64,000 bases of DNA, from NCBI GenBank assembly GCA_026874595.1, contig CM049307.1:28497079-28561078 (forward strand), written 5' to 3'. The stretch is from Sipunculus nudus (taxonomy: Eukaryota; Annelida; Sipuncula; Golfingiida; Sipunculidae). The notes under the pieces were generated by a model. That model ran no database searches. It had not been told where the DNA came from and was given only the letters and a program-made list of their open reading frames with translations. Below, one piece after another: positions 1 to 64,000 of this stretch. Each line of letters begins with the position of its first letter. The first letter of the stretch is position 1. Made by a program: the position numbers and the translations under genes.

Positions 1-196
1 ATATGTTGTAATAGTGTAAAGGTCGGGTCGGACTATAACTCGTCTACATGTCTACCACATGTGTTCGAGTTTGGGTGACACGCCCTCAACATGTGTTCGA
101 TATATGTGCGAGACGAAAACTCGCACGAGAATTTTAAACCGTTTAAAAATTTCGCCGCTGCATGGCGAGTACTGGTGACATGAAGAGACATGCAAA

Positions 197-407
197 GACA
201 TGGGTTCGAGTTTTACACGACACCTGACGAGTTGGTCGGAGTTGTAGCTTGCCATAACTCGTGCATCAAACACGTGACAGGGTGACACGGTCTTTACTAG
301 TGTCATGGAGACATGGGTAAGAGTCATACATGACACCTGACGAGTAGGAACGAGTTGCAATTCGCCATAATCGTAAGCCAGATTCGTGACAGTGTGACAC
401 GGCCTTA
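197..407 (+). repeat. Two-copy tandem repeat of about 112 bp
   Basis: GACATGGGTTCGAGTTTTACACGACACCTG... (from 197) and GACATGGGTAAGAGTCATAC...GACACCTG (from 310) share ACCTGACGAGT, CGCCATAA and CGTGACAG-GTGACACGG words in order. Related GTGACACGCC/ACATGTGTTCGA words at 50-110 suggest a third, truncated unit. The minus-strand ORF across it is judged spurious. Confidence 0.75.
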
Positions 408-410
408 AAC

Positions 411-1130
411 TTGCCTTTGCCTTCGCCTAAACCAAAGTCCGAACATTTAAATCTTGATTTGCTTATTCAAGACCTTTCGAATGGAGCTATAATTGCAAGC
501 AGATATATGAACTCGCCATATAAGTTTAAGCTTTTTTCTCTTTTTTTTCTCCTATGGACACCTACTTTCCATCTATTCTTATGGTTTAATATATATTATT
601 ACGTTTTGTAAACTAACATTTTAACTTCGTGATATGTGTATATGCTTCTAGTCATGCTTCGGTATGCTTCCGGGTACCGTGTCATGAAGGACATCTAATT
701 TTGATCATTCATTGATATTTAGTATATACATTTTATTCGTTATTTCTTTTCATTGTCTATTCATAAACTCTACGTAACACTGTTTTTCCAATAATTAATG
801 TGCAATCGTAACAGGACCCCATTGAAAAACGGCATTATGCTGAATGGACTTTCCCAATTCATATATATTTGTAATAAATAAACAAATAAAATGTACGTGG
901 TTCGTAATATGATCCAACAAAATGCACAATCCTAATTGCACAACAGATTCGTTGCAGAAATAAAATGAATAATAACATTAAAATACGGAAAAGCTCTCAT
1001 CTACAACCGTATGCTAAGTACAACCTGCCGATCTCGTAGCAATAAACTCATTATCAAAGATATCAGATTAAACATCTGTGCCACGTATAGTTTCTTATGG
1101 GTTTAATTGAATCAGCCTGTCTGTCTTTCA
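411..1130. other. No recognisable feature
   Basis: AT-rich sequence with short chance ORFs only. Confidence 0.5.
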
Positions 1131-1434
1131 TTAATTATCCTTTGATGTCTTTATGATTCCAGATAATCAACGTTTTATATTTTCTCTTTAGTTGGAATAT
1201 CTTACTCATATTGCCAACAATCGTGACATTCCGAAAATGATAAATTGGTGAGTGAATTTGCTTCTGAGGCAGCGGAAATCTTCCGCTTCTAAAGAAGCAA
1301 CTGATTTTCACGCTGCCAGCTTTGACCGTGTATGATATATTTAGACACCAGATGGCGGTTCGTTGTCCGCTGAAAAAAAACGTGCGTATGAAGCAGCCAA
1401 CCAGATGCCAATAAACAAACACTCGACAGGCATC

Positions 1435-1860
1435 CTGGCTCCGCCCATAGCTGCGCTTTAGTCGAATTTTAATTGCTTCCTCTGCATTCTCGCATCATCG
1501 ACCGATTCGTTTAGGACATTCTGACTGTGTCAGCGTAGCCATGTTTACCTGTTGTCTGCAGAAATGAAACCAGCCACCGAGGTGTGCAGGCAGCCTTTGT
1601 TGTTACGTTTCGTTTGAATTACAGCTCATTGGCCGGGTATCCTATGTGCCCAAAGCCCTAAGCAAACCACCTCTTGGGCAATTCTCTCTGAGCCTGTGGC
1701 CTGTTCAGACGGTTACCGGGGCGATGAGCTGTCACTCAAAACGAAATTAACATGATTGGCTACGTGTATTCCTCGCTTGGCTGTGTCTTCAAGCACAAGG
1801 TCTCATCTGATTGGACAAAAATACAGTGCTCCCCTCTGGTGTAGCAATTCAGGATACGAG
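1435..1860. promoter_or_regulatory. Promoter-like patch with CCAAT and GC-box words
   Basis: In this GC-richer stretch ATTGG (inverted CCAAT) occurs at about 1628, 1754 and 1810, with CTCCGCCCAT at 1439 and several CpGs, against AT-rich flanks. No convincing coding exon adjoins. It may be the promoter of a gene extending beyond what I can recognise. Confidence 0.3.
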
Positions 1861-1884
1861 GTCATAACAAACAGCGCTTATACG

Positions 1885-1932
1885 ATATAGGTAGTAGGCC
1901 TATAGTTAAAGCGCTATGTAAAGAGCGTAGTG
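1885..1932 (+). repeat. Dispersed repeat fragment (LINE/SINE tail-like), copy A
   Basis: ATAGGTAGTAGGCCTATAG then TTAAAGCGCTATGTAAAGAG closely matches 31856-31905. The AAAGCGCTAT word is common in 3' ends of CR1/L2-related LINEs and their SINE partners. Confidence 0.5.
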
Positions 1933-2988
1933 AGTGAAATGTTTCGGAACATCTTGGTCCACCTGTCTTTCCCTTCTTAAACGTTCCCTTGGTTTTTATG
2001 CCGTAAATTTCGCATGACACATCTTTACATAATAAAGAGGGAGGAAGCCATCAGTGTGCTAATATAGGGACGAATTTTATTTTATTGACGTGGTTTCTTG
2101 GTCAGACACATGTATTGCTGTTAAAGCAAGGTATGGAAAATATCTGATTCAGACACATATTATACAACTCAAATCAGAATTGTTGTATTGAGCATGAATT
2201 GTCCAACTTCATTGCGATTTAATTATTTTTGGTAAATGATCCTGACAAATGATAATTACAATTATATATTTATTATTTATTAAAGAGCGTTTTAATAAAA
2301 TCGTAGAACTATAAAATCGCAGGCCGGTTTCAGCTGAAATTAAGCTTTTAGGTGTACCACACACGAACGAATATATATCTTTGAGCGCTTCGAGTTGAGT
2401 TAAAACAACTATAAATTATAAAAAAAATTTGAAAATTAGTGCACAATGCAATTACAATAAATTTTCTGCAGTCAATGTTAAACATACAGACTTAAAATGT
2501 AATATTTTTAATGGCAATAGCCTTAATGTGGAAAAGCGGTCACAAAATCCATTTACATGTATAACATGAAATGTTGATTTACATTAAGTTAAAATCTGTC
2601 AAGAAACCCTGGCAATATTGTGGAACTTTCTGCACTTTAAGAAATGTAATGGCAAAAAATTTCCATAGAAGTGTTAACGTTGTAAGTAAAAGTAAAACGG
2701 AGGTGAGGACTGCTTGAAGAAATGAAAATAAATGGAGTTTTAAATACAATATAAAGCTGACAGTACCTGTTGGGAAAACACGGCTAGCTTTAAACTACTC
2801 TGTTAAATGGCTCACAGCAACAAAACCTTTCAATAAATTAGCCTTCTTTCCTTTTGTCGTATGAAGATGGCACAACAACCAAGTGAAACAGCTGAATGGT
2901 TGTTGGTGAATTACAATAAATAATAAACATATAGTATATAAAATATATTTATCAAATAAACACATATAGATACATTTATACTATTAAT

Positions 2989-2992
<4 letters not shown>
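1933..2992. other. No recognisable feature
   Basis: AT-rich, no ORF or repeat structure that I can name. Confidence 0.5.

Positions 2993-3044
<52 letters not shown>
2993..3044. repeat. (AT)n microsatellite
   Basis: About 25 AT dinucleotides. Confidence 0.95.
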
Positions 3045-3047
<3 letters not shown>

Positions 3048-3061
3048 ACAATCAATGTGTA

Positions 3062-3190
3062 AAATCAGTCCAATTGTAAAATGCTTAAAATTTTCAGTCA
3101 ATTCAGAAAGTGCTTGACTCACTCAGGCAATTAAAAAAATGACTGAAATTTTGAGGCATTTTACAAACTGAAATTCAGTCAGTTTATTTT
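3062..3190. repeat. Imperfect inverted repeat (MITE-like relic)
   Basis: AATTGTAAAATGCTTAAAATTTTCAGTCAATT on the left pairs with a TGACTGAAATTTTGAGGCATTTTACA stretch on the right around a short unique centre. Repeated CAGTCA/TGACTG words extend to about 3205. It follows an (AT)n tract at 2993-3044. Confidence 0.6.
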
Positions 3191-3205
3191 ACTGATTGAC
3201 TGAAT

Positions 3206-6200
3206 CGATATGAAATAGTATTTTGTTTTACATATCTCTTTATTGTGAAACGAACATTCCCAAATAGTTAAACCAGCTATTTTAAGTAGATTTTATGCCT
3301 GTTTCTTCTTTCTAGGTTATTTATGAAGAAAATTGATCAAATAATGAAATACACCGACTAGTGAGGGGTACCAATTAACAAACAGTTTAAATATGCACAC
3401 TGCTTGAAATAATGCGTAATATACTAGGATAGGATAACCACTGTTACATAGTTGATAATATCAAATTCATGATTAAGATATGCCGAAGTGAGTAACAAAG
3501 GGTAGGGTTAAATTTCAATTGTATGTGGGTTTCTTACATTTAATGAGTTTGCCATTTGCATTCTTTGAGTGGAGCCAAACTATGATGGTTTGGGTTGTTG
3601 AGCAGTCAACCTGTACGACGAAAGTGGACATGCAATAATACTTACACAAACCCCCCAACCCCATATTGTCATAAAACGAATGTAATTCTGCCATAAAAAA
3701 GGCTTTAATTTCAATCCGTAAAATATGAGTCATTTACAAAAAAGTTCCTCAAATATTAATGTAATGTTCTCTTTCAGAAAGAAATAAAGAATTTCAAACG
3801 ATGACTAATAATATGACAATATTCACTAGTTTCCATGACAATGTGAAACCCTATATTAAAGAACAAATCAAATAATTCATGCAGATTTCGAGAGCACAAA
3901 CCAATACCCAGCGGCGGTTCCAAGGGTTGGGGGTGGGTGGGTGTTCATTATTAAAATTCATAATTAAAAATTACAACATTTTCAATGAATACCAAATGAC
4001 TGAGACACCCTTCCCATATCTAACCCTCTATGTATAATGTCTATAACATTCGTAAAAATTCCATAGAATGTTTACATTTTGTCGATTTAAGAATAATGCC
4101 GATATCATATATAAACATTATAAAGTTTATAAAAGTACTTAAAATCGATTAAGGAATTCTGAAAACAGTTCTCGTCTGTCTCTGAAGTACTCGTGTGATT
4201 GTGTAAACAAGCAGTCCTCTTGTAATGAATGAAATTGAGAATGGGGCACGACGTATGTCAAGGGATTTGCTTGGATTTTTTTCTTATGCTTTGAAAGAAA
4301 ACACTATGACAACGTCATAGCCTTTTTTTTCCTGACTGGCTCTTTGAAAATAAAAGGCGATGAAAGTACCTCGATACATATTAGGAATTTTGTACTATCA
4401 ATTCAACGAAACACTTAAAAGATTCGGCAATAATTTGAATATGTTGAATACTCCCTAGCAAATGCAGGGATGCATTTGTTTCAATTGACATGCGAAATTC
4501 ACAAGCAGCATTTTGCCTTTACATGTAAAACATGGACAATGAGGGGTTCTGATGAGCCGCGGTCATATGCTGTCGACATAGAAAACATTAACAGTCGTTG
4601 CCTTCTAAATCTTTCACGTTTAGTGTATTTCCTTAAAATCTTTTGTTTGACATGATTTGGTCCATCGACATGTTCTACCCTTATATGTGTAAAATAGTCA
4701 GTCAGCTTGAAACTTTAGCGTTATTCACATAATATTTACATACAAATCAAGCCTGAGGTTTCAGGTTATAGATAAAACGATGTGTGTCTCGGGATAGCGG
4801 GGGGGGGGGGGGGGGGGTTGGGTATATCAGCGTTTTCTGTATATGTTACCGAATGCTATAGGTACGACTTGCAGCAGTTAGGTCAGCCTTGGCACTCTAG
4901 GTAATAATATCCTAAAATTATTATAACATGTAAAACATTCCTAGCTGGCTAGGGTCTGTAAGGATGTGAGATTATGGCTTTAACTGCTTTGGAATATGAA
5001 GTATTTAGTGGGTTCGGAAAATTTACCTTCTAGATGCAAAAACATATCTTCTTCATTGACATTTATGCAGCAAAACATCAGCAGATATTTCCCTTTCCTT
5101 AAACCCTCTTTTATTATTTATACTCAACAGAAACGCACTATAAAACTTTCGGCTCGGTAATCCAATAACGGTTCCATCTGAAGGATGGCATGTTTAGTCT
5201 TGAAGCATTAATGTCAATGAGAAGAGACTTCATCCAGGAGTATGCACGGCTACCTTCTTTATGTTGACATATATATTTTATCAGTCCTATGACTTCAATC
5301 GGCGGGCATGTGATTTAAGGATATACATAATAGAGATTTCCAGTATATAAGAATGAATGTTTTACCAGTTTCTCTGAATTATAAAGCCTGTGCTTAAAGA
5401 AGCTTTCTGTCATGCAAAACTTGCAAGTTAATTATCCTTTTTGTTATTATTCTTGGAACCATGCTAACATTTTGCGAAATAATATGTCCCTTACAATTAT
5501 TCTCTATGAATTCCATTTATATCTGAGCAAATAACATCACTTTCAGAATATAAGTTTTGTCCGGAAGTTACAGAGCGCGTTCTTGTGCTTTCTCGTAAAG
5601 TCACAATAAACTGACACGTTTGACAATCATAATTAATTCAAAGTTTATATACATCCGAGGGGCTATTGTTGTTTATGATTTATTTTATTCCATTGGACAT
5701 TACATCCAGATTTTTATTTTGATCCATGAAACCATAACCAATCAAAACTGTATCTGAATCCATTGGACTATTATCATTCTAAACTTTTCTCGAAAACATA
5801 ATGCACCTAATGTGACGACAGTATTTTTTTTTCTTTTCTTTTAGGTTTTTTTAATTAATGTGATGACCTATAACGGTCAAATACTTGCATAAATAAAGTG
5901 AGGCATAGAGAAAGGTAATAACTTTATATCGATCAGAAACCGAATTCCTTTTGACTCAGTTGACTTTTAGTTATGGTGATTTACAGTAAGGGTCTGCAAA
6001 CACCGCAAAATATTATACTTTATCTTCAAACATGTTCGAAATATAAGGACGCAAAATCTGTAAATTATTTACCAGTCAAGCTCATATCAAATGTCACTTA
6101 CAGATCATCATTAAAATTAATATTTTATAGAGGACCAGCTGTCACAGCAATGCAAATTATGCCAGGCACACGTCTCACTAAACATTCTGTTACATCGCAC

Positions 6201-8157
6201 AGCAAGCTAGCAGCAACGTCAACCGTCTTTCAATCCACAGCAACGTAAACGACAAAGCGAGACAACAAGCCAGTCAGATATGACGAGTAAAGAAGCTTCT
6301 CCCGGTGTTCATGTTTATGTCCCTGGAGCAAACTCCAAAGATATTGGTTTCTCATCAATATTCATGAATCATCTGCATTTAACCTACCTTGTTCTATCTT
6401 CACTTAGTGCGAAGGTCTAAAAAAAATCTCAATGAAGGCATTGTGAACCCGTGTAAGCTAATGGGCTATATACTGACAGCTGATAGAAAAATTCAAACTT
6501 TAAAAGTTTGAACATGACCTTCCTAGGAACTAGTTATAATCAGGTGACTCTTTCGAGTAGCCTAAACAAGCGAGATTAGGCAAGCTGGGCCGCTCCTACA
6601 CATAAATGACCCGACCCTCTCTGTTAGCTTCAAGCCGGCACCAGATACCAAATTATTTAAGAGTTTTACACGTTAAAATAAATCTGCAGCAAGAAAAATA
6701 TCAAATAAACATTTTTCACCCCCAATGGTGATATTTTATTATGATTATGATGTTACAAATGCGATAATATCACACTTCTAGTATTTGTCAACACAAACTA
6801 TTCAGCCATTCTTGCTAGAAAGTATTATTAAAAATAATAATTATGTAATTCAGCTGAACCTTCAACATCTCACCTCATGATCTGTACATCATGTCATGAA
6901 ATTTCCTTACACGTTTTCACGAAGGTATCCGACGAGGCGAGCACGAGAGACCAGCTAGGTGACAACAGCTTTCTTAAATAATGAAATGTACATTGTTGAT
7001 ATATATTAGCTATATATTTATATTCTGTAGGGGACCTGTTTACAAGAAAGTACTTATGTTTGCAAACGTTACATACACGGTATACATCCCAGATATCAGA
7101 CCTACTTAAATCAGAACCCGTATGTCCTTAAAATGCATATTCATGTAAAACACATGGTTGAAATAGCGAATGAATGAACTTGTGATGGATTAGAGCCGTT
7201 TTGTCTAGGTTTCCTGCTAAGTGACTATGGGATGTGTATTTTTTATTTGGCAACACTCTGAAATATAAAAAGAAATAAAAGATAATGTTTTGAACATAAA
7301 ACACTTGTAATCTTTTAGTTCGGTGACCGGGAGTGCTCCGTATTCCATTTAACAATTCCCGCGCCGTTGTCCGCGTTTCGGAGGGAATAGATTCCTTTGT
7401 CTTCTGTTGTGTGAGCTGATGCTTTATCACATGGAGAAGGTTACGCCCCGATAATGCAGTACATTATCATTGACAGCTAGAACGAGGAAATAAAACGTGT
7501 TACAGTGTCTATTGCATCAGGAATGAACGGCAAATTTATGTTGATGATTCGTAAAGCGGCTCAAGATCAACATATAAAATCCACAGACAGAAAAAAAAAC
7601 AACAAATTTTATATCGGCATGATCCACAATCGTGCTTAGGTTTCACAAATGGCGACAAAATTTTGAACAAATGACTCATGGAGCTAGACGATCAGCTGAC
7701 TGACATGACATTATGGCATACAATTTATTTGAAGATTTTTTCCCCACAGCACTTTAAAGAGAAAAATGCAAATTATCATCCATACTTACATGCTTCTTAG
7801 ATGTAAGTCTAAAAAAAGTCCTAAGCTAGGATAAAAAATAAGAAAAAGTCATAGGTGACACCACCACTCTCATAAAATAAAGCTTTCTTTGATGAACAAG
7901 CACAACATATCCAAAGGCAGTTATTGAGAAACAGGAAAAGACAGTATTGTTTTTTATTCAAAAGGGATTCTTATTAAACTTCTCATTTGTCATTCACATT
8001 TTACAGAACTGTTTGGTTTGATTTTTTAAACACTGCATGGTACTCTCCATGGTTCAGACGGGGGCGTCCATTTGTCTCAAGTCACCGAGATGGCATGTTT
8101 TACACCTATAAAGGACTTTAACTGATGGTGTCTTGTGGGGCAGCGCACAAGTTTTAT
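3206..8157. other. Anonymous AT-rich DNA
   Basis: Apart from the G run at 4799 I see no gene, RNA or mobile element here. ORFs near 5973, 7128 and others lack coding character. A slightly GC-richer patch at 7320-7440 is unexplained. Confidence 0.45.
4799..4817. repeat. G19 homopolymer
   Basis: Uninterrupted run of G; G-quadruplex-prone and liable to sequencing error. Confidence 0.95.
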
Positions 8158-8172
8158 CCCCCCCCCCCCCCC
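8158..8172. repeat. C15 homopolymer followed by poly(A)
   Basis: Run of C directly followed by A10. Confidence 0.95.
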
Positions 8173-8970
8173 AAAAAAAAAAGTGGTGAAACTACCAAGT
8201 CAGTTCCCAAGCTTCATTTTATGTAATACAGTGCTGTACCACCTGTTCACTTGTGTAAAGACTACACTGTATCGATAAATGCTGTATAAGCGACAACTCC
8301 TGATTAATATAACAGATCTGTGTTTACGTTATTTTGTCTGAGGACTACCGTGTAATTGTTGTCCATGTTTTTGAAAACTTAGTTGATACAATTGTTTGAT
8401 TATGATAGTTGCACTCTAGTCCAGTCATAGTAAGAACTGGCCCACAAAAAATTTGCAACATAAATTTTTTTGTCACCATTTGTCTCGGAAATACGTCTGG
8501 ATGCATATATTAAAAGTCTAGCAAAATATTATGAGTGGAATAATGCTAAATTTGTAAAAATCCAATATATCCGCCAGGCCTAGTTTTTGACTCATATTAA
8601 CTCTTTTTAGGTGTCCTTTATCAGGGTACAAATCGTAAAAGCTGAACCTAGGAACTTAAGCTAAAACGGGGATAGGTCCTGGTCAAATTTCCTGAGAAAT
8701 CCAGACTGAGGACACCGTTATAGCTTCTGCGAGCTAAGTGGCAAAACATGACTTTGAGCACCCTGAAAGCAATACGCTTTTGAGTGTACGAGAGTGCTGA
8801 ACAAATATTGTGCGCTGGTTTATAAAATTGAAATAATGTGTCCCATTAACACCTTTACGACAGATGCAAAGCATGCAAAGTTGGAACTTTAATCTGAATT
8901 GTCCGAGTTGTGAGGCGAAGACATGTTTGAGCACCACAGAAGTAAGACGCTTGCCAATAAAAGTACATAC

Positions 8971-9795
8971 TGTTACAGGTGCTCTTTTTATTGTGTGACA
9001 CGGGCGTAACTCGTGTTGAGGCGCCCTCGCCGGGCCGCATGTTACATTCTATGTTTAATCTGTACTGGTTGAACTCTCGTTTTCATGCTAGCTTGGGGCG
9101 TTCTCGCCTGGCCGAGGTCACGTATGGACCCTGGTATGTGGAGATGTTCTTCTAGATGGTTCCTGTAACGCGTGTTACTGTGTATTATGTTAGAGCCTTA
9201 GACTGTTCGAGAAGTGGAAAATTCTCGACTTTGGGCAAGAAGTTATTAATAGGGGCCTGTGTTTTAAGCCGAGAGTGAGGAGAGCAGATTCCTGCGGACA
9301 CAGACGTGTTTATGTCAGTTTGTGGGACCTGTCCGATTATCCAGTAATTTCAGGGATTCTACTATTACTAACTATTATATTACTATTATACAATTTAATG
9401 CTTCCTGCTTCAAGTTCTCTTTCTGGATTGTTACAAGAACTTTACATTGGCTTGTTATTCTCCGAGAGGATTGGTGTGGATTTTTCATCCGGCATAGACA
9501 TTTTAATGAACTTATCGTTGTGACTGTGGTGGTATCAAGGTACTGTGCTCATTTTTTATTTTACTGTGTGATTGTATTGATTTGTTATTATACCGCTGTT
9601 TTACTGTATAATTGTATTGATTTAGTGTATTGTAATGTTAGGTTTGTTTTAAGAATAAATTATAGTTATTTGTTAACAAAAAACCACTGACTTCTTTATT
9701 CATTCCCCTAGACATTTCACGCTGCCTAGTGTTACAGAATCTGATTTTTTTTATCTCCAGGCATACGTGATCTGCTTATATTAGGTTCCGTAACA
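8971..9795 (+). mobile_element. Solo LTR, copy 1
   Basis: Starts TGTTACAGGTGCTC and ends TTCCGTAACA, with 4 bp direct repeats ATAC at 8967-8970 and 9796-9799. It is the reverse complement of the elements at 23190 and 44962 over its length. An AATAAA at about 9654 in this orientation supports + as the sense strand. The short ORFs within it show no retroelement protein similarity. TG...CA ends and a 4 bp duplication fit an LTR retrotransposon, but the clade cannot be named without internal sequence. Confidence 0.85.
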
Positions 9796-9929
9796 ATACA
9801 TAATCGCAGATTTCACAATAAAGTCTACACCTGTCATGACAAATTCATGACAGAAATATTGCAAAATATACTTGAAGTGGCGAAACCCGGGATTATGTTC
9901 GGGTCACATGTGAACTGCTGCGCCCTGAT

Positions 9930-10810
9930 TTTGTTTTGACCTCTGACCTTTCCTCTCTCCAGTGCGTCCATCTGTGCGTCTGTTTTGACACATTAACCCA
10001 CATATCTCCCGTTTGACCGATCCGGAAAAAAAATTTGCACAGATGTAGCCCTTGGATAGCTTTATAACATACATAAAAATGGTGGCGCCACCTGCAACCA
10101 TTTTTGCACAGCGTCCGTCTGTTCATCTGCCCTGGGATAAAATCACTCATATATCTGCATTGGTTGGACTTATACACCTGAAATTTTGTATGTGTATACA
10201 TCCTGGACAGCTTTCTTGATTTTATGACAGGTGGCGCTACCTTCATTCCCGTTTACGCTGCACACATCCAAGCTCATATCTCGGGAACCGTTTGGCCGAT
10301 TGGACCAAAATTTGTATGAGTATAGATCTCACATAGCTCTTTATCAAATGCAAAACTGGTGGCTACAACTACCACCATTTTTGCACAACGTCCCTCTGTT
10401 TGTCTGCCGTTGGATAAAATCACTCATATCTCTGCACTGGTGTGACTTATCTGCATAAAATTTTGCAGGTTTATACATCTTGGATAGCTTTCTTGATTTT
10501 ATGACAGGTGGCGCCACCTACATTCACATTTACGCTGCAGGCATCCAAGCTCATATCTCGGGAATCGTTTGGCCGATTGGGCCAAAATGTTGCATGTGTA
10601 TAGATCTTACATAGCTCTTTATCATACGCAAAACGCGCCACCTGCAACCATTTTTGCACAGCGTCCGTCTGTTTGTCTGCCGTGGGATAAAATCACTCAT
10701 ATCTCGGCAGTGGTTGATTTTTTGCATTTGTATACAACTTTGAAAGCTTTCTGGATTTTGTGGTAGGTAGCACAACCTACATACACATTTCGGCTGCAGA
10801 CATCCATGCT
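9930..10810 (+). repeat. Tandem repeat, about three units of 275 bp
   Basis: AAATCACTCATATCT recurs near 10140, 10417 and 10689, TTTTTGCACAGCGTCCGTCTG near 10101, 10380 and 10650, and CTCATATCTCGGGAACCGTTTGGCCGATT-type words near 10272 and 10551. Each unit contains two diverged halves of about 140 bp and a GGTGGCGCCACC palindrome. ORFs on both strands fall on the repeat period and do not resemble proteins I know. Confidence 0.85.
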
Positions 10811-11239
10811 AATATGCAACACACCTCACTCTATTTCCCCTTATTACTCAATCCATGCCTCACTTCACCCGTCCCACTCTGATTTCGGCGGATCCAAGTA
10901 GTCGCTTGTCGACTACCCGTATTCTAGTTATCTCTCTTTTCTTTTATCAGAAGACTAGTTACTATAAAATTATGTGCGCTGTAATATTTCAAATCAGTAA
11001 AAACTGCAGTGGAATAGTCTCCAGCCATCCGAGATTCCGTGTGCATGCAGTCATTGCTTTAAAATTTTACATGATGACTGATCCATGAGAAATCGAGTGT
11101 ATTGTCAAAAAAATATTTGAGTTATTGTTGTAACTGACAAATATTGATTGTTCGAATTCCACCACATCAAGCGAGCCGTCGTGAAAACAAGTGCATGGTT
11201 TGGCTGTATGTGAGGATCTTTACAGATCTTTAAGATAAT

Positions 11240-11665
11240 TTCTTGTTTTCCCCCTGGTGCAAGGGACATTGATTTGGATTTGTTTTCTTCTGTCTGTCCG
11301 TCCGTCAGGTTTTTTGTTTCCGTGCGATAACATTCCTAAATTTTATCCGATTTCATTCAAATTTGAATAAGTAAATGCTCTCATGCATAACTCGGTTTGG
11401 ATTGGTTTTGGAGTGTCTATCTGAATTTTTTTTTCTCTCCAGCTCAAAAACAAAATTATAAAATTTTCGTCAAATTTCTCAGTGGGTTTTAGTTTTTATG
11501 TTCGCCTGCAGGTGTCTCCACATGTCATAGTGCATCTGTTTTTAAGTTTCGATGTGCCATCAAGATTATGTCCACATGTCATAATTTTGGTTGCTAATAA
11601 AGCATGAAAGACAACAGGATCCCAGAGCGGGGGACATTATTTCCACGAATTTGCTTGTTTTATTT
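11240..11665 (+). mobile_element. Interspersed element with a single tandem-type core (pearl-like), copy A
   Basis: Starts at TTCCCCCTGGTGCAAGGGAC, continues with CTGTCTGTCCGTCCGTCAGG and one core unit (CGATAACATTCCTAAATTTT, ATCCGATTTCATTCAAATTTG, then ATTGGTTTTGGAGTGTC). It ends in GCATGAAAG, AGCGGGGGACATTATTTCC and GAATTTGCTTGTT. The same head, core and tail are found at 57481-59070, where the core is amplified. This layout resembles molluscan 'pearl'/Helentron-associated elements; that label is tentative. Confidence 0.6.
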
Positions 11666-12289
11666 ACTATAACATGTCTTTATAGAGACAAGTACAAAGA
11701 CGACAACATTCCATTATTTGACTGGGATATGGCAAAAATCAGAAAATTGTATGTACATTAATAAGACATAAATTATTAAAACCAGTAACTATAGAGATCT
11801 GTAAAATTATGACCAACAATTATGATATTTCACCACAGTTGGTACACATTGAATACCATTTCCAACAGAAGGACCAATTTCCTAAAATTCTTGAATGAGT
11901 TGATCTGAATATTGATATGTGGTTTAAATTTTTCATAAATAACTTTAACAATTGTCTGATACCGGTGGTGCAATCTTATTTTTATATTTTATTTTTCTGC
12001 CTCTTTATTTATTATTTTTAAAATGACAAATGTATGGCAGTACTGTCACAGTATTATCTCCTTTTAGCTGACCAATCACATATTTTGCCACTGTTCATCA
12101 AGTATTGCAATAATGTACTTTAACCAGACATTTATATATTCCATCAATCTACAAAGAGTGAACAAAGTGTGAGCAATGTTGGGAATGTTAGTCACAGGTC
12201 ATGTTTTTTTTCAGCTGAGTAAATCTCTCTTGGACAACTTGCATCTACACAAGTTGGAAGTCTATGGGTTATTGATTGGATTCAAACTT

Positions 12290-12430
12290 CACATATACGT
12301 CCCTCATCACTAAAGGAAATACCCCTTCGACTTTGATGTGTGTGTCTGTTACCAGACATAAGAGGAACAGCCTTATCGATGTTTGGACTGAAAGGTCAAG
12401 GTCAAACGATATTGTCAGCTTTGATAGCAG
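12290..12430 (+). repeat. Relic of a tandem-type repeat related to the 30.7-31.6 kb family
   Basis: The stretch has the same style of words (TTCAAACTTCACATATACG, TGTGTGTCTGTTACCAG, AAAGGTCAAGGTCAAACG) in a single degenerate copy. Similarity is weak and could be partly compositional. Confidence 0.35.
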
Positions 12431-14607
12431 ATGATGAAATCTTAGGGATAATTTATGTGATTCAATATTTATGGGTCTAAATAAAAGTGATTAATTAGTT
12501 CAAAATGTATATTAGTATTTCCCTAATCATAAAATAATCAAATTGATCTCGGGGGTAAAGTGTATTGTCATAGATCGCAATTGATGCAATTTGAGTCTGA
12601 ATATTAACTCCACTTATTTGATCACATACTTTTCACGTCAATTATATATTCGCTATATGCATCCTCTAGGAGCAATGAGCCTGAATACACTGCAGAGAAG
12701 AAACATGACACACTTTCGATAGTACAGAAAGAAATGACGCATTAGAGTAGATATAAAAAAAAACCTCTCTCTGATATGGAATTGTATATATTACATTCAG
12801 TCAATAAATTATCTCAATAGTCAAGTCAACAGAAATCAATCTGTTTACTATTCAAGTTCTCGACTTTTTCCATTTAAGGGTAAACCCCTGCAATAACAGT
12901 TTATTAAAAATACATTTAACACAGTTTAAGATTTATTATAGACCTCATGCATGTGGTAAATGTTGTTTTGAAAAGTAAAGCAAACGGCATGCTTTCTTAT
13001 TGTTTATGTATTGATGAACTTTCCATTCATTTTAATATGATATTTTAAACAAATATAAGATATTAAAAGAAACCTGTATGTCCAACCCAATTTTTAGTGG
13101 ACTTATTAATACGAACCCACATGATAGTATCAAACAACTTTTTTTGTGGATTGTCTCAATCATATATCTTTCTTGCTAAAATTTGGAATTATAATACACA
13201 AAATGTCAATATATAAGTAAACTTAGCCTTCCAAGCATTTGTATAGTGCAGATATCCCATGAATTGAATTTTCCAAAAGTATAAGGTGAACACTCCTTTG
13301 AGAAAGGTTATGATATATTTCGCTAGCCTAGCTGGCGGTAGCATTTCTTGTTCTTTCAATTCCATCCATCAGTTGCCCTTTTTACCTCATCATCACTGAA
13401 CAACGAATACAAGTTGAAAACCTTATAAAATATTCGACTGATACCTTTGAAACCAAAACATACTATTGAGAGAGAAGATAGATCCCATTTACAATTTGAG
13501 CATTACCTGATCTGATTTATTTCGAGTAAAATGATTACAAATATCGATTTACGGAATTTCCCAATAGTTTAGTTTTATTAATATAATTTATAATATTCCA
13601 GTTCATGTACTACGTATACATTGATTTCATTATAAATAATTAAATGTTCACATGTTCATGCATGGACCCTTAACGTTAAAACACCTACTACAAGGCTAAC
13701 AATAACACACCTCCTTTGTCTGACTTTTGGGGTGCTGAAAATAATGATATGCCCCAGAACTCTGAGATCAGAGGTCACCGTAATCTAATTTCGGGTTTCA
13801 AGAGAGGCCTGCCCAGGGACAGTCTGGATATTAAGGTTCAACAATTACAAATTTTACACGCTAGAGAATAGCCAATATGGTTCAAAATTAGGGCCTCTCG
13901 ACCATTTTGGAAATTAAGAACTGTTCGTTTCATAATATTTTGTTAGACATTTAGTATATTATCCAGGGATATTTCCGAGATGAATGGTAGAAGAATAAAT
14001 TCTGTTGTAATTTGTGGTGGCTCGGGTCATTTAATTAAATAACTGGACTTCTTTGTCTACTGGACTACTTTGTTGTCTGCGATTGTGTGCCTTTGTGTAG
14101 CGTTTGAAAACCTTTACCTCCATTTTAGCTATAAATGTCGGCAACCTATCCTTGCAGATAAAATGAGGTCTCGCATTCATAGAAACGGGTTGAATATTCC
14201 TAATGCTTCTCATCCACTTTTTCTTCACGTATAAATCCCTGTAAACCTGTCTTGTTTTAGCTCAGGCACCAGGAGGTATAATACAAATTCTTAATATACA
14301 ATCTGTGAACGATGACAGACGACGGTATATGGCAGCCGAATCTATTATTGCTTACACTTTTTTTAATTTTAAATAAAATATATTAAACAAGCTGCACCCT
14401 TGGAAAATCCACGGCTCTCTCTGATGTATATTTTTGTAATGAGCTGATAGGTAGGAATCGACGCATATTTTAAACCTAAGGTTTTTGCAGGAACTTTTGC
14501 CATGTGTTTCACTTATATGATATTATTATTATTTCTGCTAGAATTCTCCAGGAACACCCTCCCCTAAAATATCAACATCGAAAGAAAAATTATTCTATTC
14601 CAGAAAT

Positions 14608-14625
14608 CACACACACACACACACA
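14608..14625. repeat. (CA)n microsatellite
   Basis: About nine CA units. Confidence 0.9.
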
Positions 14626-15089
14626 TACAAATAAATTTTGGAAAGAGACGTTAGGCATATACAGGGTGTATGAATTAATAAGTGAGAAGTTTTTTTCCCG
14701 ATAAACAATATAGGTCCGACAGCTTCATTACTTGGGAAATATCTTAGATATAAAGATTGTATAAAGAAGCATTCTACCGTGAAATTATATGAAAGATGGT
14801 TTGTATTAGTTGAAGCTCAGACGACATAGTTAAACACGATGTTTATTCAGTGTAGTCAGTCGAGGGTATAGTCTAAGGCATGTTAACAGACACATGCGTT
14901 ATTTGTATACACATGCATATGTCGTTGAAGTCTCTTGTACGCGAAACGTATAGCTACCAATGAGAAAAAGATAGTATTAAATTTTTGGTTTATGTGCTGT
15001 AAATTGTTATGGAATATGCAGGACTGATGCAAAACTGACAACTCACCCAGATAAAAAGAAAGCAGGTTGATATATTTTTTCGAAGGCAT

Positions 15090-16560
15090 TAAGCAAAGAA
15101 ACCACTACAGCCTTGGTTCGTTGCATTGTCTTTCAAGTTAAACTGCATCCGTAACCGATAACATTTTTGAGGCAATCAGAATCACCATAATATTTCTCTT
15201 AAGTGCCATAATCACAATTCTACAAAGGAATAATTATAATAAGAATAAGAAGCCGCCAATTATACAGTTGTTCTGTCACTCGCACTTATGAACGAACGAC
15301 TGATTTGTAGATTCTGGCGGGGGTTTCAAAGTCCCAAAGAGATTGAGAACCTTTAGAAGTGTGTGCAATCTCCCCCGCTCCCCCTGGGCTTCCTTTTGAA
15401 AAAAAAACTTTTTTCCAGCAACCCATAAATCGCCCGAACTAGTAAACCATGGTTATCATGGAAAGATACTTCTGAATGTAAAAAAACTACAACATACCTG
15501 TAAACCTATAAAACGGTGATCGTGTAAAGGGTCTCAGCTCTTTGTGTCCATTCAACGGAAAAGTGCTCCCCATTTAAAGATTCATGTGGACATGTGTTCC
15601 GCGCTTGAATTTAAAATATTTTCTTCCTTTTGACAGAGTTAACTTACTTAATAGGCGATATAATGGGAATGGGGGTCAGTGGGGATTACATGTCGCCTCC
15701 TGAATAAGCGTGACAGCGAAAAATGTTTTGCTGAACATTTTCAGAGGGTTAGGTTATAGACATTTCAATAGTCCATTTCAGTTTGGAGGTAATAAGAATC
15801 ACCACAATATATATTTTCTTATAAACCATTATGACAAAGGACTATTCCTTTGTTCCCGTGTGGAAGCCACCCATTCATATTCATTTGTTCTGCCACTCGC
15901 AAGGTGAACTCGTGTTACTAAAGCATGACAGTGTTCGCACATGAAACGCATACACGTGAAATGACTGATATTAAAGGAGATTCTGGTGGAGGTCTGTACA
16001 CCCTTACTACAGATTCTAGTTTGTTAATTATTTAAGATGTACTGGTGATTTTTTTTATATTTCGCCATCCCTACAGAACACGGGTCTTAACATATAAATG
16101 TGAACCCCTCTCCCCCACCCGACCCGAATGATAATTAAGTTGTGGGGCTTCTTTTTGAAAGAAAAAAAATAATAAAAAAACACATGACTTGCCGAATGTT
16201 TGAATCCATAGTTATCATGGACAGATATTTTTTAATGTATAAAAGTCAACATACCTGTAACCCATGAAAATTTTGTCAAACGGTAGTCACATCACTGGAC
16301 TCAGTGCCCAGTGTTGACCAAATTGAAAAGCCCTCGTAATGATAGCGGAGTCATGTGGTCTTTGGATTAAAAACCTTTACTTCCTTTTGAGAGAGAAAAT
16401 TCCTTACAATGGTGTTTACAATGGATATGGGGGATCAATGGGGATTATAGTGGACCTGCACGGAAATGCGTTTTGGGCAGGACATGCGCTCTGGCCACGG
16501 TCTTAACAGGCCAGTGAAAATACCCGAGGCGCCTCCTGAAAAAGCGTCACAGGAGTGGAG
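15090..16560 (+). repeat. Two-copy diverged tandem duplication of about 700-800 bp
   Basis: Landmarks occur twice in the same order: AATCACCATAATAT (15180/15795), GTTCTGTCACTCGCA (15269/15886), GATTCTGGCGGGGG (15311/15979), GGTTATCATGGA (15451/16209), AACATACCTGTAA (15491/16249), TACTTCCTTTTGA-like (15625/16380) and GCCTCCTGAATAAGCG (15696/16532). The spacing grows from 615 to about 836 bp through indels. Nothing in it looks coding. Confidence 0.75.
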
Positions 16561-17642
16561 GACCTTGTAGCACAAAAGAAATAGGGGCACATTATCGGGA
16601 AATATTAAAATTATTAATTATTCAGCTTTATAGGGCATAGTCCCGCAAAATAAAACAAACTTGTTCTAGAAGATTGCACCACCGATACGTCTGCCGAATT
16701 TGGAAAGTCAAATCAGAACGGAAGCAGGTAAACCTTGGTCTAGAAAAAATCCAACTCCGTATTCACCTGTTCAGGTGTCTTAAGTCAAATTCAATGCATA
16801 TACAAATATACACATGCTCAGCTGTATCCAAGTCCCAATATGTACAGGACCTATATTACGCCCCGATACTTGTAATATATATATATTACTTCTATCACTT
16901 TCTGATTAGATGCATAGGGATACGTTTTTCAGCTGGTAGATTCTTATATTTCTAGTTGATTTGCGTATTCCTCGGTCCAATAAAAAATTATGAAAGTTTT
17001 GAGCAAAAAAAAAAAAAATCTGAGCGAACAGTTTTTCCCAACAAAGCAATCCTATTGATAAGGGTGTAGATACAAGTTACAGACACATCTTGAAGCTATT
17101 GATTGTTTGTTGGTGACATAAATACACAATTATAGTAACTTCATCACAGTGGGCAGCTTAAGTAGGAGACGCATTCCACCTGTCCAGATAAACATCCAGA
17201 AATTGTGAAATAACTTATTATGACAAATCGTATTCCGCTTTTCTCTTCACTTTTGTTTTTTTTGTCCAACTCCAGATTATCGTCTAATGTTACTTTTGAA
17301 TGTGTTAAAATATATCTTCTTCAGTTAAAATGATCTCTGTAAGCTAAAAGATATGTAGATCGACATTGCAGTATTTCTGTATTAAGGGGTGAAGCTTTGA
17401 TATTGAATATGCTCCTTTTTTCTTTTGTTTCAAACAGAACAAGGCATACATAAAGAAAAACGAACATACATTAAACGGTTTCATTTACAATCGTTTTCCT
17501 TGGTCCTGTCTATAAAAATCAGTTTAAAAATATAGAATGAGAGAACAGTAAACAAAACCATAAAGACATATACATAGAACTCGGCAAAGTAAAAAATAGC
17601 CATGGAAGGCGGCCATTGAACTTTTCGGCTTTTGTGTATTAA

Positions 17643-17846
17643 GGGGCCATTACACAGAAAAGCGACCTTTCTGCCTCCCGTGTGCGACCACAAAATTTAC
17701 CAGGTCTATTTACAAGTATGGCTGAAACAGATATGGAGCAATTACACAGAAACAGGTTTTCTGGGGTTAGGCGACCATTGAGCGTCCTAGTCATTTTTTG
17801 GTTGCTCAAAGGTTGCACAAAGGTAGCAGCCCTGTGTAAGGGACCT
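17643..17846. mobile_element. Small TTAA-flanked MITE (about 204 bp)
   Basis: TTAA at 17639-17642 and 17847-17850 bracket imperfect inverted repeats of about 30 bp: GGGGCCATTACACAG...CGACCTTT on the left and AAAGGTAGC...CTGTGTAAGGGACCT on the right. Overlapping ORFs on both strands reflect the palindromic layout, not genes. It is unrelated in its interior to the 700 bp MITE family. Confidence 0.65.
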
Positions 17847-19309
17847 TTAAATATCCTAGCCTCGGTTATGGCTAACCCCGGTAATCGGAGATGATTTATC
17901 GAAATTTTCTTCACTGGAATACAAACCTGCCTAGGTTCTTATCTCTTTTGAGCAATCTTATTCACAGAATGATATCCCGAAAGAAAGTGAAGTGTGAAGT
18001 CATTAAGACTGCGCGGTTTTTTAATTTAAATAGCTCTCTCTGGTTATATATTTGTGTGTAGGGCTCTAACATAAAGAAAATGTATGATTTTATAAAATTT
18101 AGTATCAAAATTGATTGTAACTTGTTCTTTTCAAGTTCGGAACTATCCTTTGAATGATGTGTGTCTAAGCATTATGTCTCGTATATTGTTTTGAGTTAAA
18201 TGGCTACAAATATCAGTTTCAACAGCGAGTCACTGTATCAGCCATATTTTATATGTCACTTTAATGCCTTTGTGACTGGGTCTAGATAAAAAGACCTTTG
18301 ACATATCCATTCATTTGCTAGTTAACAACAGAATTTTTCGTTGGGCGGGTTCATAAACATAAAAAATTAAACAACATATGAACGATCGCAGACTGTATCC
18401 CTTTTATTCAGGCTAAATGATTTCAATTCGATAATGACATTGATTATTGATAAACTATAACGCTGATACCCCTTGTGTTTACGATAATACTAATAGTATA
18501 TAAATGTTGTCAATTCAAGTAAATGTTTGACATATGTTAATAAGCAAAAATGTCATGTCTAATATAATACGTCAAAATGCTATAAAGTGTGTAAACTATA
18601 CTGCGCCAGAAACACTATCACTTAGAAAGATAGAGAGTAAAGCATATGACTGAAAGTGTTATAAATAACATGTCACGTGGTGGTCGACCTGTCGTGCCTG
18701 GTATAGTTAATTATACCCTATAAGCACACCTGCTTAATCCACGTTTTATATATCTTTACTGATTGTGTTTTGTTAAACGTTTCCAGTCGGTCGTACATGT
18801 TCTAATTTTCCAGATGGCACGCGACCCAGGCATTTTGCTATTCTTTCATGTTACAAGCGCACTGTCAGTCGTTTTGGTCTTGAGTAGTTTAAAGGGGCCC
18901 AATCACCTAAAAGCATATTGAATGAACACGAAAAATAGCTTCTTTCCTTCAAAATAAATCTGTACCTGCCAAAATATTGCCTTGACACCGGTTGCTTGCT
19001 CCTGTAAATTAGTGTTAAAAACAGTGAACCGGGCGCGATGGCAGTTGTTAACTGAAAAAATGCGCCGTGTTGGCTGCATGACGGACACATTTCGATGGGC
19101 TCCGTATATATTTGAGAATTTCTTCAGCACTGTGCATCACACAACTTCGAAAATCTGCACAAGTATTGATATTGACCCCAGGAATACTGTGAGAGACTTT
19201 GAACTATGTCTGGTCTGTTTTTTCTTATGCTTTGTTGACGACCAATCTGTGTGGATATCACTGGTCATTCTAACCGTATTCCACCATTGTAGTTGCGTGG
19301 CAGTCAACC

Positions 19310-22300
19310 ATGACCAAAGTGGGGCTCAAGTACAGTGTGGACCAGCTTTTGAGATTGAGGTCACCTGCACTTAGGGTAAACACTGACCACTCGCCATTAT
19401 CAGAATTATGGAATACTCTGAAAAGCTTTGGTATTCATAAACACACTCTCAGAGGAACCAGGGCAGGTCAGTATCATGCAAGACCAATTCCACCCATTAT
19501 CACCCCAAGGACTGTTACTTTTCCTGGTAAACAAATAACCCAATGTTGGGACAATCTTGTCAGTGTACCCCGAGCGGTAAATACCACCCAGTCTACGGTG
19601 TCTAAGATCAGCGCATCGGCTGTTAACAGAAGTAAGAACATACATATATGTCTCCTAAATCTCTGGTCAGTCTGTAATTAAAAAAACAGCAATAAATGAT
19701 TTCATTGTTGACCTGGGAATAGATATTCTGGCCCTTACTGAAACCTGGCTCAAGGGTGACACTCGTGACGATGTGATCCTTCATGACATGACCCCTCCCG
19801 GATATAAAGTATTACAACAAGCCAGAAAGGCTAGAGGTGGTGGCATAGCAATTGTATGTCATGAGAATATTGATGTCAAACGTGTGCCTATCAACAGCAG
19901 AGGCCAGTTTTCATCTTTTGAGGTCTTAGTTTTTGATATTTCAATGAAACAATCAACCAGAGTATTTGTGGTGTATAGGCCTCCTCCATCTGGAAAGAAT
20001 GCTCTTACTTATAATCTCTTTCTAACCGAATTTGCTGATTTCCTTGAACAGCATATCACGTCGTGTTCTAAACAAATTGCGATCCTCGGTGATTTTAATA
20101 TCCATGTAAAAAATGATGACAGAAATGCACGGGAATTCCGTAGTTTGATTGAGCGCTTCGGTCTCGTACAGCATGTATGTCAGAGCACACATCGTAGTGG
20201 CCACACACTTGATCTCGTCCTCTCACGATCAAATGATAACTTGGTCAGCAATGTGGAGTCTCAGGACCACGGATTTCCAGATCATTATCCTGTTTTTTCT
20301 ACTTTGTGCTTACAGAGACTGTTAAAGCCAAAAAAATCTATCTCGTATAGAAAGCTAAAAGCTTTGAATGTGACAGATCTAGCCAGTGACATACAGAGAT
20401 CTGTGCTGTCTACTGATTTCAGTGCCTACTCTCTGAATGATCTTGTCTCTCTCTACAACACAGAACTGTCTACCCTGCTTGATGCCCATGCCCCTGTGAA
20501 AACGCGAGTTATTGCCATACGAAAAGATGCAGAATGGTATACAGATGAGGTCAGGGCTGCAAAGCAATTACGTAGACAGTTGGAACGGTTGTGGAGGATA
20601 ACCGGACTTGCAGTCCATCGTGACATGTTCATTCAGAGATCGAAGGTCAATCGCCAAATTAAACTGTCAAAGACTAGTTACTATAGTAAAAAGATTGCAG
20701 AGTGTCAAGACAACTCGAAGGAGTTGTTCAGAGTGGTAAACACCTTGCTGGGTAAGGATAAGACGGTACCTCTTCCAAGGAAGCCAGTTACTGACCTAGT
20801 TGAAGTTTTCAGTTCCTTCGTTGTCTCCAAGATACAGGATATCAGGGAGTCCATTCGAGCAGACATTTCTTACTCTGGACCTACATTTTCGAGCACTCGC
20901 GTACTTACTCCCATGAGGAATTTGGCTCCTGCCACCGTGGACGAAATCGGGCGTATTATCTCAGCATCTGCCTCCAAGCAATGCGACCTTGACCCCCTAC
21001 CGACCACACTGCTGAAGGCATGTTCCAAGGAATTAACTCCTGTCATTACACACATGGTTAACCTGTCACTTTCAACTGGTGTATTTCCACAGAACTACAA
21101 AACCGCTCTCTTCACTCCGCTTATTAAGAAATCTACATTTGATCCTGAAGTTTTAAAAAACTTTACACCTGTCTCTAATTTGGCGTTTGTTTCCAAAGTA
21201 ATGGAGAAGGTCGTGTGTTCACGACTCCACAAACATCTTGTAGATAATAATTTAGAGGAGCCATATCAATCAGCTTATCGGGCTGGACACTCCACAGAGA
21301 CTGCTACTTTGAGAGTACATAATGACATCCAGTGTGCTCTTGGAGAGATTAATTGTGTACTTCTAGTCATGATTGACTTGTCAGCTGCCTTTGATACGGT
21401 CAATCATGAGATCTTGCTTTGATACACTTCGGTCAATGGGAGTTACTGGCACTGCCCTAGAATGGTTTGCATCATATCTTTGTAAACGTAGCCAGTCAGT
21501 CCAAATTGAAGGGATTAAGTCTAAGTTACAAATATTGGACTGTGGTGTGCCCCAGGGCTCTGTCTTAGGACCTGTCCTCTTTACTCTTTACACTGCTCCC
21601 TTAGGTACTTTACTTCATGAGCGTGGATTTTATAATATGTATGCTGATGATTCTACTTTGTATTTGATTTTCAGGCCTGAGCACCTCAGCAATAACATCA
21701 CATATATGGAGGCTACTGCTGGTTTAGTACGTAAGTGGATGGCCAACAACAGCTTGAAAATGAATGATGATAAAACAGAGGTGATGCTGATTACACCTAA
21801 ACATTTGGCAACAAAGATTAAATGTCCAAATCTTCTAATCGTCGAACATTAAGTTCAACCATCTCAGTGGATTCGAAGCCTTGATGTTTATTTTGATTCT
21901 CATTCCACCATGGAGCAGCATGTGAACACCATATGCCGTGTGGCCTACATGCATCTCCACAACACCTATAAAATAAAAGCGTATTTGGATCAACGCTCTC
22001 TTGAGCGCCTGATCCACGCTTTTGTCACCACCAAGTTAGATTATGGAAATGCTTTACTTCTTGGGTATCCGGCTTCATTAATACAGAGGCTTCAGCGAGT
22101 TCAAAACAGCGCAGCCCGTATACTAAGTGGATGTGACAAGTATGACCATATTACACCTGTATTGCGGGAGCTGCACTGGCTCCCTGTAAGTCAGCGTATT
22201 AAATTTAAGGGGGCCATACTACTTTTCAAGACCAAACATCGCATGACCCCGGTCTACTTACAGGATATAATTCATTCGTACACACCATTTAGATGCCTCA

Positions 22301-22500
22301 GATCGGCCGATCATGACTTACTTTTTGTTCCACATACAAAGTCTTCCATGGTTGCTCAATGAGCATTTTGTGTGGCAGGTCCCACTTTGTGGAATTCATT
22401 TCCTTTAGAATTAAGAAAAGCTGAGAGCCTAACTGCTTTTAAAAAAAAATGCTTAAGACATACTTATTTGTGCAATAGTTCGATTAGCTGTGATTTTGCA
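19310..22500 (+). pseudogene. LINE endonuclease/reverse transcriptase ORF, frameshifted
   Basis: Order of parts: a leader (SVDQLLRLRSPA to LLNLWSV), an apurinic-type endonuclease with ALTETWLKG, ARGGGIAIV, VYRPPPS, ILGDFN and PDHYPVFS motifs, then reverse transcriptase with LIKKSTFDPEVLKNFTPVSNL, SAYRAGHSTETA, DLSAAFDTVNHEILL, CGVPQGSVLGPVLFTLY and the catalytic MYADDSTL, then the C-terminal HWLPVSQRIKFK domain and GPTLWNSFP. Single-base shifts break the frame near 19670, at about 21418 (an extra T after EILL) and near 21860; an in-frame TGA at 22360 truncates the tail. Longest intact segment: 19773-21422. The key endonuclease and YADD residues survive, so decay is fairly recent, but this copy cannot make the full protein. 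Confidence 0.9.
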
Positions 22501-22757
22501 TATATGCAGATTTTCAATTCTATACCGTAATTATATCTACACTTTTATAGATTTAATGTCGTTTATTGGTTTAGTAAAATAGGTAATGTATATTAATGGA
22601 TTATGTGCATGTTTTATCTAGCCTAAGTAATATTTAAATGTTTGTCTTAATTTTTATTTAATGAATATTTTTTCTCATAGTCATTTTTATGCAAATGCTT
22701 GCTTGTAATAGCGTTTTAGAGCACAACAATGTGGATTTTACGCTTTACAAAATAAAA

Positions 22758-22787
<30 letters not shown>
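22758..22787 (+). repeat. (ATT)n tail of the LINE
   Basis: About ten ATT repeats directly after AATAAAAT mark the 3' end of the CR1-like LINE. Sequence similar to the interrupted MITE resumes shortly after. Confidence 0.9.
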
Positions 22788-22788
<1 letters not shown>

Positions 22789-23189
22789 AAAACCGCCCGT
22801 GGAGCCGTGTGCATCGATCGCTGAGCCACAACACGTCAATCAGGAGATCCCCTGAATGACTTAGCAAAAAATGTAATACATGTTCCCGCTGGCTGAAACA
22901 TCGCGTGTTGCGGTTCACAATCCTACCTTCGGTCACGCGGCCTTGTTATGGTAAACAGACATAAGGGACTGTGTTTACTAACACGCAGAGCCATAACGAG
23001 GTGTTGTATAGTCGTCTGCGAGGTACTGAGACTGTGTGCTGGGATTGTTTTGCTGGGCACCTTTTTGTATAACGCACAACTAAACCGATAGTGTGCAGGA
23101 ATATGCATAATATTGCTCCTGATTATTTCCCTTTAACTATTTAGCGGAACATCTCCCTTGATAATGACATGAAGGAATAGTTTCACTGT

Positions 23190-23991
23190 TGTTACGGAAC
23201 TAACAAAAACAGATCACGTATGCGTGATGAACACAAATTTTGTAATGGAGATAAAAAAAAAACAAATCAGATCCTGCAACACTAGGCAGCGTGAAATGTC
23301 TAGGGGAATGAATAAAGAAGTCAGTGTTTTTTTTTTGTTAACAAATAACTATAATTCATTCTTAAAACAACCCTAACAATACAATACACTAAATCAATAC
23401 AATTATACAGTAAAACAGCGTTATAGTAACAAGTCAATATAATCACACAGAAAGATAATGGTACAGTACCTCGATACCAACACCATCACAACGATAAGTC
23501 CTTTAAATGTAAACTCTCTCGGAGAATAACAGCCAAGTGGAACGTTCTTGCAACAACACAGAAAGTAAACTGAAGTCCAAATGTACAAAATCCAGGAGAA
23601 AGTTCTTGAAAATCTATAATAGCCGCATTCGTCGGATAAGGTCTTGACACACGCTTCTGTGTCCGCTGGTATCTGCTCTGCTCTGCCGTCTGCCCACTGG
23701 TTCTAAAAAAACAGCCCCTTTATATACCTTCACACCCCAAGCCGGGAATTTTCCACTTCTCGAACAGTCTATAAGGACCCTACTCAACAGTAAATACGCG
23801 TTTCAGGAATTCTCTAGAAAGACATAGCCGTGTGTCTCTACACATACCAGGCTCATCACCTGACCCACGACCAGGCGTGAAAACCCTAGGCTCACATGAC
23901 AACGAGAGTTCAACCAGCACGGATTAAACATAAAATGTAACAACAACACGAGTTACGCCCGTGTCACACAATAAAAAGAGCACCTGTAACA
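23190..23991 (-). mobile_element. Solo LTR, copy 2
   Basis: Starts TGTTACGGAAC and ends GCACCTGTAACA, flanked by CTGT (23186-23189 and 23992-23995). On the minus strand it has a TATATAAAGG box near 23717-23727, which suggests minus-strand sense. It lies 57 bp beyond the right end of the LINE-interrupted MITE, so at least three independent insertions are stacked here. Confidence 0.87.
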
Positions 23992-24139
23992 CTGTATTTT
24001 TTGTTTTGTTTACTCGTTGGTATTTAGGATCTTACGTCACGAGATCGGAGTAGCAGCAGGTTCCTTGGCTTTAAGAAATTGTCCTTATACAAGACAAGGC
24101 TCGCACGTGGCCAATGTAATCTTCGATATGTTCCTGTTA

Positions 24140-24423
24140 GACATCGACTTAACATCAGAGCAACATCATTTTAACACCGGGAAACATCGGAGCGAAATCG
24201 AGGCGCGAGAGAACGTCGGGGAGATATCTGGACATTTTTTAACATGTTCAAGATTTTTTATAATCGGGATGACACCGGAATATATCTGGGTGACATCGGG
24301 ACAAGACATTGAGACATATGATAACACATCGGGGTGACATCAGCGATGTGTGATCCATTATAGTTATAACATTACATCACTGGGTATACATGCTAACACA
24401 TCGCCGAGATCCCCCCCCCCCCC
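24140..24423 (+). repeat. Degenerate short repeats of GACATCGGG type
   Basis: Variants of (G)ACATCGGGGTGACAT recur irregularly at 24180, 24215, 24268, 24293 and 24325, ending at a C13 run (24411-24423). The ORF across 24017-24337 reads this repeat and shows no family similarity. Confidence 0.4.
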
Positions 24424-27400
24424 GATAGATCCAAATGTGCTTATTCAGAAATCTTCGCGGTATCATGGCGATGTCACCATGATGTGTCTTGATGTCATCC
24501 AAGTATGCATGGTTATGTTCTACTTCGTTCAGTAACGAGTGCGACCGAATGGCCAGGGAACTACCCTAAAAATATTCACTGCTGCCTTAAACCACCGTTG
24601 CACTGCCGTCCTTCGGACGAATATGAATGCATTTTTAACTATGAATAAAAGATGGCATTATTAAACTTTGCGGACCGTGCTTGGGCTAACACCGTGTTTA
24701 GGTTTACTTTATTATTTTCCTAATAATGCTCAGAAAGCAATACGAACATTTACTGTTTGCTTTACCAATATGACGGTATTAAACATCCTCGTTTCCACTC
24801 TATTTTTTTTTCAGCCCACACACTTTGAATATTTGTATTCGGTCACACAAATCCGCCATGTATATATCGTCCCTGTTTTTATAATTTGAACATGGTGAAC
24901 GTTAAAATATAAGCCGAAAATATCTATTTTCTGCTGTCTACAAATGATTTACCAGCGACTGAACAATTCTGTTTGGCAAATATTGATATCATTAAAACCT
25001 TTCCGGGGCCACGTGGCCTTGACACATATTTTCCCTATGCCAAGCCGTTGTTTCACATGGTAAACGAGGAGACCTCGTCATGCAGTGCTGGAGAACAGCC
25101 CAGGCTGCCTTTCAATCTACAGCGACATCCGGTTCAAGTTACTTTCGTCCATAAAACAGAAATGAATTTTCCCGCTTAACAGATACCGGTTGATGACGCC
25201 GGGGCCTTCGTTGGGTGTCTGATTATAGTCCATCTCGATCCATCATCCACCGTCGCCAACCAAACTAGTCTTCATCTTCATATTTGGAGCTGCTATCAAA
25301 GCAGGACAGAAAATTTCTCTCCGTTCACCTGGCGTCCTCGGAAAACTATCAGTTTCACAGTGATGGATCCATCGGCGCTGCTCCTAAACTAAACAATGCG
25401 ATCACGCTTATCCTGTTAATGTGAAGTTACGATAAACTGACAGATGGCGCCACCAGCTCTGATTCTTCACCTACGGAGGCCCCTGCGGGGTTTTTTTTCT
25501 ATTATTTAAAGTATGCTTTCTCAATTATATTAAACGACCCGACAGTTTGTCATCTGTTTGTACTTCACGGCTACATGAACGGATAAATTTCAATATTTTT
25601 TCCTATGCTTCATTTCTGTAAGCTCTGTTAACATTGTGCTGATATTTTCATGTTATAACAAATAATTTCAAACTGACTTTTTCATACACCCACATGCATA
25701 TAATGGTCTCAGAGAATTCTTTATTTGACTTTTTTAATTAATATCTGATTTTGAGTCCTAACTGGCGGAAGAGTTTACCTGTTACACTATTTCCCAGAAG
25801 AATGGAAATGTAAACTAAATCAGACGAACCAGTTCTCGAAAAAATTATACTATATATGTAAAACATTGCATATGTAACACCATACACCATACGAATTCTC
25901 AGTTATTGGACTTTCCTTGAAAATGGTTGATCTTGATTGCTGTCATATTAGATAATACACACACATTCGTTCACCATATTGAAACACCTTCCGGTAATCT
26001 AACAGGATTGAACAAGACTCGGCCAAAGAGGTCTCCGAGAATATGAATAATTGGTCCATTTAATAAAATCCATATAAAAGTACCAGTTTCTCAAAATGTT
26101 ATGCATTTAACTTTGCTATACATGACCTTAGAAGACGTAAACCATTGCACGACACAGAACTGCTATAAAAACACTTTGGTTATACTTTTGGCAAGTTCAA
26201 TGAAAATTATGCCACTTACATATATCATGCAGTCATGACACAGTATTACCTCAGTAAGTCCTTCAAACATGGGACTGTCAATTATGAACGAAAGCAGCCA
26301 ATAAACTCAGCGGTCTAGCTTGTCAGCTGAGGGGCTCGACCCATGGGTCACATGGTCTGATCAATTTCTAAACATACAAAAACACTAAATGAAGCAACAC
26401 ACGCAAACATCAAACAGATCAGGTGTGAATGAAAGTGGAATATATTTGTAAAAAGGCAAACTGGCCAAGCTCAAACTTTCTTGGAATTCTTCCTTACTGT
26501 TTAAATAACATGCACATTTAACGGAATGTTTAACATGCAAACATTCAAAAAGACAAAAAGGAGTGACCGCCATTGTCCATTAGTTTGCATTAAAGTGCAT
26601 TAACCCGGAAATCTGCCGGTTTCCGAAATGATGACAAACCTTAATTATGCCTAGCAATAGGTCGTCCACGGAACCATTCAGATTTACGACGATTTATTAA
26701 GGAATGCATTTTTATTGATTTAAACCAGCTTTCTCTGCTTTTGACGTAGATCCTAGGTTTTCCTCTTTCAACGTATATTTGTCAGACGTCATATGTATGC
26801 AAAGAGAACGATGACATTATATATCCCATGTAAACAAGCATGCCTTAATGATTTAAGATATGGGGCCTGTTTTTATCTATATTTCATCGCATGAACATGA
26901 GCACATATATGTTTTTGTATTCAATATAGAAATAAAACCTCAGGGGCTGCTCGTAAGAATGTATATGATAAATTACATACAGATATATGTGAGTTTTTAT
27001 GTAACTGTTTAGGAAACATGGCAGAACCTTTTGTTATCATACAAAAATTAACGTCTGTAAGAGAGACCACAGGGGTGAAATATATAGTCACCTAGCAATA
27101 AGACTAGGTCGCTGATAAGAGCATGGCAATGATATGAGCATTACTCAAACATTATACTTAAATATTCACATAATATATTAATTAATAGATTTACATTGGC
27201 CGCAAGCATGAAAGTAAATGAAAAATAACATGCAAATCCTCACACTACATCGCTATGACAGGACAGTACACAGGGCCAGTACAGGGACTGTGTGGTTTTA
27301 CAGAAGGTATCGTGTTAATGAACAGTTTTCAGGGGTCGGGGGAGCAAGAACAAATGAACAGGAACAGGAAAGGCGGCCCTTAGATGGCCGGGCAATGAAT

Positions 27401-30400
27401 CGTGGCCCGAGGCGGCCTATATGTCTTCAGAGGGCATCCTAGAAGACAGATTTTGCCGGGTCGTCATTTTACACGCTTTGTTGAGCTATTTACAGAGGAC
27501 CCGGTCGGACACAAGCCTATTATTGTGTCTGAGGAATCCGGTCCCGCCGGCCCAAAGGCCACATAACCCAGCATACTCGTCAGCAACACTAATCAGCTGG
27601 TTATCAGAGGTAACCTGCTACTTGTCTGTTTGTCCAGGAACAACACAAGCTAAATGTCTACATTATCCAGCAGAGAAACAGGTCGCCTGTCTTCGTCGTT
27701 AACTCTGCCGATGTCTGAACAGGTACAGATTACCCCGAGAATGTAAATCATTAGGGAAACAAATAAATGTTAGGAAAAAAGTTAGTCGTGTTAAGTTTCC
27801 CCTAATATTGTTAGAAAATATGCGGTTCGCCACTGTTTTTTCTCTATTTTTATCATATTTAATAATAATACCTGGCATTTAACGTTTTCTAACATTTGAT
27901 AAGTCACTTACACAAAGGAAATATACAATGAGTATTGACTGATTGAAAGCAAATGCGACGGCAGGCTTCGCCTTGCTAACAATGAGCGGTCGGTTTTCTT
28001 GAGAAAACACTGAGACACTGGTATAACAAAATTAACAAAGGGGCCGACTCGCCATTCTTTCAGACGGCATAATGTCTCACAGGCTTCATATTGCTTGTTA
28101 ATTTGTACTGAAAGCAGAACAAAGGCCTGTATCGTGTTATATTGATACCTATATGTATACTCTCCTTAACATAGTTTTACAGCGCTTCTTCCTAACCCCG
28201 TCTATAGAGCAACATCATAACCTTATACAATATATTTGTAGTTCAGTATGCATAAACAGACTCCGACTATAAATATTTACATTTATTTGTCAATTGGATG
28301 TGCAAAATTCTGCGATACCATCCAAACAAATCGATAAAAACCGATGAATTAACTTGCAATGAAATGAAAGATGACAAACTCAAGGAGACAATTACATTTA
28401 TACGTATTCGGGTATAATATTAAAAAATACGAATAATATAGGTTAACAAAATAATGATTCTTTGTGATGTCATATTGTATTAAGTACAACTGTTTAGTTG
28501 TTTCTTTGTCGACAGATTTTACTTTATGGACCTTTCATTAGAATAAATGTCTTAAGATGAAAAAAAAAAAAACAGTAATAAAATTTTGAACTTAACAAAA
28601 CATAAGCATATAGGAAAGACATAGATCCCCTTCTATTATTTATATTTCATACTGAAGTAATAATATATTAGAATATTTGTTACAGTGACAAGGAATTATT
28701 ATTAATATAACTTAGTTGATAAACAACATTTAAAATCCCTAGTTTTTTTAATCTTATCCTCACCTGAGAAAATCTTAATCAAGATATCACCCTATTCCCA
28801 GCGGTCAAGACAAATGAATTTAATGGTATTAGGGCAAATTGGTCTCAGTTTCTCAACTTTAGCAGCCAGATGGCAGCTAATTAATCTCGTACTATGTAAA
28901 ACGCCCAGTATAGGGATGTAATAAACATTCGCTGTCCATGAAACCAGACGTATGTAGTTACCCATAGTCAGTAAGTTTGTTACACACAAGGAGGTTGTGT
29001 TGGCCATACTTGAAAACTTAAAAACATTCCATGTTCATCATTTCACAAACAAGTACATCGTTTGAAATAGAAAGATCAAATGGCACGGTAGCGACTACAT
29101 AACATAATTTTTCAGGAACTCATAATGCAACCCACTGGACTTTATCGCTTGAAATATTGATAAAAACTCGTTACTTATGACCATCTACGTGTGATCATTA
29201 CTGTGAATTTATAAGAAATATTGGATGTGTTGTTATAAAGAAATGAAAAGCTAAAAGGCCAATATTTACCATAGAATGTACCCCTTTTCTATGGTGCATG
29301 TTTTCACTCTGTGTTTTCTTGCACGTACTTTGTCAAGCGTCTCAAAAGAAACTATTTCCCTTGACGCGGATATAAATTCCAGCTTTAGCACATATGGAAA
29401 TGCCATAAAATGGACAGTTACCATAAAATATCTCCAGCACAGACAGATGGGATCATGCTTTATTTGATTTACTAAGTCTCGTTAAATCACCAACATCCGC
29501 CAAATGTTGTGGCAGCAATTATGACCATTACATGCAAAGTTCTCTGATAGAAAATAAGTATTAAGTACAAAATACATGCAAAATAACTGCTAGATTAATC
29601 AATAAGCTTCTCAATTATTGCAAATTGCTTTTAATTGGAAGAGGATGTGTACTACAACAATGAGAACAAGAGTCTCACACTAAATATTGACAATGTAACG
29701 TTGACAGTGGATAACAATCAGAAAAAAAAGATAAAAAACAATGAAAATACCAGTTCAGTTCTCAGGAAAATAGGTTGCTGTCACATTTGTAGCCAAGAAG
29801 TCATGCAGTACGTAAAAAACGCCTACAACAGTGGCGTCACCTATCTAGCTTACATCTGCAGAGCGGTATAGGACCAACAGACCAACTCATAGGCCTTTAA
29901 AATGTTGTGCTGATAGATAAGGCCACCTGTGGGATATTTTTTTACATAAATTGTATTACAAATACACGTTCAAGGTTGATGGTCTTGAAAATTAAAAGTT
30001 TCGGCTTCCTTTTGAAATTTACTAAATATTACACTGATTTTATTTCTCTTAATATTGTTAATTTTTAATTGTTTTTATTTCTCTAAATATTGTTAATATT
30101 TTCTTATTTATCTCGGAAAAAATTGGAAATATTGTTTCGACTCGCAGAATGGTGACCACAAGTAGGGCAAAACATAAAACATACATATAACTAATGTAAA
30201 ATTTGAGGGTTTATGTAAAATGATGCATGGAAATAATTAAATAATGTCGTTGTTAATATTTACAGTAGCGTGAAGAACACAAATATATTAAAACTTATTT
30301 CATACTTATTTGATTTCCCTGGTTGTCCATTTATCCTGCTCTCATTTTAATTTCCTCATTATCTGATTTACAGCTTCAAGGTTCCGACTCCTGCTGATCA

Positions 30401-30640
30401 CTGTTTGGCATTACGTTTGTTGGCATTTTGGAAAGACGATGAGATCAAAACGAGCGGCTAAGTAAATGATAAAATATTGAACTAACCTGAAATAAAGACT
30501 ATGAATTAGTAGGTCAGGCAAACTTAACTGTTATGTATCCCATCACCACTCACAGCCGTCTCATTGTCTTAGATCTGTGTATAAACCCGGTACGAAGAAC
30601 ATGATTTCAGCAACTCCATTCTGTAACCGAATAAAATTCT
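24424..30640. other. Anonymous DNA with two GC-richer patches
   Basis: 25040-25500 and 27330-27720 are GC-richer than their surroundings but no exon can be defended. The remainder is AT-rich without recognisable features. Confidence 0.4.
29635..29871 (+). other. Unassigned 78-residue ORF
   Basis: Frame of 78 residues, Asn/Lys-rich at first, then LRKIGCCHICSQEVMQYV with three cysteines. There is no recognisable domain. Low-complexity AT-driven composition makes chance likely. Confidence 0.1.
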
Positions 30641-30689
30641 CCTAAATTTTCTTTGGATATTGCATCTGTTACCTATACATATATGCATA

Positions 30690-31620
30690 CGTCTTTTATT
30701 TCTGGCCGGAAATCTTCGATTTTGACAAGCATGTTGGTCAGTTGCCTATGTCTGTTTGTGGGTGTGTTTGTCGGTATGTGTGTTTGTTTGTCAGTACTCT
30801 CCTGGCAACAATTTTTGAGCAATCGATCTGAAACTTACAGGGCTGATGTAGTTGTTGGTCATCAAAGGTCAAAGTCAACGTTATCGAAAAACGTCTAAAT
30901 GTTATTGTCATCATAACATTGTCAATATTGGTCCAATCTTCACAAACTTATAGGCTCATTTTCTTCCTTTACGTCTTCTTCATAACATGGTCTAGTTATT
31001 TTTCTCAACTTTATGTCACTTTGTCAGTATGTCTGTCTTTCTGTCATTTGTCCTCAATTTCGCCTTCTTGATGGTTCTTGTGTCTTACATATAGCATTCT
31101 ACAGGCCACAGTTTTGCAGGAATCCTTTATAAACTGGTGAATCTTATGTCATAAACTAATATCTTAAAAGAGATTTTTTTTTTCATTTTTGGGACATGGC
31201 CGCTAGGGGGCGCTGCACTCGAACCTCAAAAACTTATATATTTGCTATATCTCCGAAACTATAAACCGGAATTACATAAACTATAGCTTATTTTCTTCCT
31301 CTGGGTCTTCTCCGTGACTCGGTCAAGTCATCTAATCTCAACCTTGTGTCACTTTGTCAGCATGTCTGTTAGTCTGTCAGTTGTTCTTCATTTCTTTTGC
31401 TTGCTGGTACATCTTATGTCTTACACTAATATCTCAAAGGTGCATGATGTTTCATTTTCGGGATATGGCTGCTAGGGTGCACTGCACTCGAAACAATACA
31501 ACATATCATTTTTGGGCCATATTTTCGAAACTATACACCTTAATTACATAAACTATTCTTTCTTCCTCTGGGTCTTCTTCATTACTTGGTATAGTCTTCT
31601 GGTCTCAGCTTTGTGTCACC
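30690..31620 (+). repeat. Tandem repeat, three or so diverged units of about 280 bp
   Basis: TTTTCTTCCTCTGGGTCTTC recurs (30960, 31290, 31562 regions), followed each time by TCTCAACTTTATGTCACTTTGTCAG-like sequence, a CTGTC run, TTACACTAATATCTCAAAG and a GCTAGGGGGCGCTGCACTCG or related word. A variant leader with AAAGGTCAAAGTCAACG lies at about 30862. No coding character. Confidence 0.8.
31198..31217 (+). promoter_or_regulatory. CTCF-like motif inside a tandem repeat
   Basis: GGCCGCTAGGGGGCGCTGCA is close to the bilaterian CTCF core (CCGCNAGGGGGCGC). A decayed sister word, GGCTGCTAGGGTGCACTGCA, lies in the next unit near 31466. Confidence 0.4.
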
Positions 31621-31855
31621 TGTGCTACGAAGCGCTCTCCACCGCAGTGCAAAGTGACCGGTACCTCGAAGAACATCCGATTGTGCTGGTGATGCAATGT
31701 GATTGGTAAAATATTATGCAGAGGGACAGAGACAGCACCGCATGCATGCATGCTTTGTGGGTACCTAAACAGATATGAGCTTGGTAAAAATACGCTTTTG
31801 TACAATTTTTTGTACAACATTACCTTCCGTCAACCTACCTAATCCATTAATAATT

Positions 31856-31905
31856 TATAGGTAGAAGCCTATAGGTAAAGCGCTGTGTAAAGAGCGTACT
31901 GCGTT
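31856..31905 (+). repeat. Dispersed repeat fragment (LINE/SINE tail-like), copy B
   Basis: TATAGGTAGAAGCCTATAGG then TAAAGCGCTGTGTAAAGAGCG matches the fragment at 1885-1932 with a few changes. Confidence 0.5.
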
Positions 31906-33430
31906 TTTTATAGAATTTTGTGTGTAATGTGAATAGAAATCTTTTTCTTTATTTTTTTTCAATTTAAATTTGGAATTTCACGTTTGTAACCGATAGTCTG
32001 CCTCACAATTCCTCACAGGAAGAGGTTCGGTTTGAATAGAAACCACCTCTGGCGGGGGAGTGGCTTCACAACACGAATGTGTGTTATCGTGATTTTGATT
32101 TCATAATTAAAACACCGTGCAAGTACCACAAGCTCTAATCCAGTATTATCTAATATTGACTAAATTTTCCCACTCTATAAAATCTCATGAACATATGTAT
32201 ACCATTGCTACGTTATCTGCACATTCTATATGTCTGGTGTTTGTAAGAAAAATAGACTATAATTAAAAGTTGATAAAATGAATGCTGATAAAATCTTCTT
32301 GCAGAAAACATCAGTTATACTCTTGCCTTTTTTTACACGATAATTTCAATTCATGAAAATTTATTATTACCTTCCTATTAACTGTTGTAAAATTAAAAGT
32401 TTAACTTAAAAGTTTTATATTAGGTCCTATGGGTCGTGATATGTCAGCTAAGATCAGGTATATTGATGGAAGTCTAGAAAAGACTGACGAGGGAAATTCC
32501 AGGCAACTGGCAGATGTACCTGAAATAAAGTTTAATTAAACTTGAATTGTTTGATTTTGTTTGTTCGAAATATCAACATTCTTTGTCTTAACTCTTCATT
32601 TGTTTATTATAAAAATTTTACGGCAGGTTGATTGGGTTTTACTTTGCTTACTTTAATATTTTGCAGCGTCACATGTGGCATCAGAGGACCCCAGATGGTG
32701 CTTTAATTAATCAAAGCATGAATAGTGTAATGAAAATCATCTTGTTCTCAATAAAGTTAGCCGTTGTTTGTAATACAAATAAAAATCTTCAAGTAAGGGT
32801 GTCTAGGACAACATGAGACACTTAAACAATTTTTGCATTATAGTCTACAGCAACATTTGGAAAATCAAACATTTACTACAAAATTAAAGTTTGGCGTGTG
32901 GTCTTCTGAACCACAGAAGAATGGATACTTTTTTGTTAAAAGGGGGATATAAATAAAACTTTTTTTATTTTTTTTTTATATTTAAATTCATTATTCCCCA
33001 GAAATACATGTTTACAAGGTCAAGTCTTTTTTCAAAATTACTCTGTTCCAAAATTATATCGATGTTAAATTTGTTAAACTCATCTCACCAAAAAATCTGA
33101 AACACAGTTTTAGAAATTCAAACTGTAAGTGTATATATATGTGTGTGTGTGTGTGTGTGTTGATAAAAATCATTTATAACATTTGTTTTTGATAGATAAG
33201 CAATTAATTTTTTATATAAATTTTAAAAAGATTTTAGTTCAGAAACCCAATTTTGAAAAATATTCGCTCTATTATACTCTGTTATAAAGAATACACTAGA
33301 AACTAATTTTGTAATGAATATTTCATTTTTTTAATTTTAACTGTAAATTCCAAAACAAGGTATTTTCGTCCGGTCAGTGTATCCTTGAAACCCTTAAAAG
33401 AAAAAATAAAATAAAATAACTTATATATAT
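31906..33430. other. No recognisable feature
   Basis: AT-rich sequence with poly(T) tracts and one (GT)n run. Confidence 0.5.
33130..33160. repeat. (TA)n(GT)n microsatellite
   Basis: Short TA run followed by about ten GT units. Confidence 0.9.
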
Positions 33431-33497
33431 GCCGCACACCTTATAAGGCTTCCAGTTCTCCCTGCTGCATGCAAAGCCGCTGTGCGGACGCATGTAG

Positions 33498-33526
33498 TGA
33501 CGTCACTTTGCTGGTTCCTATAAAAG
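33498..33526 (+). promoter_or_regulatory. CRE plus TATA box
   Basis: A perfect TGACGTCA (33498-33505) is followed 13 bp later by TATAAAAG (33519-33526). This is a conventional core-promoter spacing. A start site would fall near 33550, directly before the SINE head at 33556. No downstream coding exon is recognised. Confidence 0.4.
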
Positions 33527-33555
33527 TGTGCAAATACAAAGAAGGGACGGGGATT

Positions 33556-33640
33556 TGTTTTGGCTCAGTGGATAAAGCAGGCGACCGGCAATCTTTAGGT
33601 CACGTGTTCAATTCCAATCGGCAGTGAACCTACTTTTCTG
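33556..33640 (+). repeat. tRNA-derived SINE head
   Basis: A-box-like TGGCTCAGTGGATAAAGC at 33561 and B-box-like GTGTTCAATTCC at 33605-33616 have tRNA spacing. The acceptor stem does not close, so it is a SINE head rather than a working tRNA gene. The 3' body and tail are not resolved. Confidence 0.55.
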
Positions 33641-33699
33641 GGTATTCATGTTCTATTTAAATATATGCACCAGATCATGTGACGAACATGTCGAGCAGA

Positions 33700-35148
33700 A
33701 GTAATAAAAATTTGGTTTTATGGTACGCAGGAGACGGTGTTTCCACAAACTTCAGTAAAAAATTGAGATCATTTTTTTTCATATTTCCCTTTTCTTACAT
33801 CATTTATGGTACTTTTCTCTATAATCTGGCTTTATTTGATGCCATTTCTTTCAGTTAAAATAACAATTTTTATGTTGATCTTCACATTCTTGTCAAAAAG
33901 ATTCAATCTGCGTTTGTTCTCGAATAGCTTACTTTGGCAAGAAAAAACTATATAGCACAGAAACAACTGGCATACATCTTAATGATTGATATAAAAAATG
34001 GAATATTTGGTTTTGTTTGACGACAAAAACGCGAAGAGCAAGAAATACCGGCCTCCCTGACGATATTTCAGGAAACCTGTGACTTCCAAAACCTACACCA
34101 TCGAATAAAAAAAAATTCAACCGGTCGTTCGTTTCCACGAATTCGACATTTCAGACATGAGGTTACGCTGTCCTTTTGGTCTAAATACTTGGCCGCTTCT
34201 ACGTACGCATGCTCTTGTTTACCAAAAGCATGAGTGGAAGTAGGACGAATGAAAAGGCGTTTTAGCCTTATTTAGAGGTAAGTATAGCATAATTTAGGTG
34301 GACAGGCAGTCAAAGTAAGGGAACCAATTTGTGGGAAGGTTGGTTAGTTAAGTGACAAGGGGACGGGCCCAGTGATGCTTGTAAAATCGTTCACCCGGTG
34401 AATACATTGCGTCAAGCACTTGTGGAGGGGACAGAGCAATGAGAGTGGTACCGCATTGTGCATCCAGCTCTAAATTGTAAACATGCGACACCCGCTCTCG
34501 CTGGTGTGATTACACCGGGATACCAGCTCGCGTTGTTCTGATTATTGGACATGGGCCAGAACCGATTTTATCAGACCAACTAAAGCGGTTGTCGCATGTT
34601 AAAAATTTTTGTGCCATTTTATCTTAGATTTACTTATTATTTGTGGTCATATACCTGTGAGTAATATCTTTTACAAAACAAAAAAAAAACACTTAAGGAT
34701 TTATCTACCAGATGATCAAATCGATTCATCTGGAATTAGCCATCACTATAAATCATCATCAGCTGTAATCCAGGGATTTAAAGTGCCACCATCTGTCGGT
34801 GACTTGCTGTACTATATTTTACAGGGCTCGTTACAGAGCTCCACACCGTCGGCCTATTGTCATGGAGACACTGAATAGTCATCTGACTGGGAAACTAATC
34901 GAGAAAGGTGCAGAAATGTATATTAAATAAAGATGAACGTTTGTTGCTAACAATCAACAAGTTTTTTTTTTACGGTTTGTTGTATGTTGTGTGCTCTTGT
35001 TTTTTTATCTTAAAAGCTCTGTTAACAGTTGATTATTTATGGCTGGCTGATTGTCAGTAATGAGAGAATAATTAATTGTACTTAGCATTTTGTTCACAAG
35101 GAAAAAAATGGGCGATATTTCATATAAGAAATCGAGATTTGGCGAACC
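33700..35148. other. No recognised gene; GC-richer patch at 34150-34600
   Basis: The patch contains a possible donor (AGAG/GTAAGT near 34276). The following ORF at 34609-34878 has no family similarity. Confidence 0.35.
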
Positions 35149-35152
35149 TTAA

Positions 35153-35872
35153 CGGGACATAATCAGGAACAATATTATGATTATTATTTGACACTATCAG
35201 TTCAGTTTTGCTTTAAATTTTAGTTTCCAAGCAAAATCATCCAATCACGCAGTCTCAGTACCTTCTTACGGCTGTTTTACACGTTTTTATGGTCTTGTGT
35301 TGTGAGTGAACACAGTCCACATGTCTCTGTTAACCATAACAAGGCCGTGTGACCGGAGGTCCGATTTCGCACAAGCGCGACAGATCCGATACAAGGACTA
35401 TTCCAAATTTGGCCTTACATACATGGACCTTCATGTCCTCTGATATATCTCTGCTGGAAGGACATTACGGTCCATGGGCCGAATGTAATTTCATTGTAGA
35501 ACCTGTCGCAACAGATCTGTACGCTAGCTGCAGGGGTCTAAGCTGAAATGGCACGTAGAGTGTGAGTCGGTGTATACTGTCTATGGCCCAGAGATAATGC
35601 AAAGCGTGACGTTTAGCGTGGCGTTATTTTTTATCTGGTCAAGTCAGTCAGGGCATCTCCTGATTGACAGTGATCTTGGCCGGGCCATGCATGGGCCATA
35701 CATATACAAATGTTGACGCCTGTGATCGCGCCCGATCCACTGTTTTTAATACTCGTGTACTAGAGAAGCCTGCCGTTTCAGGGCAATATTTTGGCAGGTA
35801 CCAATTTATTTCAAAGAGCAGACGATATTTTTTCGTGTTAATTCAGCATGCTTTATAGGTGATTGGGCCCCT
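35153..35872 (+). mobile_element. TTAA-flanked MITE, copy 2 (720 bp)
   Basis: Starts CGGGACATAATCAGG and ends GGTGATTGGGCCCCT between TTAA at 35149-35152 and 35873-35876. Internal landmarks shared with the other copies are ACAAGGCCGTGTGACCGGAG, CTTCATGTCCTCTGATATAT, GTAGAACCTGTCGCAACAGA and ATCGCGCCCG. ORFs in it are chance products. No coding capacity for a transposase is seen, so it is non-autonomous. Confidence 0.87.
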
Positions 35873-35876
35873 TTAA

Positions 35877-38368
35877 CGTATGGGGCCAATTCATGATGGG
35901 ATAGTTAACAAGAAATCCAAGGTACAGTTAGTTTTTCATATAAAGGAAAACGGGCAGGACCTTTTGCCCTGGGGGTCACATTCCCACGCTGAGAAACCAT
36001 CTAAATTGTTGTAATAACCCAATATTGGTTATCCTGTTATGACAGGCAGATTTTGTGACGTCGGTACTTTTCAGAGTATAATATGGACTCGTCCTATTTA
36101 ATGAATAAAAGAAAATTAGGAAGTTGTAATCAGGTCGCTCGTGAAAATGAATAAACACAAAAGACAACAACAAAAACACAGTCGATTGAAAATAATTCGA
36201 GTCTGACATGATCCAGTTTATACTGTGTCTTGTGGTTGAGAAACTTGAATCGCTTGAATATATCGTTTCCAACTGTCATATGGAAATATAACAAATCACA
36301 AAGTAACCTTTGCGCATTATCTTTAATCAATAACGTTAATCCCTCGGACGGCGGTTCTTGATATGTCATGCAGATATAATAAGCAGTCACGATGCAGGAG
36401 CAGTGCTTCATCGAACAGGAATCTGGCTTCTCCGGACAAACTGGTATCAGATGAACAGTGATCATGATTATCCGTCTTCCCGTGTTATTACTGACTGGGT
36501 TCCGAAGCCGTTAATATCGTCATAGCTACAATCACAAATCACACAATTAAACATGTTTACCTCCTTTTGGTATTTGATCATTCTGGTCAGGCGTCTCGAA
36601 TAGGAAGGGATTGAAGGATCTTAAGAACAGGATTTATGTTTGTTTTAAAAGTGCATGAATGACCAAAGAGCAGGTATATATCCAATGCTTATTAATGATT
36701 TCATGTTTTATTTTTATATTTAATCTTCTTTTTTAAGATGAGCTGTATATTTAAGCTTATTAAAAAGAGTTGCAAATTTGAGTTTACAGACCTGATAATG
36801 TTCATCCAGGAAATATGTTTGGAATATTATAATTCTGGCATGAATGCTATCAGGCATTTACCGAAAAAAAATTAGTTGGCATTTCTCAAGCCACATTACC
36901 GCATCATCACACGGACAACTTCTTCATCACTGACGCGGTATATACAGCGCCATCTATCCCTGCTGAGCCGAACAATGAGTGACACATCTGGATCTTTGCA
37001 TTGCCATCGGTATACAGAGCGCATATACTAGTACTGCCACCAACCATCCTCAGTCATTCTCTTCTTTTACCTTTTCTGGAGTTTTTATTACACACAAATA
37101 CTTTAGGCATTCGCTTACCTCTTAAACTTCTCGTGGCGTGTTAGCATACAAAAAATAATAACTGGCCATCTCTTCAACTACATGATGACAAGTTAATTAA
37201 TATTTAAAGACCATGGATTCGTCATCTCTGTCAACTATTGTTTGACGTGTAAATATGCAAATACCAGGAAATTGATACCCCCTTTAACTAATGCATGATG
37301 TGTTAACAGACGAGGGAAAACAAGGGATTCTAAATACCAAAGACAAAGTTATATATCCTTTTTTAAATATTTATCTCGTTGAAATAATCTGAAGCTTATT
37401 TATTGTTATTTCACTGGTATACGTCCATAAATCACATTTATAACGGTCAGGAAGGAAGAAATTGAAATACGAGTGCATTGCGGTAAGCGCTAATTTAATC
37501 AGATGAATTATTGTTCAAATGATAAAACAAATATGCACCCATAAACTCACACATTTATATCGTTTGCATTGAAAAAAAATGAAATATGAGCGCACCTTAA
37601 CAACAGCTAATTTAATCAAATGAATTACTGTATTAAAGATAATTGATTTAGTATCTGCTACAGATTGGCCTGTTTCATGCAATAACGGCAAATGTTTTTA
37701 TATTTCCTAATATTTTATAGTTGTAACTGTTGTTTTTACCTATTTTACGTCATTATTAATTAGCAGCTACATGAACCGTTGTTTACGGAATGGCTTCTCT
37801 CTCCAGAATGGTTATAACTTAATTATTACGGTACATGTTTAATTATGTTAAAACACCAATTAGTCATTCCCATTCCCTAATAATTTCAATAACACCAGCA
37901 TTAAATGAGAAATAGGCTTAGAATCAAGAACTAGCAGAAATATTATTTAAAGAAGTCAATAAATTCTAAGAAACCAATGAACTGATGGACTAATAAATCT
38001 GTTACTTAACAATATCTGAACCATATCATCATGAATAGTTTGCTATGATGTAAGTAGAATACAGTTTTTGGAGCATTCTAATAAAATAATTTCATGATCA
38101 ATGATCAACAAATAATAATAACATAAGATAAGCGATAAAATATAAATTGACACAATCAATTAAAATTCTATAAAAAAAACCGGCCAGTACAAAATTGTAT
38201 TTTGAAATATGCTTAACACACGGTTAAAGAGATATCAAAATCAATTTGGAAAGTTAGTTTTGTGTTCGACTCGGATGTTGTGGACTCGACTGCATCACTG
38301 TATATGAATGGATGGATGGAAGGATGTATGTATGTTTGTATGTGTGTTACAAGTGTTTTTCCCCCTAG
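35877..38368. other. Anonymous DNA
   Basis: ORFs at 35976-36465 on the minus strand show no coding similarity. No repeats that I can define. Confidence 0.45.
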
Positions 38369-38387
38369 AACAGGGAGAAAAATTTAA

Positions 38388-39077
38388 AGGGACATTATCA
38401 GGATCAATATAATGCCTGTTCTTTCACACTATCATTTCACTTTTGTTTTATACAAAAGTTTCCAGGCAAAATCATCCCAGCACACGGTTTCAGTACCTAA
38501 ACTTGAGCTGATTATGACCTTGTTATGCTTCTACTTAAATACAGTAAATACAGTCCACACGTGTCTGCTTATATAACAAGGCCGCGTGATCGGAGGTCCG
38601 ATTTTGTGCATGCGCGACAGATCCAAAACAAAGAGTAGTCTAAACTAGTCCACACACGAACCTTCATGTCCTCTGATATATCAGGATGGACATTACCGCC
38701 CATGGCCGAATGTAAATTCATTGTAGAACCTGTCGCAACAGATTTGTACGATAGGTCCAGGCACCTCAGCTGAAATGACACAGATAGTACACTAAGTCAC
38801 CACAACACGCATGTTTCAGCCAGCGGGATGTTTTACATTTAAGGGCTAAGCCAGTCAGAGCATCTTCTGATTGAAAGGGTGTTGTGGCAGAGAGTCCAAA
38901 GCGCTGTCTAGGCCTAATATGTTGACATCTGTGATCGCGCCCGGTCTACTCTTTTTAACACTCGTTTAAAAGTAAGTCATTGGTTTCAGGGAAATATTTT
39001 TGCAGGAGCTAATTTATTTCAAAGAGAACGCTATTTTTCGTGTTAATTAAGCATGCATTTTAAGTGATTAGGCCCCT
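38388..39077 (+). mobile_element. TTAA-flanked MITE, copy 3 (690 bp)
   Basis: Starts AGGGACATTATCAGG and ends GTGATTAGGCCCCT, with TTAA on both sides (38384-38387 and 39078-39081). It is co-linear with copy 2. Its boundaries are supported by a paralogous stretch at 46286-46380 that matches both flanks but lacks the element. Confidence 0.9.
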
Positions 39078-39300
39078 TTAAATTTCATAACTGCACAATT
39101 CAGAATTACAGATGCACATTCTATTGACAACTGAAAACTATATATCAGGGTCAAGGCATGTACGTTGACAGGGCCTCCGAGAGAAAATTTTGAGGCTGCA
39201 AGTACATAAAGGTTCCCGGGCCCCCTCTCTACCCCCTTCGCTCCCTTCAGCTAAAGGGGTTTGCATTGGATTGAAGGCCGAAATAATTCAGCATATGGGT

Positions 39301-39925
39301 CAGGGTTGGCAAAATGCCGGCAAATACTCATAAAGTCCATGCCGGCGATAACTCCCGGGAAATGCCACTTTTTGCTGGCAAATACTGGCATTTGCTGGTA
39401 AATACTTTCAAAATGAATTTTATCACACCAGGTCATATTAAAATTTCTTTGTCTTGATTATACATAAATTTTCCTTACTAGATTATTCTTATTAGGTTGC
39501 ATTTCTAGCACTTTTAAAGTAAATAGAAGTTAATAAAAAATATTTATGGATTTATGCATGGGTAGGGGAGGGTTTGTGTTATTCTCCCCGGGTTGTTTCT
39601 TTTAGGGCAGTTAGGTCAAGTCAAGTGTATAATGAGGGGTTACTTGTATATAAAAAGGGATGTGTTTCTGAGCTGACAGTTGAACTTGTGGTGTTAAAGA
39701 GGCAGTCCCTGACTCCATGTAAAGGCGATTTCCTATGTAATGCATGGAGACCAAATCATAGAGTATAGACCTGAGTCCTCCCCTTACCCATTTACAGCAA
39801 GGGGTGGTTTCTGTGCATGGTCCAATTTATATAAACCCAGGAGGCCAGTGATGGTCAACATTGGGTAATAGATCACAAAAATCTTAGTTTTTTACATAAA
39901 TATCAATTGTAATACATATTCATGT
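39301..39925 (+). mobile_element. hAT-like MITE, copy A
   Basis: Begins CAGGGTTGGCAAAATGCCGG, a hAT-type tip, with CTGGCAAATACTGGC words behind it. The body is the reverse complement of 53164-53809: shared landmarks include AATACTTTCAAAATG, GGAGGGTTTGTG, CCAGGAGGCCAGTGA and TAATAGATCACA. The right end is not clear; similarity is lost near 39925. The ORFs in it (for instance 39574-39768) are non-coding in appearance. Confidence 0.6.
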
Positions 39926-39929
39926 ACTA

Positions 39930-41125
39930 CTTCCCATTCATTTAATTTCTTATTAATTCACTAAGCTTATGAGCAGAAAATATTGTACCGACTCTGTTCT
40001 GGTTCAGTGACTGTCTTGAATGTGCCTATTGTCAGGGTGTATAGCTGCTTTCTAATTCTAAGGACAGGATTTTGTATTTCTATATGACTGGGTATTTCAA
40101 AGAACCACAACAAGTATATAGAGTTATAAACACAACTTAAAACCTTAACAAATATCAAACTGCATATGATCTTAACTAAAAGGGATAAGGCACATACCAA
40201 GGTTGTCAGGGATTGCACTCCTGGATATATAGAAGATGGAGCTTTAATTCAGCAAACCAACTCTCCTTCATCAGCTCAAAGCCCAAACTCGACTGACTCC
40301 AGATCTCTCTGGCCTTCCCCACGTGTGTGCTGGACAGGAAAAAAGGTCACTGACCGCCATACAGTACGCAGAATAATGGTCACCCAGATAGGGTTATTCT
40401 CAACCCAGGGTTGAAAAAGGCGGACGGTTACATCGACAAGCCTTGGCCAGTTGTTGTTTATGTAAGTGATGACCCGTGGTCCTAATTGCAGAAGAGTACT
40501 TCACTGGACAACACTGGTGACAACAGTCTTTTTATTACTCTAACATGTATGGATTCTATGTGTCTTTGTAGTACTAGTTTTTTAGCTCAGACATAGTTCA
40601 CTTATTTCAATCCCAAAGTCATGCCATGGAAATAATTTTGGATAATATCAGCAAGTGGTCGGATAAATTCATGAAGTTGCGAACCAGAGTGCATGGCCCT
40701 GTACAACTATCTATAAGCTTTACCTGTGCACTAAGCCTAGACCTGACAACACTGGTCTGGGCATATGGAGACACAGACTCTAGACTGGCACTATACTGAT
40801 GAGGTGCTAACCATCAACTGATATTAGTGATAAGGACTAAGCCAGGAAACAAGTGTTGTCAAAACATTTCCCGCCCTATTTAAGCTAATGCAAGCTTGTT
40901 CCCATGCCTAATATATACACCTATAAAATAATGAAACAAACTAATTGACAAAACGTGAATATTTTCCCGAAAAATATACATTTTATTTGTCTTAAAAAAT
41001 CTGAACAGAAATTTTTATTCTAGCAAATCATAAATGTTTTAAACATGTTTAATACAGTAACGATTTCACTTTGAAATGCATTACAATGTAAAAACTGAGA
41101 CCTTTTTAAGTGCACAAATGTGAAA
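39930..41125. other. No recognisable feature
   Basis: Moderately AT-rich, with short chance ORFs only. Confidence 0.45.
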
Positions 41126-41148
41126 TATATATATATATATATATATAA

Positions 41149-41191
<43 letters not shown>
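41126..41191. repeat. (AT)n(GT)n compound microsatellite
   Basis: AT tract to 41161, then about 15 GT units ending at the TGTCA tip of the Ginger/GIN-like element. The GT run may have grown from that tip. Confidence 0.95.
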
Positions 41192-41195
<4 letters not shown>

Positions 41196-41541
41196 ACAGG
41201 ACAAACGATCCTACTAGTACAAAGTCCGATCGGACTTTCTACTAGGAGAAACTCCGATCAGACTTTCTACTAGTATGATCGGCGATTCCACTAGGAAAAA
41301 CTCCGGTAATAGCCTCTACTAGGACAAACTCCGATCAACCAGAGACCACAACATAATTAGACTTTTTACTAGTAAAATCGGTGATTCAACTAGGACAAAA
41401 CCCGGTCGTAGTCTCTACTAGGACAAACTCCAATCATATATAAATGTACTAGTTCGATCAGAGCTTCTACTAGGACAAACTTACCATTATGGTCTAATTT
41501 CTGAAACCTGAGATTATGAATAAAATAAACACAGTAATATG
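41192..41541 (+). repeat. Left TIR of the Ginger/GIN-like element
   Basis: The arm consists of about ten alternately oriented copies of the word CTAGGACAAACTCCGATC (variants with CTACTAGTA and GATCGGCGATTC), followed by a unique inner part ending in AATAAACACAGTAAT. It is longer than the right arm because it carries extra subunits. It begins directly after an (AT)n(GT)n tract at 41126-41191. Confidence 0.85.
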
Positions 41542-41989
41542 GTAACCAAATGTTTTTTTATGATTATACACATTATGACTTTCTAAAAGACTAGAGTATA
41601 TCATGATTGTTTTATACAATATACAGGACAACCGTTGTTTATTTGGTTTTTAATGTCGGGTTAAACACTGGTATATGGTAATGGTTGACATGTTAGTTTT
41701 TTTGTAATACCATTATATTTATTCATTGTTTTATGTACTTTTCTTCTAGAATTCTTGTTATTACGCTTTATTGTATATGATTGCTCCTTAGGCCTATAGT
41801 GTAAAGGGGTAATTAAAGATCGGTCATCTGTATGTACTGGTATAAAGTAAGTTTGTGTATAAAGTTAGAAAATTAAAACTAATGATAGAAATATTAATAA
41901 ATATAAAAAATAGAGTATCTAGAATTCAAGGTGTATGAGACAGCTAGGCATCAACCTATCAATGGTCAATATGGTCAGCTAGGCCTTCA

Positions 41990-42535
41990 TTGTTTTGAGA
42001 TCTAAGGACTTAAGTTTGTACAGGTATGTTCAATGAACCAAGCTAGGCAGAGTATACAATCAGTTTGATTTTAAGATATCTTAGGACTTGAGTTTGTACA
42101 GGTATGTTCAGTGAACCTTGCCAGGCAGAGTAAACAATCAGTTAGGCCTTTGTTTGTTGGAGATCTAAGGACTTGAGTTTGTACAGGTATGTTCAATGAA
42201 CCAAGCCAAGCAGAGTATACAATCAGTTTGATTTTAAGAGATCTTAGGACTTGAGTTTGTACAGGTATGTTCAGTGAACCTTGCCAGGCAGATTAAACAA
42301 TCAGTTAGGCCTTTGTTTGTTGGAGATCTAAGGATATGAGTTTGTACAGGTATGTTCACTGAACCAAGCTGGGCAGAGTAAAAACAATCAGTTAGGCCTT
42401 TGTTGGTTGGAGATCTAAGGACTTGAGTTTGTACAGGTATGTTCAGTGAACCTCGCCAGGCAAAGTATACAATCAGTTAGGTCTTTGTAGGTTGGAGATC
42501 TAAGGACCTGATTTTGTACAGGTAAGTTCCATCAA
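41990..42535 (+). repeat. Seven-copy tandem repeat in the 5' part of the Ginger/GIN-like element
   Basis: Direct repeats with the core GAGTTTGTACAGGTATGTTC recur at about 42014, 42092, 42177, 42255, 42340, 42427 and 42512. Spacings of 78, 85, 78, 85, 87 and 85 bp show two alternating unit types, one with TTTGATTTTAAGATAT and one with GGCCTTTGTTTGTTGGAGAT. The alternation suggests duplication of a two-unit block. The array sits between the left TIR and the broken integrase gene, where a promoter or leader would be expected. Confidence 0.88.
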
Positions 42536-42611
42536 GACAAAAATTACCTGTGTATATATAGGCTTGTATATTTTGCCAATAGCATCAGTTCAATTTATGA
42601 TATCAGAAGCC

Positions 42612-43714
42612 ATGGATGATCAAGAGACAGATTTCTACAGAATACTTGAAGACCACTTATAACAGATGAAAGAAAACTGCAGAGCTGCCTTCACCATCAA
42701 CCAGGACACATATGACCAAGTAGTTTCTGTTGTTCAACTGAATAAAGGAGAAAAGTGTGTTAATGGAAACCAATTCAAGTTTTGGGCCAACAACGCTTCA
42801 GACTGCAACAGATTAGTGCCAAAGAGGAGCTGTTCCAGACTATAAGAAGGCGCCATGAAACTGTTGATCATGCTAGACGGGACAAGATATGGCATGAGAT
42901 TCGAAGCAACTACTCATGGGTTCGTCATGAGGCAGTGCAATTGTTTCTGAGCACCTGTCCTGCATGTTCTGTCCGCAAGGCCGCGTGTTCAAGCTCATGC
43001 ATGGTGGATGTGTAGTTGCGATAGGCACAGAGGTTTGTGACAGACTCACAGTGCATGGATCAACAGTGAATCCTTAGAGCCAAGGTGTGTTTCAGGTGAC
43101 CAGTGTGTTAAGCTAGGGTTTCATTCCTTTGGTTGGTAACCCCTTTCAGGAAGAACTAGATGAAGGACAGTTTGTTATATGGGAACTGGAGAGTATCTCA
43201 GAAGAGGAAATCAAAAGATACCCCCCACAGCAAAATTGTTAAAGTTACAACAGAAAACTACCTGAAAGCTGCAAGCAGACAGAAGCTTAACTATGAGGCA
43301 AAGAAAGTGGAAAAGGAGTATAGTGAAGGTGACACTGTTGGTGTTAGAATTCATCAAGTTGATCGTACAAATACAGACCCCCCTTGCATTCTCCAATGCA
43401 AAGTTCTTGCTGTGAAAACGGAAAAGTTAACCAGACTGTACAAGGTTTATACAGTGAACGGCATTCTGCGTAATTATTTCTCCAGTGAGGAGATTGTAGA
43501 TATGAGAAGCGTGTGCTTCCCTGGATTGCAGAAAGCTGATGTAACAACAATGGATGAAGTATCTCTAATCCAAGCATCCCGTGTGAACTCAAACTGGGAG
43601 GCTAAAGCTACAAAGGGTACCACCGTGTGCAAGTGCAAAGGTAGCTGTGTGACAAAGAGATGTAAATGTAGACAGGCAGGCTGGAAATGCTCCACAGGAC
43701 TGATATTTTTATGA
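42612..43714 (+). pseudogene. KRBA2-like/GIN integrase remnant lacking the catalytic core
   Basis: Broken reading frame in three parts. An N-terminal piece starts at the ATG at 42612 and is interrupted by an in-frame stop in DHL-stop-QMKENC; it continues through QFKFWA. A frameshift near 42785 leads into an integrase-type zinc finger: EELFQTIRRRHETVDHARRD, then RHEAVQLFLSTCPACSVRK, giving an HH-CC set. The piece ends at 43015. The DDE catalytic core expected next is absent: only about 140 bp separate it from the C-terminal part (43160-43714). That part has GDTVGVRIHQVDRTNTDP, a YKVYTVNGILRNYF segment and a cysteine-rich tail, CKCKGSCVTKRCKCR. Comparable tails end KRBA2-like proteins. The tail breaks before the expected final Cys-His. 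It cannot code for an active transposase. Confidence 0.78.
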
Positions 43715-43729
43715 TGGACTTGCACTTTA

Positions 43730-44450
43730 CCGAGGGAACTGTATTTCTGCGAGTGAGTCTTTTGAAAAAGTTCTGTTTGAAAATACACACAATCTGTATG
43801 TGGCTTATTAATTGATAAACATAAGTACTGTCAGATGTATATGTTGCATTTTTCTCTTTTATTTTAAGAAACAAGTTATACCTATGTTCAGGAATTGTAG
43901 ATAACAGTTTGTGCTAATATGTGCTTGTGCTTTTATTTGTATTTTTATCACATAAACTTGTATGTTCTGTTTGAAACCTACATTCTATCAGTGGCTTTTT
44001 CATTGATTAGCATAAGTACTGTTGGATGTATATTTTCGCTGTGATTTTAGAACAGGATGTGAATGAAATATTTTAGATCTGTCCTTAAATCAAGGAATTT
44101 TACATATATACAAGTAGATAAACAGTTTGTGCTTATATGCGCTTGTGCTTTTATTTGTATTTTTTAGAATATGAACTTGTATGAATTGTACTTAACCAAG
44201 CGATGTGTATTTCTGAGAATCAAAGTTCTATTTGAAAATACCTACATTCTGTATCAGTGGTTTAGTTGATAAACATAAGTACAGGTTGATATTTATATTG
44301 CATTGTTTTTTGCTGTGAATTTAAGACAGGATGAGAATGAAATATTTTATATCAATATTCAGGAATTTTACATATAAACAAGTAAATAACCAGTTTGTGC
44401 TTACATGTGCTTCTGCTTATATTTGTATTTTTCTTTATAAAATAAAATTG
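43730..44450 (+). repeat. Three diverged tandem units of about 220-260 bp downstream of the integrase remnant
   Basis: The word CAGTTTGTGCTTATATGTGC followed by TTTTATTTGTATTTTT recurs near 43907, 44128 and 44391, each preceded by GATAAACATAAGTACTG and a GTTTGAAAATACCTACATTC-like word. The copies differ by small indels. They occupy the space between the coding remnant and the right TIR and belong to the transposon's 3' non-coding region. Confidence 0.75.
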
Positions 44451-44495
44451 TATGAAGATGTTTGAATGAAAAATTTAGAATTATATCTGTGACTT

Positions 44496-44553
<58 letters not shown>

Positions 44554-44556
<3 letters not shown>

Positions 44557-44566
44557 AAATATCCTA

Positions 44567-44608
<42 letters not shown>

Positions 44609-44621
44609 TAGGATATTTTGT
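44554..44621. repeat. Perfect 68 bp AT-rich palindrome
   Basis: ACAAAATATCCTACGAT at 44554-44570 is mirrored by its exact reverse complement ending at 44621, with an (AT)n centre. Another (AT)n tract (44504-44552) adjoins on the left. The structure lies inside the Ginger/GIN-like element and could extrude as a cruciform. Confidence 0.9.
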
Positions 44622-44691
44622 TTTATCATATGTGCTTGTATTTATTTTTCTTTATTTTTTTCAAATGCATAAAAAAAAACATTTGGTTTAA

Positions 44692-44961
44692 ATATTACTG
44701 TGTTTTATTTATTTTTAATCTCAGGATTCAGAAATTAGGTAAATTATGGTAAGTTTCTCCTTGTAGAGACTACAATCGGAGTTTTTCCTAGTAGAGACTA
44801 CGATCAGAGTTTGTCCCAGTAGAGGCTTTGATCGGAGTTTGTCCTAGTAGAATCGCCGATCCTACTAGTAGAAAGTCTGATCGGAGTTTCTCCTAGTAGA
44901 AAGTCCGATCGGACTTTGTCCTAGTAAGATCGACGATTCTACTGGAACGGAGTTTGTCCTG
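44692..44961 (-). repeat. Right TIR of the Ginger/GIN-like element (outer 9 bp displaced to 45726-45734)
   Basis: Reverse-complement counterpart of the left arm: TTACTGTGTTTTATTT, AATCTCAGGATTCAGAAATTAG, then GAGTTTGTCCTAGTAGA-type subunits ending GTTTGTCCTG. The final TGACA of the element is found beyond the solo LTR, preceded by the duplicated CCTG. Confidence 0.85.
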
Positions 44962-45725
44962 TGTTACAGAACCTATTATAATCAGATCACGTATGCGTGA
45001 TGAACACAAATTTTGTAATGGAGATAAAAAAAAAATCAGATTCTGTAACACTAGGCAGCGGGAAATGTCTAGGGGAATGAATAAAGAAGTCAGTGTTTTT
45101 TTGTTAGCAAATAACTATAATTTATTCCTAAAACAACCCTAACAATACAATACACTAAATCAATACAATTATACAGTGAAACAGCGGTATAGCAACAAGT
45201 CAATACAATCACACAGAAAGATAATGGTACGATACCTGGATACCAACAGTGTCACCAAAATAAGTCCTTTGAATGTAAGCTCCCGGAGAATGACATGTCC
45301 AGTGGAAAGTCCTTGCAACAACAAAGAAAGTAAACTAAATAGTCCAAATGTATAAAATCCAGGAAAGTTCTTGAAAAATCTATAATTGCCGCAGTCGTCG
45401 GATAAGGTCCTGACACGCTTCTGCGTCCGCTGGAATCTGCTCTGTTGTATGCCTTCTGGTTCTAAAAAACAGCCCTTTCTTCACACCCTAAGCCGGGAAC
45501 CTTCTACTTCCCGAACAGTCTATAAGGACCCTACTCCACAGTAAACACGCGTTTCATGAATTCTCTATAAAGACATAGCCGTGTGTCTACACATACCAGG
45601 CTCATCACGTGACCCAAGACCAAGCGTGAAAACTCAAGGCCCACATGACAACGAGAGTTCAACCAGTACGGAATGTAACAACAACACGAATTACGCCCGT
45701 GTCACATAAAAGAGCACCTGTAACA
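44962..45725 (-). mobile_element. Solo LTR, copy 3, inserted in the right TIR of the Ginger/GIN-like element
   Basis: Begins TGTTACAGAAC, ends GAGCACCTGTAACA, and is flanked by the 4 bp duplication CCTG (44958-44961 and 45726-45729). It is closely similar to the copies at 8971 and 23190. No internal retroelement sequence is present, so it is a solo LTR left by recombination. Minus-strand sense is inferred from a TATATAAAGG-like box in the sister copy and TTTATT (AATAAA on the minus strand) near 45120. Confidence 0.85.
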
Positions 45726-45801
45726 CCTGTGACATATATATATTTATATATGCCCGTGTCACATAATAGAGCACCTGTAACACCTGTGACATATATATAT
45801 T

Positions 45802-45808
<7 letters not shown>
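45695..45808 (+). repeat. 57 bp tandem duplication spanning LTR end, target duplication and flank
   Basis: GCCCGTGTCACATA starts at 45695 and again at 45752. Each copy runs through GAGCACCTGTAACACCTGTGACATATATA. The unit contains the LTR 3' end, the duplicated CCTG and the outer end of the host transposon, so it arose after the LTR insertion. An (AT)n tract follows to 45838. Confidence 0.85.
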
Positions 45809-45841
<33 letters not shown>

Positions 45842-46285
45842 GATGAACTTATAATGACTCCATGTTATAGAGTATAATACACACTCGCTAAAATCTTACT
45901 GTTATATATAGGCTATATAGACTTGCTTGCAATTCCCAGAATACTCATACACTGCACCCGCCTTTATCATGTGGGGGAATGGAAATAAGCAATCCTTATT
46001 TCCAGTGGAATTAAGGCCTGCCTTAATTAAAATATGATTAAATATAATAAGGGCGCGGATCCAGGATGTTTTGCAAGGAGGGATCAACGGGTTTCATGCA
46101 TAAAAATTGTCTAAAAAAATGGTCGTTGTTTGATCCGCGCCTGAAGTCATATTTAATTATAATTGTACATAATTATCACAGAGATACAAAAGAATTTTTG
46201 CAAACTTTACCAGAGCCTTGATTTGAGTGATGGTGAAATACAGCTACTAATTCGGAGGAATTAAAGTTTTTTTTTTCAACTATAG

Positions 46286-46380
46286 AACAGGGAGAAAATT
46301 TAAACCACAACTGCATAAACTCAGAAATACAGATGTACATTTTCTATTTACAACTGAAAAATATCGGGGTCAAATGACAT
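46286..46380 (+). repeat. Paralogous unfilled site of the MITE at 38388
   Basis: AGAACAGGGAGAAAATTTAAA continues directly into an ACAACTGCATAAACTCAG stretch and ACAGATGTACATTTTCTA. The same left and right sequences flank the MITE at 38369-38387 and 39078-39160, with one TTTAAA here and two there. The flanks therefore belong to another, older dispersed repeat with at least two copies in this window. Confidence 0.75.
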
Positions 46381-46479
46381 TTAATGCCCATCGGGTTTAA
46401 AACGAGTGTTACTGCTGATTTAAAGGGATTAATTATGTGTAGTGACTGTGTACGCAGTCTCACTGGCAAGTGGCGATGA

Positions 46480-46945
46480 TGAAAAAACTTGCAAACTTGT
46501 ATAACTGGGAAACTGGTTAAAACGGTCCAAATGACCGAAATCGCAAGTAAAAGGGCATTGCCTCCTCGAAGTAAAGTCGCTCACAAGGATCGAGTTCGGC
46601 TCTCGATTGACATGGCTGGGTCTCCGCTGCTGGGATCGGTGGAGGGAATGCGGGTTGCTTCGAGCTTTGTGGCTGTGGGTGCTGTAGCTTTCTAACAAGG
46701 ACTTCAACCCAGGAGAGAAGAGGGCGCCCCCTATGGCTCCTTACTTGGCTTGGCGTGGCACTGCGACTGTCGGCTCTGAGAACATGCTTAAGGAGCGCAC
46801 AGGGCTGAGGTCTTGACCGCAGCAACCTGTAGCTGCTCGATGAGCGTATACTTCTTTTGGCTTGGTCTCACGGGCAAGTAACCGGTAAATCAAATAAGTA
46901 AGGTGGTCTCTTTCGCCGTTTACAATATCGGCATGCTATTTTGCG
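46480..46945. promoter_or_regulatory. GC-richer patch upstream of the inverted-repeat element, possible displaced promoter
   Basis: This block is more GC-rich than its surroundings. It contains a CTCF-like word on the minus strand (46721-46740) and pyrimidine-rich TTCTTTTGGCTTGG/TCTC stretches. ORFs on both strands look like chance products. If the 1.45 kb element inserted after the gene formed, this patch would have been the original MRPS24 upstream region. That is inference from position and composition only. Confidence 0.25.
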
Positions 46946-46946
46946 G

Positions 46947-47129
46947 GACTGCCTAAAACGCGTGCACGCCTGCGTGCACGCCTACGTGCCCCCAGTTTCG
47001 ACTGCCTTAGCAAGTGCCTAAATCGCGTGCGACCCGATTTTGCGGACAACAACGTCTCACCAAAAAAAAGGGATTGTGGGAAGTGTTTTGTTAATTTATC
47101 TGATGGAACTGATGGAACTTTATATTATT

Positions 47130-47171
<42 letters not shown>

Positions 47172-47640
47172 TATGTTTATATTATATTTATATAATTTAT
47201 GTGGGTATTAACATAAACAATATTCATAAGGAACTTTTTTTTCACTGTTCATATGTGAGAAAATTATAAAAAATTAATTATTATTATTCAAATGATTATA
47301 AAAGACCGAATTAGATTATATAATACATATTAAGAATACAATATTCACTAATAATATTTCTTGGGTGTCTTTATTCTGAGGAAGTGAACTGAAGCCACAT
47401 ACTGGTTACAACAAATTTATTTACAACAAACACAACATTTACAGAAATATGTGATACAATAAATATGTACAGAATATTATTTCTGTTATAACAGGCAAAA
47501 ATAAGCACAAAGTGAAATATATTATGAAAAACCAGTCATTTACCATTTAATGGCACCAAACTTCAAAATTTAGACAATTAAGAATTCATGTAAACTGGTA
47601 CCTGTCTTATTGTTCCGGTACATAACTGATGTAACTATTC

Positions 47641-47702
<62 letters not shown>

Positions 47703-48396
47703 CTGTCAAAGTCGGTAGGCTACTATTGATAGATACTGGGCCATTGCCTTTAACTATAAACAGGTTCTTTCAAAATGGTAATGTTTGACTTTTAGTTTTT
47801 ACATCTTATATTCTACAATAATTGAATGCATGACGTTGAAGTAATAAAAAGCCATGGAACTTTTTAAGCAATAAAGAAGACACAAGGGTCATAATAAATT
47901 ATTAATGGGGTAAATAATACATATGTAGCATGTTATTACAAAACAATATTTGCAATGCGTATACTTACTGGTTCATTGCCTCCAAGTATAGTCATTTTCA
48001 TACATAATTTTTACATATTTAACTTTCCGTCCGCCCTCTTTGCCATTCAATTTAAAAACGGACTCCGAAACTGCTTTTTTCCCAAGTAAACTTGTTGCAG
48101 CATGCAGTGTTACGTCGCCGTTTACTCCCCGCGTCGAGGCTATCCTTATATATGCTTGTGATGTACAGCTGTAATCTTCATATTAATAGTAAAAAAACAA
48201 TATTCATGTTATTCCCCGCATAAATTATATAAAGTTCCCTCAGACAAACTAACAAAACACCCCCAAAAATAACTATTTTTCTGGCCAGACGTTGTTGTCC
48301 GCAAATCGGGCCGCACGCGGTTTTAGGACTTGCTTAAGCAGTCGAAACTGCGGGCACGTAGGCGTGCACGCAGGCGTGCACGCAGTTTAGGCAGTC
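46947..48396. mobile_element. 1.45 kb non-autonomous element with long terminal inverted repeats
   Basis: The left end (46947 to about 47061) and right end (about 48286-48396) are highly similar inverted repeats, starting GACTGCCTAAA and ending TTTAGGCAGTC. Both carry the words CGTGCACGCCTGCGTGCACG and TTTGCGGACAACAACGTCT in opposite orientation. Similarity continues inward (GTGTTTTGTTA, then GGAACTTTATATTATTTAT and an AATATTCAT block), so the arms are over 200 bp, interrupted on the left by an (AT)n tract at 47136-47167. The GC-rich, CpG-rich tips contrast with an AT-rich middle containing another (AT)n at 47647-47700. No transposase ORF is visible. I could not find a clear target-site duplication, so the superfamily is not assigned. 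The right tip lies 25 bp before the MRPS24 ATG. Confidence 0.8.
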
Positions 48397-48421
48397 ATCT
48401 GTTTTGCTTCAAGTGTCAAGC

Positions 48422-48487
48422 ATGGCGAAGGTCGCGAACAGACTGACGTCTCTGACTTTACGCGAGTTGCTACGAATTCAGCATTCG
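48422..48487 (+). CDS. MRPS24: MRPS24 exon 1: start codon and mitochondrial targeting peptide
   Basis: Predicted first coding exon of the mitochondrial small-subunit ribosomal protein S24 gene. It codes for 22 residues starting MAKVANRLTSLTLRELL, rich in Arg, Lys, Leu and hydroxylated residues and free of acidic residues except one Glu, as expected of a cleavable matrix-targeting presequence. The ATG has a good context (A at -3, G at +4). The exon ends in TCG followed by a GTATGG donor at 48488 in phase 0, which matches the phase-0 acceptor of exon 2 at 55263. The join gives ...QHS/GCGFKCLSTSP, so an STSP motif lies where vertebrate MRPS24 has HTSP. The assignment rests on phase, targeting character and position, because N-termini of this family are poorly conserved. 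Intron 1 would be 6775 bp. An alternative first exon cannot be excluded without cDNA. Confidence 0.62.
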
Positions 48488-49039
48488 GTATGGGTCGTTT
48501 TAGCTTCCAGAAATGACTATAAAGTAGACAAAAAGATATGACACGAATATAGAAAGCTGGCAACCTCGGCGGTGCGCATGAATTTATGATCCTGTAGTGT
48601 AAGCATGTCAAGTGGTAGCCGCCGATGGCGACGCAACAGGTTTCAGGTTTATGTTGCGTCGCCGGCCCACGGCCCACCAAAGGGCTAACTGGGGTTATAA
48701 CACGATACGATATGTTACTCTCAGAAAGGAAATGAATAAAAATATTTCCTATGGTTTTAACATACAAATGTGCACATTATGTAGTATTTCGAAAGGCCTG
48801 TAATAAAAAATAACCATTCTAGAAAGCATGAAACACCTAGCTGTAACATCAATAACTGATTTATTTGTCCAGAGAGAATTGAAGCATTAACAGCCCGGCA
48901 GACATCTTGCATTCGGTGGCAGCCCTGTATAATGCTTTAGGCCTGTGTACTATTATGTTAATATTACACTTCCTTGGTGCAAAACAGTGATGTAATGATT
49001 TTCAGTGGTCAAATATACAATACACAAAGAAGTACTGTC

Positions 49040-49112
49040 AGATTTAACATATATCAATTGTTTAATGTTCAGTACTGTACTGAACATTAAACAATTGATA
49101 TATGTTAAATCT
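49040..49112. repeat. Perfect 35 bp inverted repeat with a 3 bp centre
   Basis: AGATTTAACATATATCAATT... from 49040 to 49074 is followed by CTG and then its exact reverse complement to 49112. Imperfect pairing (ACTGT/ACAGT) extends a few bases further. It lies 553 bp into MRPS24 intron 1. With so short a centre it is not a typical microRNA precursor. Confidence 0.95.
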
Positions 49113-49207
49113 CACAGTTGTGTATGGAGTGTTATAATCATAGTTAACTGCAGGGGTAATAATCTATGGACTCAGTCACTAAAAAAAGCAATTGAGGAGT
49201 CCATTCT

Positions 49208-49400
49208 TATGGGCTAGTCAAGTGGTAAAACGCTAGGCCCTCTCCGCTGATGACCAGAGTTGGATCCCAGGTGTTGCCATTAAAAAAGTTGGTTGTAGTG
49301 GCCCGTCTAAGGACTGTTCAAATACTAAATGGTTCCCTATTTTTGCAATAGATGACCCTACAGTCGCATCTGTATTTGTACAAAAATCACCACTGCTCAC
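49208..49400 (+). repeat. tRNA-derived SINE head in MRPS24 intron 1 (first of pair)
   Basis: GGGCTAGTCAAGTGGTAAAACGC gives an A-box-like word near 49214 and GAGTTGGATCCC a B-box-like word near 49257. CTGATGACCAGAG occupies the anticodon-arm region. No acceptor pairing is seen. The body to about 49400 is unassigned. Confidence 0.5.
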
Positions 49401-49417
49401 ATCTTGTCTTCACAGCC

Positions 49418-49560
49418 CAGTAGCGTGTAGGGCTCCGAGTCTAGAGATTGTAGGTTGGATTCCCGATTCAGGCAACTTCTGATATTAAGTGGTAGTTTAT
49501 GTTTGAATAGGAGAAATCAGTGTAGGGACATCTGCAGGGAAACATGGGAGGTAAAATAAA
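49418..49560 (+). repeat. tRNA-derived SINE-like head in MRPS24 intron 1 (second of pair)
   Basis: CCCAGTAGCGTGTAGGGC (A-box-like, about 49417) and GTAGGTTGGATTCCC (B-box-like, 49450-49464) are spaced as in tRNA genes. It lies about 200 bp after the first head in the same orientation. The match is weaker than for the first. Confidence 0.4.
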
Positions 49561-51231
49561 ACATGAGAAGAGGAAGTTTTTGAATATTTTCATGTCCCAG
49601 AATGCAGACCGCATTCTTAACGAGCTTTGAACATAGATGCTAGCAAGTTGATAAGGGTCTAAAACAGGGCGGTCAGCGGGCAGTGTGTAAAATCTGGACC
49701 CCAGGGATCCCAGACCCCTAAAATAAATTTAAACATTATCTGTATTCATGCAGATAAATACATCCCTGTTGCTGATAATAATATAAGGATAGAGCAAAGT
49801 CCCTAAGCTTTGTAATTGACTGATTTGATGAAAGGTTTAATAATACAAAAATATTTGGACCTAGTCTATAATTCAGGCAGCTGTTCAGGACACATTGAGA
49901 CACAACATATACACATGAAACGTTATAATAATAAATGCAGCTTACTCCTTGGTACATGAATGATATCCTGAATCCTTCTCATGAATCTCTTACCCTGTTA
50001 TCATGTACAATTTATCCTTTCTTCAAACACATGATTCAACATGCTCTTACCCATCAGGATTCCTCCCTCTGCTTGTTTACACTAATAGACTTATGTACAC
50101 TTGTCCTGCCTATGTCATTCACATCCGTTGTCTTGTGCCATCTAGGCATTTGTATGCACACACATTATGGCTATCCCACATTTATTTGGAGCATTTTAAG
50201 GGTTCGGGTTTACTAATAAACCAGTGATTCCACCTTGTCAGCACAAGACAGAGAACACTAGTGGCAGGCATTTAACAAATGGCCAAGCACTAATTTTGTT
50301 AAGCTTTTGCAACGTCTGGGCGAGAAACGAGTAATACGCTTAACAAAAATCAACCCTCATTGTAACAACTAAGACCAGTTCTCACATGCATAAACAATTG
50401 TCACATTTGGTCATTTATTTAAACTTCCACTAAATAGTAGATTTAAAAATCCCCACCTGACCCCTCATTCCCAATTTATTTTGCATGGCGAAGTGGTAGT
50501 GCATGTTAAATGTACTGATATAGTAGAGTGCCTTTTTTGAAGATTGTTGGGGAACATCCTTTTCTTTCTTTAAAACAAATTTTCTGAAAATTGGTCAGGG
50601 GTCAAGCAGCAAGTTTATACAACAGTTTATGATTAATTTCATGCAATTTTACTGAGGGAACACCTTGCTATCTTTTGACCTACGTAACTGACATAGGCCT
50701 ATAAAAATATTGGATTTATTGCAGAGCTAGACTGGTTAAGATCAGTCTAACCTGTTTTTAGGTTATTGCGTGCCCTTTTTTAAACAAATTCACCAAAGGG
50801 AAAGATCAAAAGAAATAGCCATTGGTAAAGCTTGGTAAGTTTCTTTAACTGCCCACAGGAGGCATAAAAAAGGCACATGCACAATGAGTGAAAGGCAAGA
50901 GAATAAAAGTTATAGAACGATCATAGCTGAGCCTGCTAATCAAAATAGAAAATTTATAATTTTCAGACCTAATGTAACTTTAAACGTATTAAATACCTTG
51001 GCTGATGTCACTTATTTAACTTCCTGACTTCATTTAATCAGATATTTTCGAACTATGCTTGCTTGAGTACAAACAAGATATGGTTGAAAACACACAAGTG
51101 CACTCATATAAACTGCTTAGTCACTTTCTGGGGGTATAGGGAACCTAGCATTGCAGGACTGGCTGTAGTTTTCACACCTTTGCGCAGAGACAAGTTCAGC
51201 CTAGAACTAATTAAGATCACCACTTGGCTTC

Positions 51232-51290
51232 AGGGTTGGCCAGTTAATGCCAGGGGGTAAATGCCACTGGCATTATGCCAGCATGGACAA
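51232..51290 (+). repeat. Fragment with a hAT-like CAGGGTTGGC tip
   Basis: CAGGGTTGGCCAGTTAATGCC and following CTGGCATTATGCCAGCATGG words resemble the terminal region of the hAT-like MITEs. No body or second end is visible, so this may be a short relic or chance. Confidence 0.3.
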
Positions 51291-53084
51291 TACCTGCTCT
51301 GACAAATCAGTGGCAATCAAATGGCAAATATAAAATAAATACCTTATTTTCTGTGTTTGATTACTGTCACAAAGATCTACAAATTGTATGAAGAGTCGAA
51401 GACCCACAATATGATAAGAACTGCTCAATATAGATAAAATTGGATTAATCTGCAAGAGCAGAATTAGAAGACTACAACACTGCATGGCAAAATTATAGTA
51501 ATACTGTATCATTGTGTGATAAAAGTTTTTAAATAAGTGTAGCAGAAATCACAAATTGAAGAATAATATATTTTCTAGGGGCTCATGTTAATTTGAATGA
51601 ATATATAACTGTGCCTGAAGTTATATATTGTTATCTGGATCTATTGGTACTGGTAAGTTTCTCAATGCTTAGAAATAATCTTTATGGGTAGATGATGTGC
51701 ATAAATTATTATTTTGACCCAGTCATGATAGGCTGTTAGTGCTGCTTCAAACTGTTAATGCATTTCGGTGATGAATTTTCTCTGGTAGCTGGTTCCAGTC
51801 TGTACTAGTTTATGGAATAACAGAATGTTGAAAGGTATTGGTATGAGTACTTAAATTATTGCCTTTAAGTATTGAGTCTTTCTTTGTATTGTAATGGAAG
51901 AATATAGTTATTCACCAGATATTACTGCTAGATAATTTATAATTTTGATAATAAGACTACTATTCATTAGTTTCTTCTGCTGTCGGTAAGGGTTTGCCTG
52001 AAATATGTTTAAGTGGCACATTTTGGTGGATGCAGAAATAAGTGAAGTATAACCAGTCCGCAGACAAGGTAAAAAAAATTACATTTTATTTAAAACATAA
52101 AAAAACTAGAATTTAAACCAAAAAATGAATTTTTTTAATACAAGTGTTCTGCATGCCAAATAATTTCCTTGGTATGTACACATGTACAGAGCTTTCTCTG
52201 ATTCTTTGTTGAATCCTAAAATCTTAATACACTTGTTGTCAGTGAACAGATATATGCAATATTACCTTAATGATTTAGGTTATTTCATGTTTGTTTGAAT
52301 GTCAGTTTCTTCAGTAGTCCAGCTCTGTCTGTCCCTTTAACATCCGGAAGCAGAAAAGGAGCTTACTGGCAGTTTTATTTCCAAGTCTGTTACGAACATA
52401 GTGGTGGGAAATTTGGCATGATCTATTTTTAGTCTGTTAGCTTTGGCAAGTTTTTGATTACCTCATTGCTTACATTTGCTGTACCGGTATTCTTTTCGAC
52501 CCACCTTGACAGACATAAAGTGTTCCAATAATGGGTCATACATGACTTTCACTGTATTTTGCAGTTTTAATTGAAGAGTCAGGTGTAGAATTGGGTAAGA
52601 ACAGAGGGTTCAGCATATGCCTTTTACTTTTAGTGATGGATATATAACATTTTGAAATATGATGTTATGCAACAGCTCAGTGAGGCATATAAGTTAATCA
52701 GCTGGATAACTCTCTTAGAAAAATGTCCCCAGTAGGATTTCTGAAACCTATGCCACCTAAGCAGGGTTTCCCTTATGCAGTGATGCATGTCATTTAAATT
52801 GATTTAATTACAAATTTGTGCTCAAGTGAATAATTAGGTAAACCAACAAATATCACTTGGAGGGTTTCAGAAACCATGAAGCATGCAGGGTGATGGGTGT
52901 GATACATGACCAATTTTTTTTTTTCTTTTGCCTAGTTATGCTTGACAAACCCTGATGTTTGTTCAGTTAACTTTATAAAGGTATTAACTTGTTACCTTTA
53001 TATAAGTGATACTTTTACATATCTTTTATGCCATTAAACAAATGATTTTATATTCTTTTTTAATTCCCATGAGACTTTCAACCC

Positions 53085-53163
53085 ATCCACCATTTCTACC
53101 CATGGTAGAAAGTATTTTTACCATATCGGTAATTACCAAGTAATTACCCGGGTAATTACTGTA
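53085..53163. repeat. Palindromic GGTAGAAA / TAATTA cluster beside the hAT-like MITE
   Basis: Alternating TTTCTACC/GGTAGAAA words (53093-53110) are followed by GGTAATTACC and the perfect 20 bp palindrome GTAATTACCCGGGTAATTAC near 53139-53158. Three TAATTA cores fall in about 30 bp. Confidence 0.7.
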
Positions 53164-53809
53164 CAGGGTAGAAACCTGCCAACTGCTTGAAGTAATATAT
53201 GTATTTCAGTTGATATTTATGGAAACTAAGATTTATGTGATCTATTATCCCCAAGTTGTCTGTCACTGGCCTCCTGGATTTATATAAATTGGACCATGCA
53301 CAGAAACCACCCCTTGCTGTAAACAGGTTAGGTAAGGACTCTGGTCTACAATCCATGAGTAAGTTTAATGACATAACATAGGAAATCACTCTTACATTGA
53401 TGCACTTTGATTCAGGGAGTGCCTCTTTAAACACCACAAGTTTAACTGTCAGCTTAGAAACACATTCCTTTTGATAAACTGTAATACAAGTAACCCTATA
53501 TTATACAATATAGTTTTGACAAAACCTTAAAGGAAACAACCTGGGGGGAAAAAACCCTCCCCTACCTATAAATCCTTAATATATTTTTTTTTTTATTTTC
53601 TATTTACTTCAACAGTGTTGGAAATGCAACCTAATTAGAAGAATATAGAAATGAAAGTTTATGAATTATCAAGACAAATTTTAATATGACTTGGTGTGAT
53701 AAAATTAAATTGCCAGTATTTACCAGCAAATGCTAGTTTTTACCACCAAAACAATGTTTTCCCAGGATTCACTGCAGGCATCGACTTTGTCAGCATTTTG
53801 CCAACCCTG
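53164..53809 (-). mobile_element. hAT-like MITE, copy B, in MRPS24 intron 1
   Basis: On the minus strand it begins CAGGGTTGGCAAAATGCTGA (53809 inward). The + strand left end begins CAGGGTAGAAACC at 53164, so both tips start CAGGGT as in hAT elements. The body matches 39301-39925 in reverse complement. I could not confirm an 8 bp target duplication. Confidence 0.6.
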
Positions 53810-55262
53810 CTGGGCTTAAACATCTGGTTGCAGGCCCTTGTGCATCATAATTACAAAAAATCATTTGAGGTATTTAAATGCTTGAAACTATTTCATAAAC
53901 ATGAATAAATTTTCGATTCCCAAATTTAAATTTTGGAAAAACAATTTTTCAGAAATTACACATTCAGAAAAAAGGAGCTCTACTGTATTTACAATCTGTA
54001 AGCTTTGTACAACAATATGTACAATAAAAATATAATTGCAGCCCTTACAGGAGTCTGTACAGCCACTACTATACCAGTTAATACATATCTCCTTAGATAT
54101 GTAATAGTATATAATGTTTTTTGTTGATTTTTTTGTAATCATCAGTATCACCAGACATAAGCCAACTAACAAATAATAGAACGAAAATGTTGCTAAAATT
54201 CCCAACAATAGCTTGAGAAAAACATACTTAATAGAGTATCAGCATTTTTATGTTTGACAACATTTAATTTAAGAAAATTAAGAATACAAACATAAAACAA
54301 CTAGAAATCAGATATAATAAAGTAATCAAAATTCCAGTGATAGATTATTTACATATCATTATTCAATACCTGTAACCAGTAAAAAGGGAACCTATTTGAA
54401 CGTATTTGTCCATGCAGCCGGTGAATTGAGGACCACTTAAAAGGGTCTTATTCACCATCCACCAGTTATTACTCCACATTCACTATAATAAACTGGTTGG
54501 TAATCTATCAATCTGTTTATATAATACACAGTTTATCTAATGAGATTACATGGTATGTTGCTGTGCACTGATGCATAGTGGCTCACCAGTGTACTAATTA
54601 CTATTCATCATAAATAGTTGTCTGGTTGGCAGTACTGCCATCCAGACCACACTGCCAACCAGACCAGTAGTGCTTTAGACCATGCTGTAAAGGTCTATGA
54701 ATCTGATACTAAACTTGCAGTGGTAGTGGCAATGATAGTCATTTTTACCGTCTAAGTGTTCCTACAAAACATAGTACTAAGATTCATTTTACCTATTCTA
54801 ACATGAACTTAGAATATTAGAAGTTACCTGAGCTTGGCATCAAACCTTTCATACTTAGATTAGGGAGTCCTACACAATACTAACTGAGCCTTAAAGAAGA
54901 GGAACCACTAGGGGCAATTTTTAGTTATTGGTTGATTGGTTAGTTATTAATTTTTAGCTATGGGTGAAGTGCCATCTATTGTGTAAATGTGTAACCACCT
55001 TGTAATTGAACAGCTAAATGGAATGTAAGGTGGGGGTGGCAGCCCCCACACCCATGCTCAGATTTACATACTGATCAGTCTATCCCACAGCTCCAGCCAC
55101 TAAGCAGTTCCATTCCTGGTACATTTTGTATTACTATTAGTATTACATTCCCCTTAATGGGTTTTGCCCACACCTTGGGTACATTATGTTGCAGCAGGAG
55201 GAAAATATAATACCTTTCCATCTGGTGTAGTAGTTTGTAAATATGACATGTCTCTTTCACAG

Positions 55263-55425
55263 GGATGTGGATTTAAGTGTTTGTCAACATCACCAGTACA
55301 TCACAAAAACATACGTTCTGGCCAGTACAAGACTACAAGAGATATCAGTAAACCTCTCACTTACGAAGAAGCACAGAAACCACATGAAATCGGGCTCCGC
55401 AAGTCCTGGAATTCCTGGAACACAA
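55263..55425 (+). CDS. MRPS24: MRPS24 exon 2
   Basis: Internal exon of mitochondrial ribosomal protein S24 (uS3m family). A pyrimidine-rich acceptor, TCTCTTTCACAG, precedes it and a GTAAGG donor follows at 55426. It starts in phase 0 and ends in phase 1. The translation contains STSPVHHKNIRSGQYK, then KPLTYEEAQKPHEIGLRKSW. The family shows the same order: TSPV, a basic stretch, K-P-(V/L)-TYEEA-x-x-PH and an RK-x-W motif. The reading frame continues upstream of the acceptor to an ATG at 55164, but that part has no family similarity and is read here as intron. The exon marks the junction between presequence and mature protein. The product is a structural subunit of the mitoribosomal small subunit. 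Confidence 0.9.
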
Positions 55426-55712
55426 GTAAGGCCTCATCTCTGTCATCAGCTGATATTCATTTGATTAAAGTAATAGTAACAGCTTTATTAAGTATATATA
55501 ACAAATAATAACATTATTATGTATATATAACAAATAATAACAAGAGTGTATCAAAGGCGATTTTGAAAGATGCATGATTATACCAGGAAATGTGTTATTA
55601 TGCTTTTCTATTTTGTTTGCATTAACTAAGCATGGTTAAGCAGGTGGACAACCTTCAAAATGGTACCCTGAGTCATTAACCACCTTTTAAAATATTTTCT
55701 TTTAGTAAATCT

Positions 55713-55732
55713 CCCCCCCCCCCCCCCCCCCC
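55713..55732. repeat. C20 homopolymer in MRPS24 intron 2
   Basis: Uninterrupted C run; the opposite strand is G-quadruplex-prone. Confidence 0.95.
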
Positions 55733-56207
55733 ATACTGGTAGGACTCTATAATACAGGCTGTTGAGTTTATTATAAGTATTATAGGTCAACTTTTTTTGT
55801 ATAAGGACTTTCTCAGGTCCCTCAGACCCCATTTTTCTTTCCCACTCCTGCCCTTGTTGGCACTAGATCCAAGTTTAAGGATTGTTTTAAAAAACTTTGA
55901 ACATAATAATGGTCATAGGTCCCCTGATATTTTTTTCTTGACCATGGCTTTATTTTTTTTTGTATGCTCCCTAGCCATTATTGTGTTGGATGTCAGGTTG
56001 AGGCTTCCAATTATGGCTTTGCATTTGCCAACACCTAGTTTTTCTAATCGACTTAAATGACAAATTTATTTGAGTGAATTGTAGGCTTTAATTTTACAAG
56101 GCATGAAATGTATGTAGATGGCAGATTTCGATGGCAAAAGGTGGCCTTGGGACACCGGGCCACCAGCCTGTGGTGCACCCTTCTCGATCTGTTTCCTTCG
56201 ACAAATA

Positions 56208-56551
56208 AGCCACCAAGATACACATGTGGTGTCCTTAGGCCACCAGGGTATACAGAATCATACCTGTGGTGGACGTAGGCCACTAGGTTACACAGCATCA
56301 TACCTAGTGTTTCCCTAGGCCACCATGATATACCAGCATCATACCTGTGTTGTCCTTAGACCACCAGGATATACAGCATTATACATGTGGTGTCCTTAGG
56401 CCACCAGGGTATGTAGCATCATACTTGTGGTGTCTGTAGGCCTCAAGGATACACAGCATTATACATGTGAAGTCCTTGGGGCACCGGGTATACATCATCA
56501 TCCTTGTGGTGTCCTTAGGCCACCAGGGTATACAGAATCATATCTGTGGTG
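56208..56551 (+). repeat. Minisatellite of 40 bp units in MRPS24 intron 2
   Basis: About eight degenerate direct repeats with a period close to 40 bp. The unit core is AGGCCACCAGGGTATACAG followed by a CATCATACCTGTGGTGTCC-like part. Unit starts are near 56238, 56278, 56318, 56358, 56399, 56439, 56479 and 56518. Looser copies of the GGCCACC/GGTGTCC words flank the array at 56140-56205 and 56660-56740, so an older array probably covered most of this intron. Confidence 0.85.
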
Positions 56552-56812
56552 TTTTTGAATAAAATGAGTGTACTAACAACATTTTATAGTCTGAATTCAG
56601 AGTTCTTTCATGGAACTATTAACTATATTGGCAGAAGAAAACAGATCAAGAAGCGTGCACTTCGGGTTGGTGGCCAGAGGCCACTCGGTGTTCCAAGGTC
56701 ACCATGTCTCTTGAGGCCACCCGGTGTCCCAAGGCCACCATTCACGATAGTAATCTGCCTCCTGCAAACTGTATCAAGTAGCATTGTAATGTAAACTTCA
56801 TTTCTGTTACAG

Positions 56813-57105
56813 GTAACTTGGATGGAGAAACAGAATGGACAGCACAGACAACATTTGAAGATTTTTTCATCAGGAAGTTCATGAGTGGAACATGGCACAA
56901 CTTGTTTGTTTCTGAGATCATAGTAAAGAGGCGGGCCAACATCGTCTATATATCAGGGATAATTCACCGAGGGATTCACCCAAGAAAAGTCTACTTCCTT
57001 CTAGGATACACAGAAGAGTTGCTCTCCCGCCTTCTCAAAAGACCTGTTAAAATAGAGTTACAGTCTGTGGACCATAAGAAGGATATGATTTTCAGATATA
57101 TATAA
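56813..57105 (+). CDS. MRPS24: MRPS24 exon 3 (terminal coding exon)
   Basis: Last exon of mitochondrial ribosomal protein S24, a component of the mitoribosome small subunit in the matrix. The acceptor is TTTCTGTTACAG at 56801-56812. The split codon with exon 2 gives Ser, then NLDGE, which matches the GNLDGE hinge of the family. Next come EDFFIRKFMSGTWHNLF, VKRRANIVYISGI, YFLLGYTEELLSRLL and a short C-terminal stretch ending IFRYI-stop. These align in order with the vertebrate landmarks VEDVFLRKFMWGT, LKRRGN, YYFLVGYSETLLSYF and a terminal KYL. The full spliced ORF is 173 residues, against about 167 in human. No frameshift or stop interrupts it, so this is probably a live gene. The signal AATAAA lies 172 bp after the stop. 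Confidence 0.95.
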
Positions 57106-57276
57106 CAATCAGAGCTTTAAGAAGAGTTCCTGTGGATTCAGTGCTTACACAGTAATGTAGAGTGTGGATGCAGAAATAAGAAGTTGAGTGTCATGTCATT
57201 GTGCTGAGAAATCTGGTCAGCTGGACAAATATTTAGGATGACAATTGATATGGGGAATCCTAAAAACAAATTCAAT

Positions 57277-57282
57277 AATAAA
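57277..57282 (+). promoter_or_regulatory. Polyadenylation signal of MRPS24
   Basis: AATAAA lies 172 bp downstream of the MRPS24 stop codon in an AT-rich stretch and before the next repeat begins at 57481. It is the first canonical hexamer on this strand after the gene, so it is the most likely mRNA end. This is motif evidence only. Confidence 0.55.
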
Positions 57283-57480
57283 ATTAATTATATTTTTACT
57301 GTTGTTGTATTTTAATGTGATAAGTTGTATGCCTGGTTGTCAATCAAGAAGTGCCTATCAGACAGAAAGACTAAAATTCAAATATGGCATTAATGTAGAT
57401 CTGCTCTGCATGAGCTTAATGTTATCTGGAAAAGCTGATACCCTTTTTTACTGAGCACTTTTGAACAAATGGTGTTTTTT

Positions 57481-59070
57481 TGTCCCCTGCTCGGCGGATG
57501 CAGGGGACATTAATTTTGGTTTTTCCTGTCTGCCTGTCTGTTTGTCTGTCAGTCCGTCAGGTTTTTCTGTTTCTGTGCGATAACTTTCCTAAAGATTATC
57601 CAATTTCATTCAAATTTGGGTCAGTGATTGCAGCTATGCATACCTTGGTTAGGATTGGTTTTGGAGTGTCTAGCTTCTCTCTGTCTGTCTGTCTGTCACT
57701 TTGTCTGTCTGTCAGATTTTCATTTCAATGCGATAACTTTCCTAAATATTATCCCATTTCATTCAAATTTTGGTCAGTGATTGCTCTCATGCTTACCTTG
57801 GTTGGGATTTGTTTTGTAGTGTGTGGCTTCTCTCTGTCCGTCTGTCACTTTGTCTGTCAATTTTTCGATTTGGTGGGATAACTTTCCTAAATATTATCCG
57901 ATTTCATTCAAATTTTGGTCAGTGATTGCTCTCATGCTTACCTTAGTTGGGATTGGTTTTGGAGTGTATGGCCTCTCTCTGTATGTCACCTTGTCTGTCT
58001 GTCAGTCAGGTTTTGGTTTCCCTGCAATAACATTCCTAAATATTATCCCATTTCATTCAAATTTGGGTCAGTGATTGCTCTCATGCTTACCTTGGTTGGG
58101 ATTTGTTTTGTAGTGTGTGGCTTCTCTCTGTCCGTCTGTCACTTTGTCTGTCAATTTTTCGATTTGGTGGGATAACTTTCCTAAATATTATCCGATTTCA
58201 TTCAAATTTTGGTCAGTGATTGCTCTCATGCTTACCTTAGTTGGGATTGGTTTTGGAGTGTATGGCCTCTCTCTGTATGTCACCTTGTCTGTCTGTCAGT
58301 CAGGTTTTGGTTTCCCTGCAATAACATTCCTAAATATTATCCCATTTCATTCAAATTTGGGTCAGTGATTGCTCTCATGCTTAGCTTGGTTGGGATATGT
58401 TTTGAAGTGTCTGGTTTCTGTCTGTCTGTCAGGTTTTCGTTTCTGAGCAATATCGTTTACAAAATATAATCTGTATCATTTAAATTTTGGTCCATGATTG
58501 CTCTCATGCTTACCTTGGTTTGGATTTGATTTGAAGTGTCTGGCTTATGTCTCTCTGCCTGTCAGTCCTTTTTTCTGGTGGTATAACTTTTGTAAATTTT
58601 ATCTGATTTTATTCAAATTTTGGTCAGTGATTGCTCTCATGCTTAACTTGTTTGGATTTGTTTTGAAGTGTCTGGCTTCTGTCTGTCTGTCACTCTGCCT
58701 GTCAGTCCATCAGGTATACTTTTCCGTGGGATAACTTTCCTAAATAATATCCCATTTCATTCAAATTTGGGTCCGCATTTGCCCTCATGCTTACCATGGA
58801 TTGGGATTGGTTTTGGAGTATCTCACTTCTGTCTGTCTGTCTGTCACTTTGTCTGTCTGTCAGGTTTTCGTTTTCCTTTGATAACTTTCCTAGATATTAT
58901 CCCATTTCATTCAAATTTTCGTCAGTGATTGCTCTTATGCTTACTTGGTTGGGATTTGTTATGAAGTGTCTAGCTTCTTTCTGTCTGTCACTCGCCTGTA
59001 CGTTTATTAACAAGCATGAAAAACAAGAGCCCAAAACGGGGGAACTTAATTTCACAAATTTGCTTGTTTA
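57481..59070 (+). mobile_element. Interspersed element with ten-unit tandem core array (pearl-like), copy B
   Basis: The head is a perfect hairpin, TGTCCCCTGC (57481-57490) with GCAGGGGACA (57500-57509). Ten core units follow, marked by TCAGTGATTGC at 57621, 57774, 57919, 58068, 58213, 58362, 58491, 58624, 58772 and 58922; spacings are 129-153 bp, mostly near 147. Each contains GATAACTTTCCTAAATATTA, CATTTCATTCAAATTT and a CTGTCTGTCTGTC run. The tail AGCATGAAAAACAAGAGC ... CACAAATTTGCTTGTT matches copy A. The many overlapping ORFs simply read the repeat in several frames and are not genes. Confidence 0.8.
57772..58382 (+). repeat. Higher-order duplication (two-unit block) inside the 147 bp array
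   Basis: The block 57772-58088 is repeated, apparently without change, at about 58066-58382, an offset of 294 bp or two core units. Other units in the array are visibly diverged, so this expansion is recent. Confidence 0.85.
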
Positions 59071-59612
59071 TTTTGTTTTCAGCTCGTGGACTAATAATTT
59101 AAAAATAATGTTTTCAAAGAAAAAGAACCAAATGAAATCCATTAGTGGAGGCATGCTTGAAGACACAAATATTAATTAACAAGACAGTATTAGCAATGTT
59201 TCCACTGTATGTGATGTCCACTTCTCTTACTCTTAAGAAGGTGTATATGTGTAAAACGCCTGTACGAATATATATACAGGGATTAATTCATGTTTTAGGA
59301 AAAGGAGTGATTAACCACTAATCCAAAAGTTCCCTGGTCCAGAAAAGGGAGGGTCTAGGCTGCAGAAAATGGTCTGAACCCCTTTTAAAGTATTGCTGTG
59401 GCAAAAAATGGAGGTCTGGAATCCCCCAGATCTGCTTCTGATAAAGTTCAGTGCGAGCAGTGTTTTTGCAGTTGTTTTATTTTATTACATGTACTAACAT
59501 ATCCTTAACCTCAAAATATCCATATGAATATGAATTTGAATTGCTGAAAAGATTAAGGCTAATTAACGCTAATTAGATTGACGCTAAGTCGTGCTAATGA
59601 AAGAGACGCACA

Positions 59613-59620
59613 TGACGTCA
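59613..59620. promoter_or_regulatory. Isolated consensus CRE
   Basis: TGACGTCA in an otherwise AT-rich stretch. No TATA box at a sensible distance, so function is uncertain. Confidence 0.25.
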
Positions 59621-60451
59621 CCGTACAGAAAATAGTCATTGTACAATGGCACCTTTTCTGATATCCGACGCATACTAAATAAAGAGAATTCACTGGACCA
59701 TTTAATAAAACAAACCAAAAAAAAAAAAAAACGAAAGTGCAGTGGAATTGCAGTGTTCTGTATTGCGGACACTGACGGTATCGGACATTTTGCCAGTATA
59801 GAGAGGTGTCCTTTGTCGGGAGATTTTAGATGTTGGGACCTCCTTTCAAGGGACTGCTCGTAAGTGACCGTAAATGGGTGCCCTTAGTACAAAGGTGCTC
59901 GTAAGGAGAGGTTACAGTGTATGCAAATTTATAGGCCATGTGTTTATAATGTGGTCTACCCAGCTAAATGGTCACCGGTAATGGCCCACACATGCAGGCC
60001 CAACAAGGATACCTGGGGCAAAAAACCAGATGAACCAGAGTTTTGCAAATGACAAAAAATTCTTCATATATTCTCACAACCTAAAGCTGGTGACCTTTCA
60101 GCTCCCACACGTCCATTTACATGCAAAAGATTAGATTCTCATGAATTGTAACAGAGGTTTTTCAAAATGTTACTATGGCTGTAAGTATTGGGAAGATTTG
60201 TTGTACACAAGACAATTAGCTGTTGACTACTTATATGACGCCATGTAGACGACATTTATTAGCGCTTAAGCATCAAATTAAAACTCCTTAATGATGATAA
60301 GTAGAGTGTAAAAATATGTAAAAACCTGGAGGCTTTTGGAATCTCCATATTTTAATCAACCTAGAAGAAAGTGTTTTTGTATGTACATTGATATCCCGTC
60401 ATCGTCTCGTAAGGTATTATTAACAAATATTTAAAATAAGAAATTCGAAAA

Positions 60452-60685
60452 ATGACAGGAAGGCGGGTGTATAACATGGGCAAGCAAAGTGGTGGGCCAA
60501 AGCTAGATAATTATACAACGGCCCGGAGGCCGAGGGGCACAACATATAATGGTAAATCATATATCTTTCCGGATATTCTGGAAAGGTCAAGGCAATCTAA
60601 AGTCTATAAATTTCCAGAGGTAATTGCCGGTTTTAATTGTGATGGTATCAAATATCTTGGTGCACTCACTTTTAATCGCGTTTAA
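60452..60685 (+). other. Unassigned 77-residue ORF
   Basis: An ATG with A at -3 opens a 77-residue frame with a basic, Gly/Arg-rich first half (MTGRRVYNMGKQSGGPK) and a more hydrophobic second half (YKFPEVIAGFNCDG). A possible donor, CAGAG/GTAATT, lies near 60619. I recognise no family. It may be an exon of an unseen gene or chance. Confidence 0.15.
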
Positions 60686-62439
60686 AATATGACCAGTGAT
60701 GTTTGTCTGGTTTTCATCTGGGTTGAGGAGAACTGCTCGGATAATTCGAGGCACATTTACACCCCTAATCATGAAGTTTAAAAAACGGGTTTTTTCGTCA
60801 CATCACAGGTATTAATAAAAATACTACGCACATACAGCTGATTGACAAAAGGATACATGGGAGAGAAGACGTGAGCTTAGAAGATTTACCCTCATTTTCA
60901 GTTTCATTCCTGAACGAATCAAAACATTATTATAAAAAGATTTCATCCATTATGAAATTATCTGAAACTAAGCAAATATTTAAATCCAAGTTACAATCTA
61001 AGTTAAATCAATTACAAAAAAATATTTCCGACTTAAAAGTTAATTATTTTATTTGGATTGTTCTCCAGAAAGACCTAATTTGGACTTAACTAGTGAATAA
61101 ATTCTTAACATATTGGAGAACTAAACTTGATCACCTATACAGGGTGTTCGTGATCTTTCTGTGGTAAGACCTGGTTTTAGAGACAGATAATTGTTCCACT
61201 TAGTTCAATGTGATACCACGTTTTCTAAACCTGATCGATTAGAAATGGTCATTACCTTTTGCTTTATCTTTCTTTCATTCAGATTGTACCCGTATGTTGG
61301 GTCGAGAACAATTATAAATTACTCCAGGACGTAGGTAAATTAAAGTTTAATAAAAATCCTCCATATGAGTCAGGGAAATATTATCTTCTTTTCATTTAAT
61401 CTAAAGTTTCTTCAAAGAAAAATACATGAAATATACGAGATATCGTTTCTTATACATTAAAGAAGATTAAGGAATACAAAACCTAGTATTTCTTTAAAAC
61501 GACTCATCGGCCTTAAAATGTGGATTATATCCTCCGATTAAGGAAAACAAAGCCTACATTTGTCATCATCATTTACAATGTTTTACAATGGAAGAGCTGG
61601 CATAGGACACTAAGATAAACAGTATCAAGTCGCTGTGTCTACGAGTGGTAGACTTCCTTTATCAATTAGAAAACATCCTTTCTCAGATAAAAAAACCATT
61701 ATAGTTTTGTCGCATTTATCACGGACAAATCTTCTAAACCGCTGCCTTTTGGGTTAGGCTATAATATCCGTAGTTTGATTATACGCACACACTCTCGTAA
61801 AGTAGAGGTTATCCAACATTAAAAGTAGCCTATACAGGCCATAATCCTTCTGGACTTTCGTCTTACAGGAGATAAATCAGGCCTTGTGTCTGGAATGTTT
61901 ATTTATTAGGAAATGTATAACAAATCATTTAATATAATCTATTTAATCGATTCAACTGTGATGGATATGGCAAAATGATTTAAAAATTCTATATCTTGCC
62001 ACAATAAAAATATATTTAATTAACTTGAATAGATCAATTCCCTCTGTTGTGCAAATAAGACTTTGTATTTTCTCTTAAAAACTTTCGTGCACTATAACAT
62101 TTTTCTTTATGGGGCAATAGCATAATATATTATAATATATTTCCCTTATTACATACAGGAAGACACGTAGATTAATTCATTCTTCAGTTGCGCATTTCTT
62201 TAGAGTGTGTGCATGTGGTGTATTGGTACTTCTGTACCTTTTTTATAGCCCTATGTAGCACCCTCTGGGTTTTTTTTTGTGCAAACACTACAATAACCGA
62301 CTGCTGAAATAATATACACTGTATATACCCTAAATATACCCTGTATATCATAACAACAAAACTCGATCGGAGCTAAAACAGTGGCCATCATTGAGTGGCA
62401 TCTTCCTACCGGCAAGGATCTGGTCATCATACACTGCTG

Positions 62440-62790
62440 CCTTGCATAATTCACAAGGCAATGGAGCCAATCAAATGACCCGCGCATATTTGCTTAACGC
62501 AGCTCCCGAGGTACTTTTGTTGCTAATTTTAAATCAAACGTTTAGCACTGCGAGAAGTGCAAAAGAGAAACTGACCAATCAAATAATGCCTTGTCTGCCC
62601 ATCCTGTGTTCTTGTGCAGCCGGCGCGTGAACAGGGTTATGTGTGCATTTGGATTATCAGTAGTGATTTCGTCCCGAACGCTTGAATAAATATTCATGAA
62701 AGCGGCACGCTGAAGTAAGGTATCTTGGTAGGGTAGCAGCCAGATCCTTGCTGGAAGGAAGGTGTGTACCGGCGGGCGGACAGTCCACTA
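62440..62790. promoter_or_regulatory. Promoter-like patch with two CCAATCAAA boxes
   Basis: CCAATCAAAT occurs at about 62466 and 62575, with GC-rich CCGGCGCGTGA near 62620 and a GC-rich CGGCGGGCGGAC near 62770. The surroundings are AT-rich. The ORFs here are short and have no family match. Confidence 0.3.
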
Positions 62791-62884
62791 TTTGTCATTA
62801 AAATCTCCTCCTCAAAATAAAATTGGCCATTATTGGAGGTTTTCTTCTGTTTTTATTATACTTCCGTCTATGACAAGACGTGTT

Positions 62885-63330
62885 ATGGTATACTCACGGT
62901 CTGTCCTTTAACTTTCAGTGTCATCGCAATAACTTATCAGGGCTTTGATGGATTTTCACGAAATTCACCATTTTTTTATATAAATGGATTATAGCGCCCG
63001 AGTTTGATTATAGCCAAATCCCACGAATATTGAATGAGTTAAGAGGCGACCAAGCCACTTTGTAATGTAACCGAGATAACTTACCAGGAATATGATGGAT
63101 TCAATGAAACTCAACCGAAATAGTAACCAATATAATATCTTGCCTACGTTCCAATCCCGGGCAAATCCCCATGCATATTTAATGAGGTCAGAGGTCACCA
63201 GACTGATGGCATCGTAATGACTCTGATGATTTTCATGAAACTCATAAATAGTTAACAGTACAGCTTTCACTTGAATTAAATTTTCAGCAAAACTCATGCA
63301 TATTTAATTAGGTCAAAGGTCAAAAGACAC
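62885..63330 (+). repeat. Tandem repeat, about three diverged units of 125-145 bp with direct AGGTCA repeats
   Basis: GATGGATTTTCACGAAATTC (about 62948), GATGGATTCAATGAAACTC (about 63092) and GATGATTTTCATGAAACTC (about 63224) mark three units. Each is followed by a GCATATTTAATGAGGTCA-type word. The minus-strand ORF at 62989-63297 follows the repeat and is not considered a gene. Confidence 0.7.
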
Positions 63331-64000
63331 ATTAGCGGTGCCCTTGTTTCAATATTGGTAGGGTAAGATTATTACAAGATTTGTTTTATTCCACTTTTCA
63401 CAATAATTACAATACTGGCTTGTTATATTTAATTCAATAAGGGCCGTTTTTATTGCAATATTGACAATTATTACAAAATTGGCCGGTTATTACATGATGG
63501 GCCCTAAAAGATAGCTTCTCGTCATGAGCATGGTATATTTTCTTATTGACAGGAATGTACAAAAGGGAACGTTGGTGCATGTTTGGCGTTTCAAAATCCG
63601 TTTAAATTTTTGTGGTATATATTGCACACAATCCACAGGGAATCCAGCGATTTATCATCAACTTCTGTGGCTTATCGCCTTAATTTGATCTTTAAATTGA
63701 ATGAAATGAACCCCAGGTTTCTGGTCACAACAGAAAAGTTAAGCACCCTGCATGATACTCGCGTCAAATTGACCCTCTGGCATTACGACCAGATCACTGG
63801 CGCCAGAGTGTCAAGACATCTACGTCTGAAGGTCGCATAATAAGGCCTTATGAAGATGCAAATATTTTCGTCATTTCTGACAACGCTTCATGGGCTACAA
63901 CATAAAGCAGACCATTCGTTAGCATTTTTTGTGTACTTTCTAATAATACCAAATATGAACGAGAAAAATTCCTGTTTAACCCAGCACATTGGTAAACCCC
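63331..64000. other. No recognisable feature
   Basis: The 85-residue ORF at 63583-63840 has no family similarity that I can see. Confidence 0.4.

Follow-up and report, generated by a model that had tools for sequence, protein, structure and literature searches.

The segment 41192-45734 of the window (the whole 64,000-bp stretch of Sipunculus nudus DNA that was analysed) is confirmed as a single element bounded by terminal inverted repeats (TIRs) with TGTCA ends. It is, with a probability of roughly 0.92, a non-autonomous and now immobile copy of a cut-and-paste transposon of the Ginger2/TDD type; the placement draws on the form of the ends, the target site and the zinc finger. The copy is an ordinary broken member of its family rather than a novel type of element, since the DDE core is retained by relatives within this genome. 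Its parts are the following.

41192..41559, plus strand: left TIR, starting TGTCACAGGACAAAC, with sub-repeats of a 28-bp type and six occurrences of the motif AGGANAAAC
41975..42529, plus strand: tandem array upstream of the gene, units spaced 78-87 bp, higher-order period 163 bp
42612..42811, plus strand: transposase remnant, N-terminal block, in frame 0 with a TAA stop at 42660
42833..42982, plus strand: integrase zinc finger of the HHCC (H2C2) type in frame 2, placed by its PF17921 match
42975..42979, plus strand: core-deletion junction GCAAG; the extra sequence of relatives is bounded by GCAAG/GCATG and holds the DDE core
43000..43221, plus strand: block following the core position, in frame 1, interrupted by stops at 43075 and 43114
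43241..43711, plus strand: C-terminal block, frame 2, open, CXC-like cysteine cluster at 43628-43690, stop at 43712
43695..43696, plus strand: second deletion point, where relatives have ~71 bp more (their cysteine-rich tail closes with a KCHPETFSVCQNRF-type sequence)
43716..44480, plus strand: non-coding 3' region; holds diverged direct repeats spaced by ~190-270 and ~455-470 bp
44673..44961, minus strand: inner part of the right TIR, ending at the LTR-like insert, with five occurrences of AGGANAAAC
44962..45725, no strand: insert of 764 bp resembling a solo LTR, TGTTACAG..CTGTAACA, which sits inside the right TIR and does not belong to the transposon
45730..45734, minus strand: terminal TGACA (5 bp) of the right TIR, severed by the insert
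45695..45808, no strand: 57-bp tandem duplication copying the insert's end, the TIR end and TA-rich flank

Without the insert, the right end is a mirror image of the left and both begin with TGTCA, as the sequence-only reading had stated. The outermost 14 bp of the two arms are identical (TGTCACAGGACAAA), and their alignment holds 263 identical bases out of 294, with a score of 361; 200 simple shuffles of the bases in the right arm scored no higher than 74.5. Where a length of 350 bp had been proposed earlier, the left arm measures ~368 bp and the right ~294 bp. The claim that the arms are built of sub-repeats was borne out: AGGANAAAC keeps a constant orientation relative to the end throughout its six left and five right occurrences, and it was found once in the remaining window (62,609 positions, both strands); a Markov simulation gives a chance level of 0.046 on average and at most 2 in 2000 runs. 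No second copy of the TIR, the array or the gene is present elsewhere in the window. The element is flanked by (TG)n on the left and TATA on the right, and its own target duplication is therefore unreadable.

Target sites were read from other copies in the genome. The TIR gave 271 first-look candidate places, of which 40 were scored, and the search for complete copies imposed TGT..ACA with three mismatches allowed. Under that imposed pattern, all 19 complete copies were found to have TGTCA termini. Exact 4-bp target duplications flank 14 of these 19, nine of the 14 being RTATAY; the other five copies (C3, L009, L019, L027 and L035) have none, and L019 shows a 7-bp direct repeat, TAGGTAT, instead. 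The matching duplications of L010, L011, L018 and L036 lie within TA-rich repeats, so the 4-bp match may be due to chance in these copies. The terminal motif of the AGGANAAAC type occurs 8-14 times per element in the window copy and 17 others.

Ginger2 elements are described with a 4-bp target duplication at RTATAY, TGTNR ends and TIRs of 45-297 bp, and Ginger2-1_LS of the sea snail Littorina saxatilis is listed with 6081 bp and a TIR of 180 bp (PMC2836005, in part; Bao, Kapitonov and Jurka 2010). The family resembles this group in having a DDE core behind the HHCC finger (as the relatives C3 and C14 show), in TGTNR ends, in long TIRs and in 4-bp duplications of the R-TATA-Y type. It differs in that the left arm of ~368 bp exceeds the listed maximum of 297 bp, the terminal motif is iterated within the arms, the window copy itself has no core, and a cysteine-rich, CXC-like tail follows the core, whereas the available part of PMC2836005 mentions none for Ginger2. 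The competing assignment, to Ginger1/GIN, is unlikely. It can draw on the finger, the TGTNR ends and the long TIRs, which are common to both groups (PMC2836005, in part), and Ginger1 also shares the core. However, Ginger1 duplicates CCGG or CCGT/ACGG (same source, in part), a type seen in none of the 14 exact duplications. Published Ginger1 families carry a GPY/F motif, and their tails are mostly of the OTU or Ulp1 kind (PMC2836005, in part); no OTU or Ulp1 match to Pfam was obtained in 41500-44700, which is weak evidence because the window copy is deleted; in the relatives, Pfam scans covered the finger/core stretches and the cysteine tails only. The earlier label of Ginger/GIN-type thus holds for its first half, on the integrase-type finger, TGTNR ends and long TIRs. 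The GIN half is not supported: GIN genes stem from Ginger1 (PMC2836005, in part), and the duplications here are of the Ginger2 type; the source elements have themselves been named GIN transposons (PMC3424704, in part).

The coding remnant explains why this copy is not autonomous: no DDE core (rve) was found in any of the six frames of 41500-44700 (Pfam, E<=1). The integrase zinc finger that had been proposed is present, as Integrase_H2C2 matched short pieces at 28.0 and 30.2 bits (the latter a 58-aa piece; cut-off 25.5) and reached 23.3 bits, under the cut-off, when the whole frame was scanned. The longest open frame measures 184 aa from stop to stop, a length reached by one in 1000 Markov sequences. 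The coding blocks stand in frames 0, 2, 1 and 2 with internal stops, and the frame common to finger and tail is broken by six stops (43013, 43022, 43067, 43097, 43109 and 43157). The ~140 bp behind the finger had been taken for the place of a shrunken core; comparison with the relatives identifies them as post-core sequence. A stretch reading VHGSTVNP.SQG (43048-43086) was considered as the end of a DDE core and rejected, as it lies downstream of the core in relatives, and hence the window copy holds no recognisable core remnant.

The genome-wide search for relatives located the missing core exactly where the window copy lacks it, which confirms that the latter is an internally deleted family member. 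With the coding sequence as query, the two flanks of the relatives meet at the window junction with ~740 bp more between them; the extra sequence amounts to 747 bp in C3 and 743 bp in C14, and the deleted stretch is flanked by the near-repeat GCAAG/GCATG. In C14 an H2C2 match of 33.9 bits precedes, within one frame, an rve match of 34.0 bits (Pfam cut-off 32.6). C3, which has like ends and interior in 4246 bp, gives H2C2 at 25.8 bits and a stop-broken rve at 16.5 bits, under the cut-off of 32.6, the expected motifs being readable by eye across two frames. C6 holds part of the core, with a very weak match (rve 13.4 bits, E 0.093, under the cut-off). In relatives, finger, core and CXC-like tail are enclosed by TIRs of the kind that bound the window copy. 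All three core-bearing copies contain stops or frame breaks, and for this reason no active source was seen.

The statement that both end domains were kept is half correct, in that finger and tail are recognisable. The frames, as given above, are broken, and of the window copy's two losses (~745 bp at the junction and ~71 bp at the tail end) the second takes the final cysteines. The remaining tail scores 22.4 bits with preSET_CXC, under the cut-off of 23.3, and the cysteine tails of relatives give TCR at 16.0 bits in one of three, under 23.5 (Pfam).

Deleted lineages do exist and amplify in this family. Among 18 further copies mapped with both ends, none matches the core stretch and several share junctions; four copies have one deletion junction in common, odd base included. 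TIRs and subterminal DNA are retained in the amplified deletion groups, and the stretch of the finger finds no match there. These observations bear on the idea that the window copy represents a non-autonomous lineage in which selection has preserved finger and cysteine-rich tail, with a coreless product acting, for instance, as a repressor or DNA-binding co-factor. Amplification, with the junction and odd base shared by four copies, speaks for such a lineage, as do the two recognisable domains and the tail frame of L035 and L036, which is open across the stretch read. Against it stand the six stops between finger and tail, the truncated tail and the lack of a match to the finger's stretch in the amplified groups. 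Moreover, no sibling with the window's junction was found among the first-look candidates of the coding-sequence search (0 of 14, all scored at the DNA level, where diverged copies may be missed). A lineage preserved for its end domains, as suggested earlier, is therefore very unlikely, and decay is favoured.

Several steps of this decay can be read from the copy. The core was lost in one deletion of ~745 bp between the short near-repeats, and ~71 bp of the tail are gone as well; an LTR-like element split the right TIR, and that insertion was followed by the 57-bp tandem duplication. In the family at large, a transposase presumably bound the TIRs, probably at the iterated AGGANAAAC, and inserted the elements at R-TATA-Y with a 4-bp duplication. 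In cut-and-paste families, internal deletions arise through incomplete gap repair after excision; by analogy, those seen here could have the same origin, and deleted copies would have been moved by an enzyme made elsewhere.

The insert splits the right TIR 5 bp from its tip and lies between duplicated CCTG (44958-44961 and 45726-45729). Together with two further copies in the window, it has TGTTAC..GTAACA ends and perfect 4-bp duplications in three of three cases. Its TG..CA ends and short target duplication suggest a solo LTR, but are features that a small TIR element would share. Because the 57-bp duplication takes in the ends of both insert and TIR as well as the flank, it is younger than both insertions. 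Neither the interrupted right TIR nor the truncated tail was noted in the sequence-only reading. That this 764-bp block is indeed a separate repeat lends something to the suggestion that the two TIRs come from separate repeats assembled by chance, but the arms match in inverted order over 294 aligned bases and other copies, including C3 (4246 bp), have the same end pair around the same interior, so that this is scarcely credible.

The iterated terminal motif and the CXC-like tail are the less usual features. The tail of KRBA2 may be similarly rich in cysteines. KRBA2 is an integrase-derived mammalian gene, entered under 'rve' in a table of PMC3257199 (in part). A Ginger2 element with a CXC tail was not recognised in the literature searched, most of it short of full text. 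It is conceivable, if doubtful, that the family forms an undescribed Ginger2 branch with a CXC-type tail and an iterated TIR motif, from which KRBA2-like host genes could have arisen; if so, integrase-derived genes with cysteine-rich tails would gain a testable transposon origin. GIN transposons are reportedly the subject of a study by Marin in 2010. Imagin, a crustacean host gene from Ginger1, is likewise a non-catalytic integrase descendant, its core being wholly lost in amphipods (PMC12863088, in part); unlike Imagin, a conserved host gene, the window element is a decayed transposon copy between TIRs. Searches further afield were negative: viral contigs yielded nothing related to the zinc finger or the C-terminal block and no match to a TIR motif, and neither prokaryote genome contigs nor phages yielded a relative of the C-terminal block. 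NCBIfam gave no match, Rfam (gathering thresholds) and ARAGORN found nothing in the window, and of two PDB sequence searches one was empty and the other gave three matches at E 0.48-1.3, taken as chance. The element provides a clean example of an integrase-type DNA transposon decaying into non-autonomous lineages: copies with a core, the junctions of deletions and the deletion derivatives that amplified are seen together in one genome.

The array upstream of the gene contains seven in-register copies at spacings of 78, 85, 78, 85, 87 and 85 bp. The alternation of 78 and 85 bp described earlier thus holds for the first four intervals and ends there. TRF reports a period of 163 bp with 3.3 copies (41975-42529), and a counterpart of the array is present in relatives C3 and C6.

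The element under study, in the window (C2:28497079-28561078 of the 1.43-Gb Sipunculus nudus genome), is very probably a non-autonomous, now immobile and internally deleted copy of a Ginger2-type transposon (probability about 0.92). The structures that concern its ends are these:

41192-45734: one element, whose inverted ends read TGTCACAGGACAAA
44962-45725: 764-bp block near the right tip of the element, ends TGTTACAG..CTGTAACA, with CCTG duplication; one copy of a solo-LTR-like repeat
23190-23991: solo-LTR-like repeat, with duplication CTGT
8971-9795: solo-LTR-like repeat, with duplication GTAT
45695-45808: 57-bp tandem duplication, with copies of the 764-bp block's end, the TIR tip and flank

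At first sight the two ends do not match, because the 764-bp block sits near the right tip. With this block set aside, 263 of 294 aligned bases are identical between the two TIR arms, and the alignment score is 361 vs a best of 74.5 in 200 simple shuffles. The block belongs to a TG..CA repeat of 764–825 bp, whose three copies in the window are 78.5–90.9% identical pairwise and all have perfect 4-bp duplications; two open frames of this repeat gave no Pfam match. Since the 57-bp duplication contains both the block end and the TIR tip, it is later than both insertions.

The sequence-only reading had suggested an internally deleted Ginger-type element and a genome-wide comparison with relatives, which bore the suggestion out. 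A DNA search of the same genome with 42600-43720 (14 of 14 first-look candidates scored; 18 match rows including the window itself) returned copies on contigs C3 and C14 that match on either side of window point 42975-42983, with about 740 bp extra in between (747 bp vs C3 and 743 bp vs C14 in alignment coordinates). Translated, this extra DNA is the integrase core: in C14 it scores 34.0 bits against rve (cut-off 32.6), directly after an H2C2 finger of 33.9, and in C3, where it is broken by stops, 16.5 bits (cut-off 32.6). A copy on C6 has no match to the finger's stretch and reaches 13.4 bits (E 0.093) for rve; its core motifs are nonetheless readable in translation. The stretch missing from the window copy is flanked by GCAAG and GCATG, and comparison with the relatives identifies as post-core sequence the ~140 bp earlier assigned to the core position. 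A second difference of about 71 bp lies at 43695-43696, where the window copy has lost the tail end still present in C3, C14, C6, L035 and L036. The last two are short copies with common deletions, whose cysteine-rich tail is open in the part that was read.

In the gene remnant, the zinc finger (PF17921, cut-off 25.5) scores 28.0 and 30.2 bits in short pieces and 23.3 bits in a whole-frame scan. A six-frame scan of 41500-44700 at E<=1 detected no integrase core. The remnant blocks occupy frames 0, 2, 1 and 2, with one stop at 42660, two in the post-core block and six in frame 2 from finger to tail. With no core, broken frames and a split right end, the window copy looks dead, and nothing was seen pointing to a function for its retained domains. 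Its tail falls below the cut-off of the Pfam CXC models (preSET_CXC 22.4 vs 23.3); the complete tails of three relatives gave TCR 16.0 vs 23.5, a weak CSRNP_N match and nothing, respectively. The label CXC-like, which may suit the transposase tail, thus rests on cysteine pattern and weak scores. This tail and the TIR structure merit mention in a description of the family.

Counts based on the TIR search are minima, as 40 of its 271 first-look candidates were scored. Twenty stretches were fetched around TIR matches, 16 with both ends and four without (L013, L016, L024, L028); adding L035, L036 and C3 and excluding the window, 19 copies are complete. An exact 4-bp target duplication is present in 14 of these, always after a purine, and nine of the 14 fit RTATAY; four (L010, L011, L018, L036) lie within TA-rich repeats, where a match is less informative. 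The five copies without exact duplication (C3, L009, L019, L027, L035), together with the TA-rich contexts, keep the probability of the main reading from being higher. L019 has a 7-bp direct repeat, TAGGTAT, at its flanks instead. For the window copy, a (TG)n tract to the left of the element prevents the target duplication from being read. Ginger2 has TGTNR ends and an RTATAY target, whereas Ginger1 targets CCGG or CCGT/ACGG (PMC2836005). The HHCC motif is described in PMC10045372 as absent from IS481EU, IS3EU, GingerRoot and Polinton. Judged by ends, target site and zinc finger, Ginger2 is the best placement for the family, rather than the GIN type that had been supposed.

When a further 18 copies, all having both ends, were mapped on the C3 copy, none of them matched the core stretch. 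One junction, including the same odd base, is common to L015, L022, L023 and L027, and a similar one to L009, L019, L020 and L025; L011 and L021 have a common junction, to which L014 is close, as do L035 and L036. These groups retain TIRs and subterminal DNA, not the finger. In the first group, three of the four members are each flanked by an exact duplication of their own (TGTA, CATA, TATA), and therefore deleted copies moved after the deletion, presumably mobilised by an enzyme from elsewhere. No sibling of the window's deletion was seen among the 14 of 14 scored candidates of the DNA-level search, which diverged copies may escape.

At the protein level, the C14 stretch used as query gave at least 100 match rows, with 97 candidates scored out of 2624. 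Among the matches listed are several relatives that are 52–55% identical across finger and core; in some of these the match is free of stops, including one at C8:56722099-56722644 that lies in an open frame of 293 aa. These relatives probably represent sister families. Many more distant integrases are listed as well.

The terminal motif AGGANAAAC occurs six times in the left arm and five times in the right, in constant orientation relative to the end, and once in the remaining window (simulated mean 0.046). Seventeen other copies have 5–8 motifs in the first 400 bp and 3–6 in the last 300 bp. It looks like an iterated, putative transposase binding site. The 3' region of the element also holds a perfect AT-rich palindrome of 68 bp (44554-44621). 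In the tandem array at 42018-42516, 7 of 7 units contain GTACAGGTA, with TGT after it in six and AGT in the last; this resembles a splice donor, most strongly in the last unit, immediately upstream of the gene.

The other repeats of the window include a non-LTR retrotransposon remnant, whose endonuclease and reverse transcriptase lie in two overlapping frames (19659-21422 and 21373-21852). No Pfam match was obtained for the open frame that follows (21853-22362).

19659-22362: remnant of a non-LTR retrotransposon, with domains for endonuclease and reverse transcriptase
57542-58999: tandem array, units 149/294 bp
56225-56552: tandem array, unit 40 bp
10087-10714: tandem array, unit 277 bp
31134-31619: tandem array, unit 267 bp
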